DNA of 41,844 nt. Origin: Natronorubrum thiooxidans. GTDB lineage: Archaea > Halobacteriota > Halobacteria > Halobacteriales > Natrialbaceae. The notes under the pieces are model-generated. The model ran no database searches. It was not told the origin of the DNA and saw nothing but the letters and a program-made list of their open reading frames with translations. Both the position numbers and the translations under genes were made by a program. The stretch is from the NCBI RefSeq assembly GCF_900156475.1, contig NZ_FTNR01000020.1:1-41844 (forward strand). Reading direction: 5' to 3'. Positions 1-41,844 of this stretch are shown here, in pieces (position 1 is the first letter of the stretch; the number at the start of each line of letters is the position of its first letter).

Positions 1-95
1 CCCCGATTAGTGTTGTTCAACCGCTATCGACGACTCATCACGACAGAACAGGTGACTCAGGTCAGGCTAACTGGTAATGCTTTGTGAGGTACTGA
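1..95. other. Junction sequence before the truncated methylase
   Basis: The methylase frame can be read upstream only to base 96. In-frame stops lie at 93-95 (TGA) and 75-77 (TAA), and the translation before them does not resemble a methylase. Another plus-strand frame is open from base 1 to a TGA at 85-87 (28 codons, ending LTGNAL). This could be the tail of a different gene whose body lies outside the window. The simplest reading is a rearrangement or insertion breakpoint just left of base 96. Confidence 0.4.
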
Positions 96-2786
96 TACTA
101 TACTCCTGAGTATGTCGTCGAATATATTGTCGAGAATACACTAGAACCACTCGTAACCGATATTCGGGAGGACTTGATGGCACAGAGTGCTCGGGGTGAC
201 CGTGGCTTCGCTGCGGAGTTTGCTGATCGAGTATTTGACCTGAAGATTCTCGACCCGGCGATGGGTAGTGGTCATTTTCTCACCAGTGCGATCGATTATC
301 TCGCCCGTGAAATTATCGACGCACAGGAGAAACAAGCAGCACAGCAGGGAATTGAGACAGTCAATAAGGAACACGATATCAATTGGGCTCGTCGGCAGGT
401 TGCACAGCGCTGTATCTACGGCGTTGATCTGAATCCCCTCGCTGTGGAGCTAGCAAAGGTATCTCTGTGGCTGCGTACCCTGGCCGCCGAACAACCGCTT
501 GCCTTCCTTGATCACCACCTGAAGACAGGGAATTCGCTCGTAGGTAGTGACATTGAGGAAATTGAGGAACTAGAGTCTGATACCGGGGGTAGCGGTCAAA
601 ATGCGTCATTAGCCGACTTCGGTGTTACACGGAAGGGTACCATCGAGCAACTGATGGGAATCTATCAGGACTTCATTGCCATCGAGAATCAAGAACTCGC
701 TGACGTCAAAGAGATGGAGTCCAAGTACGACGAGTTTGAGCAGAACAAGCTTCGTCAGCGTCTTGAAGCGATGACGAACGTTCATACTGCTGAGCATTTC
801 GGCTGTGATAGTATCCCCCAAGATGCGTATAAACGCATGGCTGCATCACTAGAAGATGATGATAGCTGGGAAGATATTATGGACACCTCGTGGTTCCAGA
901 CATCTCGTAAATGGGCAGAAAAGAATCAATACTTCCATTGGAGCTTAGAGTTCCCGGAAGTCTTCTACAACGAAGAAGGTGGGGAAATAAGCGACCCAGG
1001 ATTTGATGCAATAATCGGGAATCCACCTTACGTCCGAGTACAGAACTTAGACCATGACCTGATTGACTACCTTAAGACACAGTATCAAGTCGCGTACCGC
1101 CGTATTGACGTCTCATTGATGTTCTTTGAACTGGCGACGCAACTTTGCAAAATCAGCGGGAGGGCATCATACATCTCCTCAATGCAGTTCCGGAATTCGA
1201 CATACGGAGAGAAGCTACGCGACTACTTAGCGGAACGAGATATTGAGAAAATCGTTGACTTCGGGGACTTGCCTGTCTTCGAAGATGCAACGACGTACGC
1301 AGGCATTCTTGTGTGGAAACCTAGTGAAAATACAGACCGTACTGTGGATTACACCAAGGTCAATTCATTATCCGATGAGTTGGTTGACGTATTACGTAAT
1401 GAAACTGACTCTGACGCAATCTCCCGATATCAAACGTCTCTTCTACCTAATGAGGAATGGACATTCACTAACAAAGAAGAAGAGGCCCTGATTAATGAGT
1501 TAGAGGAGAATCCACGACTCACAGAATTTGCAGAATCATGTACCGGGATGTTCACAGGTAGAGACGAGATCTTCCTGTTTGAGCCGGAAGAGGCAAAAGA
1601 ATCAGATATTGAGGATGACATATTTTTAGATGTCATTCGAGGCGGTGATCCTGAACGCTGGCATCTACCGCAAGCGAGTAAAAAATCGATTTACCCATAC
1701 CAAGAGGTCGATGGTCAAACAAAACTACTCTCAGTTACCACGTTACAGAATGAGTATCCGAATGCATACGAATATCTCCTCTCGCACAAGGAAGAGCTCG
1801 CTGAGCGGCAAGACTCGAGAGAAAACATTGACGGCAATGACTGGTACAAGCTGACCCGCCCGGGAAGGATTCCGGTTTTCAACACCCGGAAGATCGTCAC
1901 ATCTGGAGAATCAAAGCAGAACCAGTTCTGCATTGATGAAGTCGGGAGCGGATACAGTAACGCGCGAGTATTTTCCGTTGTTCCTGAAAATCTGTCCGCT
2001 GAAACATTACTTGGTATGCTGAACTCGAAAGTCGCAGAGTTCTACTTGCATTCCATCTCCCGAATCAAACGAGGAGGATATTACAGTTACTCATGCAGTT
2101 ACTTGGATGAGGTTCCGATTCCCCCTTCAATTGATGACCGCCTTGAGGAACTTGTGGAAGTTATTTGCAACAAGACTGCGGAGTTGGACGCGTTAAACTT
2201 GAATTTGGGAGATTATCTTGGAAACTACTCTGAAGGGAAGAACCTCGGTGAATTGTATATGCCTGCGAATAACCTCAGCGGAACAGTTCTCACTGCAACA
2301 ACCGATGATAAGGATAACCTCCGACTGGGCGATGTGAGTGTCACGCGTGAAAACGGTACAGTGAACCTATATGCGACAGCACGATACAAACCAGTAGAAC
2401 CTGACGAGTACGAAACCGATCAGTGGGGGTACACGGAAACAGAACCCATCCATGCAATGCAGTTCGCTGGCCTTGACCGCAAGATGGAACAGCTACTAGT
2501 TGACTTTGTGCCTATGGCTATTGACAAAGCTGGTGGGTTCGCCGGCTTCCGAGAAACTGCCACAACGACAATGTCGCTAATTGATCGGCTTAGCGCGCTT
2601 CAGCTACCGGAATTAAATGATGTAGAAGACGGGATGAGTCGCTATATTGAGATCCATACTACCGCGGAAGATCTTAATCAGGAGATTGCAGAGTTGGAAA
2701 CGCAAATTGATCAGTTGGTTTATGACATGTTCGACCTTTCAGAGGAACAAATTGAATTGATCGAGTCGTCTGTGAATGACCGGTAG
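96..2786 (+). CDS. N6-adenine DNA methyltransferase (Eco57I/PglX/DrmMI-like), 5'-truncated
   Basis: This is a SAM-dependent DNA adenine methylase of the type used in restriction and phage-defence systems. DPAMGSG (SAM-binding motif I) lies near residue 26 counted from the ATG at 177. The catalytic motif NPPY is near residue 282. A C-terminal region with KRGGYYSYSCSYLDEVPIP looks like the target-recognition part of such enzymes. Upstream of 177 the frame encodes YYTPEYVVEYIVENT, the motif that normally precedes the SAM domain, so bases 96-176 belong to the original gene. Stops at 93 and 75 then cut it off. Full-length relatives carry several hundred residues before this motif. A product starting at ATG 177 or TTG 174 would lack motif X, so activity is doubtful. 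The gene lies 34 bases before the first TBP-like gene. Assignment to the methylase superfamily is firm; the exact system is inferred. Confidence 0.75.
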   Translation, partial: YYTPEYVVEYIVENTLEPLVTDIREDLMAQSARGDRGFAAEFADRVFDLKILDPAMGSGHFLTSAIDYLAREIIDAQEKQAAQQGIETVNKEHDINWARRQVAQRCIYGVDLNPLAVELAKVSLWLRTLAAEQPLAFLDHHLKTGNSLVGSDIEEIEELESDTGGSGQNASLADFGVTRKGTIEQLMGIYQDFIAIENQELADVKEMESKYDEFEQNKLRQRLEAMTNVHTAEHFGCDSIPQDAYKRMAASLEDDDSWEDIMDTSWFQTSRKWAEKNQYFHWSLEFPEVFYNEEGGEISDPGFDAIIGNPPYVRVQNLDHDLIDYLKTQYQVAYRRIDVSLMFFELATQLCKISGRASYISSMQFRNSTYGEKLRDYLAERDIEKIVDFGDLPVFEDATTYAGILVWKPSENTDRTVDYTKVNSLSDELVDVLRNETDSDAISRYQTSLLPNEEWTFTNKEEEALINELEENPRLTEFAESCTGMFTGRDEIFLFEPEEAKESDIEDDIFLDVIRGGDPERWHLPQASKKSIYPYQEVDGQTKLLSVTTLQNEYPNAYEYLLSHKEELAERQDSRENIDGNDWYKLTRPGRIPVFNTRKIVTSGESKQNQFCIDEVGSGYSNARVFSVVPENLSAETLLGMLNSKVAEFYLHSISRIKRGGYYSYSCSYLDEVPIPPSIDDRLEELVEVICNKTAELDALNLNLGDYLGNYSEGKNLGELYMPANNLSGTVLTATTDDKDNLRLGDVSVTRENGTVNLYATARYKPVEPDEYETDQWGYTETEPIHAMQFAGLDRKMEQLLVDFVPMAIDKAGGFAGFRETATTTMSLIDRLSALQLPELNDVEDGMSRYIEIHTTAEDLNQEIAELETQIDQLVYDMFDLSEEQIELIESSVNDR

Positions 2787-2820
2787 TTGACGCCCCCACT
2801 TCTCGTATGAAACTTCAATA

Positions 2821-3369
2821 ATGGAAATCGTGAACATCGTTGCTTCAGGCGATCTTGGCGTGGAGCTTGATCTGACCCCACTATATACTGACATCACTGC
2901 CGAGAACGTTCAGTATGACCCAGAGCAATTTCCAGGTCTTCAAGTCCGCTTCAGCCAGGAGGGGCCAGTCATAATGTTGTTCTCCTCTGGCTCGTATACG
3001 ATAGTAGGCGCAGATACCCAAGATCAAGTTCAAAGTCTCTATGATCGCCTCAATGAATCGCTAAACAAGCTAGGAATCGAGTATGAATTCGAAGAGGGCA
3101 AGCCAGAGATTCAGAACCTCATCTGCAAAGGCGACCTTGGCCGTGAAATTGACTTGGATGCTCTAGTCATTGCATTGGGATTGGAAAACGTGGAGTATGA
3201 ACCAGAACAATCACCGTTTGTATACTATTGGCCAGATGGATTTGATTGTTTAATTACAATACCGACAAATGGCCAGTGTATCGTTACAGGTGTCAAGTCA
3301 ATAAAAGAAGCCAACCGCGCATTCACCAGTTTCCGCGAAGAAGTTGAACGACTTTTTTCGGGTGAGTAA
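2821..3369 (+). CDS. tbp: TATA-box-binding-protein-like protein 1 (divergent TBP)
   Basis: This 182-residue protein has the two-repeat saddle layout of archaeal TBP. Repeat 1 is about residues 2-85 (IVNIVASGDLGVELDL, then DPEQFPGL, then LFSSGS). Repeat 2 is about 96-178 (IQNLICKGDLGREIDL, then VEYEPEQSPF, then IVTGVKS). The minor-groove Asn residues are kept (N5, N99). The DNA-kinking Phe pair is present in repeat 1 (F37, F54) but lost in repeat 2, where S131 and about P148 stand instead. The protein may therefore bend DNA asymmetrically or bind something other than a standard TATA box. The gene ends 4 bases before the SNF2 helicase ATG, so the two are probably cotranslated. TBP ancestry is visible in the sequence; a role in defence rather than general transcription is inferred from context. 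Confidence 0.85.
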   Translation: MEIVNIVASGDLGVELDLTPLYTDITAENVQYDPEQFPGLQVRFSQEGPVIMLFSSGSYTIVGADTQDQVQSLYDRLNESLNKLGIEYEFEEGKPEIQNLICKGDLGREIDLDALVIALGLENVEYEPEQSPFVYYWPDGFDCLITIPTNGQCIVTGVKSIKEANRAFTSFREEVERLFSGE

Positions 3370-3373
3370 AAAA

Positions 3374-6310
3374 ATGACTAAGTTTGTAGTTGGAGACCAT
3401 GTCAAGTTTGCCGGTGGGCAGGGTGAAATCACAAAAATTGAGGAGCGTCCAAATGGTTCTCAACTTCTCCACGTATACACGGCAGAGGGACAACTACGCA
3501 AGCTCCCAAGTGGCCTGCCCCATATCGAGAAAATTGACTCGATTGTTGACCGTCTCGCAGCAAAGCAAATCAATGATCCCATCCAGTACGATCTTCGAGA
3601 ACGTGCGACTCGCCTTGACCTTGCGTATCGATACGACCGCTTCCTGTCGCTGACAAACAATCGCATCGAGATAGAACCCTATCAGGTGCAGGCGGCCTAC
3701 GAGATACTGAACTCGTACGACCATCGGTACCTTGTCGGCGACGAGGTCGGTCTCGGGAAGACCATTGAAGCAGGCATCGTCATAGAGGAACTCATCGCCC
3801 GTGAACGAGCCGAACGCGTCCTTATCGTTGCCCCCGCACCACTGGCGGTTCAGTGGCAAGAGGAGATGCGAGAGAAGTTCGACCGGAATTTCGTCGTCTA
3901 CGATCGAGAGACTGTCCGAACGCATCGCCAGTCCCATCCTAACCAGAATGTGTGGCTTCAAGAAGACCGCATCATCACCTCGATTGACTTCGCCAAACAG
4001 GACGATATGCTCGAGGCGCTCAGCAACCTCGATGTCCCTTGGGACGTAGCGGTGTTCGACGAGGCCCATCATCTGACTGCTCGCCGGGGAAGCGACGATT
4101 CTATCGAGCGTACTCAGCGGTACAGAGTGGGTGAAGCAGTAGCTGACAATTCTGACTCCCTTCTGTTGCTGACTGGGACACCACACAAGGGGAAATCCGA
4201 TCAGTTCTACTTCCTCGTTAGTTTGCTCGACCCCTATCGCTTCAGCCATGAATCGCAGATCAATCCCGAGTCGCTGGAAGATCTGATGATACGCCGGCTG
4301 AAGGAAGACATGTACGAGGCCGACGGGACGCGTATGTTCCCCGAGAAGAACATCGAAGCGCTTCCCGTGGAGATGACACGGGAAGAGCGAAAGTTGTACG
4401 ATGACGTCACCGAGTATATCCGCGAGTACTACAACCTCGCCCAGCAGGAGGAGAACCAGGCTGCTGGCTTCACCATGGTCGTCTATCAGAAGCGCCTGGT
4501 GTCGAGCATCTATGCCATCCGTAAATCGCTTGAGAACCGAATGCGGGCGATTCAGAACGATGCAGTAGCGGAGGAACTACCTGATGACGTTCAGGAACTC
4601 ATTCCGCGTTACAGCACGGAGCCCGACACGCTCACTGATGCCGAGCGTACCAAAGTCGAAGAAGCACTTGAGACGGTCACAATCACCCTCAATCAGACGC
4701 AGATCGATCAGGAGCTCGACCGAGTCAAGCAATTATGGCAGCAGGCTAAGAACATCAAGACGGACTCGAAGGCCCGCCTTCTTCGGGAGTTTGTTGATCG
4801 CATTCTGAAGGAAGACCCAGACGAGAAGATTCTGATCTTCACCGAGTATACGGATACGCTCGAATACCTCCGGGACGAGGTTTTCGCTGACCACGATATC
4901 GCACAGGTCTATGGAGACCTCAACCAAGACCGGCGTCGTCAGGAGATGCAGAAGTTCGAAGAAGAAGCGAATCTGATGCTTGCTACTGACGCCGCACAGG
5001 AGGGTCTCAACCTTCAATTCGCCCATATAATGGTAAACTACGACTTGCCATGGAATCCGATTCGCATCGACCAGCGCATGGGCCGACTCCACAGATATGG
5101 GCAAGACCGAACTGTCGAGATTCGAAACCTGTTCTTCAAAGATACGCGCGAAAGCGAGATACTCAACCTTCTCGTCGAGAAAACGAACCAGATTGAATCC
5201 GACCTCGGAATGCGGTCTGATGTTCTCGGGCAAGTCCTCGACGACCTCGACCTCGACCAGACGATTATGTCGGCGCTTGCAGAGGGCAGACCCACAGACG
5301 AGGTTGTCGCCGATATTGAAGCAACAATGGAGGAGCGCAAAGAAGCCCTCCAGACCGTTGAGAACGATTTCCTCATCCGAGACCGGTTCGACCTCACCGA
5401 CGAAGACCAAGAGATCCTAGAGGTCATCGAACGGAGTCAGCATGGCGAAGTGAGTGAGGCGGACATCGAGACGATTGTACGCGTCTTCTTCGATGAGTTT
5501 GGCGGGTCTATCAAAGGAGTACGACCCGGCCCTGCCAAAACAGGAGGCGACGTATTCCAGTTGGATGTTCCCGACGTCCTCGTAGGGGGACTCGTAGAGA
5601 ATCGATATCCTCGCGCCACCTTCACAAAAGACGTTGCCATCGAGGAGGAGGATGTGGAATTCATTGCGTTAGATCATCCGTTGACTCAATCACTCATCGG
5701 ATTCTGTCTCGACTCGAATCGGGTGCAGGGTCAAGTCGCTGTGAAAACGACATCGGACAACTCGTTGGCCCCAGGAATCCTGTTCAATTACCGACTCGGG
5801 TACGTTTCGGGTGCTGGTGAGGCTGTAACTGAGAAGTTCGTTCCACTCTATGTAACCCAGGAAGGCGAGTTAGTGAACGAACCGCCGGAGTTCGTAGATA
5901 CCATTCCGCCGTCAGAGATTTCGTCGATTTCTGGTCTTGACCGTATCGCCTCGAAGGCCAACGAACTGCATGGACAAACAGAAATGGCCGCGTGGGATCG
6001 AGTCGAATCCTTCGCCGAGGAGGCCCGTGCCGAACGTGAACGGGAAGTCGAGATCAAGCGAGAACATGCAGAGCGATACTTCCAAGAACAAATAAGCGAG
6101 TGGGAAGAGCGTTTGGAGACATACAAGCGACGTTCTGAGGAAGGTAAGGACATGAGCGCTCCAATCGGAAACGCTGAACGCCAGCTAGAAAATCTACGCA
6201 GAGAACGTGATGAAGAGCTTTCCCATCTCGAAGAGGAGAAACACGTCACACCGGAAGAGCCTGACCTCGTCTCGGCGGCATTCGTAGTTTCAAACAGTGA
6301 GGATGCCTGA
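3374..6310 (+). CDS. SNF2/RapA-family ATPase-helicase (DrmD-like)
   Basis: This is a superfamily 2 DNA translocase of about 978 residues. An SH3/KOW-like N-terminus (FVVGDHVKFAGGQGEI) precedes the Walker A region GDEVGLGKT near residue 125, FDEAHH near 229 and LLLTGTPHKG near 267. The second RecA lobe holds TDAAQEGLNLQ near 540 and DQRMGRLHRYGQ near 570. The C-terminus ends in a charged coiled coil of about 110 residues. ATG 3374 is chosen over TTG 3344 because it starts just after the preceding stop and avoids overlap. The stop overlaps the next ATG (TGATG). SNF2-like proteins of this layout pair with an adenine methylase in class 1 DISARM. They are also related to eukaryotic Mot1, which removes TBP from DNA, and this one sits between two TBP-like genes. 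All helicase motifs look intact. Confidence 0.9.
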   Translation: MTKFVVGDHVKFAGGQGEITKIEERPNGSQLLHVYTAEGQLRKLPSGLPHIEKIDSIVDRLAAKQINDPIQYDLRERATRLDLAYRYDRFLSLTNNRIEIEPYQVQAAYEILNSYDHRYLVGDEVGLGKTIEAGIVIEELIARERAERVLIVAPAPLAVQWQEEMREKFDRNFVVYDRETVRTHRQSHPNQNVWLQEDRIITSIDFAKQDDMLEALSNLDVPWDVAVFDEAHHLTARRGSDDSIERTQRYRVGEAVADNSDSLLLLTGTPHKGKSDQFYFLVSLLDPYRFSHESQINPESLEDLMIRRLKEDMYEADGTRMFPEKNIEALPVEMTREERKLYDDVTEYIREYYNLAQQEENQAAGFTMVVYQKRLVSSIYAIRKSLENRMRAIQNDAVAEELPDDVQELIPRYSTEPDTLTDAERTKVEEALETVTITLNQTQIDQELDRVKQLWQQAKNIKTDSKARLLREFVDRILKEDPDEKILIFTEYTDTLEYLRDEVFADHDIAQVYGDLNQDRRRQEMQKFEEEANLMLATDAAQEGLNLQFAHIMVNYDLPWNPIRIDQRMGRLHRYGQDRTVEIRNLFFKDTRESEILNLLVEKTNQIESDLGMRSDVLGQVLDDLDLDQTIMSALAEGRPTDEVVADIEATMEERKEALQTVENDFLIRDRFDLTDEDQEILEVIERSQHGEVSEADIETIVRVFFDEFGGSIKGVRPGPAKTGGDVFQLDVPDVLVGGLVENRYPRATFTKDVAIEEEDVEFIALDHPLTQSLIGFCLDSNRVQGQVAVKTTSDNSLAPGILFNYRLGYVSGAGEAVTEKFVPLYVTQEGELVNEPPEFVDTIPPSEISSISGLDRIASKANELHGQTEMAAWDRVESFAEEARAEREREVEIKREHAERYFQEQISEWEERLETYKRRSEEGKDMSAPIGNAERQLENLRRERDEELSHLEEEKHVTPEEPDLVSAAFVVSNSEDA

Positions 6311-6858
6311 TGGTAACTATTGTGAATGCCGTTGGGTCTGGCGATCTGGGCGTCGAACTTGACCTTCAGACTCTTGGTGATGATCTGAGTGTTCCATTCA
6401 CCGAATACGACCCCTCGAACTATCACGGGCTCTACGTTCGGCTTGTGGAAGGTGGGCCTCTAATTACGGTGTACCGGAGCGGAAAATACATTATTAGTGG
6501 CTGTTCCAGCTTCCAAGAACTGGAATCTACAAATGAGGAGTTCATCATCCAGATGGCAGACCTAGGGATTTGCAGTAGGTCTCTTGACCCGGGGTTCACC
6601 GTCCAGAACGTCGTCTGCACCGAGGAACTCTCTTCAGCTGTAGATCTTAACACCCTGTCAATTGGACTTGGATTGGAAGCCGTCGAGTACGAACCAGAGC
6701 AGTTCCCAGGGCTCGTATACCGTCCACCCGAGATTGGAGCAGTCATACTAGTGTTCGCAAACGAAAAGGTCGTGATTACGGGTGCAGCAGAGGTTGCAAC
6801 GGCAGAGGAAGCATTCTCTCAGTTACAAACCCGCATTCAGAATTTGATAGAGGCCTGA
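6310..6858 (+). CDS. tbp: TATA-box-binding-protein-like protein 2 (divergent TBP)
   Basis: This second 182-residue TBP-fold protein is a paralogue of the one at 2821-3369. Repeat 1 (about residues 3-86) has IVNAVGSGDLGVELDL. Repeat 2 (about 97-180) has VQNVVCTEELSSAVDL, VEYEPEQFPGLVYR and VVITGAAE. The minor-groove Asn residues are N6 and N100. The kinking Phe pair is kept in repeat 2 (F132, F149), but repeat 1 has Tyr at both places (Y38, Y55). This is the reverse of the first paralogue. The start overlaps the helicase stop, which implies translational coupling. It is clearly divergent from housekeeping TBP, and its partner and DNA site are unknown. Confidence 0.85.
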   Translation: MVTIVNAVGSGDLGVELDLQTLGDDLSVPFTEYDPSNYHGLYVRLVEGGPLITVYRSGKYIISGCSSFQELESTNEEFIIQMADLGICSRSLDPGFTVQNVVCTEELSSAVDLNTLSIGLGLEAVEYEPEQFPGLVYRPPEIGAVILVFANEKVVITGAAEVATAEEAFSQLQTRIQNLIEA

Positions 6859-6929
6859 CGTGGAGAACAGCGTTATCACAGCTCTATGGGTTTCATGACC
6901 ACAGTACACTGAATGGAGGAAACGAATTC

Positions 6930-7160
6930 ATGAGGCGGTTCGATGTGGGAGATACTGTTCGGATAGATATCCCAGATACGAGCGATCCTGACTACGAAGA
7001 GTGGCACGGCAGTGAGGGCACAATTATTGAGGTGACGGAGGACACAGCTGGAATCGAAACAGGCGATCCACGTGATAGCATCAGCTATCTCGTCGAAACT
7101 GAGTGTGGCGAGTGTATGCACTTCCGGTGGCGAGATCTTCGACCGCTACAAAACGACTGA
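6930..7160 (+). CDS. Small SH3/KOW-like protein
   Basis: This 76-residue acidic protein starts RRFDVGDTVRIDIPD, followed by GSEGTIIEV and a C-terminal YLVETECGECMHFRW. The VGD-x-V pattern and the glycine turn resemble KOW/SH3-type beta-barrel modules and the first 40 residues of the helicase at 3374. CGEC could bind metal but is only two cysteines. A GGAGG ribosome-binding site lies about 10 bases before the ATG, unlike the leaderless genes elsewhere in the window. It follows the second TBP-like gene by 71 bases on the same strand, so it may be the last gene of that block. Function is not known. Confidence 0.6.
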   Translation: MRRFDVGDTVRIDIPDTSDPDYEEWHGSEGTIIEVTEDTAGIETGDPRDSISYLVETECGECMHFRWRDLRPLQND

Positions 7161-7223
7161 TCCCCGGAGGAAACGGGCTTGAACAACTACCTACCCCACT
7201 AACAGCGGATTCTGTACTCTAAT

Positions 7224-8801
7224 TCAGCCAATATATACCCGAGTCAAGCTTCGTGGTGGGCTCTGGATTGAGACTACGCTTTGTGCATTAACCTGCGCGT
7301 CGAGGAGTTTCTCATACATGATCCATCTTCGGACGTCAGCATCAGCGTCTTCGGCTAGCGAAGATAGACCATCTTGTGGCCATTGACCCGGGAGAGTGGC
7401 CTCATAGTGGTAGGTTTCTTTCTCTACAAGCAACCCTGACTTTTCAAGATTGCCCCTATGCCGCTCGTATGATGTCTGGGATAGATCGGCTGCATCGAGG
7501 ATCTCAGAACGTTTCAGTGGAGTGTCGGATTCGAATAGTACACGCATGAACTCCCGTGCGGTCGGTGGTAACCAAGGATAAATCTTCTTTGAATCAACAG
7601 CACCCAGTCCACGTACCAAGGCCTGCATCGTAAGGGAATCATCTGTGGATTCGAGACGATCTGTGGCTATCAGTGCTTCAGCGATGTCGAATGGAGAACA
7701 CGTTAGGGATTTATGCGGAATATTACCGAATGCGAGTAAATAGAACCGCGTGACCGTCGGCACGTCGAGGTTGTCACTAATCGGTCGCCCTAGCCGTTCA
7801 AGCATAGTCTGGACGGTTTGTTGAAGATTCGAATATGTGTTCGCTGTAGTAACCTCGATAGGGATACGGATGCCCTCCTCGGTACCATTAGCAACCTGTT
7901 CTCGAATAGAAACCGACTTGAAGGCCTCAACGATGTCATCGCGGAAGCTCGCGACATCTGGCCCAACAACGACCCAATCAGCGGTGAGGTCAGCATCACG
8001 GTCAGTATCGTCAATATCAACCGGCAGCCGATACCCCAGTTTGTCCCCATCCTCCTCCAGAAGCATCCTGGAGGCTGAGTTCCCCCGATAAGCAGCATTT
8101 TTTGGTACGGTATTTTTCACAAAGGTGATGAACCGATTGTACCTAGAGTCATCTCGCGTTAGCTGGTCGGTGTCGGGCAGACGGATATGGATGGTGAGAT
8201 CAACACCTGCTGCGTCGTAGAGATTGGTGGCTGTTGCAAGAAGGCCGTGAGCCTCGCAACATAGACGTGACCAAATCTCGGGACTCTGATTCCGCGTTCC
8301 GAGCCGGTAGAGCAAGGAAGTACCTACGGACTCGTACCGTGCCCGAAGATCGTCGTAGTTCTGCTCGGTGTCGGACAGCCAGCCGAGTTGACGCCCAAGA
8401 CGGAGGGTATCGAAGGCTGTTGTTCCTGAGAGTAGTGGGTCTACTCGTGACGTCGTTAGAATCCGATCGAACGCACGCTCGCTTAGTAAGGCAACACCAA
8501 GACGCACAAGGGTAGGTATAGGGCCACCCCACTGAACAGCCACGTGGACTTCATCTTCCGAGTGACCAAGGTAGGTGATTCGCCCATCGTCAAATTCCGA
8601 TATCCGGTCATTGACGAGAGTCACACCCCGTGCGCACTTGCCCCCAGCAAGTCGATCTACGAGCTCTTGCTCAGTAAGCCAACAACTGGCCGGCGATAGC
8701 TTGCGGGTGCTGGGCTGTCCGAAACCTCCAGCACTGCCCCCGAGACAAGCTTCGAGGGGTTGGCCCACCTTTATTGGGTGGGTAGAATTTGCCCCCGACA
8801 C
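7224..8801 (-). CDS. Unrecognised wHTH-containing protein (525 aa)
   Basis: I do not recognise this family. Most of the protein is an undetermined alpha/beta region. Near residues 425-490 (TAREFMRVLFESD, then LKRSEILDAADLSQTSYERH, then GNLEKSGLLV) it looks like a winged helix-turn-helix. The start is GTG at 8801, sharing bases with the TAG stop of the upstream gene (8803-8801), so the two are translationally coupled. It converges on the TBP/SNF2 block. Base composition matches the accessory island. It may be a DNA-binding regulator or part of a mobile-element or defence module; there is no direct evidence for either. Confidence 0.65.
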   Translation of the reverse strand: MSGANSTHPIKVGQPLEACLGGSAGGFGQPSTRKLSPASCWLTEQELVDRLAGGKCARGVTLVNDRISEFDDGRITYLGHSEDEVHVAVQWGGPIPTLVRLGVALLSERAFDRILTTSRVDPLLSGTTAFDTLRLGRQLGWLSDTEQNYDDLRARYESVGTSLLYRLGTRNQSPEIWSRLCCEAHGLLATATNLYDAAGVDLTIHIRLPDTDQLTRDDSRYNRFITFVKNTVPKNAAYRGNSASRMLLEEDGDKLGYRLPVDIDDTDRDADLTADWVVVGPDVASFRDDIVEAFKSVSIREQVANGTEEGIRIPIEVTTANTYSNLQQTVQTMLERLGRPISDNLDVPTVTRFYLLAFGNIPHKSLTCSPFDIAEALIATDRLESTDDSLTMQALVRGLGAVDSKKIYPWLPPTAREFMRVLFESDTPLKRSEILDAADLSQTSYERHRGNLEKSGLLVEKETYHYEATLPGQWPQDGLSSLAEDADADVRRWIMYEKLLDAQVNAQSVVSIQSPPRSLTRVYIG

Positions 8802-9874
8802 TATCCTTGTGTGCAGTTGGGGGGTGTGGTCAGGTCGTCGCTAAACCGGGCTTGCTGAGGATGACGAATCTGGATATCGTCAGTTAAGAGGCCTTGAGCA
8901 TACCTACCAGCAGGAGTGAGAGTCACAGAATTATAGCACCCTCGATCATCTACTGCCAAGAATCCATGATCCTGTTCAAGTTCCCTGTAGTAGCGATCAA
9001 TAGTCCCTGAACTCAAATCGAGGCTGCTATCGGTCTTGAGATCCCGGATCTCTCGATATTCTTTTTCATTTGATGGGATAGCTGCCAATAACCGAAGCCT
9101 CCCACCTTTGGGAGTGAATGCTTGGAGAGCTTCATAGACAGACTGGGGGTCAACCTCGTTATCGACTGAAACGGAAGCGGTGTTATCTGCTGTGTGCGTG
9201 TTGCCGCTCTCAGTAAGGTAGGTATCGATCCATTCTGGATGTCTATCTCTGAGAAATGTTTCGAGTGAAGGCGATGCTAAGAGATCAATCGCACAGGTCT
9301 TCGAGAGGATGGCGATCGTTTTGAGCCCTCGTTTCCGTTGAGCTCGTTGTGTATTCCGCCAAGCGGACTCATCCAGTAACAGCGAAACTCGGGGTGTAGT
9401 TGGTGCGAGGGCAATCAACTGCATTGGCCCTGGTTCAAGATTACCAATACCGGTATTCAGTTCGTGATACCCTGTTCCAATCTTGACCAACGTATCGACG
9501 GAAGGTGGTCGATCCTCACTATGTCGAGTTGGCCAATCTTCACGAGGTAAGCCCCGCACGCGCACAGTGAATTCTGCAGCGGCATATGGGTACCAGCCAC
9601 CAACAGCCTTCACTTGATAGAATTCGTTGAGAATCACGGGGACGTGTCCCTGACGTGGCATGTGGAGAAGTTTCGGATCGTGACACTTTGCGACTTCTTC
9701 TACTGCTTCAACGACCCATGGGAGTAGTCCCTCGAGTAGATCTGGAAGCCAGTCGCGGCGTGCGGGAGTAACGTTTTCCAAGGTAAAATCGGGTTTCTTG
9801 GCCGAAGTAGCTGGCAAAAATTCAACGTTCCCATTGAATTCGGGCCAAACATATTCTGTACTTGTGGAGGGCAT
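8801..9874 (-). CDS. Unrecognised protein with C-terminal wHTH
   Basis: This is about 357 residues from the ATG at 9874 (PSTSTEYVWPEF). The longer frame to 9955 is rejected because a TATA-like GTTAAATACC lies about 30 bases before 9874, which fits a leaderless start. The N-terminal two thirds match nothing I recognise. The C-terminus (residues 245-330, including RLRLLAAIPSNEKEYREIRDL and GTIDRYYRELEQDHGFL) looks like a winged helix that senses or binds DNA. It forms an operon with the coupled gene at 7224-8801. The pair could be regulators of the island. Confidence 0.6.
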   Translation of the reverse strand: MPSTSTEYVWPEFNGNVEFLPATSAKKPDFTLENVTPARRDWLPDLLEGLLPWVVEAVEEVAKCHDPKLLHMPRQGHVPVILNEFYQVKAVGGWYPYAAAEFTVRVRGLPREDWPTRHSEDRPPSVDTLVKIGTGYHELNTGIGNLEPGPMQLIALAPTTPRVSLLLDESAWRNTQRAQRKRGLKTIAILSKTCAIDLLASPSLETFLRDRHPEWIDTYLTESGNTHTADNTASVSVDNEVDPQSVYEALQAFTPKGGRLRLLAAIPSNEKEYREIRDLKTDSSLDLSSGTIDRYYRELEQDHGFLAVDDRGCYNSVTLTPAGRYAQGLLTDDIQIRHPQQARFSDDLTTPPNCTQG

Positions 9875-9899
9875 TACATATGAAAAGAACCCAATCGGG

Positions 9900-9909
9900 G
9901 TATTTAACG
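9900..9909 (-). promoter_or_regulatory. TATA box of the wHTH operon
   Basis: GTTAAATACC on the minus strand is centred about 30 bases before the ATG at 9874. This spacing is usual for leaderless haloarchaeal transcripts and is the main reason for choosing that start. Confidence 0.5.
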
Positions 9910-9965
9910 GCTTGTCAGACAAATGTCTGTTAGGGCAAGTGTGAGAACGACCCACATTCCCGGAG

Positions 9966-9974
9966 GTTTATAAG
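9966..9974 (+). promoter_or_regulatory. Possible TATA box for the first recombinase
   Basis: GTTTATAAG stands in the divergent region between the wHTH operon and the recombinase at 10239. Transcription from it would start near 9995 and give a leader of about 240 bases before the recombinase ATG, which has its own GGAGG site. Confidence 0.3.
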
Positions 9975-10238
9975 TGGTGGGTGGACTTATGAATGCACTT
10001 CCCCGCTTTGGGGAGAGAAAACGCAGGAAACGACGATCGCGCACGGAATTGTAAGCCCGCTCCAACCTAGCTGCCTGAAAACGGGCCATAGCGCGACCGT
10101 CTCCCCGAGATCGACCAACCAGTGACAACAATCTCAAACCATGATCAGGCAGACATATCTCTCGATCGGTTCGCTCGAAGGCCATCCGCAAACAATCCTC
10201 TCACACCCCAACCAGGAGTATCTCGTGGAGGCGTGCGA

Positions 10239-11390
10239 ATGACCGGTGCCGACATCTCAGAGCTCATTGATGAACTGGGTGACGAATTGGCCGGCCCACT
10301 TGCCGAGAAGCTCGGTGAACAGATGACGCCTTCTCTCAACTCAATGACTCCCGAGGAGGCTGTGGACAAGTACTTCGATACCAGAGAACTGAAAGACAAT
10401 ACTCAGTACACGCACGAATCCTCGCTTCGGAATTTCTTCCTCCGCTGGTGCGATGATGTAGCCGATATCGACGATATGAACGAACTCTCTGGAAATGATC
10501 TCGCAAGCTATCGGATATGGCGGCGTGACGAGGCCTCAAAACGTGTGGATAAACTGAGTCCGAAAAGCGAGGAGACACAGCAGAAAATCACGCGCACATT
10601 CATCAAGCACTGCGAATCTTGGGAAGTCGTTCGCTCCGGCCTCCATGAGCACGTTATTGTTCCGAGTCTCGACAAGAACGATGAAGTACGTGATGAAATC
10701 CTCGACTCTGAAACGGCGAAAGAAGTACTTGAGTGGCTCCAAAAGTACGAATACGGGGACGTCCAGCACGTCGTCTGGTTGCTCTTATCATCCTGCGGGG
10801 CGCGTACCGGTGGGATTCACTCGCTCGACCTCAGAGATTACGTCACCAACGATGACGGGTCTTATCTCAAATTCCGTCATCGGCCCGAAACAGGAACTAC
10901 GCTCAAGAATGACTACGAAGGGGAGCGGAACGTGGACATACCCCGTTCCGTGAGCGATGTACTCGACGACTACATTGCTGATCACCGGGAATCCTCCACA
11001 GACGAGCAGGGGCGCGAGCCTCTCCTCACGACCGCCCACGGACGGCTCGGCAAAAGTACGATTCGCAACTACATCTACGCCTGGACACGCCCGTGCGCGA
11101 TCGGTCGAGGATGTCCGTACGACCGAGACCCTGAAGAATGCGATGCAGCTCGTCGGAACAATTGGGCATTCGAGTGTCCAGATAGTTTGAGTTGCCACCC
11201 TGTCCGCAAGGGGTACATTACAGCGGAGCTGAAGGCGGGAGTTCCGAAAGCTACGATCAGCCAACGCTGCGACGTGTCAGAGGCAGTTATGGACAAACAC
11301 TACGATCACCGGACTGAAGAGGAGAAGATGGCTGCACGGCGTGTCGCGCTGAAACTCGCCCACGAAACGGAGAAGGGGTACGGCGAGTAG
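10239..11390 (+). CDS. Tyrosine recombinase/integrase 1 with Cys4 insert
   Basis: This site-specific recombinase has 383 residues. A SAM-like N-terminal core-binding domain (about residues 35-140) is followed by the catalytic domain. Visible catalytic residues are Arg189 (GARTGG), His320 and Arg323 (HPVR) and the nucleophile Tyr355 (HYDHRT). Just before the HxxR box lies a cysteine set, C286-x5-C292-x8-C301-x11-C313, probably a zinc site. ATG 10239 is preferred over the upstream in-frame start at 10122 because GGAGG lies 8-12 bases before it and the extra 39 residues look unstructured. It is clearly related to the gene at 12911-13930 (shared RHRPETGT and the same Cys spacing). It probably integrates or inverts DNA; no attachment site could be identified. 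Confidence 0.85.
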   Translation: MTGADISELIDELGDELAGPLAEKLGEQMTPSLNSMTPEEAVDKYFDTRELKDNTQYTHESSLRNFFLRWCDDVADIDDMNELSGNDLASYRIWRRDEASKRVDKLSPKSEETQQKITRTFIKHCESWEVVRSGLHEHVIVPSLDKNDEVRDEILDSETAKEVLEWLQKYEYGDVQHVVWLLLSSCGARTGGIHSLDLRDYVTNDDGSYLKFRHRPETGTTLKNDYEGERNVDIPRSVSDVLDDYIADHRESSTDEQGREPLLTTAHGRLGKSTIRNYIYAWTRPCAIGRGCPYDRDPEECDAARRNNWAFECPDSLSCHPVRKGYITAELKAGVPKATISQRCDVSEAVMDKHYDHRTEEEKMAARRVALKLAHETEKGYGE

Positions 11391-11533
11391 ATTTAGAGGT
11401 TCTACTGGCTTGCACAGGATCTAACAGAAGCGGTGTACTGATACAAGACATATATCGCAGGAAGCAAACCTATAGCCGCCGAGGATTGTCAATGCAGTAG
11501 GGAATAGTACGAAGTTTTTACGTACATAGTTCG

Positions 11534-12772
11534 ATGAGTTTTCCCATGGAACGTCGTGAGTACATATTCTTATCTGGAACTGCCTTTTGTACGGTTTCAG
11601 GTTGTCTTGATGGAAGTGGATTGTCTACCGAAGACGAACCAGACGAAGACGACTCGGAGAACGAGAGAGAACCAGACGAAGACGACTCGGAGAACGAGAG
11701 AGAACCAGACGAAGACGACAGTTCAGATACTGAAGGCCCTACAATCCACGATTTTACGTTGTCCGGAAAGACATTCGAACCAGGAGACAGTATGAAGATT
11801 GATGTCGAGGTGGCTGATGAGACAGACATTGAACGTATTTACTTCCGATTCGAACACGAGAATGGCGGGGGAGCAGTCTTCGATGCGTACCGTGATTTTT
11901 CACCAGCAGTCGATGATGGAACACATACGATCTCGTACCAGTGGCCGGAGAATACTCCTGGGGGAACTTACGAAATCACGTCGATCAGTACCCGCGATAG
12001 TATTGGGAATTTCGGGAGCCAGACAGACTCATTCAGTATCGATAAAAGAACCATCGAGATCGAGTCAAAGATGTCTGACACTGAAGCCCCGATAATTCAC
12101 AACTTCACGTTGTCGGGAAGGAAATTCGAGCCAGGAGACAGCATGAAGATTGATGTGGACGTAACTGACGAGACAGACATCGAACGGATCTACTTCCGCT
12201 TCGAACACAAGGATGGTGGGGGCGCGGTCTTTGATGCGTACCGTGACTTTTCACCAGCAGTCGATGATGGAACACATACGATCTCGTACCAGTGGCCGGA
12301 GAATACTTCCGGAGGTGCTTACGAAATCACGTCGATCAGTACCCGCGATAGTATTGGGAATTTCGGGAGCCAGACAGACTCATTCAGTATCGATAAAAGA
12401 ACCATCGAGATTGAATCAGAGACGGTTGATACTGAAGCTCCAATAGTTCACGACTTCACGTTGTCGGGAAGGAAATTCGAACCAGGAGACAGTATGAAGA
12501 TTGATGTTGAGGTGACTGACAAGACAGACATCGAACGGATCTATTTTCGCTTCGAACACGAGGATGGCGGGGGTGCAGTCTTCGATGCGTACCGTGACTT
12601 TTCACCAGCAGTCGATGATGGAACACATACAATCTCGTATCAGTGGCCAGAAAACACTCCTGGGGGAACTTACGAAATTACGTCAATCAGTACCCGCGAT
12701 AGTATTGGGAATTTCAGGAGCCAGACAGACTCATTCAGTATCGATAAAAGAACCATCGAGATTGAGACATAA
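11534..12772 (+). CDS. Secreted lipoprotein with three Ig-like repeats
   Basis: The N-terminus has MERREYIFLSG and a lipobox VSGC, so this is probably a Tat-exported lipoprotein anchored outside the cell. An acidic linker follows, made of the 11-residue unit EPDEDDSENER repeated 2.6 times. The rest is three 117-residue units, each starting near IHDFTLSG and ending near IDKRTIEIE. They look like beta-sandwich (Ig or cadherin-like) modules and are almost identical. The start may be ATG 11546 rather than 11534, because a TATA-like element (TTTTTACGT, 11515-11523) lies about 27 bases before 11546. It lies between two recombinase genes. A surface or adhesion role is inferred only from architecture. 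Confidence 0.75.
   Translation: MSFPMERREYIFLSGTAFCTVSGCLDGSGLSTEDEPDEDDSENEREPDEDDSENEREPDEDDSSDTEGPTIHDFTLSGKTFEPGDSMKIDVEVADETDIERIYFRFEHENGGGAVFDAYRDFSPAVDDGTHTISYQWPENTPGGTYEITSISTRDSIGNFGSQTDSFSIDKRTIEIESKMSDTEAPIIHNFTLSGRKFEPGDSMKIDVDVTDETDIERIYFRFEHKDGGGAVFDAYRDFSPAVDDGTHTISYQWPENTSGGAYEITSISTRDSIGNFGSQTDSFSIDKRTIEIESETVDTEAPIVHDFTLSGRKFEPGDSMKIDVEVTDKTDIERIYFRFEHEDGGGAVFDAYRDFSPAVDDGTHTISYQWPENTPGGTYEITSISTRDSIGNFRSQTDSFSIDKRTIEIET
11636..11719 (+). repeat. 33-bp tandem repeat, 2.6 copies
   Basis: Units start at 11636, 11669 and 11702 with a period of exactly 33 bases. They encode the acidic linker of the lipoprotein. Confidence 0.9.
11737..12769 (+). repeat. 351-bp tandem repeat, three copies
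   Basis: Equivalent points (ACGTTGTC) fall at 11756, 12107 and 12458, so the period is 351 bases or 117 codons. Long stretches are identical between copies at the DNA level, which implies recent duplication or gene conversion. Confidence 0.9.
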
Positions 12773-12910
12773 GGCCGACTCTCAACTGTAGTCCCTAGCA
12801 GAAGTTGTCAATTTCTGCAAGCACTCTATGTTCCATTCCTACGAAAATAGACGAAAAAACGTTACTAAACGAAATCACAAGACTGCAAGAAATCCTACAA
12901 ATCAGACGTC

Positions 12911-13930
12911 TCAAAGATTACGTAGGAACTTTCGCCGTTGCTCCATTTTCGACTTTTCACTCCGTCTGTCGTAATGCTTCTCTAGCACATCACGACCTAC
13001 ATTCGCTCTAGCAGACACCACTTCTACCGGTATATCAGATGCAAGGTGATTTGTAATGCTTCCGCGACGAACAGCATGCGAAGATACGCTTTCGGGACAC
13101 TTCGACGCACCCTCGTAACACGCTGCCTCGCACTCATCGACATCGCGATTCAGAGGACAGAGCGCGCCAATCCGGCATGGGCGCGACCAACTGTAGACGA
13201 TCGAAGTGACTGTTGTGACGTGGACACGTCCATGCGTCGTTGTGATCAAGGGATTGCGTCCGTGCTCATCAGTGACATCGGGCCGAGGGCCGTCAATCCA
13301 GTCGTCGAGGAGGGTACAGATCTGAGACGATAGCGCGATCATTCGCTCACCGTCCTCTTGGTTCTTGATTGGTGTCCCGGTTTCTGGCCGATGTCGAATC
13401 TCGAGGCACTGGTCGTCTGCGTGATAGTCTCGAAGGTCGGGCGCTCGCACGGCACCTCGTCGCATCATCGTGTGCCACTGCAATGTGAGCACGATGTGTG
13501 GTCGGGATGCGTACTCGAATTTTGAGAGATGGCCGAGAACAGCGTCGGCATGGCTCTCGTCAAGCATTACATCACGTACGTTCTCTTTAGATTCGAGGTC
13601 AGGAGAGAGCACCTTGTCGCTCAAGTCGGGAGAGACGGCGTCGATAGTTTCGAGGAAGCGAATGAACACGCGGAGCGTATCCATCTGGGTTTTCTCTGTG
13701 ACTGGTTTGATTCCCCCGTTGAAGTTTCGGCGCCAGAGCCGGTACTCGTGAAGGGTGCGACCGGTCAGGTCATTCAGATTCTTGATGTCCTTCTCGTCGT
13801 TGCACCAGCGGATGAAATGGCTGAGACGGGATTTGTGCGATCGTAGGGTGGCCTCGGATACTTCGCGTTGCCGATGGTTGAGATACAGCTGTACTGCTTC
13901 GTCCGGTGTGATGGGTTCGAGTTCGTCCAT
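12911..13930 (-). CDS. Tyrosine recombinase/integrase 2 with Cys4 insert
   Basis: This site-specific recombinase has 339 residues. Visible catalytic residues are Arg157 (MRRGAV), His285 and Arg288 (HAVR) and Tyr320 (HYDRRS). The N-terminal domain is SAM-like (residues 8-100). C252-x5-C258-x8-C267-x10-C278 matches the cysteine set of the first recombinase. The two share blocks such as RHRPETGT and LWRR and are paralogues in opposite orientation. It is shorter than the first at the N-terminus because it lacks about 28 residues before the DNA-binding domain. It is the last accessory-type gene before the composition changes near 14.2 kb, so it may mark the element's end. Confidence 0.85.
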   Translation of the reverse strand: MDELEPITPDEAVQLYLNHRQREVSEATLRSHKSRLSHFIRWCNDEKDIKNLNDLTGRTLHEYRLWRRNFNGGIKPVTEKTQMDTLRVFIRFLETIDAVSPDLSDKVLSPDLESKENVRDVMLDESHADAVLGHLSKFEYASRPHIVLTLQWHTMMRRGAVRAPDLRDYHADDQCLEIRHRPETGTPIKNQEDGERMIALSSQICTLLDDWIDGPRPDVTDEHGRNPLITTTHGRVHVTTVTSIVYSWSRPCRIGALCPLNRDVDECEAACYEGASKCPESVSSHAVRRGSITNHLASDIPVEVVSARANVGRDVLEKHYDRRSEKSKMEQRRKFLRNL

Positions 13931-14260
13931 GGTTGCTCCAGCGAACCCGGCTGGAGGTTTGCCGCGTGATTTCTCCCGTTTCTCTTGCCCGTTGACACGG
14001 ATTTGTTATGGGGCGTAGACGATTCCTGCAGCGCCCACTCGCAACCGGCTCGATTCTCGACAAATACTACTTCCCCCGTAGAGTGTTCGGTAGCCGTCTT
14101 TTCGGCACTTTCATCTGTTTCACAGACGGGAGTGAAATCTGATCCCAACGGGAAACGGGTTGCTCCCCGCTGTGTCAGTTGCGACTCTAATCGAGGAGTT
14201 TACTGCCGATCACCAGCGGCGAGGTCGGTGATCGGCGGTCAGTGACGACAACAGTCCGTA
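13931..14260. other. Gene-free stretch at the island/core boundary
   Basis: I find no convincing gene in these 330 bases. The left part is upstream of the second recombinase. The right part holds a hairpin (14205-14236) below the MFS gene. Sequence to the right is visibly richer in G+C with regular third-position GC; sequence to the left is not. No tRNA gene was seen that could serve as an attachment site. Confidence 0.5.
14205..14236 (-). terminator. Inverted repeat downstream of the MFS gene
   Basis: GCCGATCACC pairs perfectly with GGTGATCGGC across a 12-base loop, 25-56 bases after the MFS stop. No T-run follows on the minus strand, so terminator function is a guess. It could equally be a recombination or binding site. 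Confidence 0.35.
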
Positions 14261-15550
14261 TCAGTCGTCGGTCGTCGCGTGTGCAGGGGTATCCGGAGCG
14301 GGTGCGGGTGGTTCGTGGGTTCCGAACTCGGGATGGGTTTCTTCCATCCAGAGGAACACGATTGCGCCGGAGATGAACATCAGGATGGAGGTCATATAAA
14401 AGGCGGCTTCGGCGCTGATGAACTCCATCGCGAGGCCGATCAGGATCGCGCCGACACCGTAGCCCGCGTCGCGCCACATTCGGTAGACGCCCATGCCAGC
14501 CGACCGCCAGGTCGGGTGGGCCGCGTCGCTGGGAACGGTCATCAGGTTCGGATAGAGCAACGCCATGCCAAGCCCGGAAACGGCGGCCAGAACCGCCCAC
14601 AGGAGGTAGCCTTCGACGAACACCATTCCGAGGACGCCCACACCGGCGAGGAACATCCCCGCGATGACCGGCGGGCGGCGACCGATACGGTCGGCGAGAC
14701 CGCCGGTTCCGATCTGGAGGAAGTACATCGCGCTGTGGACGCCGACGACGACGCCGACGGCTTCGATCGCGAGACCCTGGCTCGTGAGATAGAGCGGGAC
14801 GGCGATCCAGAACAACGTATCGACGAAGTTCTCGATGTGGCCGGCCTGGGCCGCCGCGAACAGCGTTCGATCGCCGTAGGTCGCTCGCTTTAGCACCTCG
14901 TTGAACGGGAGATTCGCGTCGTGGTGGTCGTCGTCGCCCTCGAGTTGTGCGAGTTGGACGGTTTCCTTGATGAGGAAAATCGAGATCAGGAAGGCGAGCA
15001 CCACCACGGCGGCGAGGAAGTAAAACGGCTCCGGACGGAGGCTCGTCCGGCCGGCGATGACACCTGTAATCCACGCCCCTGCGGCGACGCCGGTGTAGCC
15101 GAACGCCTCGTCGATGCCGACAGCCAGCCCGCGCTGGTCGGGGCCGGCGAGGTCGATTTTGGCGTTGATCGCCATGCTCCAGGTCAGCGCCTGGTTGACG
15201 CCGAGCAAGATGTTGCCAGCGGTGATCCACCACCAGTTGGGGGCGAAGATGAGAATCACCGGGATCGGCAGCGCCGTGAGCCAGCCGAGGACGAGCACCG
15301 GCTTGCGCCCGTACTCCTCGCCCCACTTGCCGGCATAGAGGTTGAGTAGCGCCTTGACGAAGCCGAAGGAGACGACGAACGAGCCGATGACCAGAAACGA
15401 CTCGACACCGAGGACGTCCTCGCCGAGGACGGGAACGACGGTCCGTTCGGATCCGATGGTCAGCCCTGTCGCGAACACCAACAGCACGTGCAACGAGAAC
15501 TGGCCGAGGTGTTCGCGAATTCCCTGTGTAAGATCTGATGTCTCGCTCAT
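14261..15550 (-). CDS. MFS transporter
   Basis: This 429-residue major facilitator superfamily permease has about 12 hydrophobic segments. The loop after TM2 has KWGEEYGRKPVLVLG, the family's motif A, and the second half repeats it as GGLADRIGRRPPVIAG. A central loop around residues 205-225 is rich in Asp and His (EGDDDHHDAN). The substrate cannot be read from sequence. It is divergent from the Bat-type regulator at 15741, and the intergenic region has a perfect palindrome, so that regulator or another factor may control it. The large antisense frames over this gene are shadows. Confidence 0.85.
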   Translation of the reverse strand: MSETSDLTQGIREHLGQFSLHVLLVFATGLTIGSERTVVPVLGEDVLGVESFLVIGSFVVSFGFVKALLNLYAGKWGEEYGRKPVLVLGWLTALPIPVILIFAPNWWWITAGNILLGVNQALTWSMAINAKIDLAGPDQRGLAVGIDEAFGYTGVAAGAWITGVIAGRTSLRPEPFYFLAAVVVLAFLISIFLIKETVQLAQLEGDDDHHDANLPFNEVLKRATYGDRTLFAAAQAGHIENFVDTLFWIAVPLYLTSQGLAIEAVGVVVGVHSAMYFLQIGTGGLADRIGRRPPVIAGMFLAGVGVLGMVFVEGYLLWAVLAAVSGLGMALLYPNLMTVPSDAAHPTWRSAGMGVYRMWRDAGYGVGAILIGLAMEFISAEAAFYMTSILMFISGAIVFLWMEETHPEFGTHEPPAPAPDTPAHATTDD

Positions 15551-15692
15551 CGGTTACTGGTGGGCACGACGGCTAAGTCGTCGGTTGTGTTCGAACGGTT
15601 CCTCGTCGATCCGGAACTGCATACTGCGTTTAGAGACTCTCAGTTCGGCCATCCGTAGTCGCTCATACACAGTACGCCTGAATATGGATGAT

Positions 15693-15708
15693 GCCGGTCA
15701 TGACCGGC
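15693..15708. promoter_or_regulatory. 16-bp perfect palindrome (candidate operator)
   Basis: GCCGGTCATGACCGGC is perfectly self-complementary. It ends 1-2 bases before the TATA-like CTATTAATTT (15710-15719) that serves the regulator at 15741. The position is over the TFB-recognition element, where a bound dimer would block or recruit the transcription machinery. Confidence 0.55.
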
Positions 15709-15709
15709 A

Positions 15710-15719
15710 CTATTAATTT
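15710..15719 (+). promoter_or_regulatory. TATA box of the Bat-type regulator
   Basis: CTATTAATTT is centred about 26 bases before the ATG at 15741, giving a leaderless transcript. Confidence 0.55.
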
Positions 15720-15740
15720 TGCTGCGAACGATATCAGCAT

Positions 15741-16463
15741 ATGAGCCTGTACGAGGCCTCGTTCAGGGTGAAACACGAGTGTCCCTACCGGGAGATATCG
15801 GAGCGCCACCCGGATCTCACGATCCGAGAGTGGTACCTGAGCGACTGCCAGGTGCTCGAGATTACCTCGTCAGAGACGCCGACGGACGATCTGCGCGCCG
15901 AAATCGACGAGTTAGGGACGGTTCTGCACGAATCGGTCGACGACACCGGGTTACACGTCGTCACGCAGGCCTGTCTCTGTTCGCTCGAGGGGTCGATCAT
16001 CGACCGGTTCGAGGAACACAACTGCCTGTACCAGCCGCCGACGATCCACCGTCAGGGCTGGGAGCATTACACGGTGATCGCGTTCGACGAGGCCGACGTT
16101 CGGGCACTGATTCGGGACCTCGAGTCGGATCGAGATATCGACGTGCTCTCGAAAACCGCCATCTCGGAGCAGGAGATTCCCCACAGCATGTTGGCCCCGG
16201 TCGATCAGCTCTTTGATGGCCTGACTGATCGACAGCTGGCGGCCCTTCGACTGGCCCTCGAGAGCGGGTACTACGAGCAACCGCGAAAGACGTCGCTGCG
16301 CGAGCTGGCTGACCGGACGTCCGTTGCCCGGTCGACGTACGAAGAACACCTCCGGAAGGCGGAGAACAAGCTGCTCACGAACGCCGGCGAGTTCTTGCGG
16401 TTGGTGACGGCGACCTCGTCGGCGGACCCGCTACACGTCGATCGGTCGGCGACGGCCGACTAG
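15741..16463 (+). CDS. Bat-type HTH transcriptional regulator
   Basis: This haloarchaeal regulator of the HTH_10 (Bat) family has 240 residues. The N-terminal two thirds form the alpha/beta sensor region usual in this family, with Cys residues (HECPY, C-x-C in QACLCS) that may sense redox or bind metal. The C-terminal HTH spans about residues 160-215 (LTDRQLAALRLALESGYY, then TSLRELADRTSVARSTYEEH). The ATG at 15741 fits the TATA box upstream. It is divergent from the MFS gene. The target is unknown; self-regulation and transporter control are plausible. Confidence 0.85.
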   Translation: MSLYEASFRVKHECPYREISERHPDLTIREWYLSDCQVLEITSSETPTDDLRAEIDELGTVLHESVDDTGLHVVTQACLCSLEGSIIDRFEEHNCLYQPPTIHRQGWEHYTVIAFDEADVRALIRDLESDRDIDVLSKTAISEQEIPHSMLAPVDQLFDGLTDRQLAALRLALESGYYEQPRKTSLRELADRTSVARSTYEEHLRKAENKLLTNAGEFLRLVTATSSADPLHVDRSATAD

Positions 16464-16716
16464 CGGGCAGATTGACTGTCCGCCGCCGCGTTCGCGCTCA
16501 CCGATCACCTCGAGTCGGACTCCGATCTACGACAGACTGGGACCGAGTCTTGATAGTGATGTGAGTTCTGCACGATCCTGTATTCGATGAGTCGCTAGGA
16601 ACACGAAGCGCTGCCCGAAATCCGGACTGGGATGGAGTAGAACGATATCGAGTGAGAGCTACGTCGAACGGCCTCGAGTGACGTCCGATCAGACAGACCG
16701 ATTCGACTGGGCCGTA

Positions 16717-17268
16717 TCAACAGAACGCCGTGATCACGGTTTGCAGGCACTGTTTTGCCTGGCTGGCACGACATCTAAGCTCGGATCGAATCCCATCGTA
16801 CGTGTTTCCGAGCAGGTTGCCGAAGTAGATCGCTCGAACGAACGCTTGAATGTCGGCGGCCGTGTCCGGGCCGTACGTGTCTCGCAGTTCGACAACGGCG
16901 TTTCGACCGGGGTTCTCGCTCGTCTCGGCGTAGCGCTGGGCGAACAGCAGCGCTGGGCGTTCCGCTGGCGCGACGGCACCGTCGACGTCGCGCTCGAGCA
17001 ACTGTTCGATCGTGTCTTCGTCCATCCCAGCCTCGAGTGCGAGGTCAGTGTGATATCGCGAACAGTACTGACACTCGTTGATTGCGGTCACGGCCAGCAT
17101 GATCTTCTCCGCGAACTGGGTATCGACCCTGTCGGCCTTCTGTGCACGGACGAGCCGCGGCAGGTTTCGGAGAAACCGACCGAGTCCGACGACGAACGAC
17201 GTGGCTGTGAACGTCTTCTTTCGGAACTCGTTGCACCCGTCCGACTGGCATTGCTTGGTTATGGACAT
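16717..17268 (-). CDS. Carboxymuconolactone decarboxylase / AhpD-like protein
   Basis: This all-alpha protein of about 184 residues belongs to the CMD/AhpD family. The signature ECQYCSRYHT near residue 70 gives the redox CxxC with a following His, the layout of AhpD-type peroxidase partners. LVRAQKADRVDTQFAEKIMLAV before it and QAFVRAIYFGNLLGNT after it are the family's helices. Extra cysteines flank the core (QCQSDGC at the start, RCRASQAKQC near the end). The frame could start at 17277; 17268 is the second ATG. It stands alone, without an ahpC neighbour. A stress-related thiol role is inferred from the family. Confidence 0.8.
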   Translation of the reverse strand: MSITKQCQSDGCNEFRKKTFTATSFVVGLGRFLRNLPRLVRAQKADRVDTQFAEKIMLAVTAINECQYCSRYHTDLALEAGMDEDTIEQLLERDVDGAVAPAERPALLFAQRYAETSENPGRNAVVELRDTYGPDTAADIQAFVRAIYFGNLLGNTYDGIRSELRCRASQAKQCLQTVITAFC

Positions 17269-17381
17269 AACACACATTATTCGTACGTCGAATATAAGCG
17301 AACTGGAGTCGGTCCATCTGGTCGTTTTGTGGCGGCCGGACTCGAGACAGTCGACCTGTTGGGAGAAACGAGACGCCGAGA

Positions 17382-18182
17382 CTAGAGATCGATGCCGCCG
17401 TTGATGTCGATCACTTCGCCGGTGATGTAGCCGGACTGCTCGCTCGCGAGATATCGGACGAGACTGGCGATTTCCTCAACAGTTGCGAAGCGCTCAAGTG
17501 GGATGTCCTCTCGTAAGTCGTCTTGAATCTCGTCCGGGATGGCTTTGACCATCTCCGTGCGCGTAAAGCCGGGGGCGATACAGTTCGCCGTCGTGCCGGT
17601 GTCCGCCAACTCGAGGGCGAGCGAGCGGGTAAAGCCGAAGAGGCCGCTTTTGGCCGCGGCGTAGTTGGCCTGGCCGACGTTGCCCTGCTTGCCGATGACA
17701 CTCGAGATGTTGATGATCCGGCCGTGGTCGACGGCCTCGAGGTCGTCGTAGAACGCTTTGGTGCAGTTGAACGTCCCGTGCAGCGAGACGTCGAAGACAC
17801 GGTACCACTCCTCGGCGCTCATGTTGGCGAACGTACAGTCGGACGTGATCCCCGCGTTGTTGACCAGCACGTCGATCGGACCGCACTCGTCGTGAACGGC
17901 GTCGCTCATCGCCTCGACATCGGCGCGGTCGGTGACGTCGGCCTGAACCGGATGTCCCGTTCCGTCGGCGTCGCTGTCGGTAATCGAATCGGCGACTGCG
18001 TGGGCTTCGCCCTCCGAGGAGCGGTAGTTGACGATGACAGTTGCGCCGTGACGGCCCAGTTCACGGGCGATTCCGCGGCCGATTCCACGCGACGAACCGG
18101 TCACCAGACACGTTCGGCCCGAAAGCGGTTGTCGTGGCGGCAGTTCCAGCTCGGTCGGCTTCGTGGTGATCGTTGCGTTCAT
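17382..18182 (-). CDS. SDR reductase (FabG/PhaB-like 3-oxoacyl reductase)
   Basis: This short-chain dehydrogenase has 266 residues. TGSSRGIG (residues 28-35) binds NADP(H), and NNAG follows. The catalytic set is Ser near 161, Tyr174 and Lys178 (NYAAAKSG). It ends with the usual GEVIDINGGI. FabG/PhaB enzymes reduce 3-oxoacyl-ACP or acetoacetyl-CoA; in haloarchaea, which lack a standard fatty acid synthase, a role in polyhydroxyalkanoate supply is likely. The ATG at 18182 overlaps the TGA of the preceding gene (ATGA). The longer frame to 18269 is rejected because the neighbour occupies it. Confidence 0.85.
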   Translation of the reverse strand: MNATITTKPTELELPPRQPLSGRTCLVTGSSRGIGRGIARELGRHGATVIVNYRSSEGEAHAVADSITDSDADGTGHPVQADVTDRADVEAMSDAVHDECGPIDVLVNNAGITSDCTFANMSAEEWYRVFDVSLHGTFNCTKAFYDDLEAVDHGRIINISSVIGKQGNVGQANYAAAKSGLFGFTRSLALELADTGTTANCIAPGFTRTEMVKAIPDEIQDDLREDIPLERFATVEEIASLVRYLASEQSGYITGEVIDINGGIDL

Positions 18183-18772
18183 TGGTGGCCCCCTAGCCGT
18201 GTCGACTGCTCGGGAGTGGCGTGTTCGGTGAGCGGTTCTGAGTCGGACGGGTCGACTGCGGACAGCCACTCGTCGACGGTGTAGGTCCGCTCGTCGTCCG
18301 TCTGTGGGTGTTCCGTGTACGGAACGACGCCGCGAAGCGTCTCCTCGCCCGTCTCGTCGTCAGCCTCGTAGATCGCAAGCGAAATGAACGGTACCCGCAG
18401 TCGCTCGCGTGCGTCGTCACAGTCGGGCTCGAGCAGCGACTGTCGAATCTCCCGTCGACGGAACGCTGGCTCGAGCGAGTGGCCGTGATGGGCGGCCCAG
18501 CGCTCGAACTCGCCGACGAGTTCGTCACGCGTCGTCGGCCGGTCGTCGTCGGTCGGGTCGACGGTATGACACTCCGGCGGCCAGTGAGTGGTCCGATAAG
18601 TGTCGATCCGCTCAGTAGAAGAGAGCCGCTGGAGTCGTTCGACGGTGTCGGTGATCGCCTCTGTGATGGTCGGCGGCGCCGTCGACCGCACGTAGCAGTC
18701 GATCCGAAGGGGTGTCTCCGAATCGAGGTCGACGGCTGGCTCACTCGCCGTTAGATACTCATTGACCGACAT
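18179..18772 (-). CDS. Conserved haloarchaeal-type protein of unknown function
   Basis: This soluble acidic protein of about 197 residues starts SVNEYLTASEPAVDL. I see no known catalytic motif. The middle (residues 90-120, EFERWAAHHGHSLEPAFRRR) is helical, and a beta-rich segment follows (LRVPFISLAIYEAD). The start overlaps the end of the upstream wHTH gene, and the stop overlaps the reductase ATG. The three are therefore one operon, and this protein may work with the regulator or reductase. An ATG two codons upstream (18778) is also possible. Confidence 0.7.
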   Translation of the reverse strand: MSVNEYLTASEPAVDLDSETPLRIDCYVRSTAPPTITEAITDTVERLQRLSSTERIDTYRTTHWPPECHTVDPTDDDRPTTRDELVGEFERWAAHHGHSLEPAFRRREIRQSLLEPDCDDARERLRVPFISLAIYEADDETGEETLRGVVPYTEHPQTDDERTYTVDEWLSAVDPSDSEPLTEHATPEQSTRLGGHQ

Positions 18773-18977
18773 AGCCACCCTCCGTTCGCCGTGCGAGATC
18801 CTTCGAGACGAGCGACTCGAGAACGGATAACAGCGTGAGCTTCGGAAGCGCCAGGAGTTCCTGAAGTTCTGTCACCGTCGGCTCCTCCAGCACGTGGAGG
18901 GAGAGATAGACCAGTTTCGTCTGTGGTGACATGAGATCGTCCGGAACGGTGAACTGTTGTGTGCTCGTGGACATCAT
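18759..18977 (-). CDS. Small winged-helix regulator
   Basis: This 72-residue protein consists of one wHTH: SPQTKLVYLSLHVLEEP, then TVTELQELLALPKLTLLSVLESLVSKDLARR. It resembles TrmB/MarR-type DNA-binding domains without a ligand domain. A minus-strand TATA box at 19002-19010 lies about 28 bases upstream, so the ATG at 18977 (or 18974) is a leaderless start. The longer frame to 19040 crosses the promoter and is rejected. It heads the operon with the unknown protein and the SDR reductase. Confidence 0.75.
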   Translation of the reverse strand: MMSTSTQQFTVPDDLMSPQTKLVYLSLHVLEEPTVTELQELLALPKLTLLSVLESLVSKDLARRTEGGYVGQ

Positions 18978-19001
18978 CCATGAGAGATGCCAACGAACGT
19001 T

Positions 19002-19010
19002 CATATAAAC
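19002..19010 (-). promoter_or_regulatory. TATA box of the wHTH/SDR operon
   Basis: GTTTATATG on the minus strand is centred about 28 bases before the ATG at 18977. Confidence 0.55.
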
Positions 19011-19181
19011 CTGACTGAGCCGTGCGCACAAATACCACATGAGTGCCAGCAGGCGATACTATAATTAGGTTGTATCACGGAGTAGTGTAGCGGCCCGATT
19101 CTCCGCAAATCGGTGTGTACACGGGCTCCAGACGGCGCACAAACGCAAGTGAACTCGAGCCACGTGGTGGGAGCGTCGACC

Positions 19182-19231
19182 ACGTGCGTGCTCGACGGAG
19201 TCAAATACGTGCGTGCTCGACGGAGTCAAAT
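19182..19231. repeat. Perfect 25-bp tandem duplication
   Basis: ACGTGCGTGCTCGACGGAGT plus CAAAT occurs at 19182-19206 and immediately again at 19207-19231 without mismatch. Confidence 0.9.
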
Positions 19232-19288
19232 AGTCGTCGTGACCGTGCGTGAGCGAACCGGCGACGGCGTCGTCACCCACTGTGTCCC

Positions 19289-19588
19289 TCACATTCCCAT
19301 GTCTTCGGCCGCCGTCGGGATCGGAAGGTCGTGCGGTGAGACGCCCAGCAGTTCCGCGACGTGGTCGAGTGCCATATCGAACCCGTAGTAGCGCTCGAGT
19401 TCGTCGCCGTCGGCGGTCGGTCGCACCTTCAACATCGCGTATCCGTCGCGGTTCTGAGCGATTGCGGCAGTCGTCCCGGTTCGTGCCGGCCCGTCACCAG
19501 TCACCTCGAAATTGAGGAGTCGTTCCGTCTCGGTTTCGTCGTAGCTCGCCGTGATGCCGTCTGCTTCGGCCGTTCGATCGTCGGTCAT
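19289..19588 (-). CDS. Conserved small protein, unknown function
   Basis: This 99-residue acidic protein has a beta-rich N-terminal half (GITASYDETETERLLNFEV, then AAIAQNRDGYAMLKVRPT) and a short C-terminal part ending LGVSPHDLPIP. It has no transmembrane segment and no cysteine. The evenly spread haloarchaeal composition and regular codon use support a real gene. I do not recognise a function. Confidence 0.65.
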   Translation of the reverse strand: MTDDRTAEADGITASYDETETERLLNFEVTGDGPARTGTTAAIAQNRDGYAMLKVRPTADGDELERYYGFDMALDHVAELLGVSPHDLPIPTAAEDMGM

Positions 19589-19668
19589 GGCTGGTACTCA
19601 CGGATCGACAACCGGGAAGCTATCGGTTCCGGCACGCCACGAGTACCACAGCAACGTCGGTTTCGACG

Positions 19669-20634
19669 ATGGGAATCGATACCGATTTTTCCGTTCCTTG
19701 TGTGCGTGTAGCCGTGAGCCAACCGGAGCAATCGAGTACCACGGAGTTGATCGCGACGGTTCGCCGGACACGAACGGTCGCGATCCAGTGGGTCATCGTC
19801 TCCGCGATCGGCTTTTTCGGCTTCGCCTACGCATTCGGGTACGTACTCGCCGCGATTCGAGACGTCGCCCTCGAGCCGATCGTCATCTCGCCGTTCGCAC
19901 CGCCGGACGCCGCCATCTGGCTCGTGCTCTCCGTTGGCTTGATCGCGCTCGTCGTGGTTCCACACGAACTGCTTCACGGTGTATTCATGGCCCGTTACGG
20001 CGGCAACCCGGTGTACGGTGTCGGTCTCTCGTATCTCGTCCTGCCGTATGCCTACGCGAAAACGCAGACGGCAAGCTACACGCGAAACCAGATGCTCGTC
20101 GCCCTGCTGGCACCGTTCGTAGGCATCACAGTCGTCGGTCTCGCGGCGATGGTCGTCTATCCGACTCCGCTATTGGTCGTCCCGCTAGCGGCCAACGCCG
20201 CCGGCTCGATCGGTGACCTCTGGATGGCCGCCGTCCTCCTGCAGTACCCCGCCAGCGTTCGCGTTGGCCCACTTCCCGACGCCGACGTCCAGGGGTTCGG
20301 AGTCTACGGCTCGAGCGAGCGAGACCACAGCCGTCTCCCGGGGACTCGTGCCCTCTCGACGGCTGTCTCCGGGGCTGTCGGGACGCTTGCAGTGCTTTCG
20401 ATCGCGATCCTCGGCTGGGTGTTGGTGTCGCTCGCCGTCGGCTCGGGGACCGTCGTGATCGGCGACCCTGACGGCCGCTGGCTGCTCTTCCGACACGAAC
20501 GCCACGCACACGGTGACGTCCACCTCGAACTCGGTGGGATGCTCTTGTGTGCCGTCACGACGCTCGGTGGGCTCGTCTGGGCGCTCGGGGTTGAGAGCTA
20601 TCGCGCGTTCGTCTCCGGGTCGTCCCGGCCGTGA
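19669..20634 (+). CDS. Membrane zinc metalloprotease-like protein (DUF3267 type)
   Basis: This membrane protein of 321 residues has about five or six hydrophobic segments. HELLHGVFMARYGG near residue 104 follows a transmembrane helix and matches the HExxH zinc site of DUF3267 membrane zincins. The first 15 residues may be too long, since a GTG at 19714 (SQPEQSS) is another possible start. It is divergent from the small protein at 19289. The family is thought to be a membrane-embedded protease; no substrate is known to me. Confidence 0.75.
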   Translation: MGIDTDFSVPCVRVAVSQPEQSSTTELIATVRRTRTVAIQWVIVSAIGFFGFAYAFGYVLAAIRDVALEPIVISPFAPPDAAIWLVLSVGLIALVVVPHELLHGVFMARYGGNPVYGVGLSYLVLPYAYAKTQTASYTRNQMLVALLAPFVGITVVGLAAMVVYPTPLLVVPLAANAAGSIGDLWMAAVLLQYPASVRVGPLPDADVQGFGVYGSSERDHSRLPGTRALSTAVSGAVGTLAVLSIAILGWVLVSLAVGSGTVVIGDPDGRWLLFRHERHAHGDVHLELGGMLLCAVTTLGGLVWALGVESYRAFVSGSSRP

Positions 20635-20682
20635 CGAACCAGAAACCGTAACGCTCGAGGGGCCGGCAGGCCGACGACGGGT

Positions 20683-20982
20683 ATGACAAAGTGGCTCCGA
20701 AGCGGCCGCCGCCGCGATATCTGCGTGCTGCTTGCCGGTGCAGATGGGGGCGAACTACGCGGCCAGCAACTCAAATCCCAACTCGAGGCGCGGTACGACG
20801 ACCACCTCGAGCCGAAGGCGTTCTACGGTTCGCTGTCGGCGCTGGTCGATGCGGGGTTCGTCGAGCAGCGAACGGCGGGGATTCACGACGTGTACGCGCT
20901 CACGGACGGTGGCGAACGACGACTACGCGACCACTACGAGTGGGTCCGGGAGTGTCTGCATCAAGATGGCAAAGCGCAGTGA
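20683..20982 (+). CDS. PadR-like transcriptional regulator
   Basis: This 99-residue wHTH has the PadR pattern: ICVLLAGADGGELRGQQLKSQ, then HLEPKAFYGSLSALVDAGFV, then the wing DVYALTDGGERRLRDHYEW. It has no ligand domain beyond the C-terminal helix. It lies between the membrane zincin gene and the squalene synthase-type gene on the same strand and may control either. Confidence 0.8.
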   Translation: MTKWLRSGRRRDICVLLAGADGGELRGQQLKSQLEARYDDHLEPKAFYGSLSALVDAGFVEQRTAGIHDVYALTDGGERRLRDHYEWVRECLHQDGKAQ

Positions 20983-21054
20983 GCGACCATCACTGGAACA
21001 TCCCGCCGGGACCGCGGTGTTTTTCCGGGATGGGAACAAAGTGAAATCGAGTAG

Positions 21055-22101
21055 ATGACCACGGGCCAGCCCGAATTCACAACTGACGCCGACCTGGAGT
21101 GGTGTTACGACGCGGTTCACGGCGTCTCGCGGACTTTTTCGATCACTATCGATCGGCTCGAGGAGCCGATGGCGAGACACATCTGTATCGGCTATCTCCT
21201 CTGTCGTGTCGCTGACACGATCGAAGACGCGGGACATATCCCGCCGGATACACAGACCGAACTGCTCACGACGTACGACCAGTTACTCGATCCGGAGGCC
21301 GACCAGACTGTCGCGGCGTTCATGGACGACATCGAGCCATGGATTCCCGACGAGCGCTCCGAAGACTGGGAGGTCGTCGCCGAAACCCCGCGCGTATTAC
21401 GGACGTTCGAATCCTTAGACGAGGAACCGCGAGAGATTATGCGCGAGCCCGTCCGCGAACTCGTCGACGGGATGGCGATGTTCACGGATCGCTACGCCGA
21501 CGAAGGCGGCTTGCGCCTGCAGACACTCGAGGAACTCGAGGAGTACTGCTGGTACGCCGCGGGCACCGTCGGGACGCTCATCACGGGGCTGGTCGCCCGG
21601 GGAGCCTCCCAGAAACGTGCCGAAGAAATGCGGGAGAACGCCCGGTCATTCGCGTTGCTGTTGCAACTGGTCAACATCGCCAAAGACGTCGAGTCGGACT
21701 ACCACGACGAGAACAACGTCTATCTCCCAGCCGAATGGCTCGAGGCAGAGGACGTCGACGTCGAGCAGGTCACCAACGCGGACAACCACGGCGGCGTCAC
21801 GAACGTCATCAAACGCGTCACCGGACGGGCCGAGACCTACCTCGACGACGCCCATCGCTATCTCGAGGTCGTCCCCGAGACTCACGGCAACCGACTGTCG
21901 GCGTGGGCAATTCCGTACTTGCTTGCGGTCGGGACGATGCGTGAACTCCGCGAGCGGCCGGAAGACGTGATCCGCGAGGGCGACGTCAAGGTTTCGCGCT
22001 CGGAAGTGTACGCCCTTCTCCAGACGTTCGAAGGGGACGTCTCGAGGTCGGCACTAGACGATCTGCGTACGGAGATGGCGGAGAAACCGCTCCATCAGTG
22101 A
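21055..22101 (+). CDS. Squalene/phytoene synthase family enzyme
   Basis: This trans-isoprenyl head-to-head synthase has 348 residues. SRTFSITIDRL near residue 24 begins the substrate pocket. The first Asp motif is CRVADTIED near 49, and the second is NIAKDVESDYHDENNVYLP near 205. It uses two prenyl diphosphates to make squalene or phytoene. The sequence is closer in style to squalene synthase (ICIGYLLCRVADTIED), but the choice cannot be made safely by eye. Haloarchaea need both for membrane squalenes and carotenoids. It stands alone. Confidence 0.85.
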   Translation: MTTGQPEFTTDADLEWCYDAVHGVSRTFSITIDRLEEPMARHICIGYLLCRVADTIEDAGHIPPDTQTELLTTYDQLLDPEADQTVAAFMDDIEPWIPDERSEDWEVVAETPRVLRTFESLDEEPREIMREPVRELVDGMAMFTDRYADEGGLRLQTLEELEEYCWYAAGTVGTLITGLVARGASQKRAEEMRENARSFALLLQLVNIAKDVESDYHDENNVYLPAEWLEAEDVDVEQVTNADNHGGVTNVIKRVTGRAETYLDDAHRYLEVVPETHGNRLSAWAIPYLLAVGTMRELRERPEDVIREGDVKVSRSEVYALLQTFEGDVSRSALDDLRTEMAEKPLHQ

Positions 22102-22153
22102 AACGCTGTCCGTTCTCGCCGCAGTTGTTCGTCACGTTGTGAACGTCGTCAGA

Positions 22154-22162
22154 AGATATAAC
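22154..22162 (+). promoter_or_regulatory. TATA box of the small wHTH gene at 22186
   Basis: AGATATAAC is centred about 28 bases before the ATG at 22186, which fits leaderless transcription. Confidence 0.45.
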
Positions 22163-22185
22163 TCTGTTCCGTTCGACTACCCCCC

Positions 22186-22479
22186 ATGTGTCGGGAAACG
22201 AAGCGTGAACCCGCGTGGGTGTCGGCCATCCGGCTGGCGTTCCTCCGGGGGCAGGTCGACGTCGACGGCGTGATGGATGAGGCGAATCTCCCCGCCGGAT
22301 ACGAACGAACTGTCCGGGACGTTCTGTCGACGATGGCCGACCGGCGCCTTCTCGAGTCCGTCGGCGAGACGGGCGAGCGATACGTTCCCGGTCCCGTCCT
22401 CATCGAATCCGATCGCTTTGATTTAGACTACTCCAAGGCATCCGACGGTGGTGCCCATCGGTGGCACTCGAGTGGCTGA
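22186..22479 (+). CDS. Small wHTH-like protein
   Basis: This 97-residue protein starts MCRETKREPAWVSAIRLAF. Residues 30-65 (VMDEANLPAGYERTVRDVL, then STMADRRLLESV) look like a winged helix, with the wing ending in GERYVPGPV. It has a well-placed TATA box. A regulator is likely, target unknown. Confidence 0.65.
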   Translation: MCRETKREPAWVSAIRLAFLRGQVDVDGVMDEANLPAGYERTVRDVLSTMADRRLLESVGETGERYVPGPVLIESDRFDLDYSKASDGGAHRWHSSG

Positions 22480-22612
22480 GATGGACTGCTGTCGTCACTG
22501 ACCGCCGCTCATCGATCCCGTCGCTGGTGATCGGCGGGAACTCGTTCCAACAGACCGTATGAGACGCTCCATAGCGCAAACTATGTATTGACTACGACTG
22601 TACACGCCAGCA

Positions 22613-22765
22613 ATGGGTACGCTTACGGATACGAAAATTTCCTCGAAGAACCTGACAACAGTGCCGAAACCGGTCCGGAACTTCCTCGACGTCGGTGCCG
22701 GCGACCGAGTCGAATGGCACGTCGAAGACGGACAGATCGTCATCAAAAAACGCGACGCCGAGTAG
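22613..22765 (+). CDS. AbrB/SpoVT-type swapped-hairpin DNA-binding protein
   Basis: This 50-residue protein consists of one AbrB domain: KISSKNLTTVPKPVRNFL, then VGAGDRVEWHVEDGQIVI, then KKRDAE. These domains dimerise and bind DNA, as antitoxins or as global regulators. No toxin gene follows on this strand, so an orphan regulator is more likely. A weak TATA-like ACTATGTATT lies about 28 bases upstream. It ends 18 bases from the convergent mocA stop. Confidence 0.75.
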   Translation: MGTLTDTKISSKNLTTVPKPVRNFLDVGAGDRVEWHVEDGQIVIKKRDAE

Positions 22766-22783
22766 CCACGACGACGCGATTAC

Positions 22784-23461
22784 TTAGAGATCGTCGGGAA
22801 CGTCGACGTCACGACGGACACCCAGATCGTCGACCTCGATGAGCGCACTCGAGTCGCTCTCGAGGAGGATTTCCCGACCGCCGATGTCGCCGTCGACGTC
22901 GGTGAGCGCGCCGAAAAAGCGGGCATCGAACAACACTGGGTTGCCGCGGTCTCCATCGAACGCTGCGGCGAGGGCCTCGCCAGCGCCGGCGGCGTACGCC
23001 GACACCACCGTCTCGATCGTCTCAGGTGTGACGAAGGGCATATCTCCGAGCGCGACGAGGACAGCATCAACGTCGTCGCAGTCATACACGGCCTCGATGC
23101 CAGCCCGAAGCGACGACGCCTGCCCGGTGTCGTAGGCCTCGTTGATGACCGTCTCGACCGGCAGCCCCTCAAGTGCATCCTGCACCCGATCTGCCTCGTG
23201 GCCGAGGACGACGACGACCGGGTCGACGCTGCTCCGAACGAGCGGTCGGGCGGCGTGACGGACGATCGGCTCGCCCTCGAGTGTCGCTAGCAGTTTATTC
23301 TCAGTTCCGTAGCGACTGCTCGTGCCGGCGGCGAGCAACACGCCAGCCACTGCTGGCTCGTTGTGGCCGTCGTCCGCGTGGGACACGTCGTCGGCCTCAA
23401 GGAGCGGGAGATCGGCGGTCACAGATTGAGCCGCGTCCTCGTCGGCGTCGTTTTCAGTCAT
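22784..23461 (-). CDS. mocA: Molybdenum cofactor cytidylyltransferase-like (MocA)
   Basis: This nucleotidyltransferase has 225 residues. LLAAGTSSRYGTENKLLA near residue 42 is the nucleotide-binding loop of the MobA/MocA fold. ALGDMPFVTPETI holds the metal-binding Asp, and GNPVLFDARFF follows. MocA converts molybdopterin to the cytosine dinucleotide form used by the xanthine oxidase/CODH family. The nearby CODH operon fits this closely. The first 38 residues are an acidic extension not seen in bacterial MocA. The ATG overlaps the moeA stop (ATGA). Confidence 0.8.
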   Translation of the reverse strand: MTENDADEDAAQSVTADLPLLEADDVSHADDGHNEPAVAGVLLAAGTSSRYGTENKLLATLEGEPIVRHAARPLVRSSVDPVVVVLGHEADRVQDALEGLPVETVINEAYDTGQASSLRAGIEAVYDCDDVDAVLVALGDMPFVTPETIETVVSAYAAGAGEALAAAFDGDRGNPVLFDARFFGALTDVDGDIGGREILLESDSSALIEVDDLGVRRDVDVPDDL

Positions 23462-24687
23462 CGTTCCAGTACGGGGTAGGGTACGACTCGGACCTGCTCG
23501 TCGGCGGCGACGGCCTCGGTTGTCAGAACGATCCCGTCGGCCTGGCTTGCACGCGTACTCGAGGAGAGTACGCTCGGATCGAACGTCTCCTTGTAGACCG
23601 ATAGCGGCGAGTCGGTGTGGCCGAGTGGCATCGCAACGCCGTCCTCGAGCGTGACGGGGATGCCGTAGGTGAAGCCGGCAGTCGAAATATCGACGTCGCG
23701 AGCCATCTGCGCGGCGACGGTCGGTAGCGCCGTCTCGCCGGCAAAGAACGGGCGGGCGACGAGCGACGTCACCAGATGGGCACCGATGGGTTTGCCTGGA
23801 ATGGCAAACGCCACGGCGTCGGAGTCGGGCAGTTCCGCGACGGCGATCGGTTTCCCCGGTCGGAGTCGCACCCGGTGGAACAGCACGTCACCGAGGGCAT
23901 CGAGCGAGCGGATGACGTAGTCCTTATCACCGACGCTGGTGCCGCCGGTCGTGATGACGACGTCGTACTCGTCGGCCAACTCGGCGATCCGTTCTTCGAC
24001 CCGGTCGTCGACGTCGGGGACCGATCCCTCGTACGTCGCCTCGTGGCCCCACGAGCGCACGAGGCCGGCGAGCATCGGCGAGTCGAGATCCCGATGGCGA
24101 CCCTCGTGGATCTCCGTCCCGGTCGCCAGCAGGCCAACCGAGAGCCGTTTGCTGACGGGAACCGCCTCGATTTCGAGATCGCCGAGCAACAGCGCGTCTT
24201 TCGGCCCGAGGCGCTCGCCCGCATCGAACAGTTCCTCGCCCGCAGCGACGTTGCTCCCGCGCTGGTAGACGTAGTGGCCGGGCTCGAGGTCGGGCCCCGT
24301 GAGCTGGCCGTCCTCGACGACGGCGTTTTCGCGCTTGAGCACCGCGTTCGCCGACGCCGGCAGCGGCGAGCCGGTGGCGATCCGGACCGCCGTCCCGGCC
24401 TCGAGCGCTGCTGGCTCGTCTTCGGGAAACACTGGCGTCTCGACGACCGCAAGCGGATACTCGTCGGTCGCATCGAACGCAAAGCCGTCCATCGTCGCGT
24501 GGCTCTGGGCTGGGACGTCGACCGGAGCCGAAATCGGTTCGGCGAGGGTTCGCCCGGCGAGTTCGTCGAGGGAGACCTGTTCCGTCTCGAGTCGTGGCAG
24601 CCACTCCGTTCGAAGCGCACGAACGCGGTCGACGGCCGCGTCCACGTCGATCAGATCGGCACCGTCATGTGTGTCAGTACCTGTCAT
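23458..24687 (-). CDS. moeA: Molybdopterin molybdenumtransferase (MoeA-like)
   Basis: This enzyme inserts molybdate into molybdopterin and has about 409 residues. PAQSHATMDGFAF near residue 62 is the MoeA signature. VITTGGTSVGDKDYV near 245 is the MPT-binding (MoCF) loop. PGKPIAVAELPDSDAVAFAI and GKPIGA follow, and domain IV is at the C-terminus. ATG 24687 is chosen over TTG 24693 because a TATA box lies 28 bases upstream of it. It is cotranscribed with mocA and divergent from coxG, so Mo-cofactor supply and CODH probably share control. Confidence 0.88.
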   Translation of the reverse strand: MTGTDTHDGADLIDVDAAVDRVRALRTEWLPRLETEQVSLDELAGRTLAEPISAPVDVPAQSHATMDGFAFDATDEYPLAVVETPVFPEDEPAALEAGTAVRIATGSPLPASANAVLKRENAVVEDGQLTGPDLEPGHYVYQRGSNVAAGEELFDAGERLGPKDALLLGDLEIEAVPVSKRLSVGLLATGTEIHEGRHRDLDSPMLAGLVRSWGHEATYEGSVPDVDDRVEERIAELADEYDVVITTGGTSVGDKDYVIRSLDALGDVLFHRVRLRPGKPIAVAELPDSDAVAFAIPGKPIGAHLVTSLVARPFFAGETALPTVAAQMARDVDISTAGFTYGIPVTLEDGVAMPLGHTDSPLSVYKETFDPSVLSSSTRASQADGIVLTTEAVAADEQVRVVPYPVLER

Positions 24688-24711
24688 TCTCAAATCCTAT
24701 TTTTCAGATGT

Positions 24712-24719
24712 GATATACC
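24712..24719 (-). promoter_or_regulatory. TATA box of moeA-mocA
   Basis: GGTATATC on the minus strand is centred about 28 bases before the moeA ATG (24687), giving a leaderless transcript. Confidence 0.5.
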
Positions 24720-24721
24720 GG

Positions 24722-24769
24722 AAACACTAATGTTTATTTGTGTGGTATGGGAAATCATAGAGTGTGGTA
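24722..24769. promoter_or_regulatory. Candidate regulator sites in the moeA/coxG divergent region
   Basis: AAACA-CTAA-TGTTT (24722-24735) is a short inverted repeat. TGTGGTA occurs at 24741-24747 and 24763-24769, spaced exactly 22 bases, about two helical turns. Both lie between the two divergent TATA boxes, where a shared activator would bind. Confidence 0.35.
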
Positions 24770-24792
24770 AATAGTATGCACATAGTGCAGGG

Positions 24793-24800
24793 TTATAAAA
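24793..24800 (+). promoter_or_regulatory. TATA box of the cox operon
   Basis: TTATAAAA is a strong match to the archaeal TATA box. Transcription would start near 24823, about 28 bases before the coxG ATG at 24852. Confidence 0.6.
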
Positions 24801-24851
24801 GATGACGTCGATCGACACACAACGACTGCGGCCACGAAACGGGTGGCGCTA

Positions 24852-25445
24852 ATGGAGTTCAGTGGCGAATTCGAACTCGAGGACGTGCCACCGGAGAAAG
24901 CGTGGGTCGTACTGTCGGACCCGATCGCCGTCCGAAACTCACTAAAAGGGTGTCAGTACATCACGCCGATGGACGACGACTTCGGTTTCGACGACTACGA
25001 ACCCGAAGAAGACGTCGAGACGCTGCCCGAAGCCGACCCGGAAGACGTCGCCGCACGCGCGTTCGTCGAGAGTCAGGAGTATGCCGCGTTGATGCAGGTC
25101 GGTGTCGGCAGTGTCAAACCTCGCTTCGAGACCTCGGTGACGATCAACGAACGCGACCACGACGACTTCATCATGACCGCGACCGGGAGCGGGACCGCAA
25201 GCGGGAGCAGCTTCAGCATGGAGTCGGGGATGCAGATCTATTCGCTCGAGGACAGCGAGGGCTCGCGCATCGAGTGGTGGACCGAGGCCGACATCTCGGG
25301 TCGGATCGCCCAGCTCGGTTCGCGGGTGATCAACCCCGTGGCCAACAAGATCGTGGGCAACTTCTTCAGTGATATCGAACAGCAGATGAGCGACGTCGAA
25401 GAGACGGATTCGGGCATCACGGACCGGATCCGCGGCATGTTATGA
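24852..25445 (+). CDS. coxG: CO dehydrogenase maturation protein CoxG
   Basis: This START/SRPBCC-fold protein of 197 residues begins MEFSGEFELEDVPPEKAW, the standard CoxG opening. LSDP and LKGCQY are family positions, and VKPRFETSVTI starts the barrel's middle strands. CoxG helps anchor or mature the CO dehydrogenase at the membrane. An acidic insertion near residues 40-70 (DDYEPEEDVETLPEADPED) is unusual compared with bacterial CoxG. ATG 24852 is chosen over GTG 24843 on this conserved opening. It heads the operon here, whereas in bacteria coxG tends to be last. The stop overlaps the coxM ATG. Confidence 0.85.
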   Translation: MEFSGEFELEDVPPEKAWVVLSDPIAVRNSLKGCQYITPMDDDFGFDDYEPEEDVETLPEADPEDVAARAFVESQEYAALMQVGVGSVKPRFETSVTINERDHDDFIMTATGSGTASGSSFSMESGMQIYSLEDSEGSRIEWWTEADISGRIAQLGSRVINPVANKIVGNFFSDIEQQMSDVEETDSGITDRIRGML

Positions 25446-26329
25446 AACCAGCACAGTTCGAACAGCACGAACCCGAGACCGTCGAAGAGGCTGTAAGCCT
25501 GCTCGAGAGCTTAGACGACCGCGCGGTCCTCTCCGGCGGGCAGAGTATGGTCCCGATGCTCCGTTTCCGGCTTGCAGTGCCGGAGACGATCATCGATATC
25601 AACCGCATCGAGAGCCTCGACTATCTCGAGGAGGACGACGGCTGGCTCACAATCGGCGCGCTCGCGCGTCACGCGGACGTCGAACACTCCGAGCTGATCG
25701 CCGAGCACTACGGCAGCTTCGCCGACACGGCACCGCTGGTGGCGGACCCACAGATCCGAAATCGTGGGACAGTCGCCGGGGCGATCGCGCAGGCGGACCC
25801 GAAAGGCGACTGGGGCAGCGTCTTGCTCGCCCACGAGGGCGAGGTCGTCGCACAGGGCCCTGACGGCGAGCGAGTCATTCCGGCGGACGAGTTCTTCCTG
25901 CTGCCGTACGATACGACCCTCGACGAGAACGAACTGCTCACCGAGCTTCGGGTACCGACACCCGCGCCTCGAGAGGGCAGCGCCTACCACAAACTGAAAC
26001 GGAAGGTGGGTGACTACGCGATGGCCGGCTCGGCCGCACGGCTCGTCCTCGACGACGAGGGGCGAATCGAGCAGGCCGGCATCGGACTCACCGCTGTCGA
26101 CATCACGAACGTCCGGGCGACCGACGCCGAAGACCATCTCGAGGGCGAACGGCCAAGCAGCGAACTGTTCAAACGCGCCGGTGAGCTGGCGGCTGAACAA
26201 TCGAATCCCGAATCGGACGAACACGGCGATGTGGAGTACAAAGAACGAATGGTAAACGTCCTCACCCAGCGCGCACTCGGCGACGCCGCCGAACGCGCCG
26301 GACTGGTCAAACAGAGGGTATCACAGTGA
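25442..26329 (+). CDS. coxM: CO dehydrogenase medium subunit (FAD-binding)
   Basis: This is the flavoprotein subunit, 295 residues, that carries FAD between the iron-sulfur subunit and the acceptor. [16 protein letters not shown] near residue 29 is the first FAD loop, and [17 protein letters not shown] near 105 is the second. The C-terminal CO_deh_flav_C domain follows ([20 protein letters not shown]). The ATG overlaps the coxG stop and the TGA overlaps the GTG of coxS. Confidence 0.9.
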
Positions 26330-26979
26330 CGAACACACGAGAGATCACGCTGACGGTCAACGGCACCGAACACACGATCGACGTCGAACCGCGCCAGTTG
26401 CTCGTCCACGCGATCAGAGAGGAGTTGGACATGACCGGCACACACATCGGCTGTGACACCGGCAACTGCGGGGCCTGTACGGTCCTCAAAGACGGGGAAC
26501 CAATCAAGTCCTGTCTCATGTTCGCGACCCAAGCCGACGGGAGCGAACTCATGACCGTCGAGGGGATGGAAGACCTCCCCGAAGCGCGCGGTGACTTGCA
26601 TCCGCTCCAGGAGGGCTTTCGCGAGGAACACGGTCTGCAGTGTGGTTACTGTACGCCCGGCATGCTGATGTCCGGGAAGGCGTTGCTCGACGAGAACCCG
26701 GACCCGAGCGAGGAAGAGATCCGCGAGGCGATCAGCGGCAACCTCTGTCGGTGTACCGGCTACCAGAACATCGTGCGCTCGATCGAGTACGCCGCGGAGG
26801 AACTCGAGGAGGTCGCGGCCGCCGACGGCGGCACGACCGTGGCGTCGGGGACAGACACCAGCAGCGCCGACGCGCCATCAGCATTCGACAGCGAGTTCGA
26901 CTGCGGCGTCGAAAACTGCTGTGGCGGCCCGACGACCGACCGCAACCACGACGCCGACACAGGCGGTGAGCACAAATGA
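26326..26979 (+). CDS. coxS: CO dehydrogenase small subunit (2Fe-2S) with Cys-rich tail
   Basis: This electron-transfer subunit has 217 residues. The ferredoxin-like domain binds one 2Fe-2S cluster with C43, C48, C51 and C63. The helical domain binds the second with C106, C109, C141 and C143. Usual CoxS ends near residue 160. Here an extra tail of about 55 residues is Ser/Asp-rich and holds [11 protein letters not shown] (C193, C198, C199). The start is GTG 26326, overlapping the coxM stop. The tail may be a lineage-specific maturation or anchoring element. Confidence 0.9.
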
Positions 26980-29459
26980 GCAGTGATTCAGAGCGATTCG
27001 CGGAGGCAGAAGACGGCGGTCCCCAGCCCGAAAAACACTGCGGCCACGGTCGCGGCGGGATGGGCGAAGACGTCAAACGAAAGGAAGACCAGCGATTCAT
27101 CACGGGGCGTGGCAACTACGTCGACGACATCAAGAAGCCGGACATGCTTCACTGTGAGATCGTTCGCAGCCCACACGCCCACGCCCGTATCGAGAACATC
27201 GACAAGTCTCGAGCACTGGACGTCGACGGCGTCGTCGCCGTCCTCACCGCGGATGACTTACGCGAGTACGATCTCGCGACGATGCCGACACTGATGGCCG
27301 ACACCCAGGACGTCTTGGTCAACGACAAGGTCAAGTTCCAGTCCCAGGAGGTCGCCGCCGTCATCGCAACCGATCGGTACACGGCCAAAGACGGCGCACA
27401 GAAGGTCGTCGTCGACTACGACGTGCTCGAGCCGGTGGTCGACGCCGAAGCGTCACTCGAGGACGACGCGCCGCTGATCAGAGACGATATCGAGGACAAA
27501 GAAGACAACCACTGTCTCGACTGGGAGACGGGCGACGAGGAGGCCACTGCAGAGGCCTTTGAGGAGGCTGATGTCACCGTCACAGAGGACATGCTCTACC
27601 AGCGACTGCATCCGGCTCCGATCGAGACCTGCGGTGCCGTCGGCGACTACGACCCCGGCAAGGACAAGCTGACGGTCCACATGACCTCGCAGGCACCCCA
27701 CATCCACCGAACCCTGTTCGCGCAGGTGTCGGGCATCCCCGAACACAAGATCCGGATCGTCAGCCCGGACGTTGGAGGTGGGTTCGGGAACAAGGTGCCG
27801 ATCTATCCCGGCTACGTCGTCGCCGCTGCGGCGTCGTACGTCTTGGAACAGCCGGTGAAGTGGGTAGAGGAGCGCTCGGAGAACATCCAGTCGACGGGGT
27901 TCGCCCGCGACTACGACATGACGGGCGAACTCGCCGCGACCGACGACGGCGAGATTCTGGCGGTTCGAACCGACGTGCTCGCGGACCACGGCGCGTACAA
28001 CGCCGTCGCCCAGCCGTCGAAGTTCCCCGCCGGATTCTTCAACATCTTCACGGGGTCGTACGATATCGACACGGCGTACGGCTCGCTGACCGCGGCGTAC
28101 ACCAACACCGCACCCGGCGGCGTCGCCTATCGGTGTTCGTTCCGCGTCACGGAAGCCGTCTACCTCATCGAACGAATGGTGAAAGTCCTCGCGGACGAAC
28201 TCGGGATGGACCCCGCCGAGATCCGCCGAAAGAACTTCATCCAGCCCGAGCAGTTCCCCTACGAGAGTTCGACCGGGTGGAACTACGACTCGGGTGACTA
28301 CGAGGGGGCACTGGACAAGGCCCTCGAGATGGCCGACTACGACCACTACCGCGAGGAACAACAGCGCCGGATCGACGAAGACGCCGACAAACTGCTCGGC
28401 ATCGGCATCTCCTCGTTCACCGAAGTCGTCGGGGCCGGCCCGGGCAAAACCTGTGACATCGCGGGTGTCGAGATGTTCGACTCCGCGGAGATCCGGGTCC
28501 ACCCGACCGGCAACGCGACGGTTCGGGTCGGCGTCCAGACACAGGGGCAGGGTCACGAAACCACGTTCGCCCAGATCGTCGCCGAGGAACTCGGCATGGA
28601 CGTCGAGGACATCACCGTCGAACACGGCGACACCGACACGGACCCGTACGGCCTCGGCACCTACGGCTCCCGGAGTACGCCCGTCGCCGGCGCGGCGGCC
28701 GCCGTCGCCTCACGGAAGGTTCGCGAGAAGGCCAAAGCCATCGCCGCGAACGAACTCGAGGCCGCCGAAGAAGACATCACCTGGGACCGCGAGAGCGGCG
28801 AGTTCCACGTCGCCGGCGCACCGGATCGGTCGGTCACAATCACCGAGATCGCCGCGGGCGCGTACATGAACCACCCCTCGAGCGAAGAGCCAGGTCTCGA
28901 GGCGGTCAACTACTACGACCCACCGGAAATGACGTATCCGTTCGGCTCCTACATCGTGATCGTGGAAGTCGACCGCGAAACCGGCGAGGTCGAGTTCGAG
29001 AAGTTCGTCGCCGTCGACGACTGCGGAAACCGCATCAACCCGATGATCATCGAGGGCCAGATCCACGGCGGCCTCGCCCAGGGGATCGGGACGGCGATGT
29101 TAGAGCACGTCACCTTCGACGACAACGGCAACGTCACCGGCGGTGACTTCATGAACTACCTGCTGCCGACGTCGATGGAGATCCCGAACTTCGAAACGGG
29201 CCACACCGTGACGCCGTCGCCCCACCACCCGATCGGAGCGAAAGGGGTCGGCGAGTCACCGACAGTCGGCTCGCCGCCGGCGATCGTCAACGCCGTCGTC
29301 GACGCGATGAGCCACGCCGGCATCACACACGTCGAGATGCCGATGACGCCCGACACCGTCTGGGCGAAACTCGACGAAGCGGGACTTGCGACCGACCCCG
29401 CCGACTCCATCTCACTCGAGTTCGAGGACCAATCGAGCGACACCACGGCCGACGACTGA
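26976..29459 (+). CDS. coxL: Form I aerobic CO dehydrogenase large subunit
   Basis: This is the molybdenum-copper catalytic subunit, 827 residues. AYRCSFR at residues 384-390 is the form I active-site loop, with Cys387 as the copper ligand; form II proteins have AYRGAGR here. The catalytic glutamate is E760 in GVGESP. GGGFGNK near 270 and QGQGHETTF near 527 bind the molybdopterin cytosine dinucleotide. The N-terminus has [17 protein letters not shown] after a short CGHG segment. It starts within the coxS stop (ATGA). The signature supports real CO oxidation, CO + H2O to CO2 with two electrons. Length is usual for the family. Confidence 0.95.
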
Positions 29460-29489
29460 TCACACCGTGTTCACTGTCTACCCACCGAC

Positions 29490-30596
29490 ATGACACCAGA
29501 CACAGCATCCGACGCCGATCTCGCGGCACGCGAGCGAGCGCTGCAAGCGCGTGAGGAACCGTACGCACAGGCGACTGTCGTCCGCCGTGAGCCACCAGTG
29601 TCTGCCACCGTCGGCGATCGGGCGCTCGTGACCGCCGACGGCGAGTTGCACGGCTGGATCGGTGGCATCTCCTGTGCGCAATCGCGCGTGGCCGACGAGG
29701 CCCAAGCCGCCATCGCCGACGGCGAGCCGCGGCTGATCGGCATCGCCCCCGATCCCGACGCGATCGACCGGCCCGGCCTCGAGGCGTTCCCGATGCAGTG
29801 TCACAGTCAGGGCACCCTCGAGGTGTTCATCGACCCTGTGCGTCCGACGACACGGCTGCTCGTTGTGGGCGGGTCGCCGATCGCCCACTCGCTGGTCAGG
29901 CTGGCAAGCGAACTCGACGTCGAGATGACGCTCGTCGATCCCGACGGAGCCGACGCCGATATTCCGTCGGAGACGACCGTTTTGACGACACTCGAGTCCG
30001 AGGAAATCGCCGAGGCGGTCGGTAGCGAGCCGTTGGTCGTCGTCGCCTCGATGGGCGAGTACGACGCCCGCGGCGTCGCCGCCGGCGTCCTCGCCGAGGC
30101 ACCCTACATCGGCCTCGTGGCGAGTACGACGCGCGCACCGGAGACCGTCGACCGTGTTGCCGGACTCCTCGAGGTGGAGCCGGACACCGTTGGCGACGCG
30201 GTCACGAGTCCGGCTGGGATCGACATTTCGGCCTCGAGCGCGCCAGAGATTGCGACGAGCCTGCTCGCCGAGCTGGTCGCCGTGCGGGCAACCACCGGTC
30301 GCGCGCCCACAGCACGCGCCGAACCCAACGACACAGCGACCGCGGAGGGCTCGTGTTGTGCCGGAGGCAGCGACGAGGACGAGTCGACGGCAGCGCCCCC
30401 AGCCACGAGCGAAACAGACGACGGGGCAGCCGTTGATCCCGTCTGTGACATGACGGTCGATCCGGACGAGGCACCGAGTGTCACCCACCAGGGAACGACG
30501 TACTACTTTTGTTGTCACGGCTGTGCCGACTCCTTTCGAACCGATCCCGACGAGTATCTCGAGGTAACCACAACCGAAACGATGAACTCAGTATGA
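29490..30596 (+). CDS. XdhC/CoxI-family maturation protein fused to a YHS domain
   Basis: This protein has 368 residues. The N-terminal XdhC/CoxI domain (residues 10-115) includes GWIGGISCAQSRV. A Rossmann domain follows (RLLVVGGSPIAHSLVRLASEL, about 125-245). A linker with SCCAGG leads to a C-terminal YHS domain (about 315-360: VDPVCDMTVD, then YYFCCHGCADSF). XdhC proteins help insert sulfurated Mo cofactor. YHS domains bind metal and occur in copper-handling proteins. The Mo-Cu active site of CODH needs a copper, so copper or sulfur delivery is a sensible inference. It follows coxL by 30 bases. Confidence 0.85.
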   Translation: MTPDTASDADLAARERALQAREEPYAQATVVRREPPVSATVGDRALVTADGELHGWIGGISCAQSRVADEAQAAIADGEPRLIGIAPDPDAIDRPGLEAFPMQCHSQGTLEVFIDPVRPTTRLLVVGGSPIAHSLVRLASELDVEMTLVDPDGADADIPSETTVLTTLESEEIAEAVGSEPLVVVASMGEYDARGVAAGVLAEAPYIGLVASTTRAPETVDRVAGLLEVEPDTVGDAVTSPAGIDISASSAPEIATSLLAELVAVRATTGRAPTARAEPNDTATAEGSCCAGGSDEDESTAAPPATSETDDGAAVDPVCDMTVDPDEAPSVTHQGTTYYFCCHGCADSFRTDPDEYLEVTTTETMNSV

Positions 30597-31570
30597 CAGG
30601 AGAGACGTCGGGGATAGCCCTCGAGTCAATTGATGAGGCGACGCTTCGCAAGCGATTCAAGGCGCAAAACTACGTCGCGGACGACCGCGTTGTCACGACC
30701 GTCCAGCTCGCGTTACAGCTCGGCCGGCCGCTCCTCGTCGAGGGCGCACCTGGCAGCGGGAAGACCGAACTGGGGAAGGTCCTCGCCGATGGGTTCGACA
30801 CGGAGCTGATCCGCCTCCAGTGTTACGAAGGGCTGACCGCCGAGAACGCCCTCTACGAGTGGAACTACACGAAACAGCTCCTCGCCGTGCAGTCGAACGA
30901 GGGGACGGTCACCGGCAGCTCCGGCTCCGAATCCGCGGACGCCGCAGGGACACACTCCGTCTTCGACGACGAGTATCTGCTTGAGCGCCCGCTGTTGCGT
31001 GCGCTGAGGGCCGGCGGCGATCGATCGCCGGTCTTGCTGATCGACGAGATCGACCGCGCCGACGAGGCGTTCGAGGCGTTCCTGCTCGAGTTGCTGTCGG
31101 AGTATCAGGTGTCGATTCCGGAACTGGGGACCGTCCGCGCCGAGAACCCGCCGATCGTCATCCTCACGTCGAACCGCACCCGCGGACTCAGCGACGCGCT
31201 CAAGCGGCGCTGTCTCTACCTCCACGTCGAGCCGCCGTCGTTCGAGACGGAGTACGAGATCGTCTCCCGTAAGGTCCCCGAACTCGACGCGGCCATCGCG
31301 GCCGAGGTCTGTGCCGTCGTCGAACGCCTCCGCGAGGAGTCGTTCCTCAAACGGCCGGGTGTCGCCGAGACGCTCGACTGGGCGCGGGCGGTCGCGATGC
31401 TTCGAGCCGACGGCAGCGACGAGCCGCTGTCGACCGACGAGATCGAACGGACGATCGGCTGTCTCCTCAAGGAAGTCGAAGACGTCACTCGCGTCGACAC
31501 CGCGTTGCTCGAACAGCTCCACGCGGCCGCCGCCGCGGCCGACGAGCGACTCGACCCGACCGACAGATGA
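30593..31570 (+). CDS. coxD: MoxR-type AAA+ ATPase CoxD
   Basis: This AAA+ chaperone has 325 residues. GAPGSGKT at residues 51-58 is Walker A. LLIDEIDRADEAF near 147 is Walker B. ILTSNRTRGLSDALKRRC holds sensor 1 and the arginine finger. CoxD assists assembly of the copper-sulfur part of the CODH active site together with the VWA protein CoxE. The start ATGA overlaps the XdhC-YHS stop. The longer frame from 30509 is rejected because it crosses the preceding gene. Confidence 0.9.
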   Translation: MTGETSGIALESIDEATLRKRFKAQNYVADDRVVTTVQLALQLGRPLLVEGAPGSGKTELGKVLADGFDTELIRLQCYEGLTAENALYEWNYTKQLLAVQSNEGTVTGSSGSESADAAGTHSVFDDEYLLERPLLRALRAGGDRSPVLLIDEIDRADEAFEAFLLELLSEYQVSIPELGTVRAENPPIVILTSNRTRGLSDALKRRCLYLHVEPPSFETEYEIVSRKVPELDAAIAAEVCAVVERLREESFLKRPGVAETLDWARAVAMLRADGSDEPLSTDEIERTIGCLLKEVEDVTRVDTALLEQLHAAAAAADERLDPTDR

Positions 31571-33018
31571 CGCCACGCGAAACCCCGTCAGAGGATGCTA
31601 CCGAAGCCGATCGCGCTCGAGGCGACAGTGATAACGGCGACCGTAGCGGGCTCGACCAGCCGACAGGACTCCACACCGTTCCCGATTTCGAGGCCGCACG
31701 TACGCACGTCCTGACGGAGCTCGTTCGGTTCACCGACGACCTTCGGCGGGCAGGCGTCGACGTGCCAGCGACTGGGACACTCGAGGGGGCACGAGCGCTC
31801 GCCGTGGTCGGGTTCGCCGACCGCGAACCCGCCGCGGACGCGCTGCGGGCGACGCTGCTCTCCGAGGCGGCCGACCGCGAGGCGTTCGACGAGGAGTTTC
31901 CCACGTTCTGGCACCGGCTGCGGACCGGGCTTGATCGCATCGCGACCTACGAGGGGACGGGCACACCGGACGACGACGAGTCGGAGCCAGCAGGGTCCGT
32001 CGCACTCGAGGGCGAGGCGTCCGAACCACTGTCCGACACGGAGCCGCCGTCGCTTGAGGACGGCAACGGAGACGACTCGGAGCGCGCCGAGGTGCGACTG
32101 AAGACTGGTCGTCGCCACGCCTCAGGTGAGCGTCCGGTCGACGACGATGACGGCGACAGCGACGCCGTGCGCCGGTACAGTGCCGTCGGCGGGCGCGAAC
32201 GCGTGGCGGCAACGCCAGCGTCGCTGACGGACGCCGACCGCGACGCGATCGACCGGTTCGTGGACGCGCTGGCGACCGTCCCCGGTCGACGGACCCAACA
32301 GGCCACCGCCGGCGAGCGGATCGACGCACGCCGGGCGCTCCGGGCGAGCCTCGGGACCGGAGGTGCTGCGATGGAGTTGCCCGCCCGGGAACGGGTCCCG
32401 AGCGAACTACACTGCTGTCTACTGATCGACGTCAGCGGCTCCGTGTTGGATACGGTCGACCGCGACACGCTCCTTGCCGTCGCGGAACGACTCCAGACCG
32501 TTGCCCGCCGGAGTTTGGTCTTCCTGTTCGATACCGACCTCGTCGACGCGACCAAGCAGTTCGAGCGCGCTGGCGGTGATCCAGCCACGGCCCTTCGCGC
32601 AGCCGAAATCTCGTGGGGCGGCGGCACGCAGATCGGCGACGCGTTCGAAACGCTGCGGCACCAGCACCGCGACGCGGTGGACCGCCGAACCGTCGTCGTC
32701 GTGATCAGCGACGGGCTCGACGTCGGTGAGCAGTCGGTCCTCGAGGAACAGATCACCTGGCTCGCCCGACGAACCGCGGCGGTGCTCTGGCTCAACCCGC
32801 TCGCCGTCGCGTCGACGTACGAGCCACGGACGCGGGGGATGGAAACCTGTCTGCCGTACGTCGACGGCCTCTTTGGCTTCGCGGAACCGACCGATCTGGC
32901 CGAGATCGCCCGCCAACTCGAGCGCCGCGGGCTGGATGGACCGATTGGCTACGAGTACGATCCGCGCCGACAGCAGCCGACGGACACCACCGCTGCAGCC
33001 GAGGAGGACCACGAATGA
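31567..33018 (+). CDS. coxE: VWA-domain protein CoxE
   Basis: This 483-residue protein has a helical N-terminal region (VPDFEAARTHVLTELVRFTD), a long acidic linker (about residues 130-210) and a C-terminal von Willebrand A domain with the metal-binding MIDAS motif LLIDVSGSV (D288, S290, S292). CoxE works with the CoxD ATPase in maturing the CODH active site. The acidic linker makes it longer than the usual bacterial CoxE of about 400 residues. It overlaps coxD by four bases and the next gene by four. Confidence 0.88.
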   Translation: MTPRETPSEDATEADRARGDSDNGDRSGLDQPTGLHTVPDFEAARTHVLTELVRFTDDLRRAGVDVPATGTLEGARALAVVGFADREPAADALRATLLSEAADREAFDEEFPTFWHRLRTGLDRIATYEGTGTPDDDESEPAGSVALEGEASEPLSDTEPPSLEDGNGDDSERAEVRLKTGRRHASGERPVDDDDGDSDAVRRYSAVGGRERVAATPASLTDADRDAIDRFVDALATVPGRRTQQATAGERIDARRALRASLGTGGAAMELPARERVPSELHCCLLIDVSGSVLDTVDRDTLLAVAERLQTVARRSLVFLFDTDLVDATKQFERAGGDPATALRAAEISWGGGTQIGDAFETLRHQHRDAVDRRTVVVVISDGLDVGEQSVLEEQITWLARRTAAVLWLNPLAVASTYEPRTRGMETCLPYVDGLFGFAEPTDLAEIARQLERRGLDGPIGYEYDPRRQQPTDTTAAAEEDHE

Positions 33019-33926
33019 GCGGCGCGATCCTCCCGGCTGTCGTCGACCGACTCCGCAAGCACGGAGCCACGGACGGGGCGACGCTGGAACGGGTCACGGT
33101 CGGGCGGTCGACGGTTATGGTTGAACTGGCTGGCGTGGAAGGCGAATTCGACGATACGCCGCGGGGACGCGAGAATCGATCGACCGCCGGCCTCGCCCAC
33201 CGCCCGCCGGGGGACGTGCCACCAACGGCCGGTCTCGACCTCGAGACGCTGCTCGAGTGGGCGGGGCAGTCACCCGTCGATTCGTCGATGGCACAGGATG
33301 GTGACGCCGGCTCGAGAACGGACGCTACAACGCTCGAGATCGCCCTCGGCGTCGCCGCCGTCAACGCGCTGTCGGCCCCGTTCGTCGAGTGGCAGACGGG
33401 TGATCCGATGGCGCTGCTCGACTCGAGCGTCGACACGATCGCGACCGTCGGGCTCTTTCGCCCCGCGTTTCGAAAATTTGCCGACGTCGACGTGCGCGTG
33501 ATCGAACGCGCGCCCGTCGGCGACGTGTCGACGCCCGACGGCGTTACCGTCACGACGCATCGCCCGACCGACGCGGCCGCCGCGATGGCGGATGCCGAGG
33601 TCGTTTTCATAACCGGTTCGACGCTCGTCTACGGCGGCCTCGAGCAGTATCTCGAGGCCGCGCCCGAGACGGCGACGGTCGTCCTGATCGGGGCGACTGC
33701 ATCCTTCCTCCCCGAACCTGCGTTTGCGGCCGGCGCGACCGTCGTCGCCGGCGCGTCGGTGACCGATCCTGGCCGGGTTCGCGAGGCCGTTCGAGCCAAC
33801 GCGTGCGGAACTGAGTTACACGAGGCCGGCGTAGAAAAGGGATACACAGTGACTGACAGCCCCACTGGTCCGGGTCGGGGCCTGGGACTGTCACAATCGG
33901 ACCGAGACGAACCGAGAGACGACTGA
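33015..33926 (+). CDS. DUF364-type protein in the cox operon
   Basis: This 303-residue protein has the DUF4213/DUF364 layout. The N-terminal part starts AILPAVVDRLRKHGATDG. The C-terminal part has a Rossmann-like core with VGLFRPAFRKFADVDV, VVFITGSTLVYGGLEQYL and IGATASFLPEPAFAAG. Related proteins are linked to metal chelation or molybdate uptake from structure and context. Its place between coxE and an XdhC gene suggests a metal-related job in CODH maturation. It overlaps coxE by four bases. Confidence 0.75.
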   Translation: MSGAILPAVVDRLRKHGATDGATLERVTVGRSTVMVELAGVEGEFDDTPRGRENRSTAGLAHRPPGDVPPTAGLDLETLLEWAGQSPVDSSMAQDGDAGSRTDATTLEIALGVAAVNALSAPFVEWQTGDPMALLDSSVDTIATVGLFRPAFRKFADVDVRVIERAPVGDVSTPDGVTVTTHRPTDAAAAMADAEVVFITGSTLVYGGLEQYLEAAPETATVVLIGATASFLPEPAFAAGATVVAGASVTDPGRVREAVRANACGTELHEAGVEKGYTVTDSPTGPGRGLGLSQSDRDEPRDD

Positions 33927-33944
33927 GTTCGACTAATAAAACTG

Positions 33945-35102
33945 ATGACACGAAACAACTGGAGTGTACCGGAGACCGAAGTATTACAGCGCGTCCACGA
34001 GCGACTCGACGCCGACAGTGCGGACGTCCTCGCGACGATCGTCGACGTCGAGGGGAACGCCTACCGACGGCCGGGTGCGAAGATGCTCCTCGACGAAGCG
34101 GGCGACGGCGTCGGCTCCATCACCGCCGGCTGTCTCGAGGACGACCTGCTCGCGGCGGCCCAGTCGGTCCGCGAGGACGGCCAGCCGGAGCTGCTCACGT
34201 ACGATCTGATGGACGACGAGGACGACGTCTGGGGCCTCGGCGTCGGCTGCAACGGGATCATCGACGTCCTGCTCGAGCCCCTGACCGAGACGTATCGCCC
34301 GGCCGTCGAGGCGTTTGCCGACGGCCGAAACGTGGCCGTGCTCACCGTGCTCGAGGACAGCAAGGGGGCGCTCGACCGGGGCGATCGCGCGTACTATCAC
34401 CCGGGTGACGGGGGGCTGACGACACCGGACGGTGAGCCAGCACCGGCCTGGCCAGACGAACTCGCCGATCCTGCGAAAGATCTCGCCGAGCGCGGACGGG
34501 CCGACACGATCGAACTTGACAGCCAGGACCGCCGTCTCGCGGTGTTCATCGACGGGCTCGCTGCCCCGACGGAGTTGGTCATCTTCGGCTCCGGCCACGA
34601 CGTGGGGCCGGTCACCGAGCTGGCCGCGAAAAACGACTTCCGCGTGACCGTGGTTGGCTTCCGCGGGAGCGTCGACCTCGAGGACCGGTTTCCGGACGCT
34701 GACGATACGCTAACCACCTCGCCGGCGGCCGTCGACGACGATCTCGAGTTAGGCGACCGCACCTACGCGGTCGTCATGACACACAACTTCATCGACGACC
34801 GGCTGACCGTCGAGCAGTTGCTGGACGCGTCCGTCGGGTATATCGGTCTGATGGGGCCACACAAGCGCTTCGAGAAGATGCTCGCGGAGTTCGAGGACGA
34901 GGGCCGGTCGTTCGACGACGAGACGCTGGCGTCGCTGTATACCCCGATCGGACTCGACCTCGGCGGTGGGTCGCCCTACCAGATCGCCCACAGCATCGTT
35001 GCGGAGATCCTGGCGGTCTCCAACGATCGAACGCCGCGCCATCTGCGAACCCGAGAGGGCCACATTCACGACCGAATCACCGTGGACTCGCCACCGCAGT
35101 AG
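33945..35102 (+). CDS. coxF: XdhC/CoxF-type Mo-cofactor insertion protein
   Basis: This protein has 385 residues. The XdhC/CoxI domain is at residues 10-105 (SITAGCLEDDLLAAA, then WGLGVGCNGIIDVL). The XdhC Rossmann domain is at about 200-360 (LVIFGSGHDVGPVTELAA, then VMTHNFIDDRLTVEQLL, then YIGLMGPHKRFEKML). These proteins bind and protect Mo cofactor before insertion. It is the second XdhC-family gene in the operon and, unlike the first, has no YHS domain. It lies 18 bases after the DUF364 gene. Confidence 0.85.
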   Translation: MTRNNWSVPETEVLQRVHERLDADSADVLATIVDVEGNAYRRPGAKMLLDEAGDGVGSITAGCLEDDLLAAAQSVREDGQPELLTYDLMDDEDDVWGLGVGCNGIIDVLLEPLTETYRPAVEAFADGRNVAVLTVLEDSKGALDRGDRAYYHPGDGGLTTPDGEPAPAWPDELADPAKDLAERGRADTIELDSQDRRLAVFIDGLAAPTELVIFGSGHDVGPVTELAAKNDFRVTVVGFRGSVDLEDRFPDADDTLTTSPAAVDDDLELGDRTYAVVMTHNFIDDRLTVEQLLDASVGYIGLMGPHKRFEKMLAEFEDEGRSFDDETLASLYTPIGLDLGGGSPYQIAHSIVAEILAVSNDRTPRHLRTREGHIHDRITVDSPPQ

Positions 35103-35252
35103 CGCCCCATCGTAGATGGACGACTGTCAGTCAGTGCCGGTGCACCCACGACCGTCCTGCGCGTCCCGGGAACTCGGGACAGCAGACCGATTCAGTGTCA
35201 ATTGGCGGCAGAAACCTTCAAGAACGATGAGTGTGAGATCAAGACAGATTCG

Positions 35253-36029
35253 GTGACTCGTGTGAGCAAGGAAGACGTCGCCGGCGACTCGAGAGCGGGG
35301 GCGGGAACCGACACGGACATACCCAGTGACGGGACCGATCGTGAGACGCTCGACCTCGGACTCGGCATCGATATCGCTCTCGAGGCAGTCGAGTCGGACG
35401 CCACCGATGTCGAACTCACGTTCGACGAGGAGACACTGCTCGAGGCAGCCGACGAGCCCTCCGCACACGACTCGGTCGTCGGGAACGGCCCACAGCTCGA
35501 GGCCGACGAGCGAAAGCGCCTTGAGGCCGACGAACGGGCGCGACTCGAGGCGGTCGACGTCGATTTCGATGCGCTCCGGGAGAAGGCGTGTTCCTACCAG
35601 ATGTTACTGGATGCCGGCGTCGACGAGTCGACCGCCAAGACCCTGCGACGGCGGTTCTCGCTTCCCTGGTCGTTCGACGGCGACGGCGACCTCGAGCGAC
35701 GCTCGAGCGAGGTCCGGGGCCTCGGCGCGGCCGAGCGCGAGTGGATCGCCAAAAGCGACGACGAGGCATGGCAGACCTTCGAGTACGACCACTCGCCGAT
35801 TGCGGCGGTCGTCCGGCAGAAACCGTCGGAGCGGCCGTGGCCGAAGCCGACGCCGGTGACGGCGGTGACTGGTGTCGGCCCCGAGGATGCCGACACGCTG
35901 GCCGACGCCGGCATCCACTCGGCGAAACGGCTGGCGACGATCAACGCACTCGAGGTCGCCAGCGTCCTCGAACTCGATATCGTGCACGTCCGGACGTGGC
36001 GACACAACGCACGGGAGTTGCTCGAGTGA
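35253..36029 (+). CDS. Helix-hairpin-helix protein of unknown function
   Basis: This is about 258 residues from GTG 35253; GTG 35262 or TTG 35202 are also possible, and the start is not settled. The N-terminal 90 residues are acidic and low in complexity. A repeated LEADER motif (QLEADERKRLEADERARLEA) leads into a helical domain. At the C-terminus two HhH-like segments appear (VDESTAKTLRRRF near 125, and VTAVTGVGPEDADTLADAG, HSAKRLATINALEVA). HhH domains often bind DNA. It follows the cox operon on the same strand but is separated by 150 bases. Confidence 0.65.
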   Translation: MTRVSKEDVAGDSRAGAGTDTDIPSDGTDRETLDLGLGIDIALEAVESDATDVELTFDEETLLEAADEPSAHDSVVGNGPQLEADERKRLEADERARLEAVDVDFDALREKACSYQMLLDAGVDESTAKTLRRRFSLPWSFDGDGDLERRSSEVRGLGAAEREWIAKSDDEAWQTFEYDHSPIAAVVRQKPSERPWPKPTPVTAVTGVGPEDADTLADAGIHSAKRLATINALEVASVLELDIVHVRTWRHNARELLE

Positions 36030-36245
36030 TGCTGTTCGAGACCACGAGTCTCACGTCGATCCCACTCGAGACCGGTGACGAAGGCCCAGCCTGTAAGCTG
36101 CAACCGTGTGAGTACTGGCTGTTTGTCGGGAGTATGGGCACCATACGGCAGTTACTGTATTCGAGGAACTCCCGACACAGTACACGTGCGCGAGAGTTGA
36201 CCGGAACGCAGTCTCTGCCCAGCGTCTCACCACAACCGTCAACTA

Positions 36246-36259
36246 ACAACTACAGTTGT
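36246..36259. promoter_or_regulatory. Inverted repeat upstream of the aldolase promoter
   Basis: ACAACT-AC-AGTTGT lies about 40 bases before the aldolase TATA box, a usual place for an activator. Confidence 0.35.
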
Positions 36260-36289
36260 ACGTAATTTCGATAACTCGGACCATCAGAG

Positions 36290-36297
36290 ATTTATAG
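36290..36297 (+). promoter_or_regulatory. TATA box of the aldolase/FBPase operon
   Basis: ATTTATAG is centred about 28 bases before the ATG at 36321, so the transcript is probably leaderless. Confidence 0.55.
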
Positions 36298-36320
36298 CGG
36301 CCAGTTGGACCGTCTAACAG

Positions 36321-37109
36321 ATGATTCCGATCGACGATTCTCCGATCGTTCGCGACGGCAAGTCACTGATTCTCGCGATGGACCACGGATTAGAGCACGG
36401 CCCTGTCGACTTCGAGGACGTCCCAGAAAAACTCGATCCGGCGACGGTCTTCGAGACGGCGACTCACGACGCTGTCACCGCGATGGCCGTCCAGAAAGGG
36501 ATCGCCGAAGGCTACTATCCCAGCTACGAGGACGACGTCAACCTCCTGCTCAAACTCAACGGCACGTCGAACCTCTGGATGGGCGAACCGGACTCGCCGG
36601 TCAACTGCTCGGTCGACTACGCCGCGGAACTCGGCGCTGACGCGGTCGGCTTTACCGTCTACAGCGGCTCCAACCACGAAGTCGAGATGTTCGAGGAGTT
36701 CCGCGACGCCCAGGAGAAGGCCCGTGAACACGACCTCCCCGTCGTCATGTGGTCGTACCCGCGCGGCCAGGGGCTCAAAAACGACACCAAGCCGGGCACA
36801 ATCTCCTATGCGAGCCGGATCGCCCTCGAGCTCGGGGCCGACATTGCGAAGGTCAAGTATCCCGGCAGCACCGAGGCGATGGCCCACGCCTGCAAGGCCG
36901 CGGGTGACATGAAAGTCGTCATGAGCGGCGGCTCGAAGACCTCCGACTACGAGTTCCTCTCGACCGTCGAGGCCGCCATCAGTGCCGGCTGTACCGGACT
37001 GGCCGTCGGCCGCAACGTCTGGCAACGCGAGGACCCGACCCAGCTGCTCGACGCCCTCGAGAAGGTCATCTACGAGGAAGCAACCGCCGACGCCGCACTC
37101 GAGGGCTAG
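36321..37109 (+). CDS. Class I fructose-bisphosphate aldolase (archaeal type)
   Basis: This 262-residue TIM-barrel aldolase of the DhnA/FbaB archaeal group cleaves or forms fructose 1,6-bisphosphate. SLILAMDHGLEHGPVDF near residue 15 opens the barrel. The Schiff-base lysine is in IAKVKYPGS (Lys177 or Lys179). VVMSGGSKTSDYEFL and AVGRNVWQRED bind phosphate. It is two bases ahead of the FBPase gene, and together they serve gluconeogenesis. Length matches the family. Confidence 0.9.
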   Translation: MIPIDDSPIVRDGKSLILAMDHGLEHGPVDFEDVPEKLDPATVFETATHDAVTAMAVQKGIAEGYYPSYEDDVNLLLKLNGTSNLWMGEPDSPVNCSVDYAAELGADAVGFTVYSGSNHEVEMFEEFRDAQEKAREHDLPVVMWSYPRGQGLKNDTKPGTISYASRIALELGADIAKVKYPGSTEAMAHACKAAGDMKVVMSGGSKTSDYEFLSTVEAAISAGCTGLAVGRNVWQREDPTQLLDALEKVIYEEATADAALEG

Positions 37110-37111
37110 GA

Positions 37112-37984
37112 ATGACGGTTTCCGATCCAGTCATCGAGGACGTTATCGCAACGATCAGTCGCTCGGCGACGGAGATCAGACAGGGGCTCATCGGTCGCCG
37201 CGGGACCGTCGACGAGGAAAACCCGAGCGGCGAGACACAGGTCGAAGCAGACGTCTGGGCGGACGACTTGCTCGCCGAACGACTCGCCGCGATCGACGGC
37301 GTCGGTCAGTATGCAAGCGAGGAGCGAGCCGAGATCCACGACTGCGGCGGTGACCCGGATACGGAGTCGGATACGTACGCAGTCGCCCTCGATCCCCTCG
37401 ATGGCTCCTCGAACCTCAAATCGAACAACTCGATGGGGACGATCTTCGGCGTCTACGACGCCGCCTTGCCAGCAAGCGGAGAGGCCATCGTGGCCGCCGG
37501 CTACATCCTCTACGGGCCGATCACCACAATGGTGCTCGCCACCGACGAGACCGTCTCCGAGTACGAACTGACCGGCGGCGAGCGAACGCTCGTCCAGCGA
37601 GACGTCACGCTCCCTGACGACCCCGACGTCTACGGCTTTGGCGGTCGCGTTCCCAACTGGCCCGACGACTTCGAGGCCTACGCCCGGGAGATCGAATCGG
37701 AGCTCAAACTCCGGTACGGCGGTGCCATGATCGGCGACGTCAACCAGGTGCTTACTTACGGCGGGGTCTTCGCCTATCCCGGCCTCGAGGACCGACCCGA
37801 GGGCAAGCTTCGGCTGCAGTTCGAGGGCAATCCGATCGGCTACATCATCGAACGCGCCGGCGGCCGCTCCTCGAACGGGCAGCAGTCGCTGCTGACCGTT
37901 GCACCCGGCGAGTTACACGACCGAACGCCGGTGCACGTCGGGAACACCGCGTTGATCGAGCGACTCGAGGACCGAATCGAGTAG
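37112..37984 (+). CDS. fbp: Fructose-1,6-bisphosphatase, class I
   Basis: This 290-residue phosphatase converts fructose 1,6-bisphosphate to fructose 6-phosphate. ALDPLDGSSNLKSNNSMGT near residue 93 is the FBPase metal-binding motif. EERAEIHDCGG before it holds another metal ligand. GEAIVAAGYILYGPIT and GGRSSNGQQSLL follow at the usual spacings. It forms an operon with the aldolase. Confidence 0.9.
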   Translation: MTVSDPVIEDVIATISRSATEIRQGLIGRRGTVDEENPSGETQVEADVWADDLLAERLAAIDGVGQYASEERAEIHDCGGDPDTESDTYAVALDPLDGSSNLKSNNSMGTIFGVYDAALPASGEAIVAAGYILYGPITTMVLATDETVSEYELTGGERTLVQRDVTLPDDPDVYGFGGRVPNWPDDFEAYAREIESELKLRYGGAMIGDVNQVLTYGGVFAYPGLEDRPEGKLRLQFEGNPIGYIIERAGGRSSNGQQSLLTVAPGELHDRTPVHVGNTALIERLEDRIE

Positions 37985-38030
37985 TCGACGCGGCGATACC
38001 GCCCTCGTTTTCTGCGGTCGTTTCGAGACG

Positions 38031-38270
38031 TTAGGGGGAGCGCTCAGTCGAGCGCCACGTCGCAGTCACGGTGACGTAGAGGCCGATACCGACGATCAAC
38101 AGCGCGTAAAACGCCCACTGTGGCCACGGCTGCTGAAGGAACAGCAGCGTCAACAACAGGACCCAGCCGGTGACGATGAGCAGATCGGCGGCGAGTCGAA
38201 CGGCGGTGCTCGCAATCGTGGTCGTCGGGCGATCGGCCCGGCCGGAGCTGTCGGTAGTATCGGAGGCCAT
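38031..38270 (-). CDS. Small two-helix membrane protein
   Basis: This 79-residue protein has a short polar N-terminus and two hydrophobic helices (LAADLLIVTGWVLLLTLLFL and AFYALLIVGIGLYVTVTA), with no catalytic motif. It is convergent with fbp and 56 bases downstream of the protease-like gene on the same strand. Function unknown. Confidence 0.6.
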   Translation of the reverse strand: MASDTTDSSGRADRPTTTIASTAVRLAADLLIVTGWVLLLTLLFLQQPWPQWAFYALLIVGIGLYVTVTATWRSTERSP

Positions 38271-38326
38271 TAGCGTGCTGGTCGTCGGAAAGTGGATGTT
38301 TCAGTGGTCATCAGTGCGTGCATCGA

Positions 38327-39499
38327 TCAGAAGTAGTAGCCGTAGACGTCGGTCAGTCTGTAGGCACCGACACCCCAGACGTAGCTCTGTCCCGGCCACC
38401 ACGTGCGGGCGTTGTTGAAGCCGGCGACGAGGACGTCCCTGTCGTCACTCTCGGGATCGGCGTGGTAGCTCACCGACCCGCTGTCGCCATCGGTCAGATC
38501 CATCTCGCCGCCCCAGCGGATCTGGCCGCGCCGGCAGAACTCGTCGGTAAAGCAGGTAACCGCGTCGATCCCCTGAATCGTTCCGGTCGTATGCCCGGTC
38601 ACCGCACCGACCTTCTCGAGTGTTTCGTCTCGAGCGATGAGATCGGCGAGTCCGAGCCGGGTGAACTGGCCACGGATACGAGCCGGCGTAGGCGTGTCGA
38701 TCGTGTTCGAGGGTCTGTATCGGTTCCCGGGCGCGACGGCGACGATATCCTCGACCGGGTGGGCGTATTCGACCGACCCCAACTCGACGGTTTCGGCCCC
38801 GGCGACCGGGAGCGAAAGGCGATCAGTAGTTGGATCCGCCCCCGCTCCGAACGCGTGTTCGGCCGTCACGAAGAACTCCTGTCTGGTGTTCGGATCGTAC
38901 ATCACGGGACCGAGCGTGGCGATGCTTCCCGGTGTTTCACAGGCGACACCGCTTGGGATCTCCGCACTCGAGACTGAATCGACGAACCGTGGCTCGAAAC
39001 CGTCGTATCCGTCCTCGATCTCGTCGATATCGGTGATGGTCTCGACGTCGAGTGAGACGCCGTCGACGAGTCTATCGAACGTCTCTCGGATCGAATCGAA
39101 ACTACTCGAGACACCGACGGAGACGGAGGCAGTCCCACGTTCGTACGAGCCGGGCACGACGGCACTCCCGAGATAGCCGGTAAAGGCCGTTCGTGCCAAC
39201 AGTTCGTTCAGTTCGAACGCCTTCGTAACGGATGCATACCACGTTGCCGGAACGGTTCGCGTCCGTTCCTCGAGCGACCACGGATCCTCGGGGTCGGGTC
39301 TGACGAGTGCCGTGACGATGGGAACCTCGCCGTCGTCGGCCGCCAGAAAGTCATCGACGCCGAGAAACTGGGCGACACCGAGCGCATAGCCGCCAGTAAC
39401 GAGGGTCCGGAGGAATTCGCGACGATCCATGCCTGCCTCGAGGCGGTCACGAATCGTCGCGAGCCGCGAGACGAGAGACTCGGTGTGTGTGCCTTCCAT
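38327..39499 (-). CDS. Tat-exported chymotrypsin-fold serine protease-like protein
   Basis: This is about 390 residues from ATG 39499. The signal MDRREFLRTLVTGGYALG near residue 24 is a clear Tat signal. The C-terminal half has a trypsin-like triad: His215 in FVTAEHAFG, Asp251 in VEDIVAV and Ser340 in DGDSGSVSY. The N-terminal half (residues 55-190) is a domain I do not recognise. The frame extends to 39628, but the first 43 residues cross repeats and do not look like part of the protein. It is likely a secreted or surface-bound protease. Confidence 0.75.
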   Translation of the reverse strand: MEGTHTESLVSRLATIRDRLEAGMDRREFLRTLVTGGYALGVAQFLGVDDFLAADDGEVPIVTALVRPDPEDPWSLEERTRTVPATWYASVTKAFELNELLARTAFTGYLGSAVVPGSYERGTASVSVGVSSSFDSIRETFDRLVDGVSLDVETITDIDEIEDGYDGFEPRFVDSVSSAEIPSGVACETPGSIATLGPVMYDPNTRQEFFVTAEHAFGAGADPTTDRLSLPVAGAETVELGSVEYAHPVEDIVAVAPGNRYRPSNTIDTPTPARIRGQFTRLGLADLIARDETLEKVGAVTGHTTGTIQGIDAVTCFTDEFCRRGQIRWGGEMDLTDGDSGSVSYHADPESDDRDVLVAGFNNARTWWPGQSYVWGVGAYRLTDVYGYYF

Positions 39500-40019
39500 A
39501 CCGCGAGCGTTGTACTGGGCTGTGTATTCGGCCGTGCCGTCTAAGCTAATGTTCACGTACACGTGACCGTCGGTAACGCGTACACGTGAGCGTCGGTAAC
39601 AGCCGAATGTGACGGCGAAATCGAGCAAAACAGTTTTGCCTGCAACTGCGACACCGCACTGCGTCCATCGAATCCGGTGGTCGGAACACGGATCGACGTG
39701 AGAAAGACATCCGCGACTCCTCCGTCCCCATTTTAAGAGCAGCTGCTACCGCCGTCTAGCCCCGGTAATCCGGGATTCGCGTCCCGGTTATCGCTCACTA
39801 CCGCCCGATCGCCGTCGGCTTCGGGCTCGAGACTGGCGTTTTTGTTCGGGCCGTTCACGCCCCGTAAAGACTCGTTCGACGGGGGTTACCAGCGTATTAC
39901 GGCGGATGGCGAGTCGCTACGCCTACTATAACAATACCCCGAGTGATGGAACCGTTGCGTGTGTACATCACTCCCAATGGCGGACTGCTGCGGATCGGTT
40001 CGACTCCGGTGGGGGATCT
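39500..40019. other. Gene-free 520-base stretch
   Basis: I see no supported gene. The stretch holds the 23-base direct repeat at 39556-39600 and an imperfect hairpin near 39766-39790 (TAATCCGGGA against TCCCGGTTA). No clear promoter could be assigned to the gene at 40020. Confidence 0.45.
39556..39600. repeat. 23-base direct repeat, two copies
   Basis: A 22-base unit (CGTACACGTGACCGTCGGTA plus AC) at 39556-39577 recurs at 39579-39600 with one change. It lies upstream of the protease-like gene. Confidence 0.85.
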
Positions 40020-40370
40020 ATGAGTTCCGACGGCGCATACCTGCGCTTCGAACCGCCGGGCGAGATTACGCCGGTCGCCGTCGAGCGGCTGTTGTGGGTA
40101 CTCGTCGGGCTCTCACTGGTTGGTGACGTCGTGACGACGTTCGTCGGACTGCATCTGGGGCTGGCGGAATCGAACCCGGTCGCTCGAAGCGCGATCGAGG
40201 GGTACGGACTGGCCGGTATGCTCGCATTAAAGGGAGTCGCGATCGGCATCGGACTGATCTGTCGGCCCATGCTCCCCAGCACCTATCGACCGATCGTTCC
40301 CGCAGGGCTCGCGATTCCCTGGACTGCTGCCGTCTGTATCAACGTCTATCTGATCTCGACGGCGATCTGA
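40020..40370 (+). CDS. DUF5658-type membrane protein
   Basis: This 116-residue protein has three or four hydrophobic segments. LLWVLVGLSLVGDVVTTFVG, then LGLAESNPVARSAIEGYGLA is the DUF5658 pattern. A longer frame from 39906 exists, but ATG 40020 gives the usual length and the family's start. Function is unknown. Confidence 0.75.
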   Translation: MSSDGAYLRFEPPGEITPVAVERLLWVLVGLSLVGDVVTTFVGLHLGLAESNPVARSAIEGYGLAGMLALKGVAIGIGLICRPMLPSTYRPIVPAGLAIPWTAAVCINVYLISTAI

Positions 40371-40442
40371 GTCCGTTCTCGATGTGCGTGCATGGCCAGC
40401 TCGAAAGTCGCTACCTCGAAACCGGCGCTCGTCGCAGTTCTC

Positions 40443-41045
40443 TTACGAGTCGGCGGTGGAATCGTCCTCGAGCGTTGCCCGGATCGTTTGTAACTCGACG
40501 AGAATTTCCTCGAGGACGTCGTCGGTTGTGCGGTCCGTATCGGAGCGGTCGGTCGCCCGCCCGCGTGAGACGTGGCTGCTAATCAGCTGCTGGACCGTTC
40601 GTGGCTCCGGAACGGATCGAAATCGCATCTCGACGCCAGCGCCGCCGGCGGAGCTGACCTCGACGTGGCCGTAGCCAAAGCGCGTGCCGAGTGCACTCTG
40701 GCTGTAGGAGGTGTTCTGGACTTTCTCGAAGTCGATCCGCTTGACGTCCCGCGAGAACACGCCCTGTTTCTCGTAGAGCCCGGTCGAGGTCACGACGTAG
40801 TCCGTGCTCCGAATCCAGAGGACGGCCCAGCCGACGATCGGGATCGTGATGGCACCGAGCACGGCCACGAGCGCCAGCCCGGCAACCGTACTGAACGGGA
40901 CGACAGCGAGTGCGAGCACTGGCAACACGAGCAACAGCGCCGTCGGTGCGATCGTCCGCCGATCCGGCCCGCCGGCCCAGAGCACCGACTCGTCGGCATC
41001 CAGTGAAAGCCACTCGAGGTCGCCGTTATCTTCCTGTCCGCTCAT
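40443..41045 (-). CDS. Membrane protein with bacterial PH (YdbS/bPH2) domain
   Basis: This is about 200 residues from ATG 41045 (SGQEDNGDLEW). Two hydrophobic helices (APTALLLVLPVLALAVV and LALVAVLGAITIPIVGWAV) precede a bPH2 domain with DYVVTSTGLYEKQGVFS and VQNTSYSQSALGTRFGYG. The C-terminal tail is charged. The frame to 41126 overlaps the aldehyde dehydrogenase end, so the shorter start is preferred. The family is membrane-associated; its function is not well known. Confidence 0.75.
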   Translation of the reverse strand: MSGQEDNGDLEWLSLDADESVLWAGGPDRRTIAPTALLLVLPVLALAVVPFSTVAGLALVAVLGAITIPIVGWAVLWIRSTDYVVTSTGLYEKQGVFSRDVKRIDFEKVQNTSYSQSALGTRFGYGHVEVSSAGGAGVEMRFRSVPEPRTVQQLISSHVSRGRATDRSDTDRTTDDVLEEILVELQTIRATLEDDSTADS

Positions 41046-41118
41046 ACGCTCGCGGTCACACAGCGAGGACAAAAGGGTGCTGCTCGGAGCGGGCTGGCTC
41101 GCGCCGTCTCGAGAGTGT

Positions 41119-41751
41119 TCACTCAACCGATGATGTTTCCTCGTGGGCCGCTTGCTGGACCCAGATCGTCTTCGCGTTCACGAACTCCCGAACGCCGTCG
41201 CGTGCGAGTTCGCGGCCATAGCCCGAGTCCTTCACGCCGCCAAACGGCAGGCGAGGATCGGACTTGACGAGTTCGTTGACGAACGCGAGCCCTGACTCGA
41301 ACTGGCGGGCAACCCGCTCGCCCCGCTCGAGATCCGCCGTCCAGACGCTCGCCCCGAGTCCGAAGCGGGTGTCGTTCGCTTTCTCGATCGCGGCTGCCTC
41401 GTCGGGGACGCGAAACACCGTCGCCACGGGACCGAACAGTTCCTCGCTGTCCGCGGGCGAGTCGGCGGGGACGTCCGTGAGCACTGTCGGCGGGTAAAAG
41501 GCTCCGTCGCGATCCATCGGCTCGCCGCCGAGTCGACACGCCGCGCCCGCCTCGAGGGTCGCCTCAACTTGTTCGTGGAGGTCGTCCATGAGGTCCGCAC
41601 GCGCTTGCGGGCCGATGTCCGTCGCCTCGTCCATCGGGTTACCGACGAGCTGGTCGTCCATCGCCTCGACGAATCGATCGACGAACTGGTCGTAGACTTC
41701 GTCGACGACGATGAACCGCTTCGCCGCGATACACGACTGCCCGGAATTAAT
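41119..41751 (-). pseudogene. Aldehyde dehydrogenase, 3' half only (interrupted)
   Basis: The remaining part encodes the C-terminal half of an NAD(P)-dependent aldehyde dehydrogenase. It begins at INSGQSCIAAKRF, the catalytic-Cys loop, and runs through EELFGPVATVFRV and LPFGGVKDSGYGRELARDG to the normal end. About the first 240 residues, including the NAD-binding part and the general-base Glu, are missing. Upstream of ATG 41763 the frame reads into an unrelated sequence and a stop at 41820-41818. The ATG at 41763 belongs to the inserted DNA, so this fragment should not make a working enzyme. The family is close to succinate-semialdehyde dehydrogenase. Confidence 0.75.
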
Positions 41752-41844
41752 ACTCACGGACATAAATACGTAAAGACATCTGGAACTTTGATTCGGTTGA
41801 GTGCAGAGAGAGCAGCATCACGAAGATCGTCAAGCGTCTCGAAC
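41752..41844 (-). mobile_element. Transposase 3' end, probably IS630-type insertion
   Basis: One minus-strand frame (41843 to a TGA at 41756-41754) encodes FETLDDLRDAALSALNRI then PDVFTYLCP, the style of an IS630-family transposase C-terminus. Its end lies right at the point where the aldehyde dehydrogenase similarity stops. TA dinucleotides at 41748-41749 and 41751-41752 could be the TA target of such elements. The element runs off the right edge. Confidence 0.5.

What the first reader, a model, noticed from the sequence alone, without database searches (positions are those of the whole stretch)
2821..6858. TBP-like / SNF2 ATPase / TBP-like cassette next to an adenine methylase
Two divergent TATA-binding-protein relatives flank a SNF2-family ATPase with 4-base spacing and a TGATG overlap, beside a DrmMI-like methylase. 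SNF2 plus methylase is known from class 1 DISARM, but TBP partners are not part of any described version I know. In eukaryotes the SNF2 protein Mot1 acts directly on TBP. A TBP pair could mark or bend invading DNA for the translocase, or the ATPase could strip TBP to silence foreign promoters. The mechanism is inference; the gene order and folds are seen.
Basis: partly seen in the sequence, partly recalled or inferred. Interest (0 to 1): 0.92.

Follow-up and report, generated by a model that had tools for sequence, protein, structure and literature searches.

The report
Defence operon with paired TBP paralogues
In salt-loving archaea, a virus-defence operon made of a DNA-modifying enzyme and a DNA motor also carries two altered copies of the transcription factor TBP, and a survey of 42 genomes shows that such altered TBPs almost always sit beside restriction-type defence genes, which gives the unexplained haloarchaeal 'TbpC' proteins a likely home.

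Summary
Two divergent TBPs (2821-3369, 6310-6858) flank a SNF2 ATPase (3374-6310), behind an adenine methylase. The gene order is real, and the folds are supported by profiles and, for TBP1, by a model.

TBP2 is the TbpC type known from Halobacterium NRC-1. A TBP gene directly 3' of this SNF2 occurs in 24 of 35 distinct loci. The extra upstream TBP is rarer (5 of 33).

The wider finding: in 42 haloarchaeal genomes, 24 of 32 divergent TBPs lie within 6 kb of an adenine methylase, against 0 of 70 canonical TBPs (p = 8e-17). Partners include type I restriction, type IIG, BREX, DISARM and this SNF2 system. TBPs have moved between systems.

Nearly all lost the N-terminal DNA-kinking phenylalanine pair (mostly Tyr-Tyr) but kept the C-terminal pair and the acidic TFB contact. 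dN/dS is about 0.11. Window TBP1 is the mirror image.

The locus is not DISARM: DrmA, DrmB and DrmC are absent. The SNF2 is RapA-like, not Mot1-like. TBPs also occur with single-gene type IIG enzymes, so a TBP-SNF2 machine is unlikely to be the general function. A transcription-side role through TFB and DNA is favoured but unproven. In this genome the methylase gene appears to be interrupted by a repeat element.

The parts
1..95 (.). End of a multi-copy repeat element (IS-like) that appears to interrupt the methylase gene; the contig begins inside it
   Evidence: Bases 1-95 recur at 100% in contigs C50, C41 and C30; methylase residues 1-486 lie on C24 and 484-1380 on C14
93..2786 (+). C-terminal part (about residues 484-1380) of a DrmMI-like, type IIG-like restriction-methylase; longest ORF 174-2786
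   Evidence: Eco57I 1.2e-36, TaqI_C 4.7e-10; DrmMI 5.6e-69; 82% to L074 methylase with one in-frame TGA
2821..3369 (+). TBP1: divergent TBP that keeps the N-terminal Phe pair (FF) and has lost the C-terminal pair (Ser/Pro)
   Evidence: Pfam TBP 5.9e-39; model and PDB match 1ais; Phe table
3374..6310 (+). SNF2-family ATPase (978 aa), DrmD/BrxHII-like, nearest solved relative RapA
   Evidence: BrxHII 583 bits, DrmD 387 bits; NCBIfam DrmD 441 bits, under its cut-off of 610; RapA 172 bits
6310..6858 (+). TBP2: TbpC-type TBP, N-terminal Phe pair replaced by Tyr-Tyr, C-terminal pair and TFB-contact Glu pair kept; overlaps the SNF2 stop (TGATG)
   Evidence: Pfam TBP 2.1e-38; 66% to the TBP next to the SNF2 on pNRC100; Phe table
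6930..7160 (+). Small conserved 76-aa protein next to TBP2 (KOW/SH3-like by eye; no Pfam family), role unknown
   Evidence: Homologues also 24-126 nt from TBPs of other systems in L105, L106 and L109

Best explanation
This is the 3' part of a haloarchaeal DNA-modification defence operon: [conserved 63-aa protein] - [type IIG-like nuclease/adenine methylase, DrmMI-like] - TBP1 - [RapA-like SNF2 translocase, DrmD/BrxHII-like] - TBP2. The methylase marks host DNA; the methylase nuclease domain plus the translocase would attack unmarked DNA (inferred from the families). The two TBPs belong to a wider class of divergent, TbpC-like TBPs that haloarchaea attach to many unrelated methylation-based defence loci. 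Each keeps the TBP fold but one half of the saddle has lost its DNA-kinking Phe pair, usually the N-terminal half, while the C-terminal half with its TFB contact is kept. I infer that they act on the host transcription side, through DNA and TFB, as altered-specificity or competing initiation factors that tune transcription of defence genes or of other (perhaps viral) promoters, rather than as subunits of one particular enzyme. Shown: gene order, homology, residue pattern, purifying selection, association with defence loci. Inferred: TFB binding, altered promoter action, target promoters.
For: Association: 15 of 20 divergent TBPs within 6 kb of an adenine methylase against 0 of 36 canonical (p 9.5e-10); repeated in 20 further genomes, 9 of 12 against 0 of 34 (p 2e-7; combined 7.7e-17). 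A within-contig null gives 10 of 14 loci observed against 1.3 expected (p 2.8e-11). The partners are unrelated systems: type I RM, type IIG, BREX, DISARM-like and this one. A TBP of the type I RM clade has replaced the usual TBP2 at the same place behind this SNF2 (L060, and L064, which has the same TBP; node 100/97), so the TBP is not tied to one partner enzyme. TFB-contact Glu pair kept in 51 of 53, C-terminal Phe pair in 49 of 53, N-terminal pair kept in only 2 of 53. TBP2 dN/dS 0.11. TBP2 tracks the SNF2 tree (4 changes against 10.9 shuffled).
Against: The operon's own promoter, a palindrome TAGTCT-AAGTAA-AGACTA at a nearly fixed position running into a TATA box, is the same with and without TBP2, so there is no sign that TBP2 acts on this promoter. 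TBP2 is often translationally coupled to SNF2 (1-4 nt overlaps), which also fits a protein complex. No binding data exist for TbpC, and deletion of tbpC in NRC-1 gave no apparent phenotype (PMC2121645). No target promoter was identified.
Confidence: 0.45

Rival explanations
1. The TBPs are physical DNA-binding subunits of the methylase/SNF2 effector: they dock on DNA (two complementary half-saddles, TBP1 with the N half and TBP2 with the C half) and help the enzymes load or recognise sites.
For: 4-nt spacing and 1-4 nt overlaps imply coupled production. TBP2 is co-inherited with SNF2. Window TBP1 and its 74% relative L074 have the mirror-image Phe pattern of TBP2. The same TBP1 type goes with the same methylase C-terminal allele in window, L074 and L035.
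Against: TBPs of the same class accompany unrelated enzymes (type I RM, BREX, single-gene type IIG), and a TBP has been swapped between systems. Some TBPs lie on the opposite strand to their neighbours (L099, L105, L113). 11 of 35 SNF2 loci have no 3' TBP, so the enzymes do not need it.
Confidence: 0.25
2. The TBPs are weapons or bait in their own right: a TBP variant that binds TFB but cannot form a normal kinked promoter complex blocks viral promoters, or acts as a decoy for viral anti-transcription factors. It travels with whatever defence system is present.
For: Explains the system-independent association, interchangeability and optional presence and the promoter invariance with and without TBP2. 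A provirus of the HF1 group has been reported with an extra TBP-family gene (PMC7230728).
Against: No direct evidence of an effect on viral promoters. The translational coupling to particular enzymes is not explained. Searches of IMG/VR with TBP2 and with the SNF2 found no viral relatives.
Confidence: 0.15
3. Mot1-like machine: the SNF2 ATPase acts on TBP, stripping it from DNA to silence foreign promoters.
For: SNF2 next to TBP in one operon; Mot1 is a SNF2 ATPase that acts on TBP (established knowledge).
Against: Nearest solved relative is RapA (172 bits); the Mot1 structures score about 45 bits. Mot1 binds TBP through N-terminal HEAT repeats (established knowledge); here the residues before the ATPase number about 95, too few for a HEAT array. 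TBPs of this class also occur with type IIG enzymes with no separate SNF2 gene (L102, L106).
Confidence: 0.06
4. The TBPs are non-functional relics (one of the two possibilities raised for TbpC in PMC4230888).
For: Loss of one Phe pair; no expression of tbpC in the laboratory (PMC4230888); some truncated copies (L083, L159).
Against: dN/dS about 0.11 in TBP2; the replaced residues are themselves conserved (Tyr-Tyr in 32 of 53); intact genes in 23 of 35 loci.
Confidence: 0.04

Closest known systems
TbpC of Halobacterium salinarum NRC-1 (pNRC100/pNRC200) and tbpC-like TBPs (PMC4230888, PMC2121645)
   Same: TBP2 is 66% identical to the TBP that lies directly 3' of an 82% identical SNF2 on pNRC100, and shares the described loss of the N-terminal Phe pair with the C-terminal pair kept. 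That this pNRC100 gene is the one named tbpC is inferred from the replicon and the Phe pattern; the record gives no gene name.
   Different: No published link to SNF2, methylase or defence was found in the papers searched. Window TBP1 has the reverse pattern, a type that paper noted only as ungrouped sequences missing the C-terminal phenylalanines.
DISARM class 1 (DrmD, DrmMI, DrmA, DrmB, DrmC)
   Same: DrmMI-like methylase plus DrmD-like SNF2. The sister SNF2 clade (51-61% identity) includes loci with DrmA, DrmB, DrmC and DrmMII homologues (L047).
   Different: This clade has no DrmA, DrmB or DrmC nearby, and carries TBPs.
ARMADA (PMC12458937)
   Same: BrxHII/RapA-like helicase paired with a PglX-like methylase.
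   Different: ARMADA is defined by a YprA-family helicase; none of the gene clusters shared by the window-clade loci is such a helicase. No TBP is described in ARMADA.
TOTE and TALON systems (cited in PMC12458937)
   Same: Precedent for TBP proteins in prokaryotic conflict systems.
   Different: TALON is confined largely to Chloroflexota and has a TPR-CSD fusion and a NERD nuclease; the rest of the gene content differs.
TBP-related factor TLF/TRF2 of animals (PMC3142196)
   Same: TBP paralogue that does not bind the TATA box but interacts with TFIIB; a working analogy for a TBP with altered DNA contacts.
   Different: Analogy only; TFB binding was not tested here.
Mot1-TBP
   Same: A SNF2 ATPase together with TBP.
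   Different: The SNF2 here is RapA-like, with no room for the HEAT-repeat TBP-binding domain.

Membership tests
TATA-binding protein (TBP) | Two TBP repeats over the Pfam cut-off and a TBP fold | tested here: met
   132 and 130 bits against a cut-off of 22.9; TBP1 model matches 1ais and 1pcz; TBP2 matches archaeal TBP structures by sequence
TATA-binding protein (TBP) | Both intercalating Phe pairs (canonical TATA-bending TBP) | tested here: not met
   TBP1: FF then SP; TBP2: YY then FF
TbpC-type TBP | N-terminal Phe pair lost, C-terminal pair kept | tested here: met
   TBP2 meets it. TBP1 does not: it is the reverse
TbpC-type TBP | Groups with the Halobacterium TbpC sequence | tested here: met
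   TBP2 and the NRC-1 protein (L114) fall in one 24-row clade, support 97/99; TBP1 lies outside it
DISARM class 1 | DrmMI-like adenine methylase | tested here: met
   DrmMI 5.6e-69; 2.4e-110 for the full-length homologue L074
DISARM class 1 | DrmD SNF2 helicase over the curated cut-off | tested here: not met
   441 bits against a cut-off of 610
DISARM class 1 | DrmA, DrmB and DrmC in the locus | tested here: not met
   Absent around the window-clade loci, present in the sister clade. In the window genome the upstream side of the operon is on another contig, of which 8 kb was read
BREX | PglZ and BrxC with PglX | tested here: not met
   No PglZ or BrxC cluster is shared by the window-clade loci, although the SNF2 scores best with BrxHII
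Type IIG restriction-methylase | Nuclease motif and methylase motif in one chain | tested here: met
   In 42 full-length homologues: PD...DAK motif in about 39-40, NPPY or NPPW motif in all 42; in the window genome the gene appears interrupted
Mot1 | N-terminal HEAT-repeat TBP-binding domain and Mot1-like ATPase | tested here: not met
   RapA far closer (172 against 45 bits); only about 95 residues before the ATPase
Anti-viral defence system | Protection against a virus | not testable with these tools
   Needs plating assays

The most novel reading that the evidence does not exclude
Haloarchaea use a dedicated class of half-saddle TBPs as general accessory factors of methylation-based immunity. 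Restriction, BREX and DISARM-like loci each recruit one or two, and in the window type two complementary half-saddle TBPs (N-half and C-half) work together. Immunity would thus be wired directly into the core transcription machinery, and the 'extra TBP' puzzle of haloarchaea would be in part a defence story.
Probability: 0.45. Interest if true: 0.9.

Novelty: new variant of a known kind. Interest (0 to 1): 0.74.

Why it matters
Why haloarchaea carry many TBPs has been discussed for two decades, mostly as promoter-class selection. TbpC in particular was left as 'nonfunctional or very specialised' (PMC4230888). The data here tie divergent, TbpC-like TBPs to defence loci at 24 of 32 against 0 of 70 for canonical TBPs, with a consistent residue signature and purifying selection. 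That makes the question directly testable in Halobacterium salinarum and Haloferax, and it links archaeal immunity to the basal transcription apparatus, with TOTE/TALON as the only precedent found for TBPs in prokaryotic conflict systems.

Tried and rejected
Class 1 DISARM: rejected for this clade (no DrmA, DrmB or DrmC). Mot1-like pair: rejected as the general explanation. TBP2 as regulator of the operon's own promoter through a special site: tested by comparing 18 TBP2+ and 7 TBP2- promoters; no difference, so no support. The same palindrome was not found near TBPs of other systems. Viral relatives of TBP2 or of the SNF2: none in IMG/VR. SNF2 structure prediction: failed for want of a deep alignment (pLDDT 46, not used). 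The 76-aa protein as a general TBP partner: only 6 of 94 TBP entries (which include duplicate loci) have it within 2.5 kb, so not general. Upstream TBP as a strict partner of a methylase allele: holds for window, L074 and L035, but L070 shares 76% methylase identity with TBP1-bearing L057 and has no upstream TBP. The AbrB-like identity of the 63-aa first protein is not supported by Pfam. TBP2 itself was not modelled; its fold rests on sequence.

Full report
What is there. The window is a whole haloarchaeal contig (G000:C14). Both small proteins are two-repeat TBPs far over the Pfam cut-off. TBP1 was modelled with high confidence and matches archaeal TBP structures. The genome also holds four canonical TBP genes elsewhere, each repeat scoring about 104 bits against 58-76 bits for these two.

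The rest of the operon. The methylase in the window is only its C-terminal part. Residues 1-486 lie on contig C24, behind a small 63-aa gene and a promoter. Window bases 1-95 are a multi-copy element, so the gene appears to be interrupted by an IS-like element in this genome; this rests on contig ends, not on a closed assembly. The pNRC100 copy in H. salinarum is interrupted too, by ISH27. In 42 full-length homologues a PD...DAK motif near the N-terminus and an NPPY/NPPW motif are conserved, so the protein looks like a type IIG nuclease-methylase. PADLOC places it with DrmMI.

How common. A search of 391 genomes found SNF2 relatives in 107. One clade stands out at 75-83% identity. In 35 distinct members of it, 24 have a TBP directly 3' of SNF2 (one of these truncated), and 5 of 33 have a TBP between methylase and SNF2. 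The full TBP-SNF2-TBP order is in the window, L063, L074 and L087. Named hosts include Halorubrum, Haloarcula japonica, Natrinema, Halorientalis and Halolamina. TBP2 presence follows the SNF2 tree, with a few losses. The sister clade at 51-61% includes DISARM loci, with DrmA, DrmB, DrmC and DrmMII shown for representatives; the window clade lacks DrmA, DrmB and DrmC.

The wider pattern. All TBP domains were listed in 22 genomes and, as a repeat, in 20 others. They fall into canonical proteins (best repeat at least 93 bits; the line was drawn after seeing the gap in the first set and kept for the second) and divergent ones. Divergent TBPs lie within 6 kb of an adenine methylase in 15 of 20 and 9 of 12 cases, canonical ones in 0 of 36 and 0 of 34. 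A null that keeps each TBP on its own contig gives 1.3 expected against 10 observed of 14 loci. This null covers plasmids but not smaller islands within a contig, and it leaves out two contigs (G001:C2, G015:C1) whose lengths were not yet known. Three genomes of the second set (G308, G334, G338) were already known to hold this SNF2 clade; they were picked by even numbering. Of the eight divergent entries outside 6 kb, several still sit by defence genes: BREX (L103), type I RM (L156), and this SNF2 system (L059, L107). The clear exceptions are fragments or very weak copies (L159, L164). The counts are gene or fragment entries, and a degenerate gene can count twice.

Partners. The neighbours are type I RM (L100, L105, L108, L156, L160, L161, L165, L166), BREX (L092, L099, L103, L104), type IIG (L102, L106, L162), a DISARM-like SNF2 locus (L046) and the window type. 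Family assignments were checked by Pfam or PADLOC for representatives; the others were named by similarity or by reading the sequence. In the TBP tree, the TBP behind the SNF2 of L060 (and L064, which has the same TBP) falls inside the type I RM group with support 100/97, so TBPs have been exchanged between systems.

Residues. Of 53 distinct divergent TBPs, 51 lack the full N-terminal Phe pair (32 have Tyr-Tyr), 49 keep the C-terminal pair and 51 keep the Glu pair that contacts TFB in canonical TBPs (the contact itself is from established structures). The two with the reverse pattern are window TBP1 and its relative in L074, each paired with a Tyr-Tyr/Phe-Phe TBP2. TBP2 shows dN/dS of about 0.11 and the SNF2 0.068, which argues against relics.

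Promoter test. The operon promoter carries TAGTCT-AAGTAA-AGACTA followed by TATA at a nearly fixed distance from the first ATG (-49 to -52). It is present in 17 of 18 TBP2+ and 7 of 7 TBP2- loci, with 0-4 mismatches. This shows a conserved control site but no dependence on TBP2. The exception is the NRC-1 plasmid copy, where the site and TATA box are decayed, which may help explain why tbpC was not detected in the laboratory (inference).

Mechanism. A subunit of one enzyme is hard to square with many unrelated partners and with swapping; a Mot1-type pair is hard to square with the RapA-like SNF2 and with type IIG partners that have no separate SNF2 gene. A role on the transcription side, using the kept TFB contact and an altered DNA contact, fits best, but the promoter test gives it no positive support, no target is known, and no binding has been shown. 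I give it 0.45.

Literature. TbpC is described as a TBP with a lost N-terminal Phe pair, easily deleted and silent in the laboratory (PMC4230888, PMC2121645). TBPs are known in TOTE and TALON systems (PMC12458937). Ten full-text searches of open-licence papers found no report of TBPs tied to haloarchaeal restriction, BREX or DISARM loci; most subscription papers were not available, and neither were the original DISARM and BREX papers.

Noticed in passing
window 1-95; G000:C24 (L155:6451-8245): The methylase gene of this operon is split over two contigs by a multi-copy element; the promoter, the 63-aa gene and the methylase N-terminal part are on C24. The operon in this genome may be inactive.
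   Followed up: partly
L155:6451-6475 and the upstream regions of 25 related loci: A conserved palindrome TAGTCT-AAGTAA-AGACTA runs into the TATA box at a nearly fixed distance from the first gene; perhaps the operator of the conserved 63-aa protein.
   Followed up: partly
window 7224-9955 (- strand): Two overlapping ORFs (384 and 525 aa, the second with a weak HVO_A0261-type domain) match parts of single proteins of about 950-1130 aa near the same kind of locus in L074, L058 and L114 (NRC-1); they may be a split gene.
   Followed up: partly
window 6930-7160: A 76-aa conserved protein just behind TBP2; relatives lie 24-126 nt from TBPs of other systems in L105, L106 and L109.
   Followed up: partly
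L114 (pNRC100 102993-121529): The NRC-1 copy has its methylase interrupted by ISH27 and a decayed promoter, which may explain why tbpC is silent in the laboratory.
   Followed up: partly
L098:773-8050: Beside two TBPs and a DrmMI-like methylase lie a 1062-aa PD-(D/E)XK nuclease-superfamily protein and a 1211-aa protein; possibly a further defence module.
   Followed up: no
L105 and L108: Type I RM loci with two TBPs each, with at least one TBP on the opposite strand to the restriction genes.
   Followed up: no
window 10122-11390 and 11534-12772: A probable integrase (matches an integrase-like cluster by similarity) and a protein with near-identical internal repeats follow the defence genes.
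   Followed up: no
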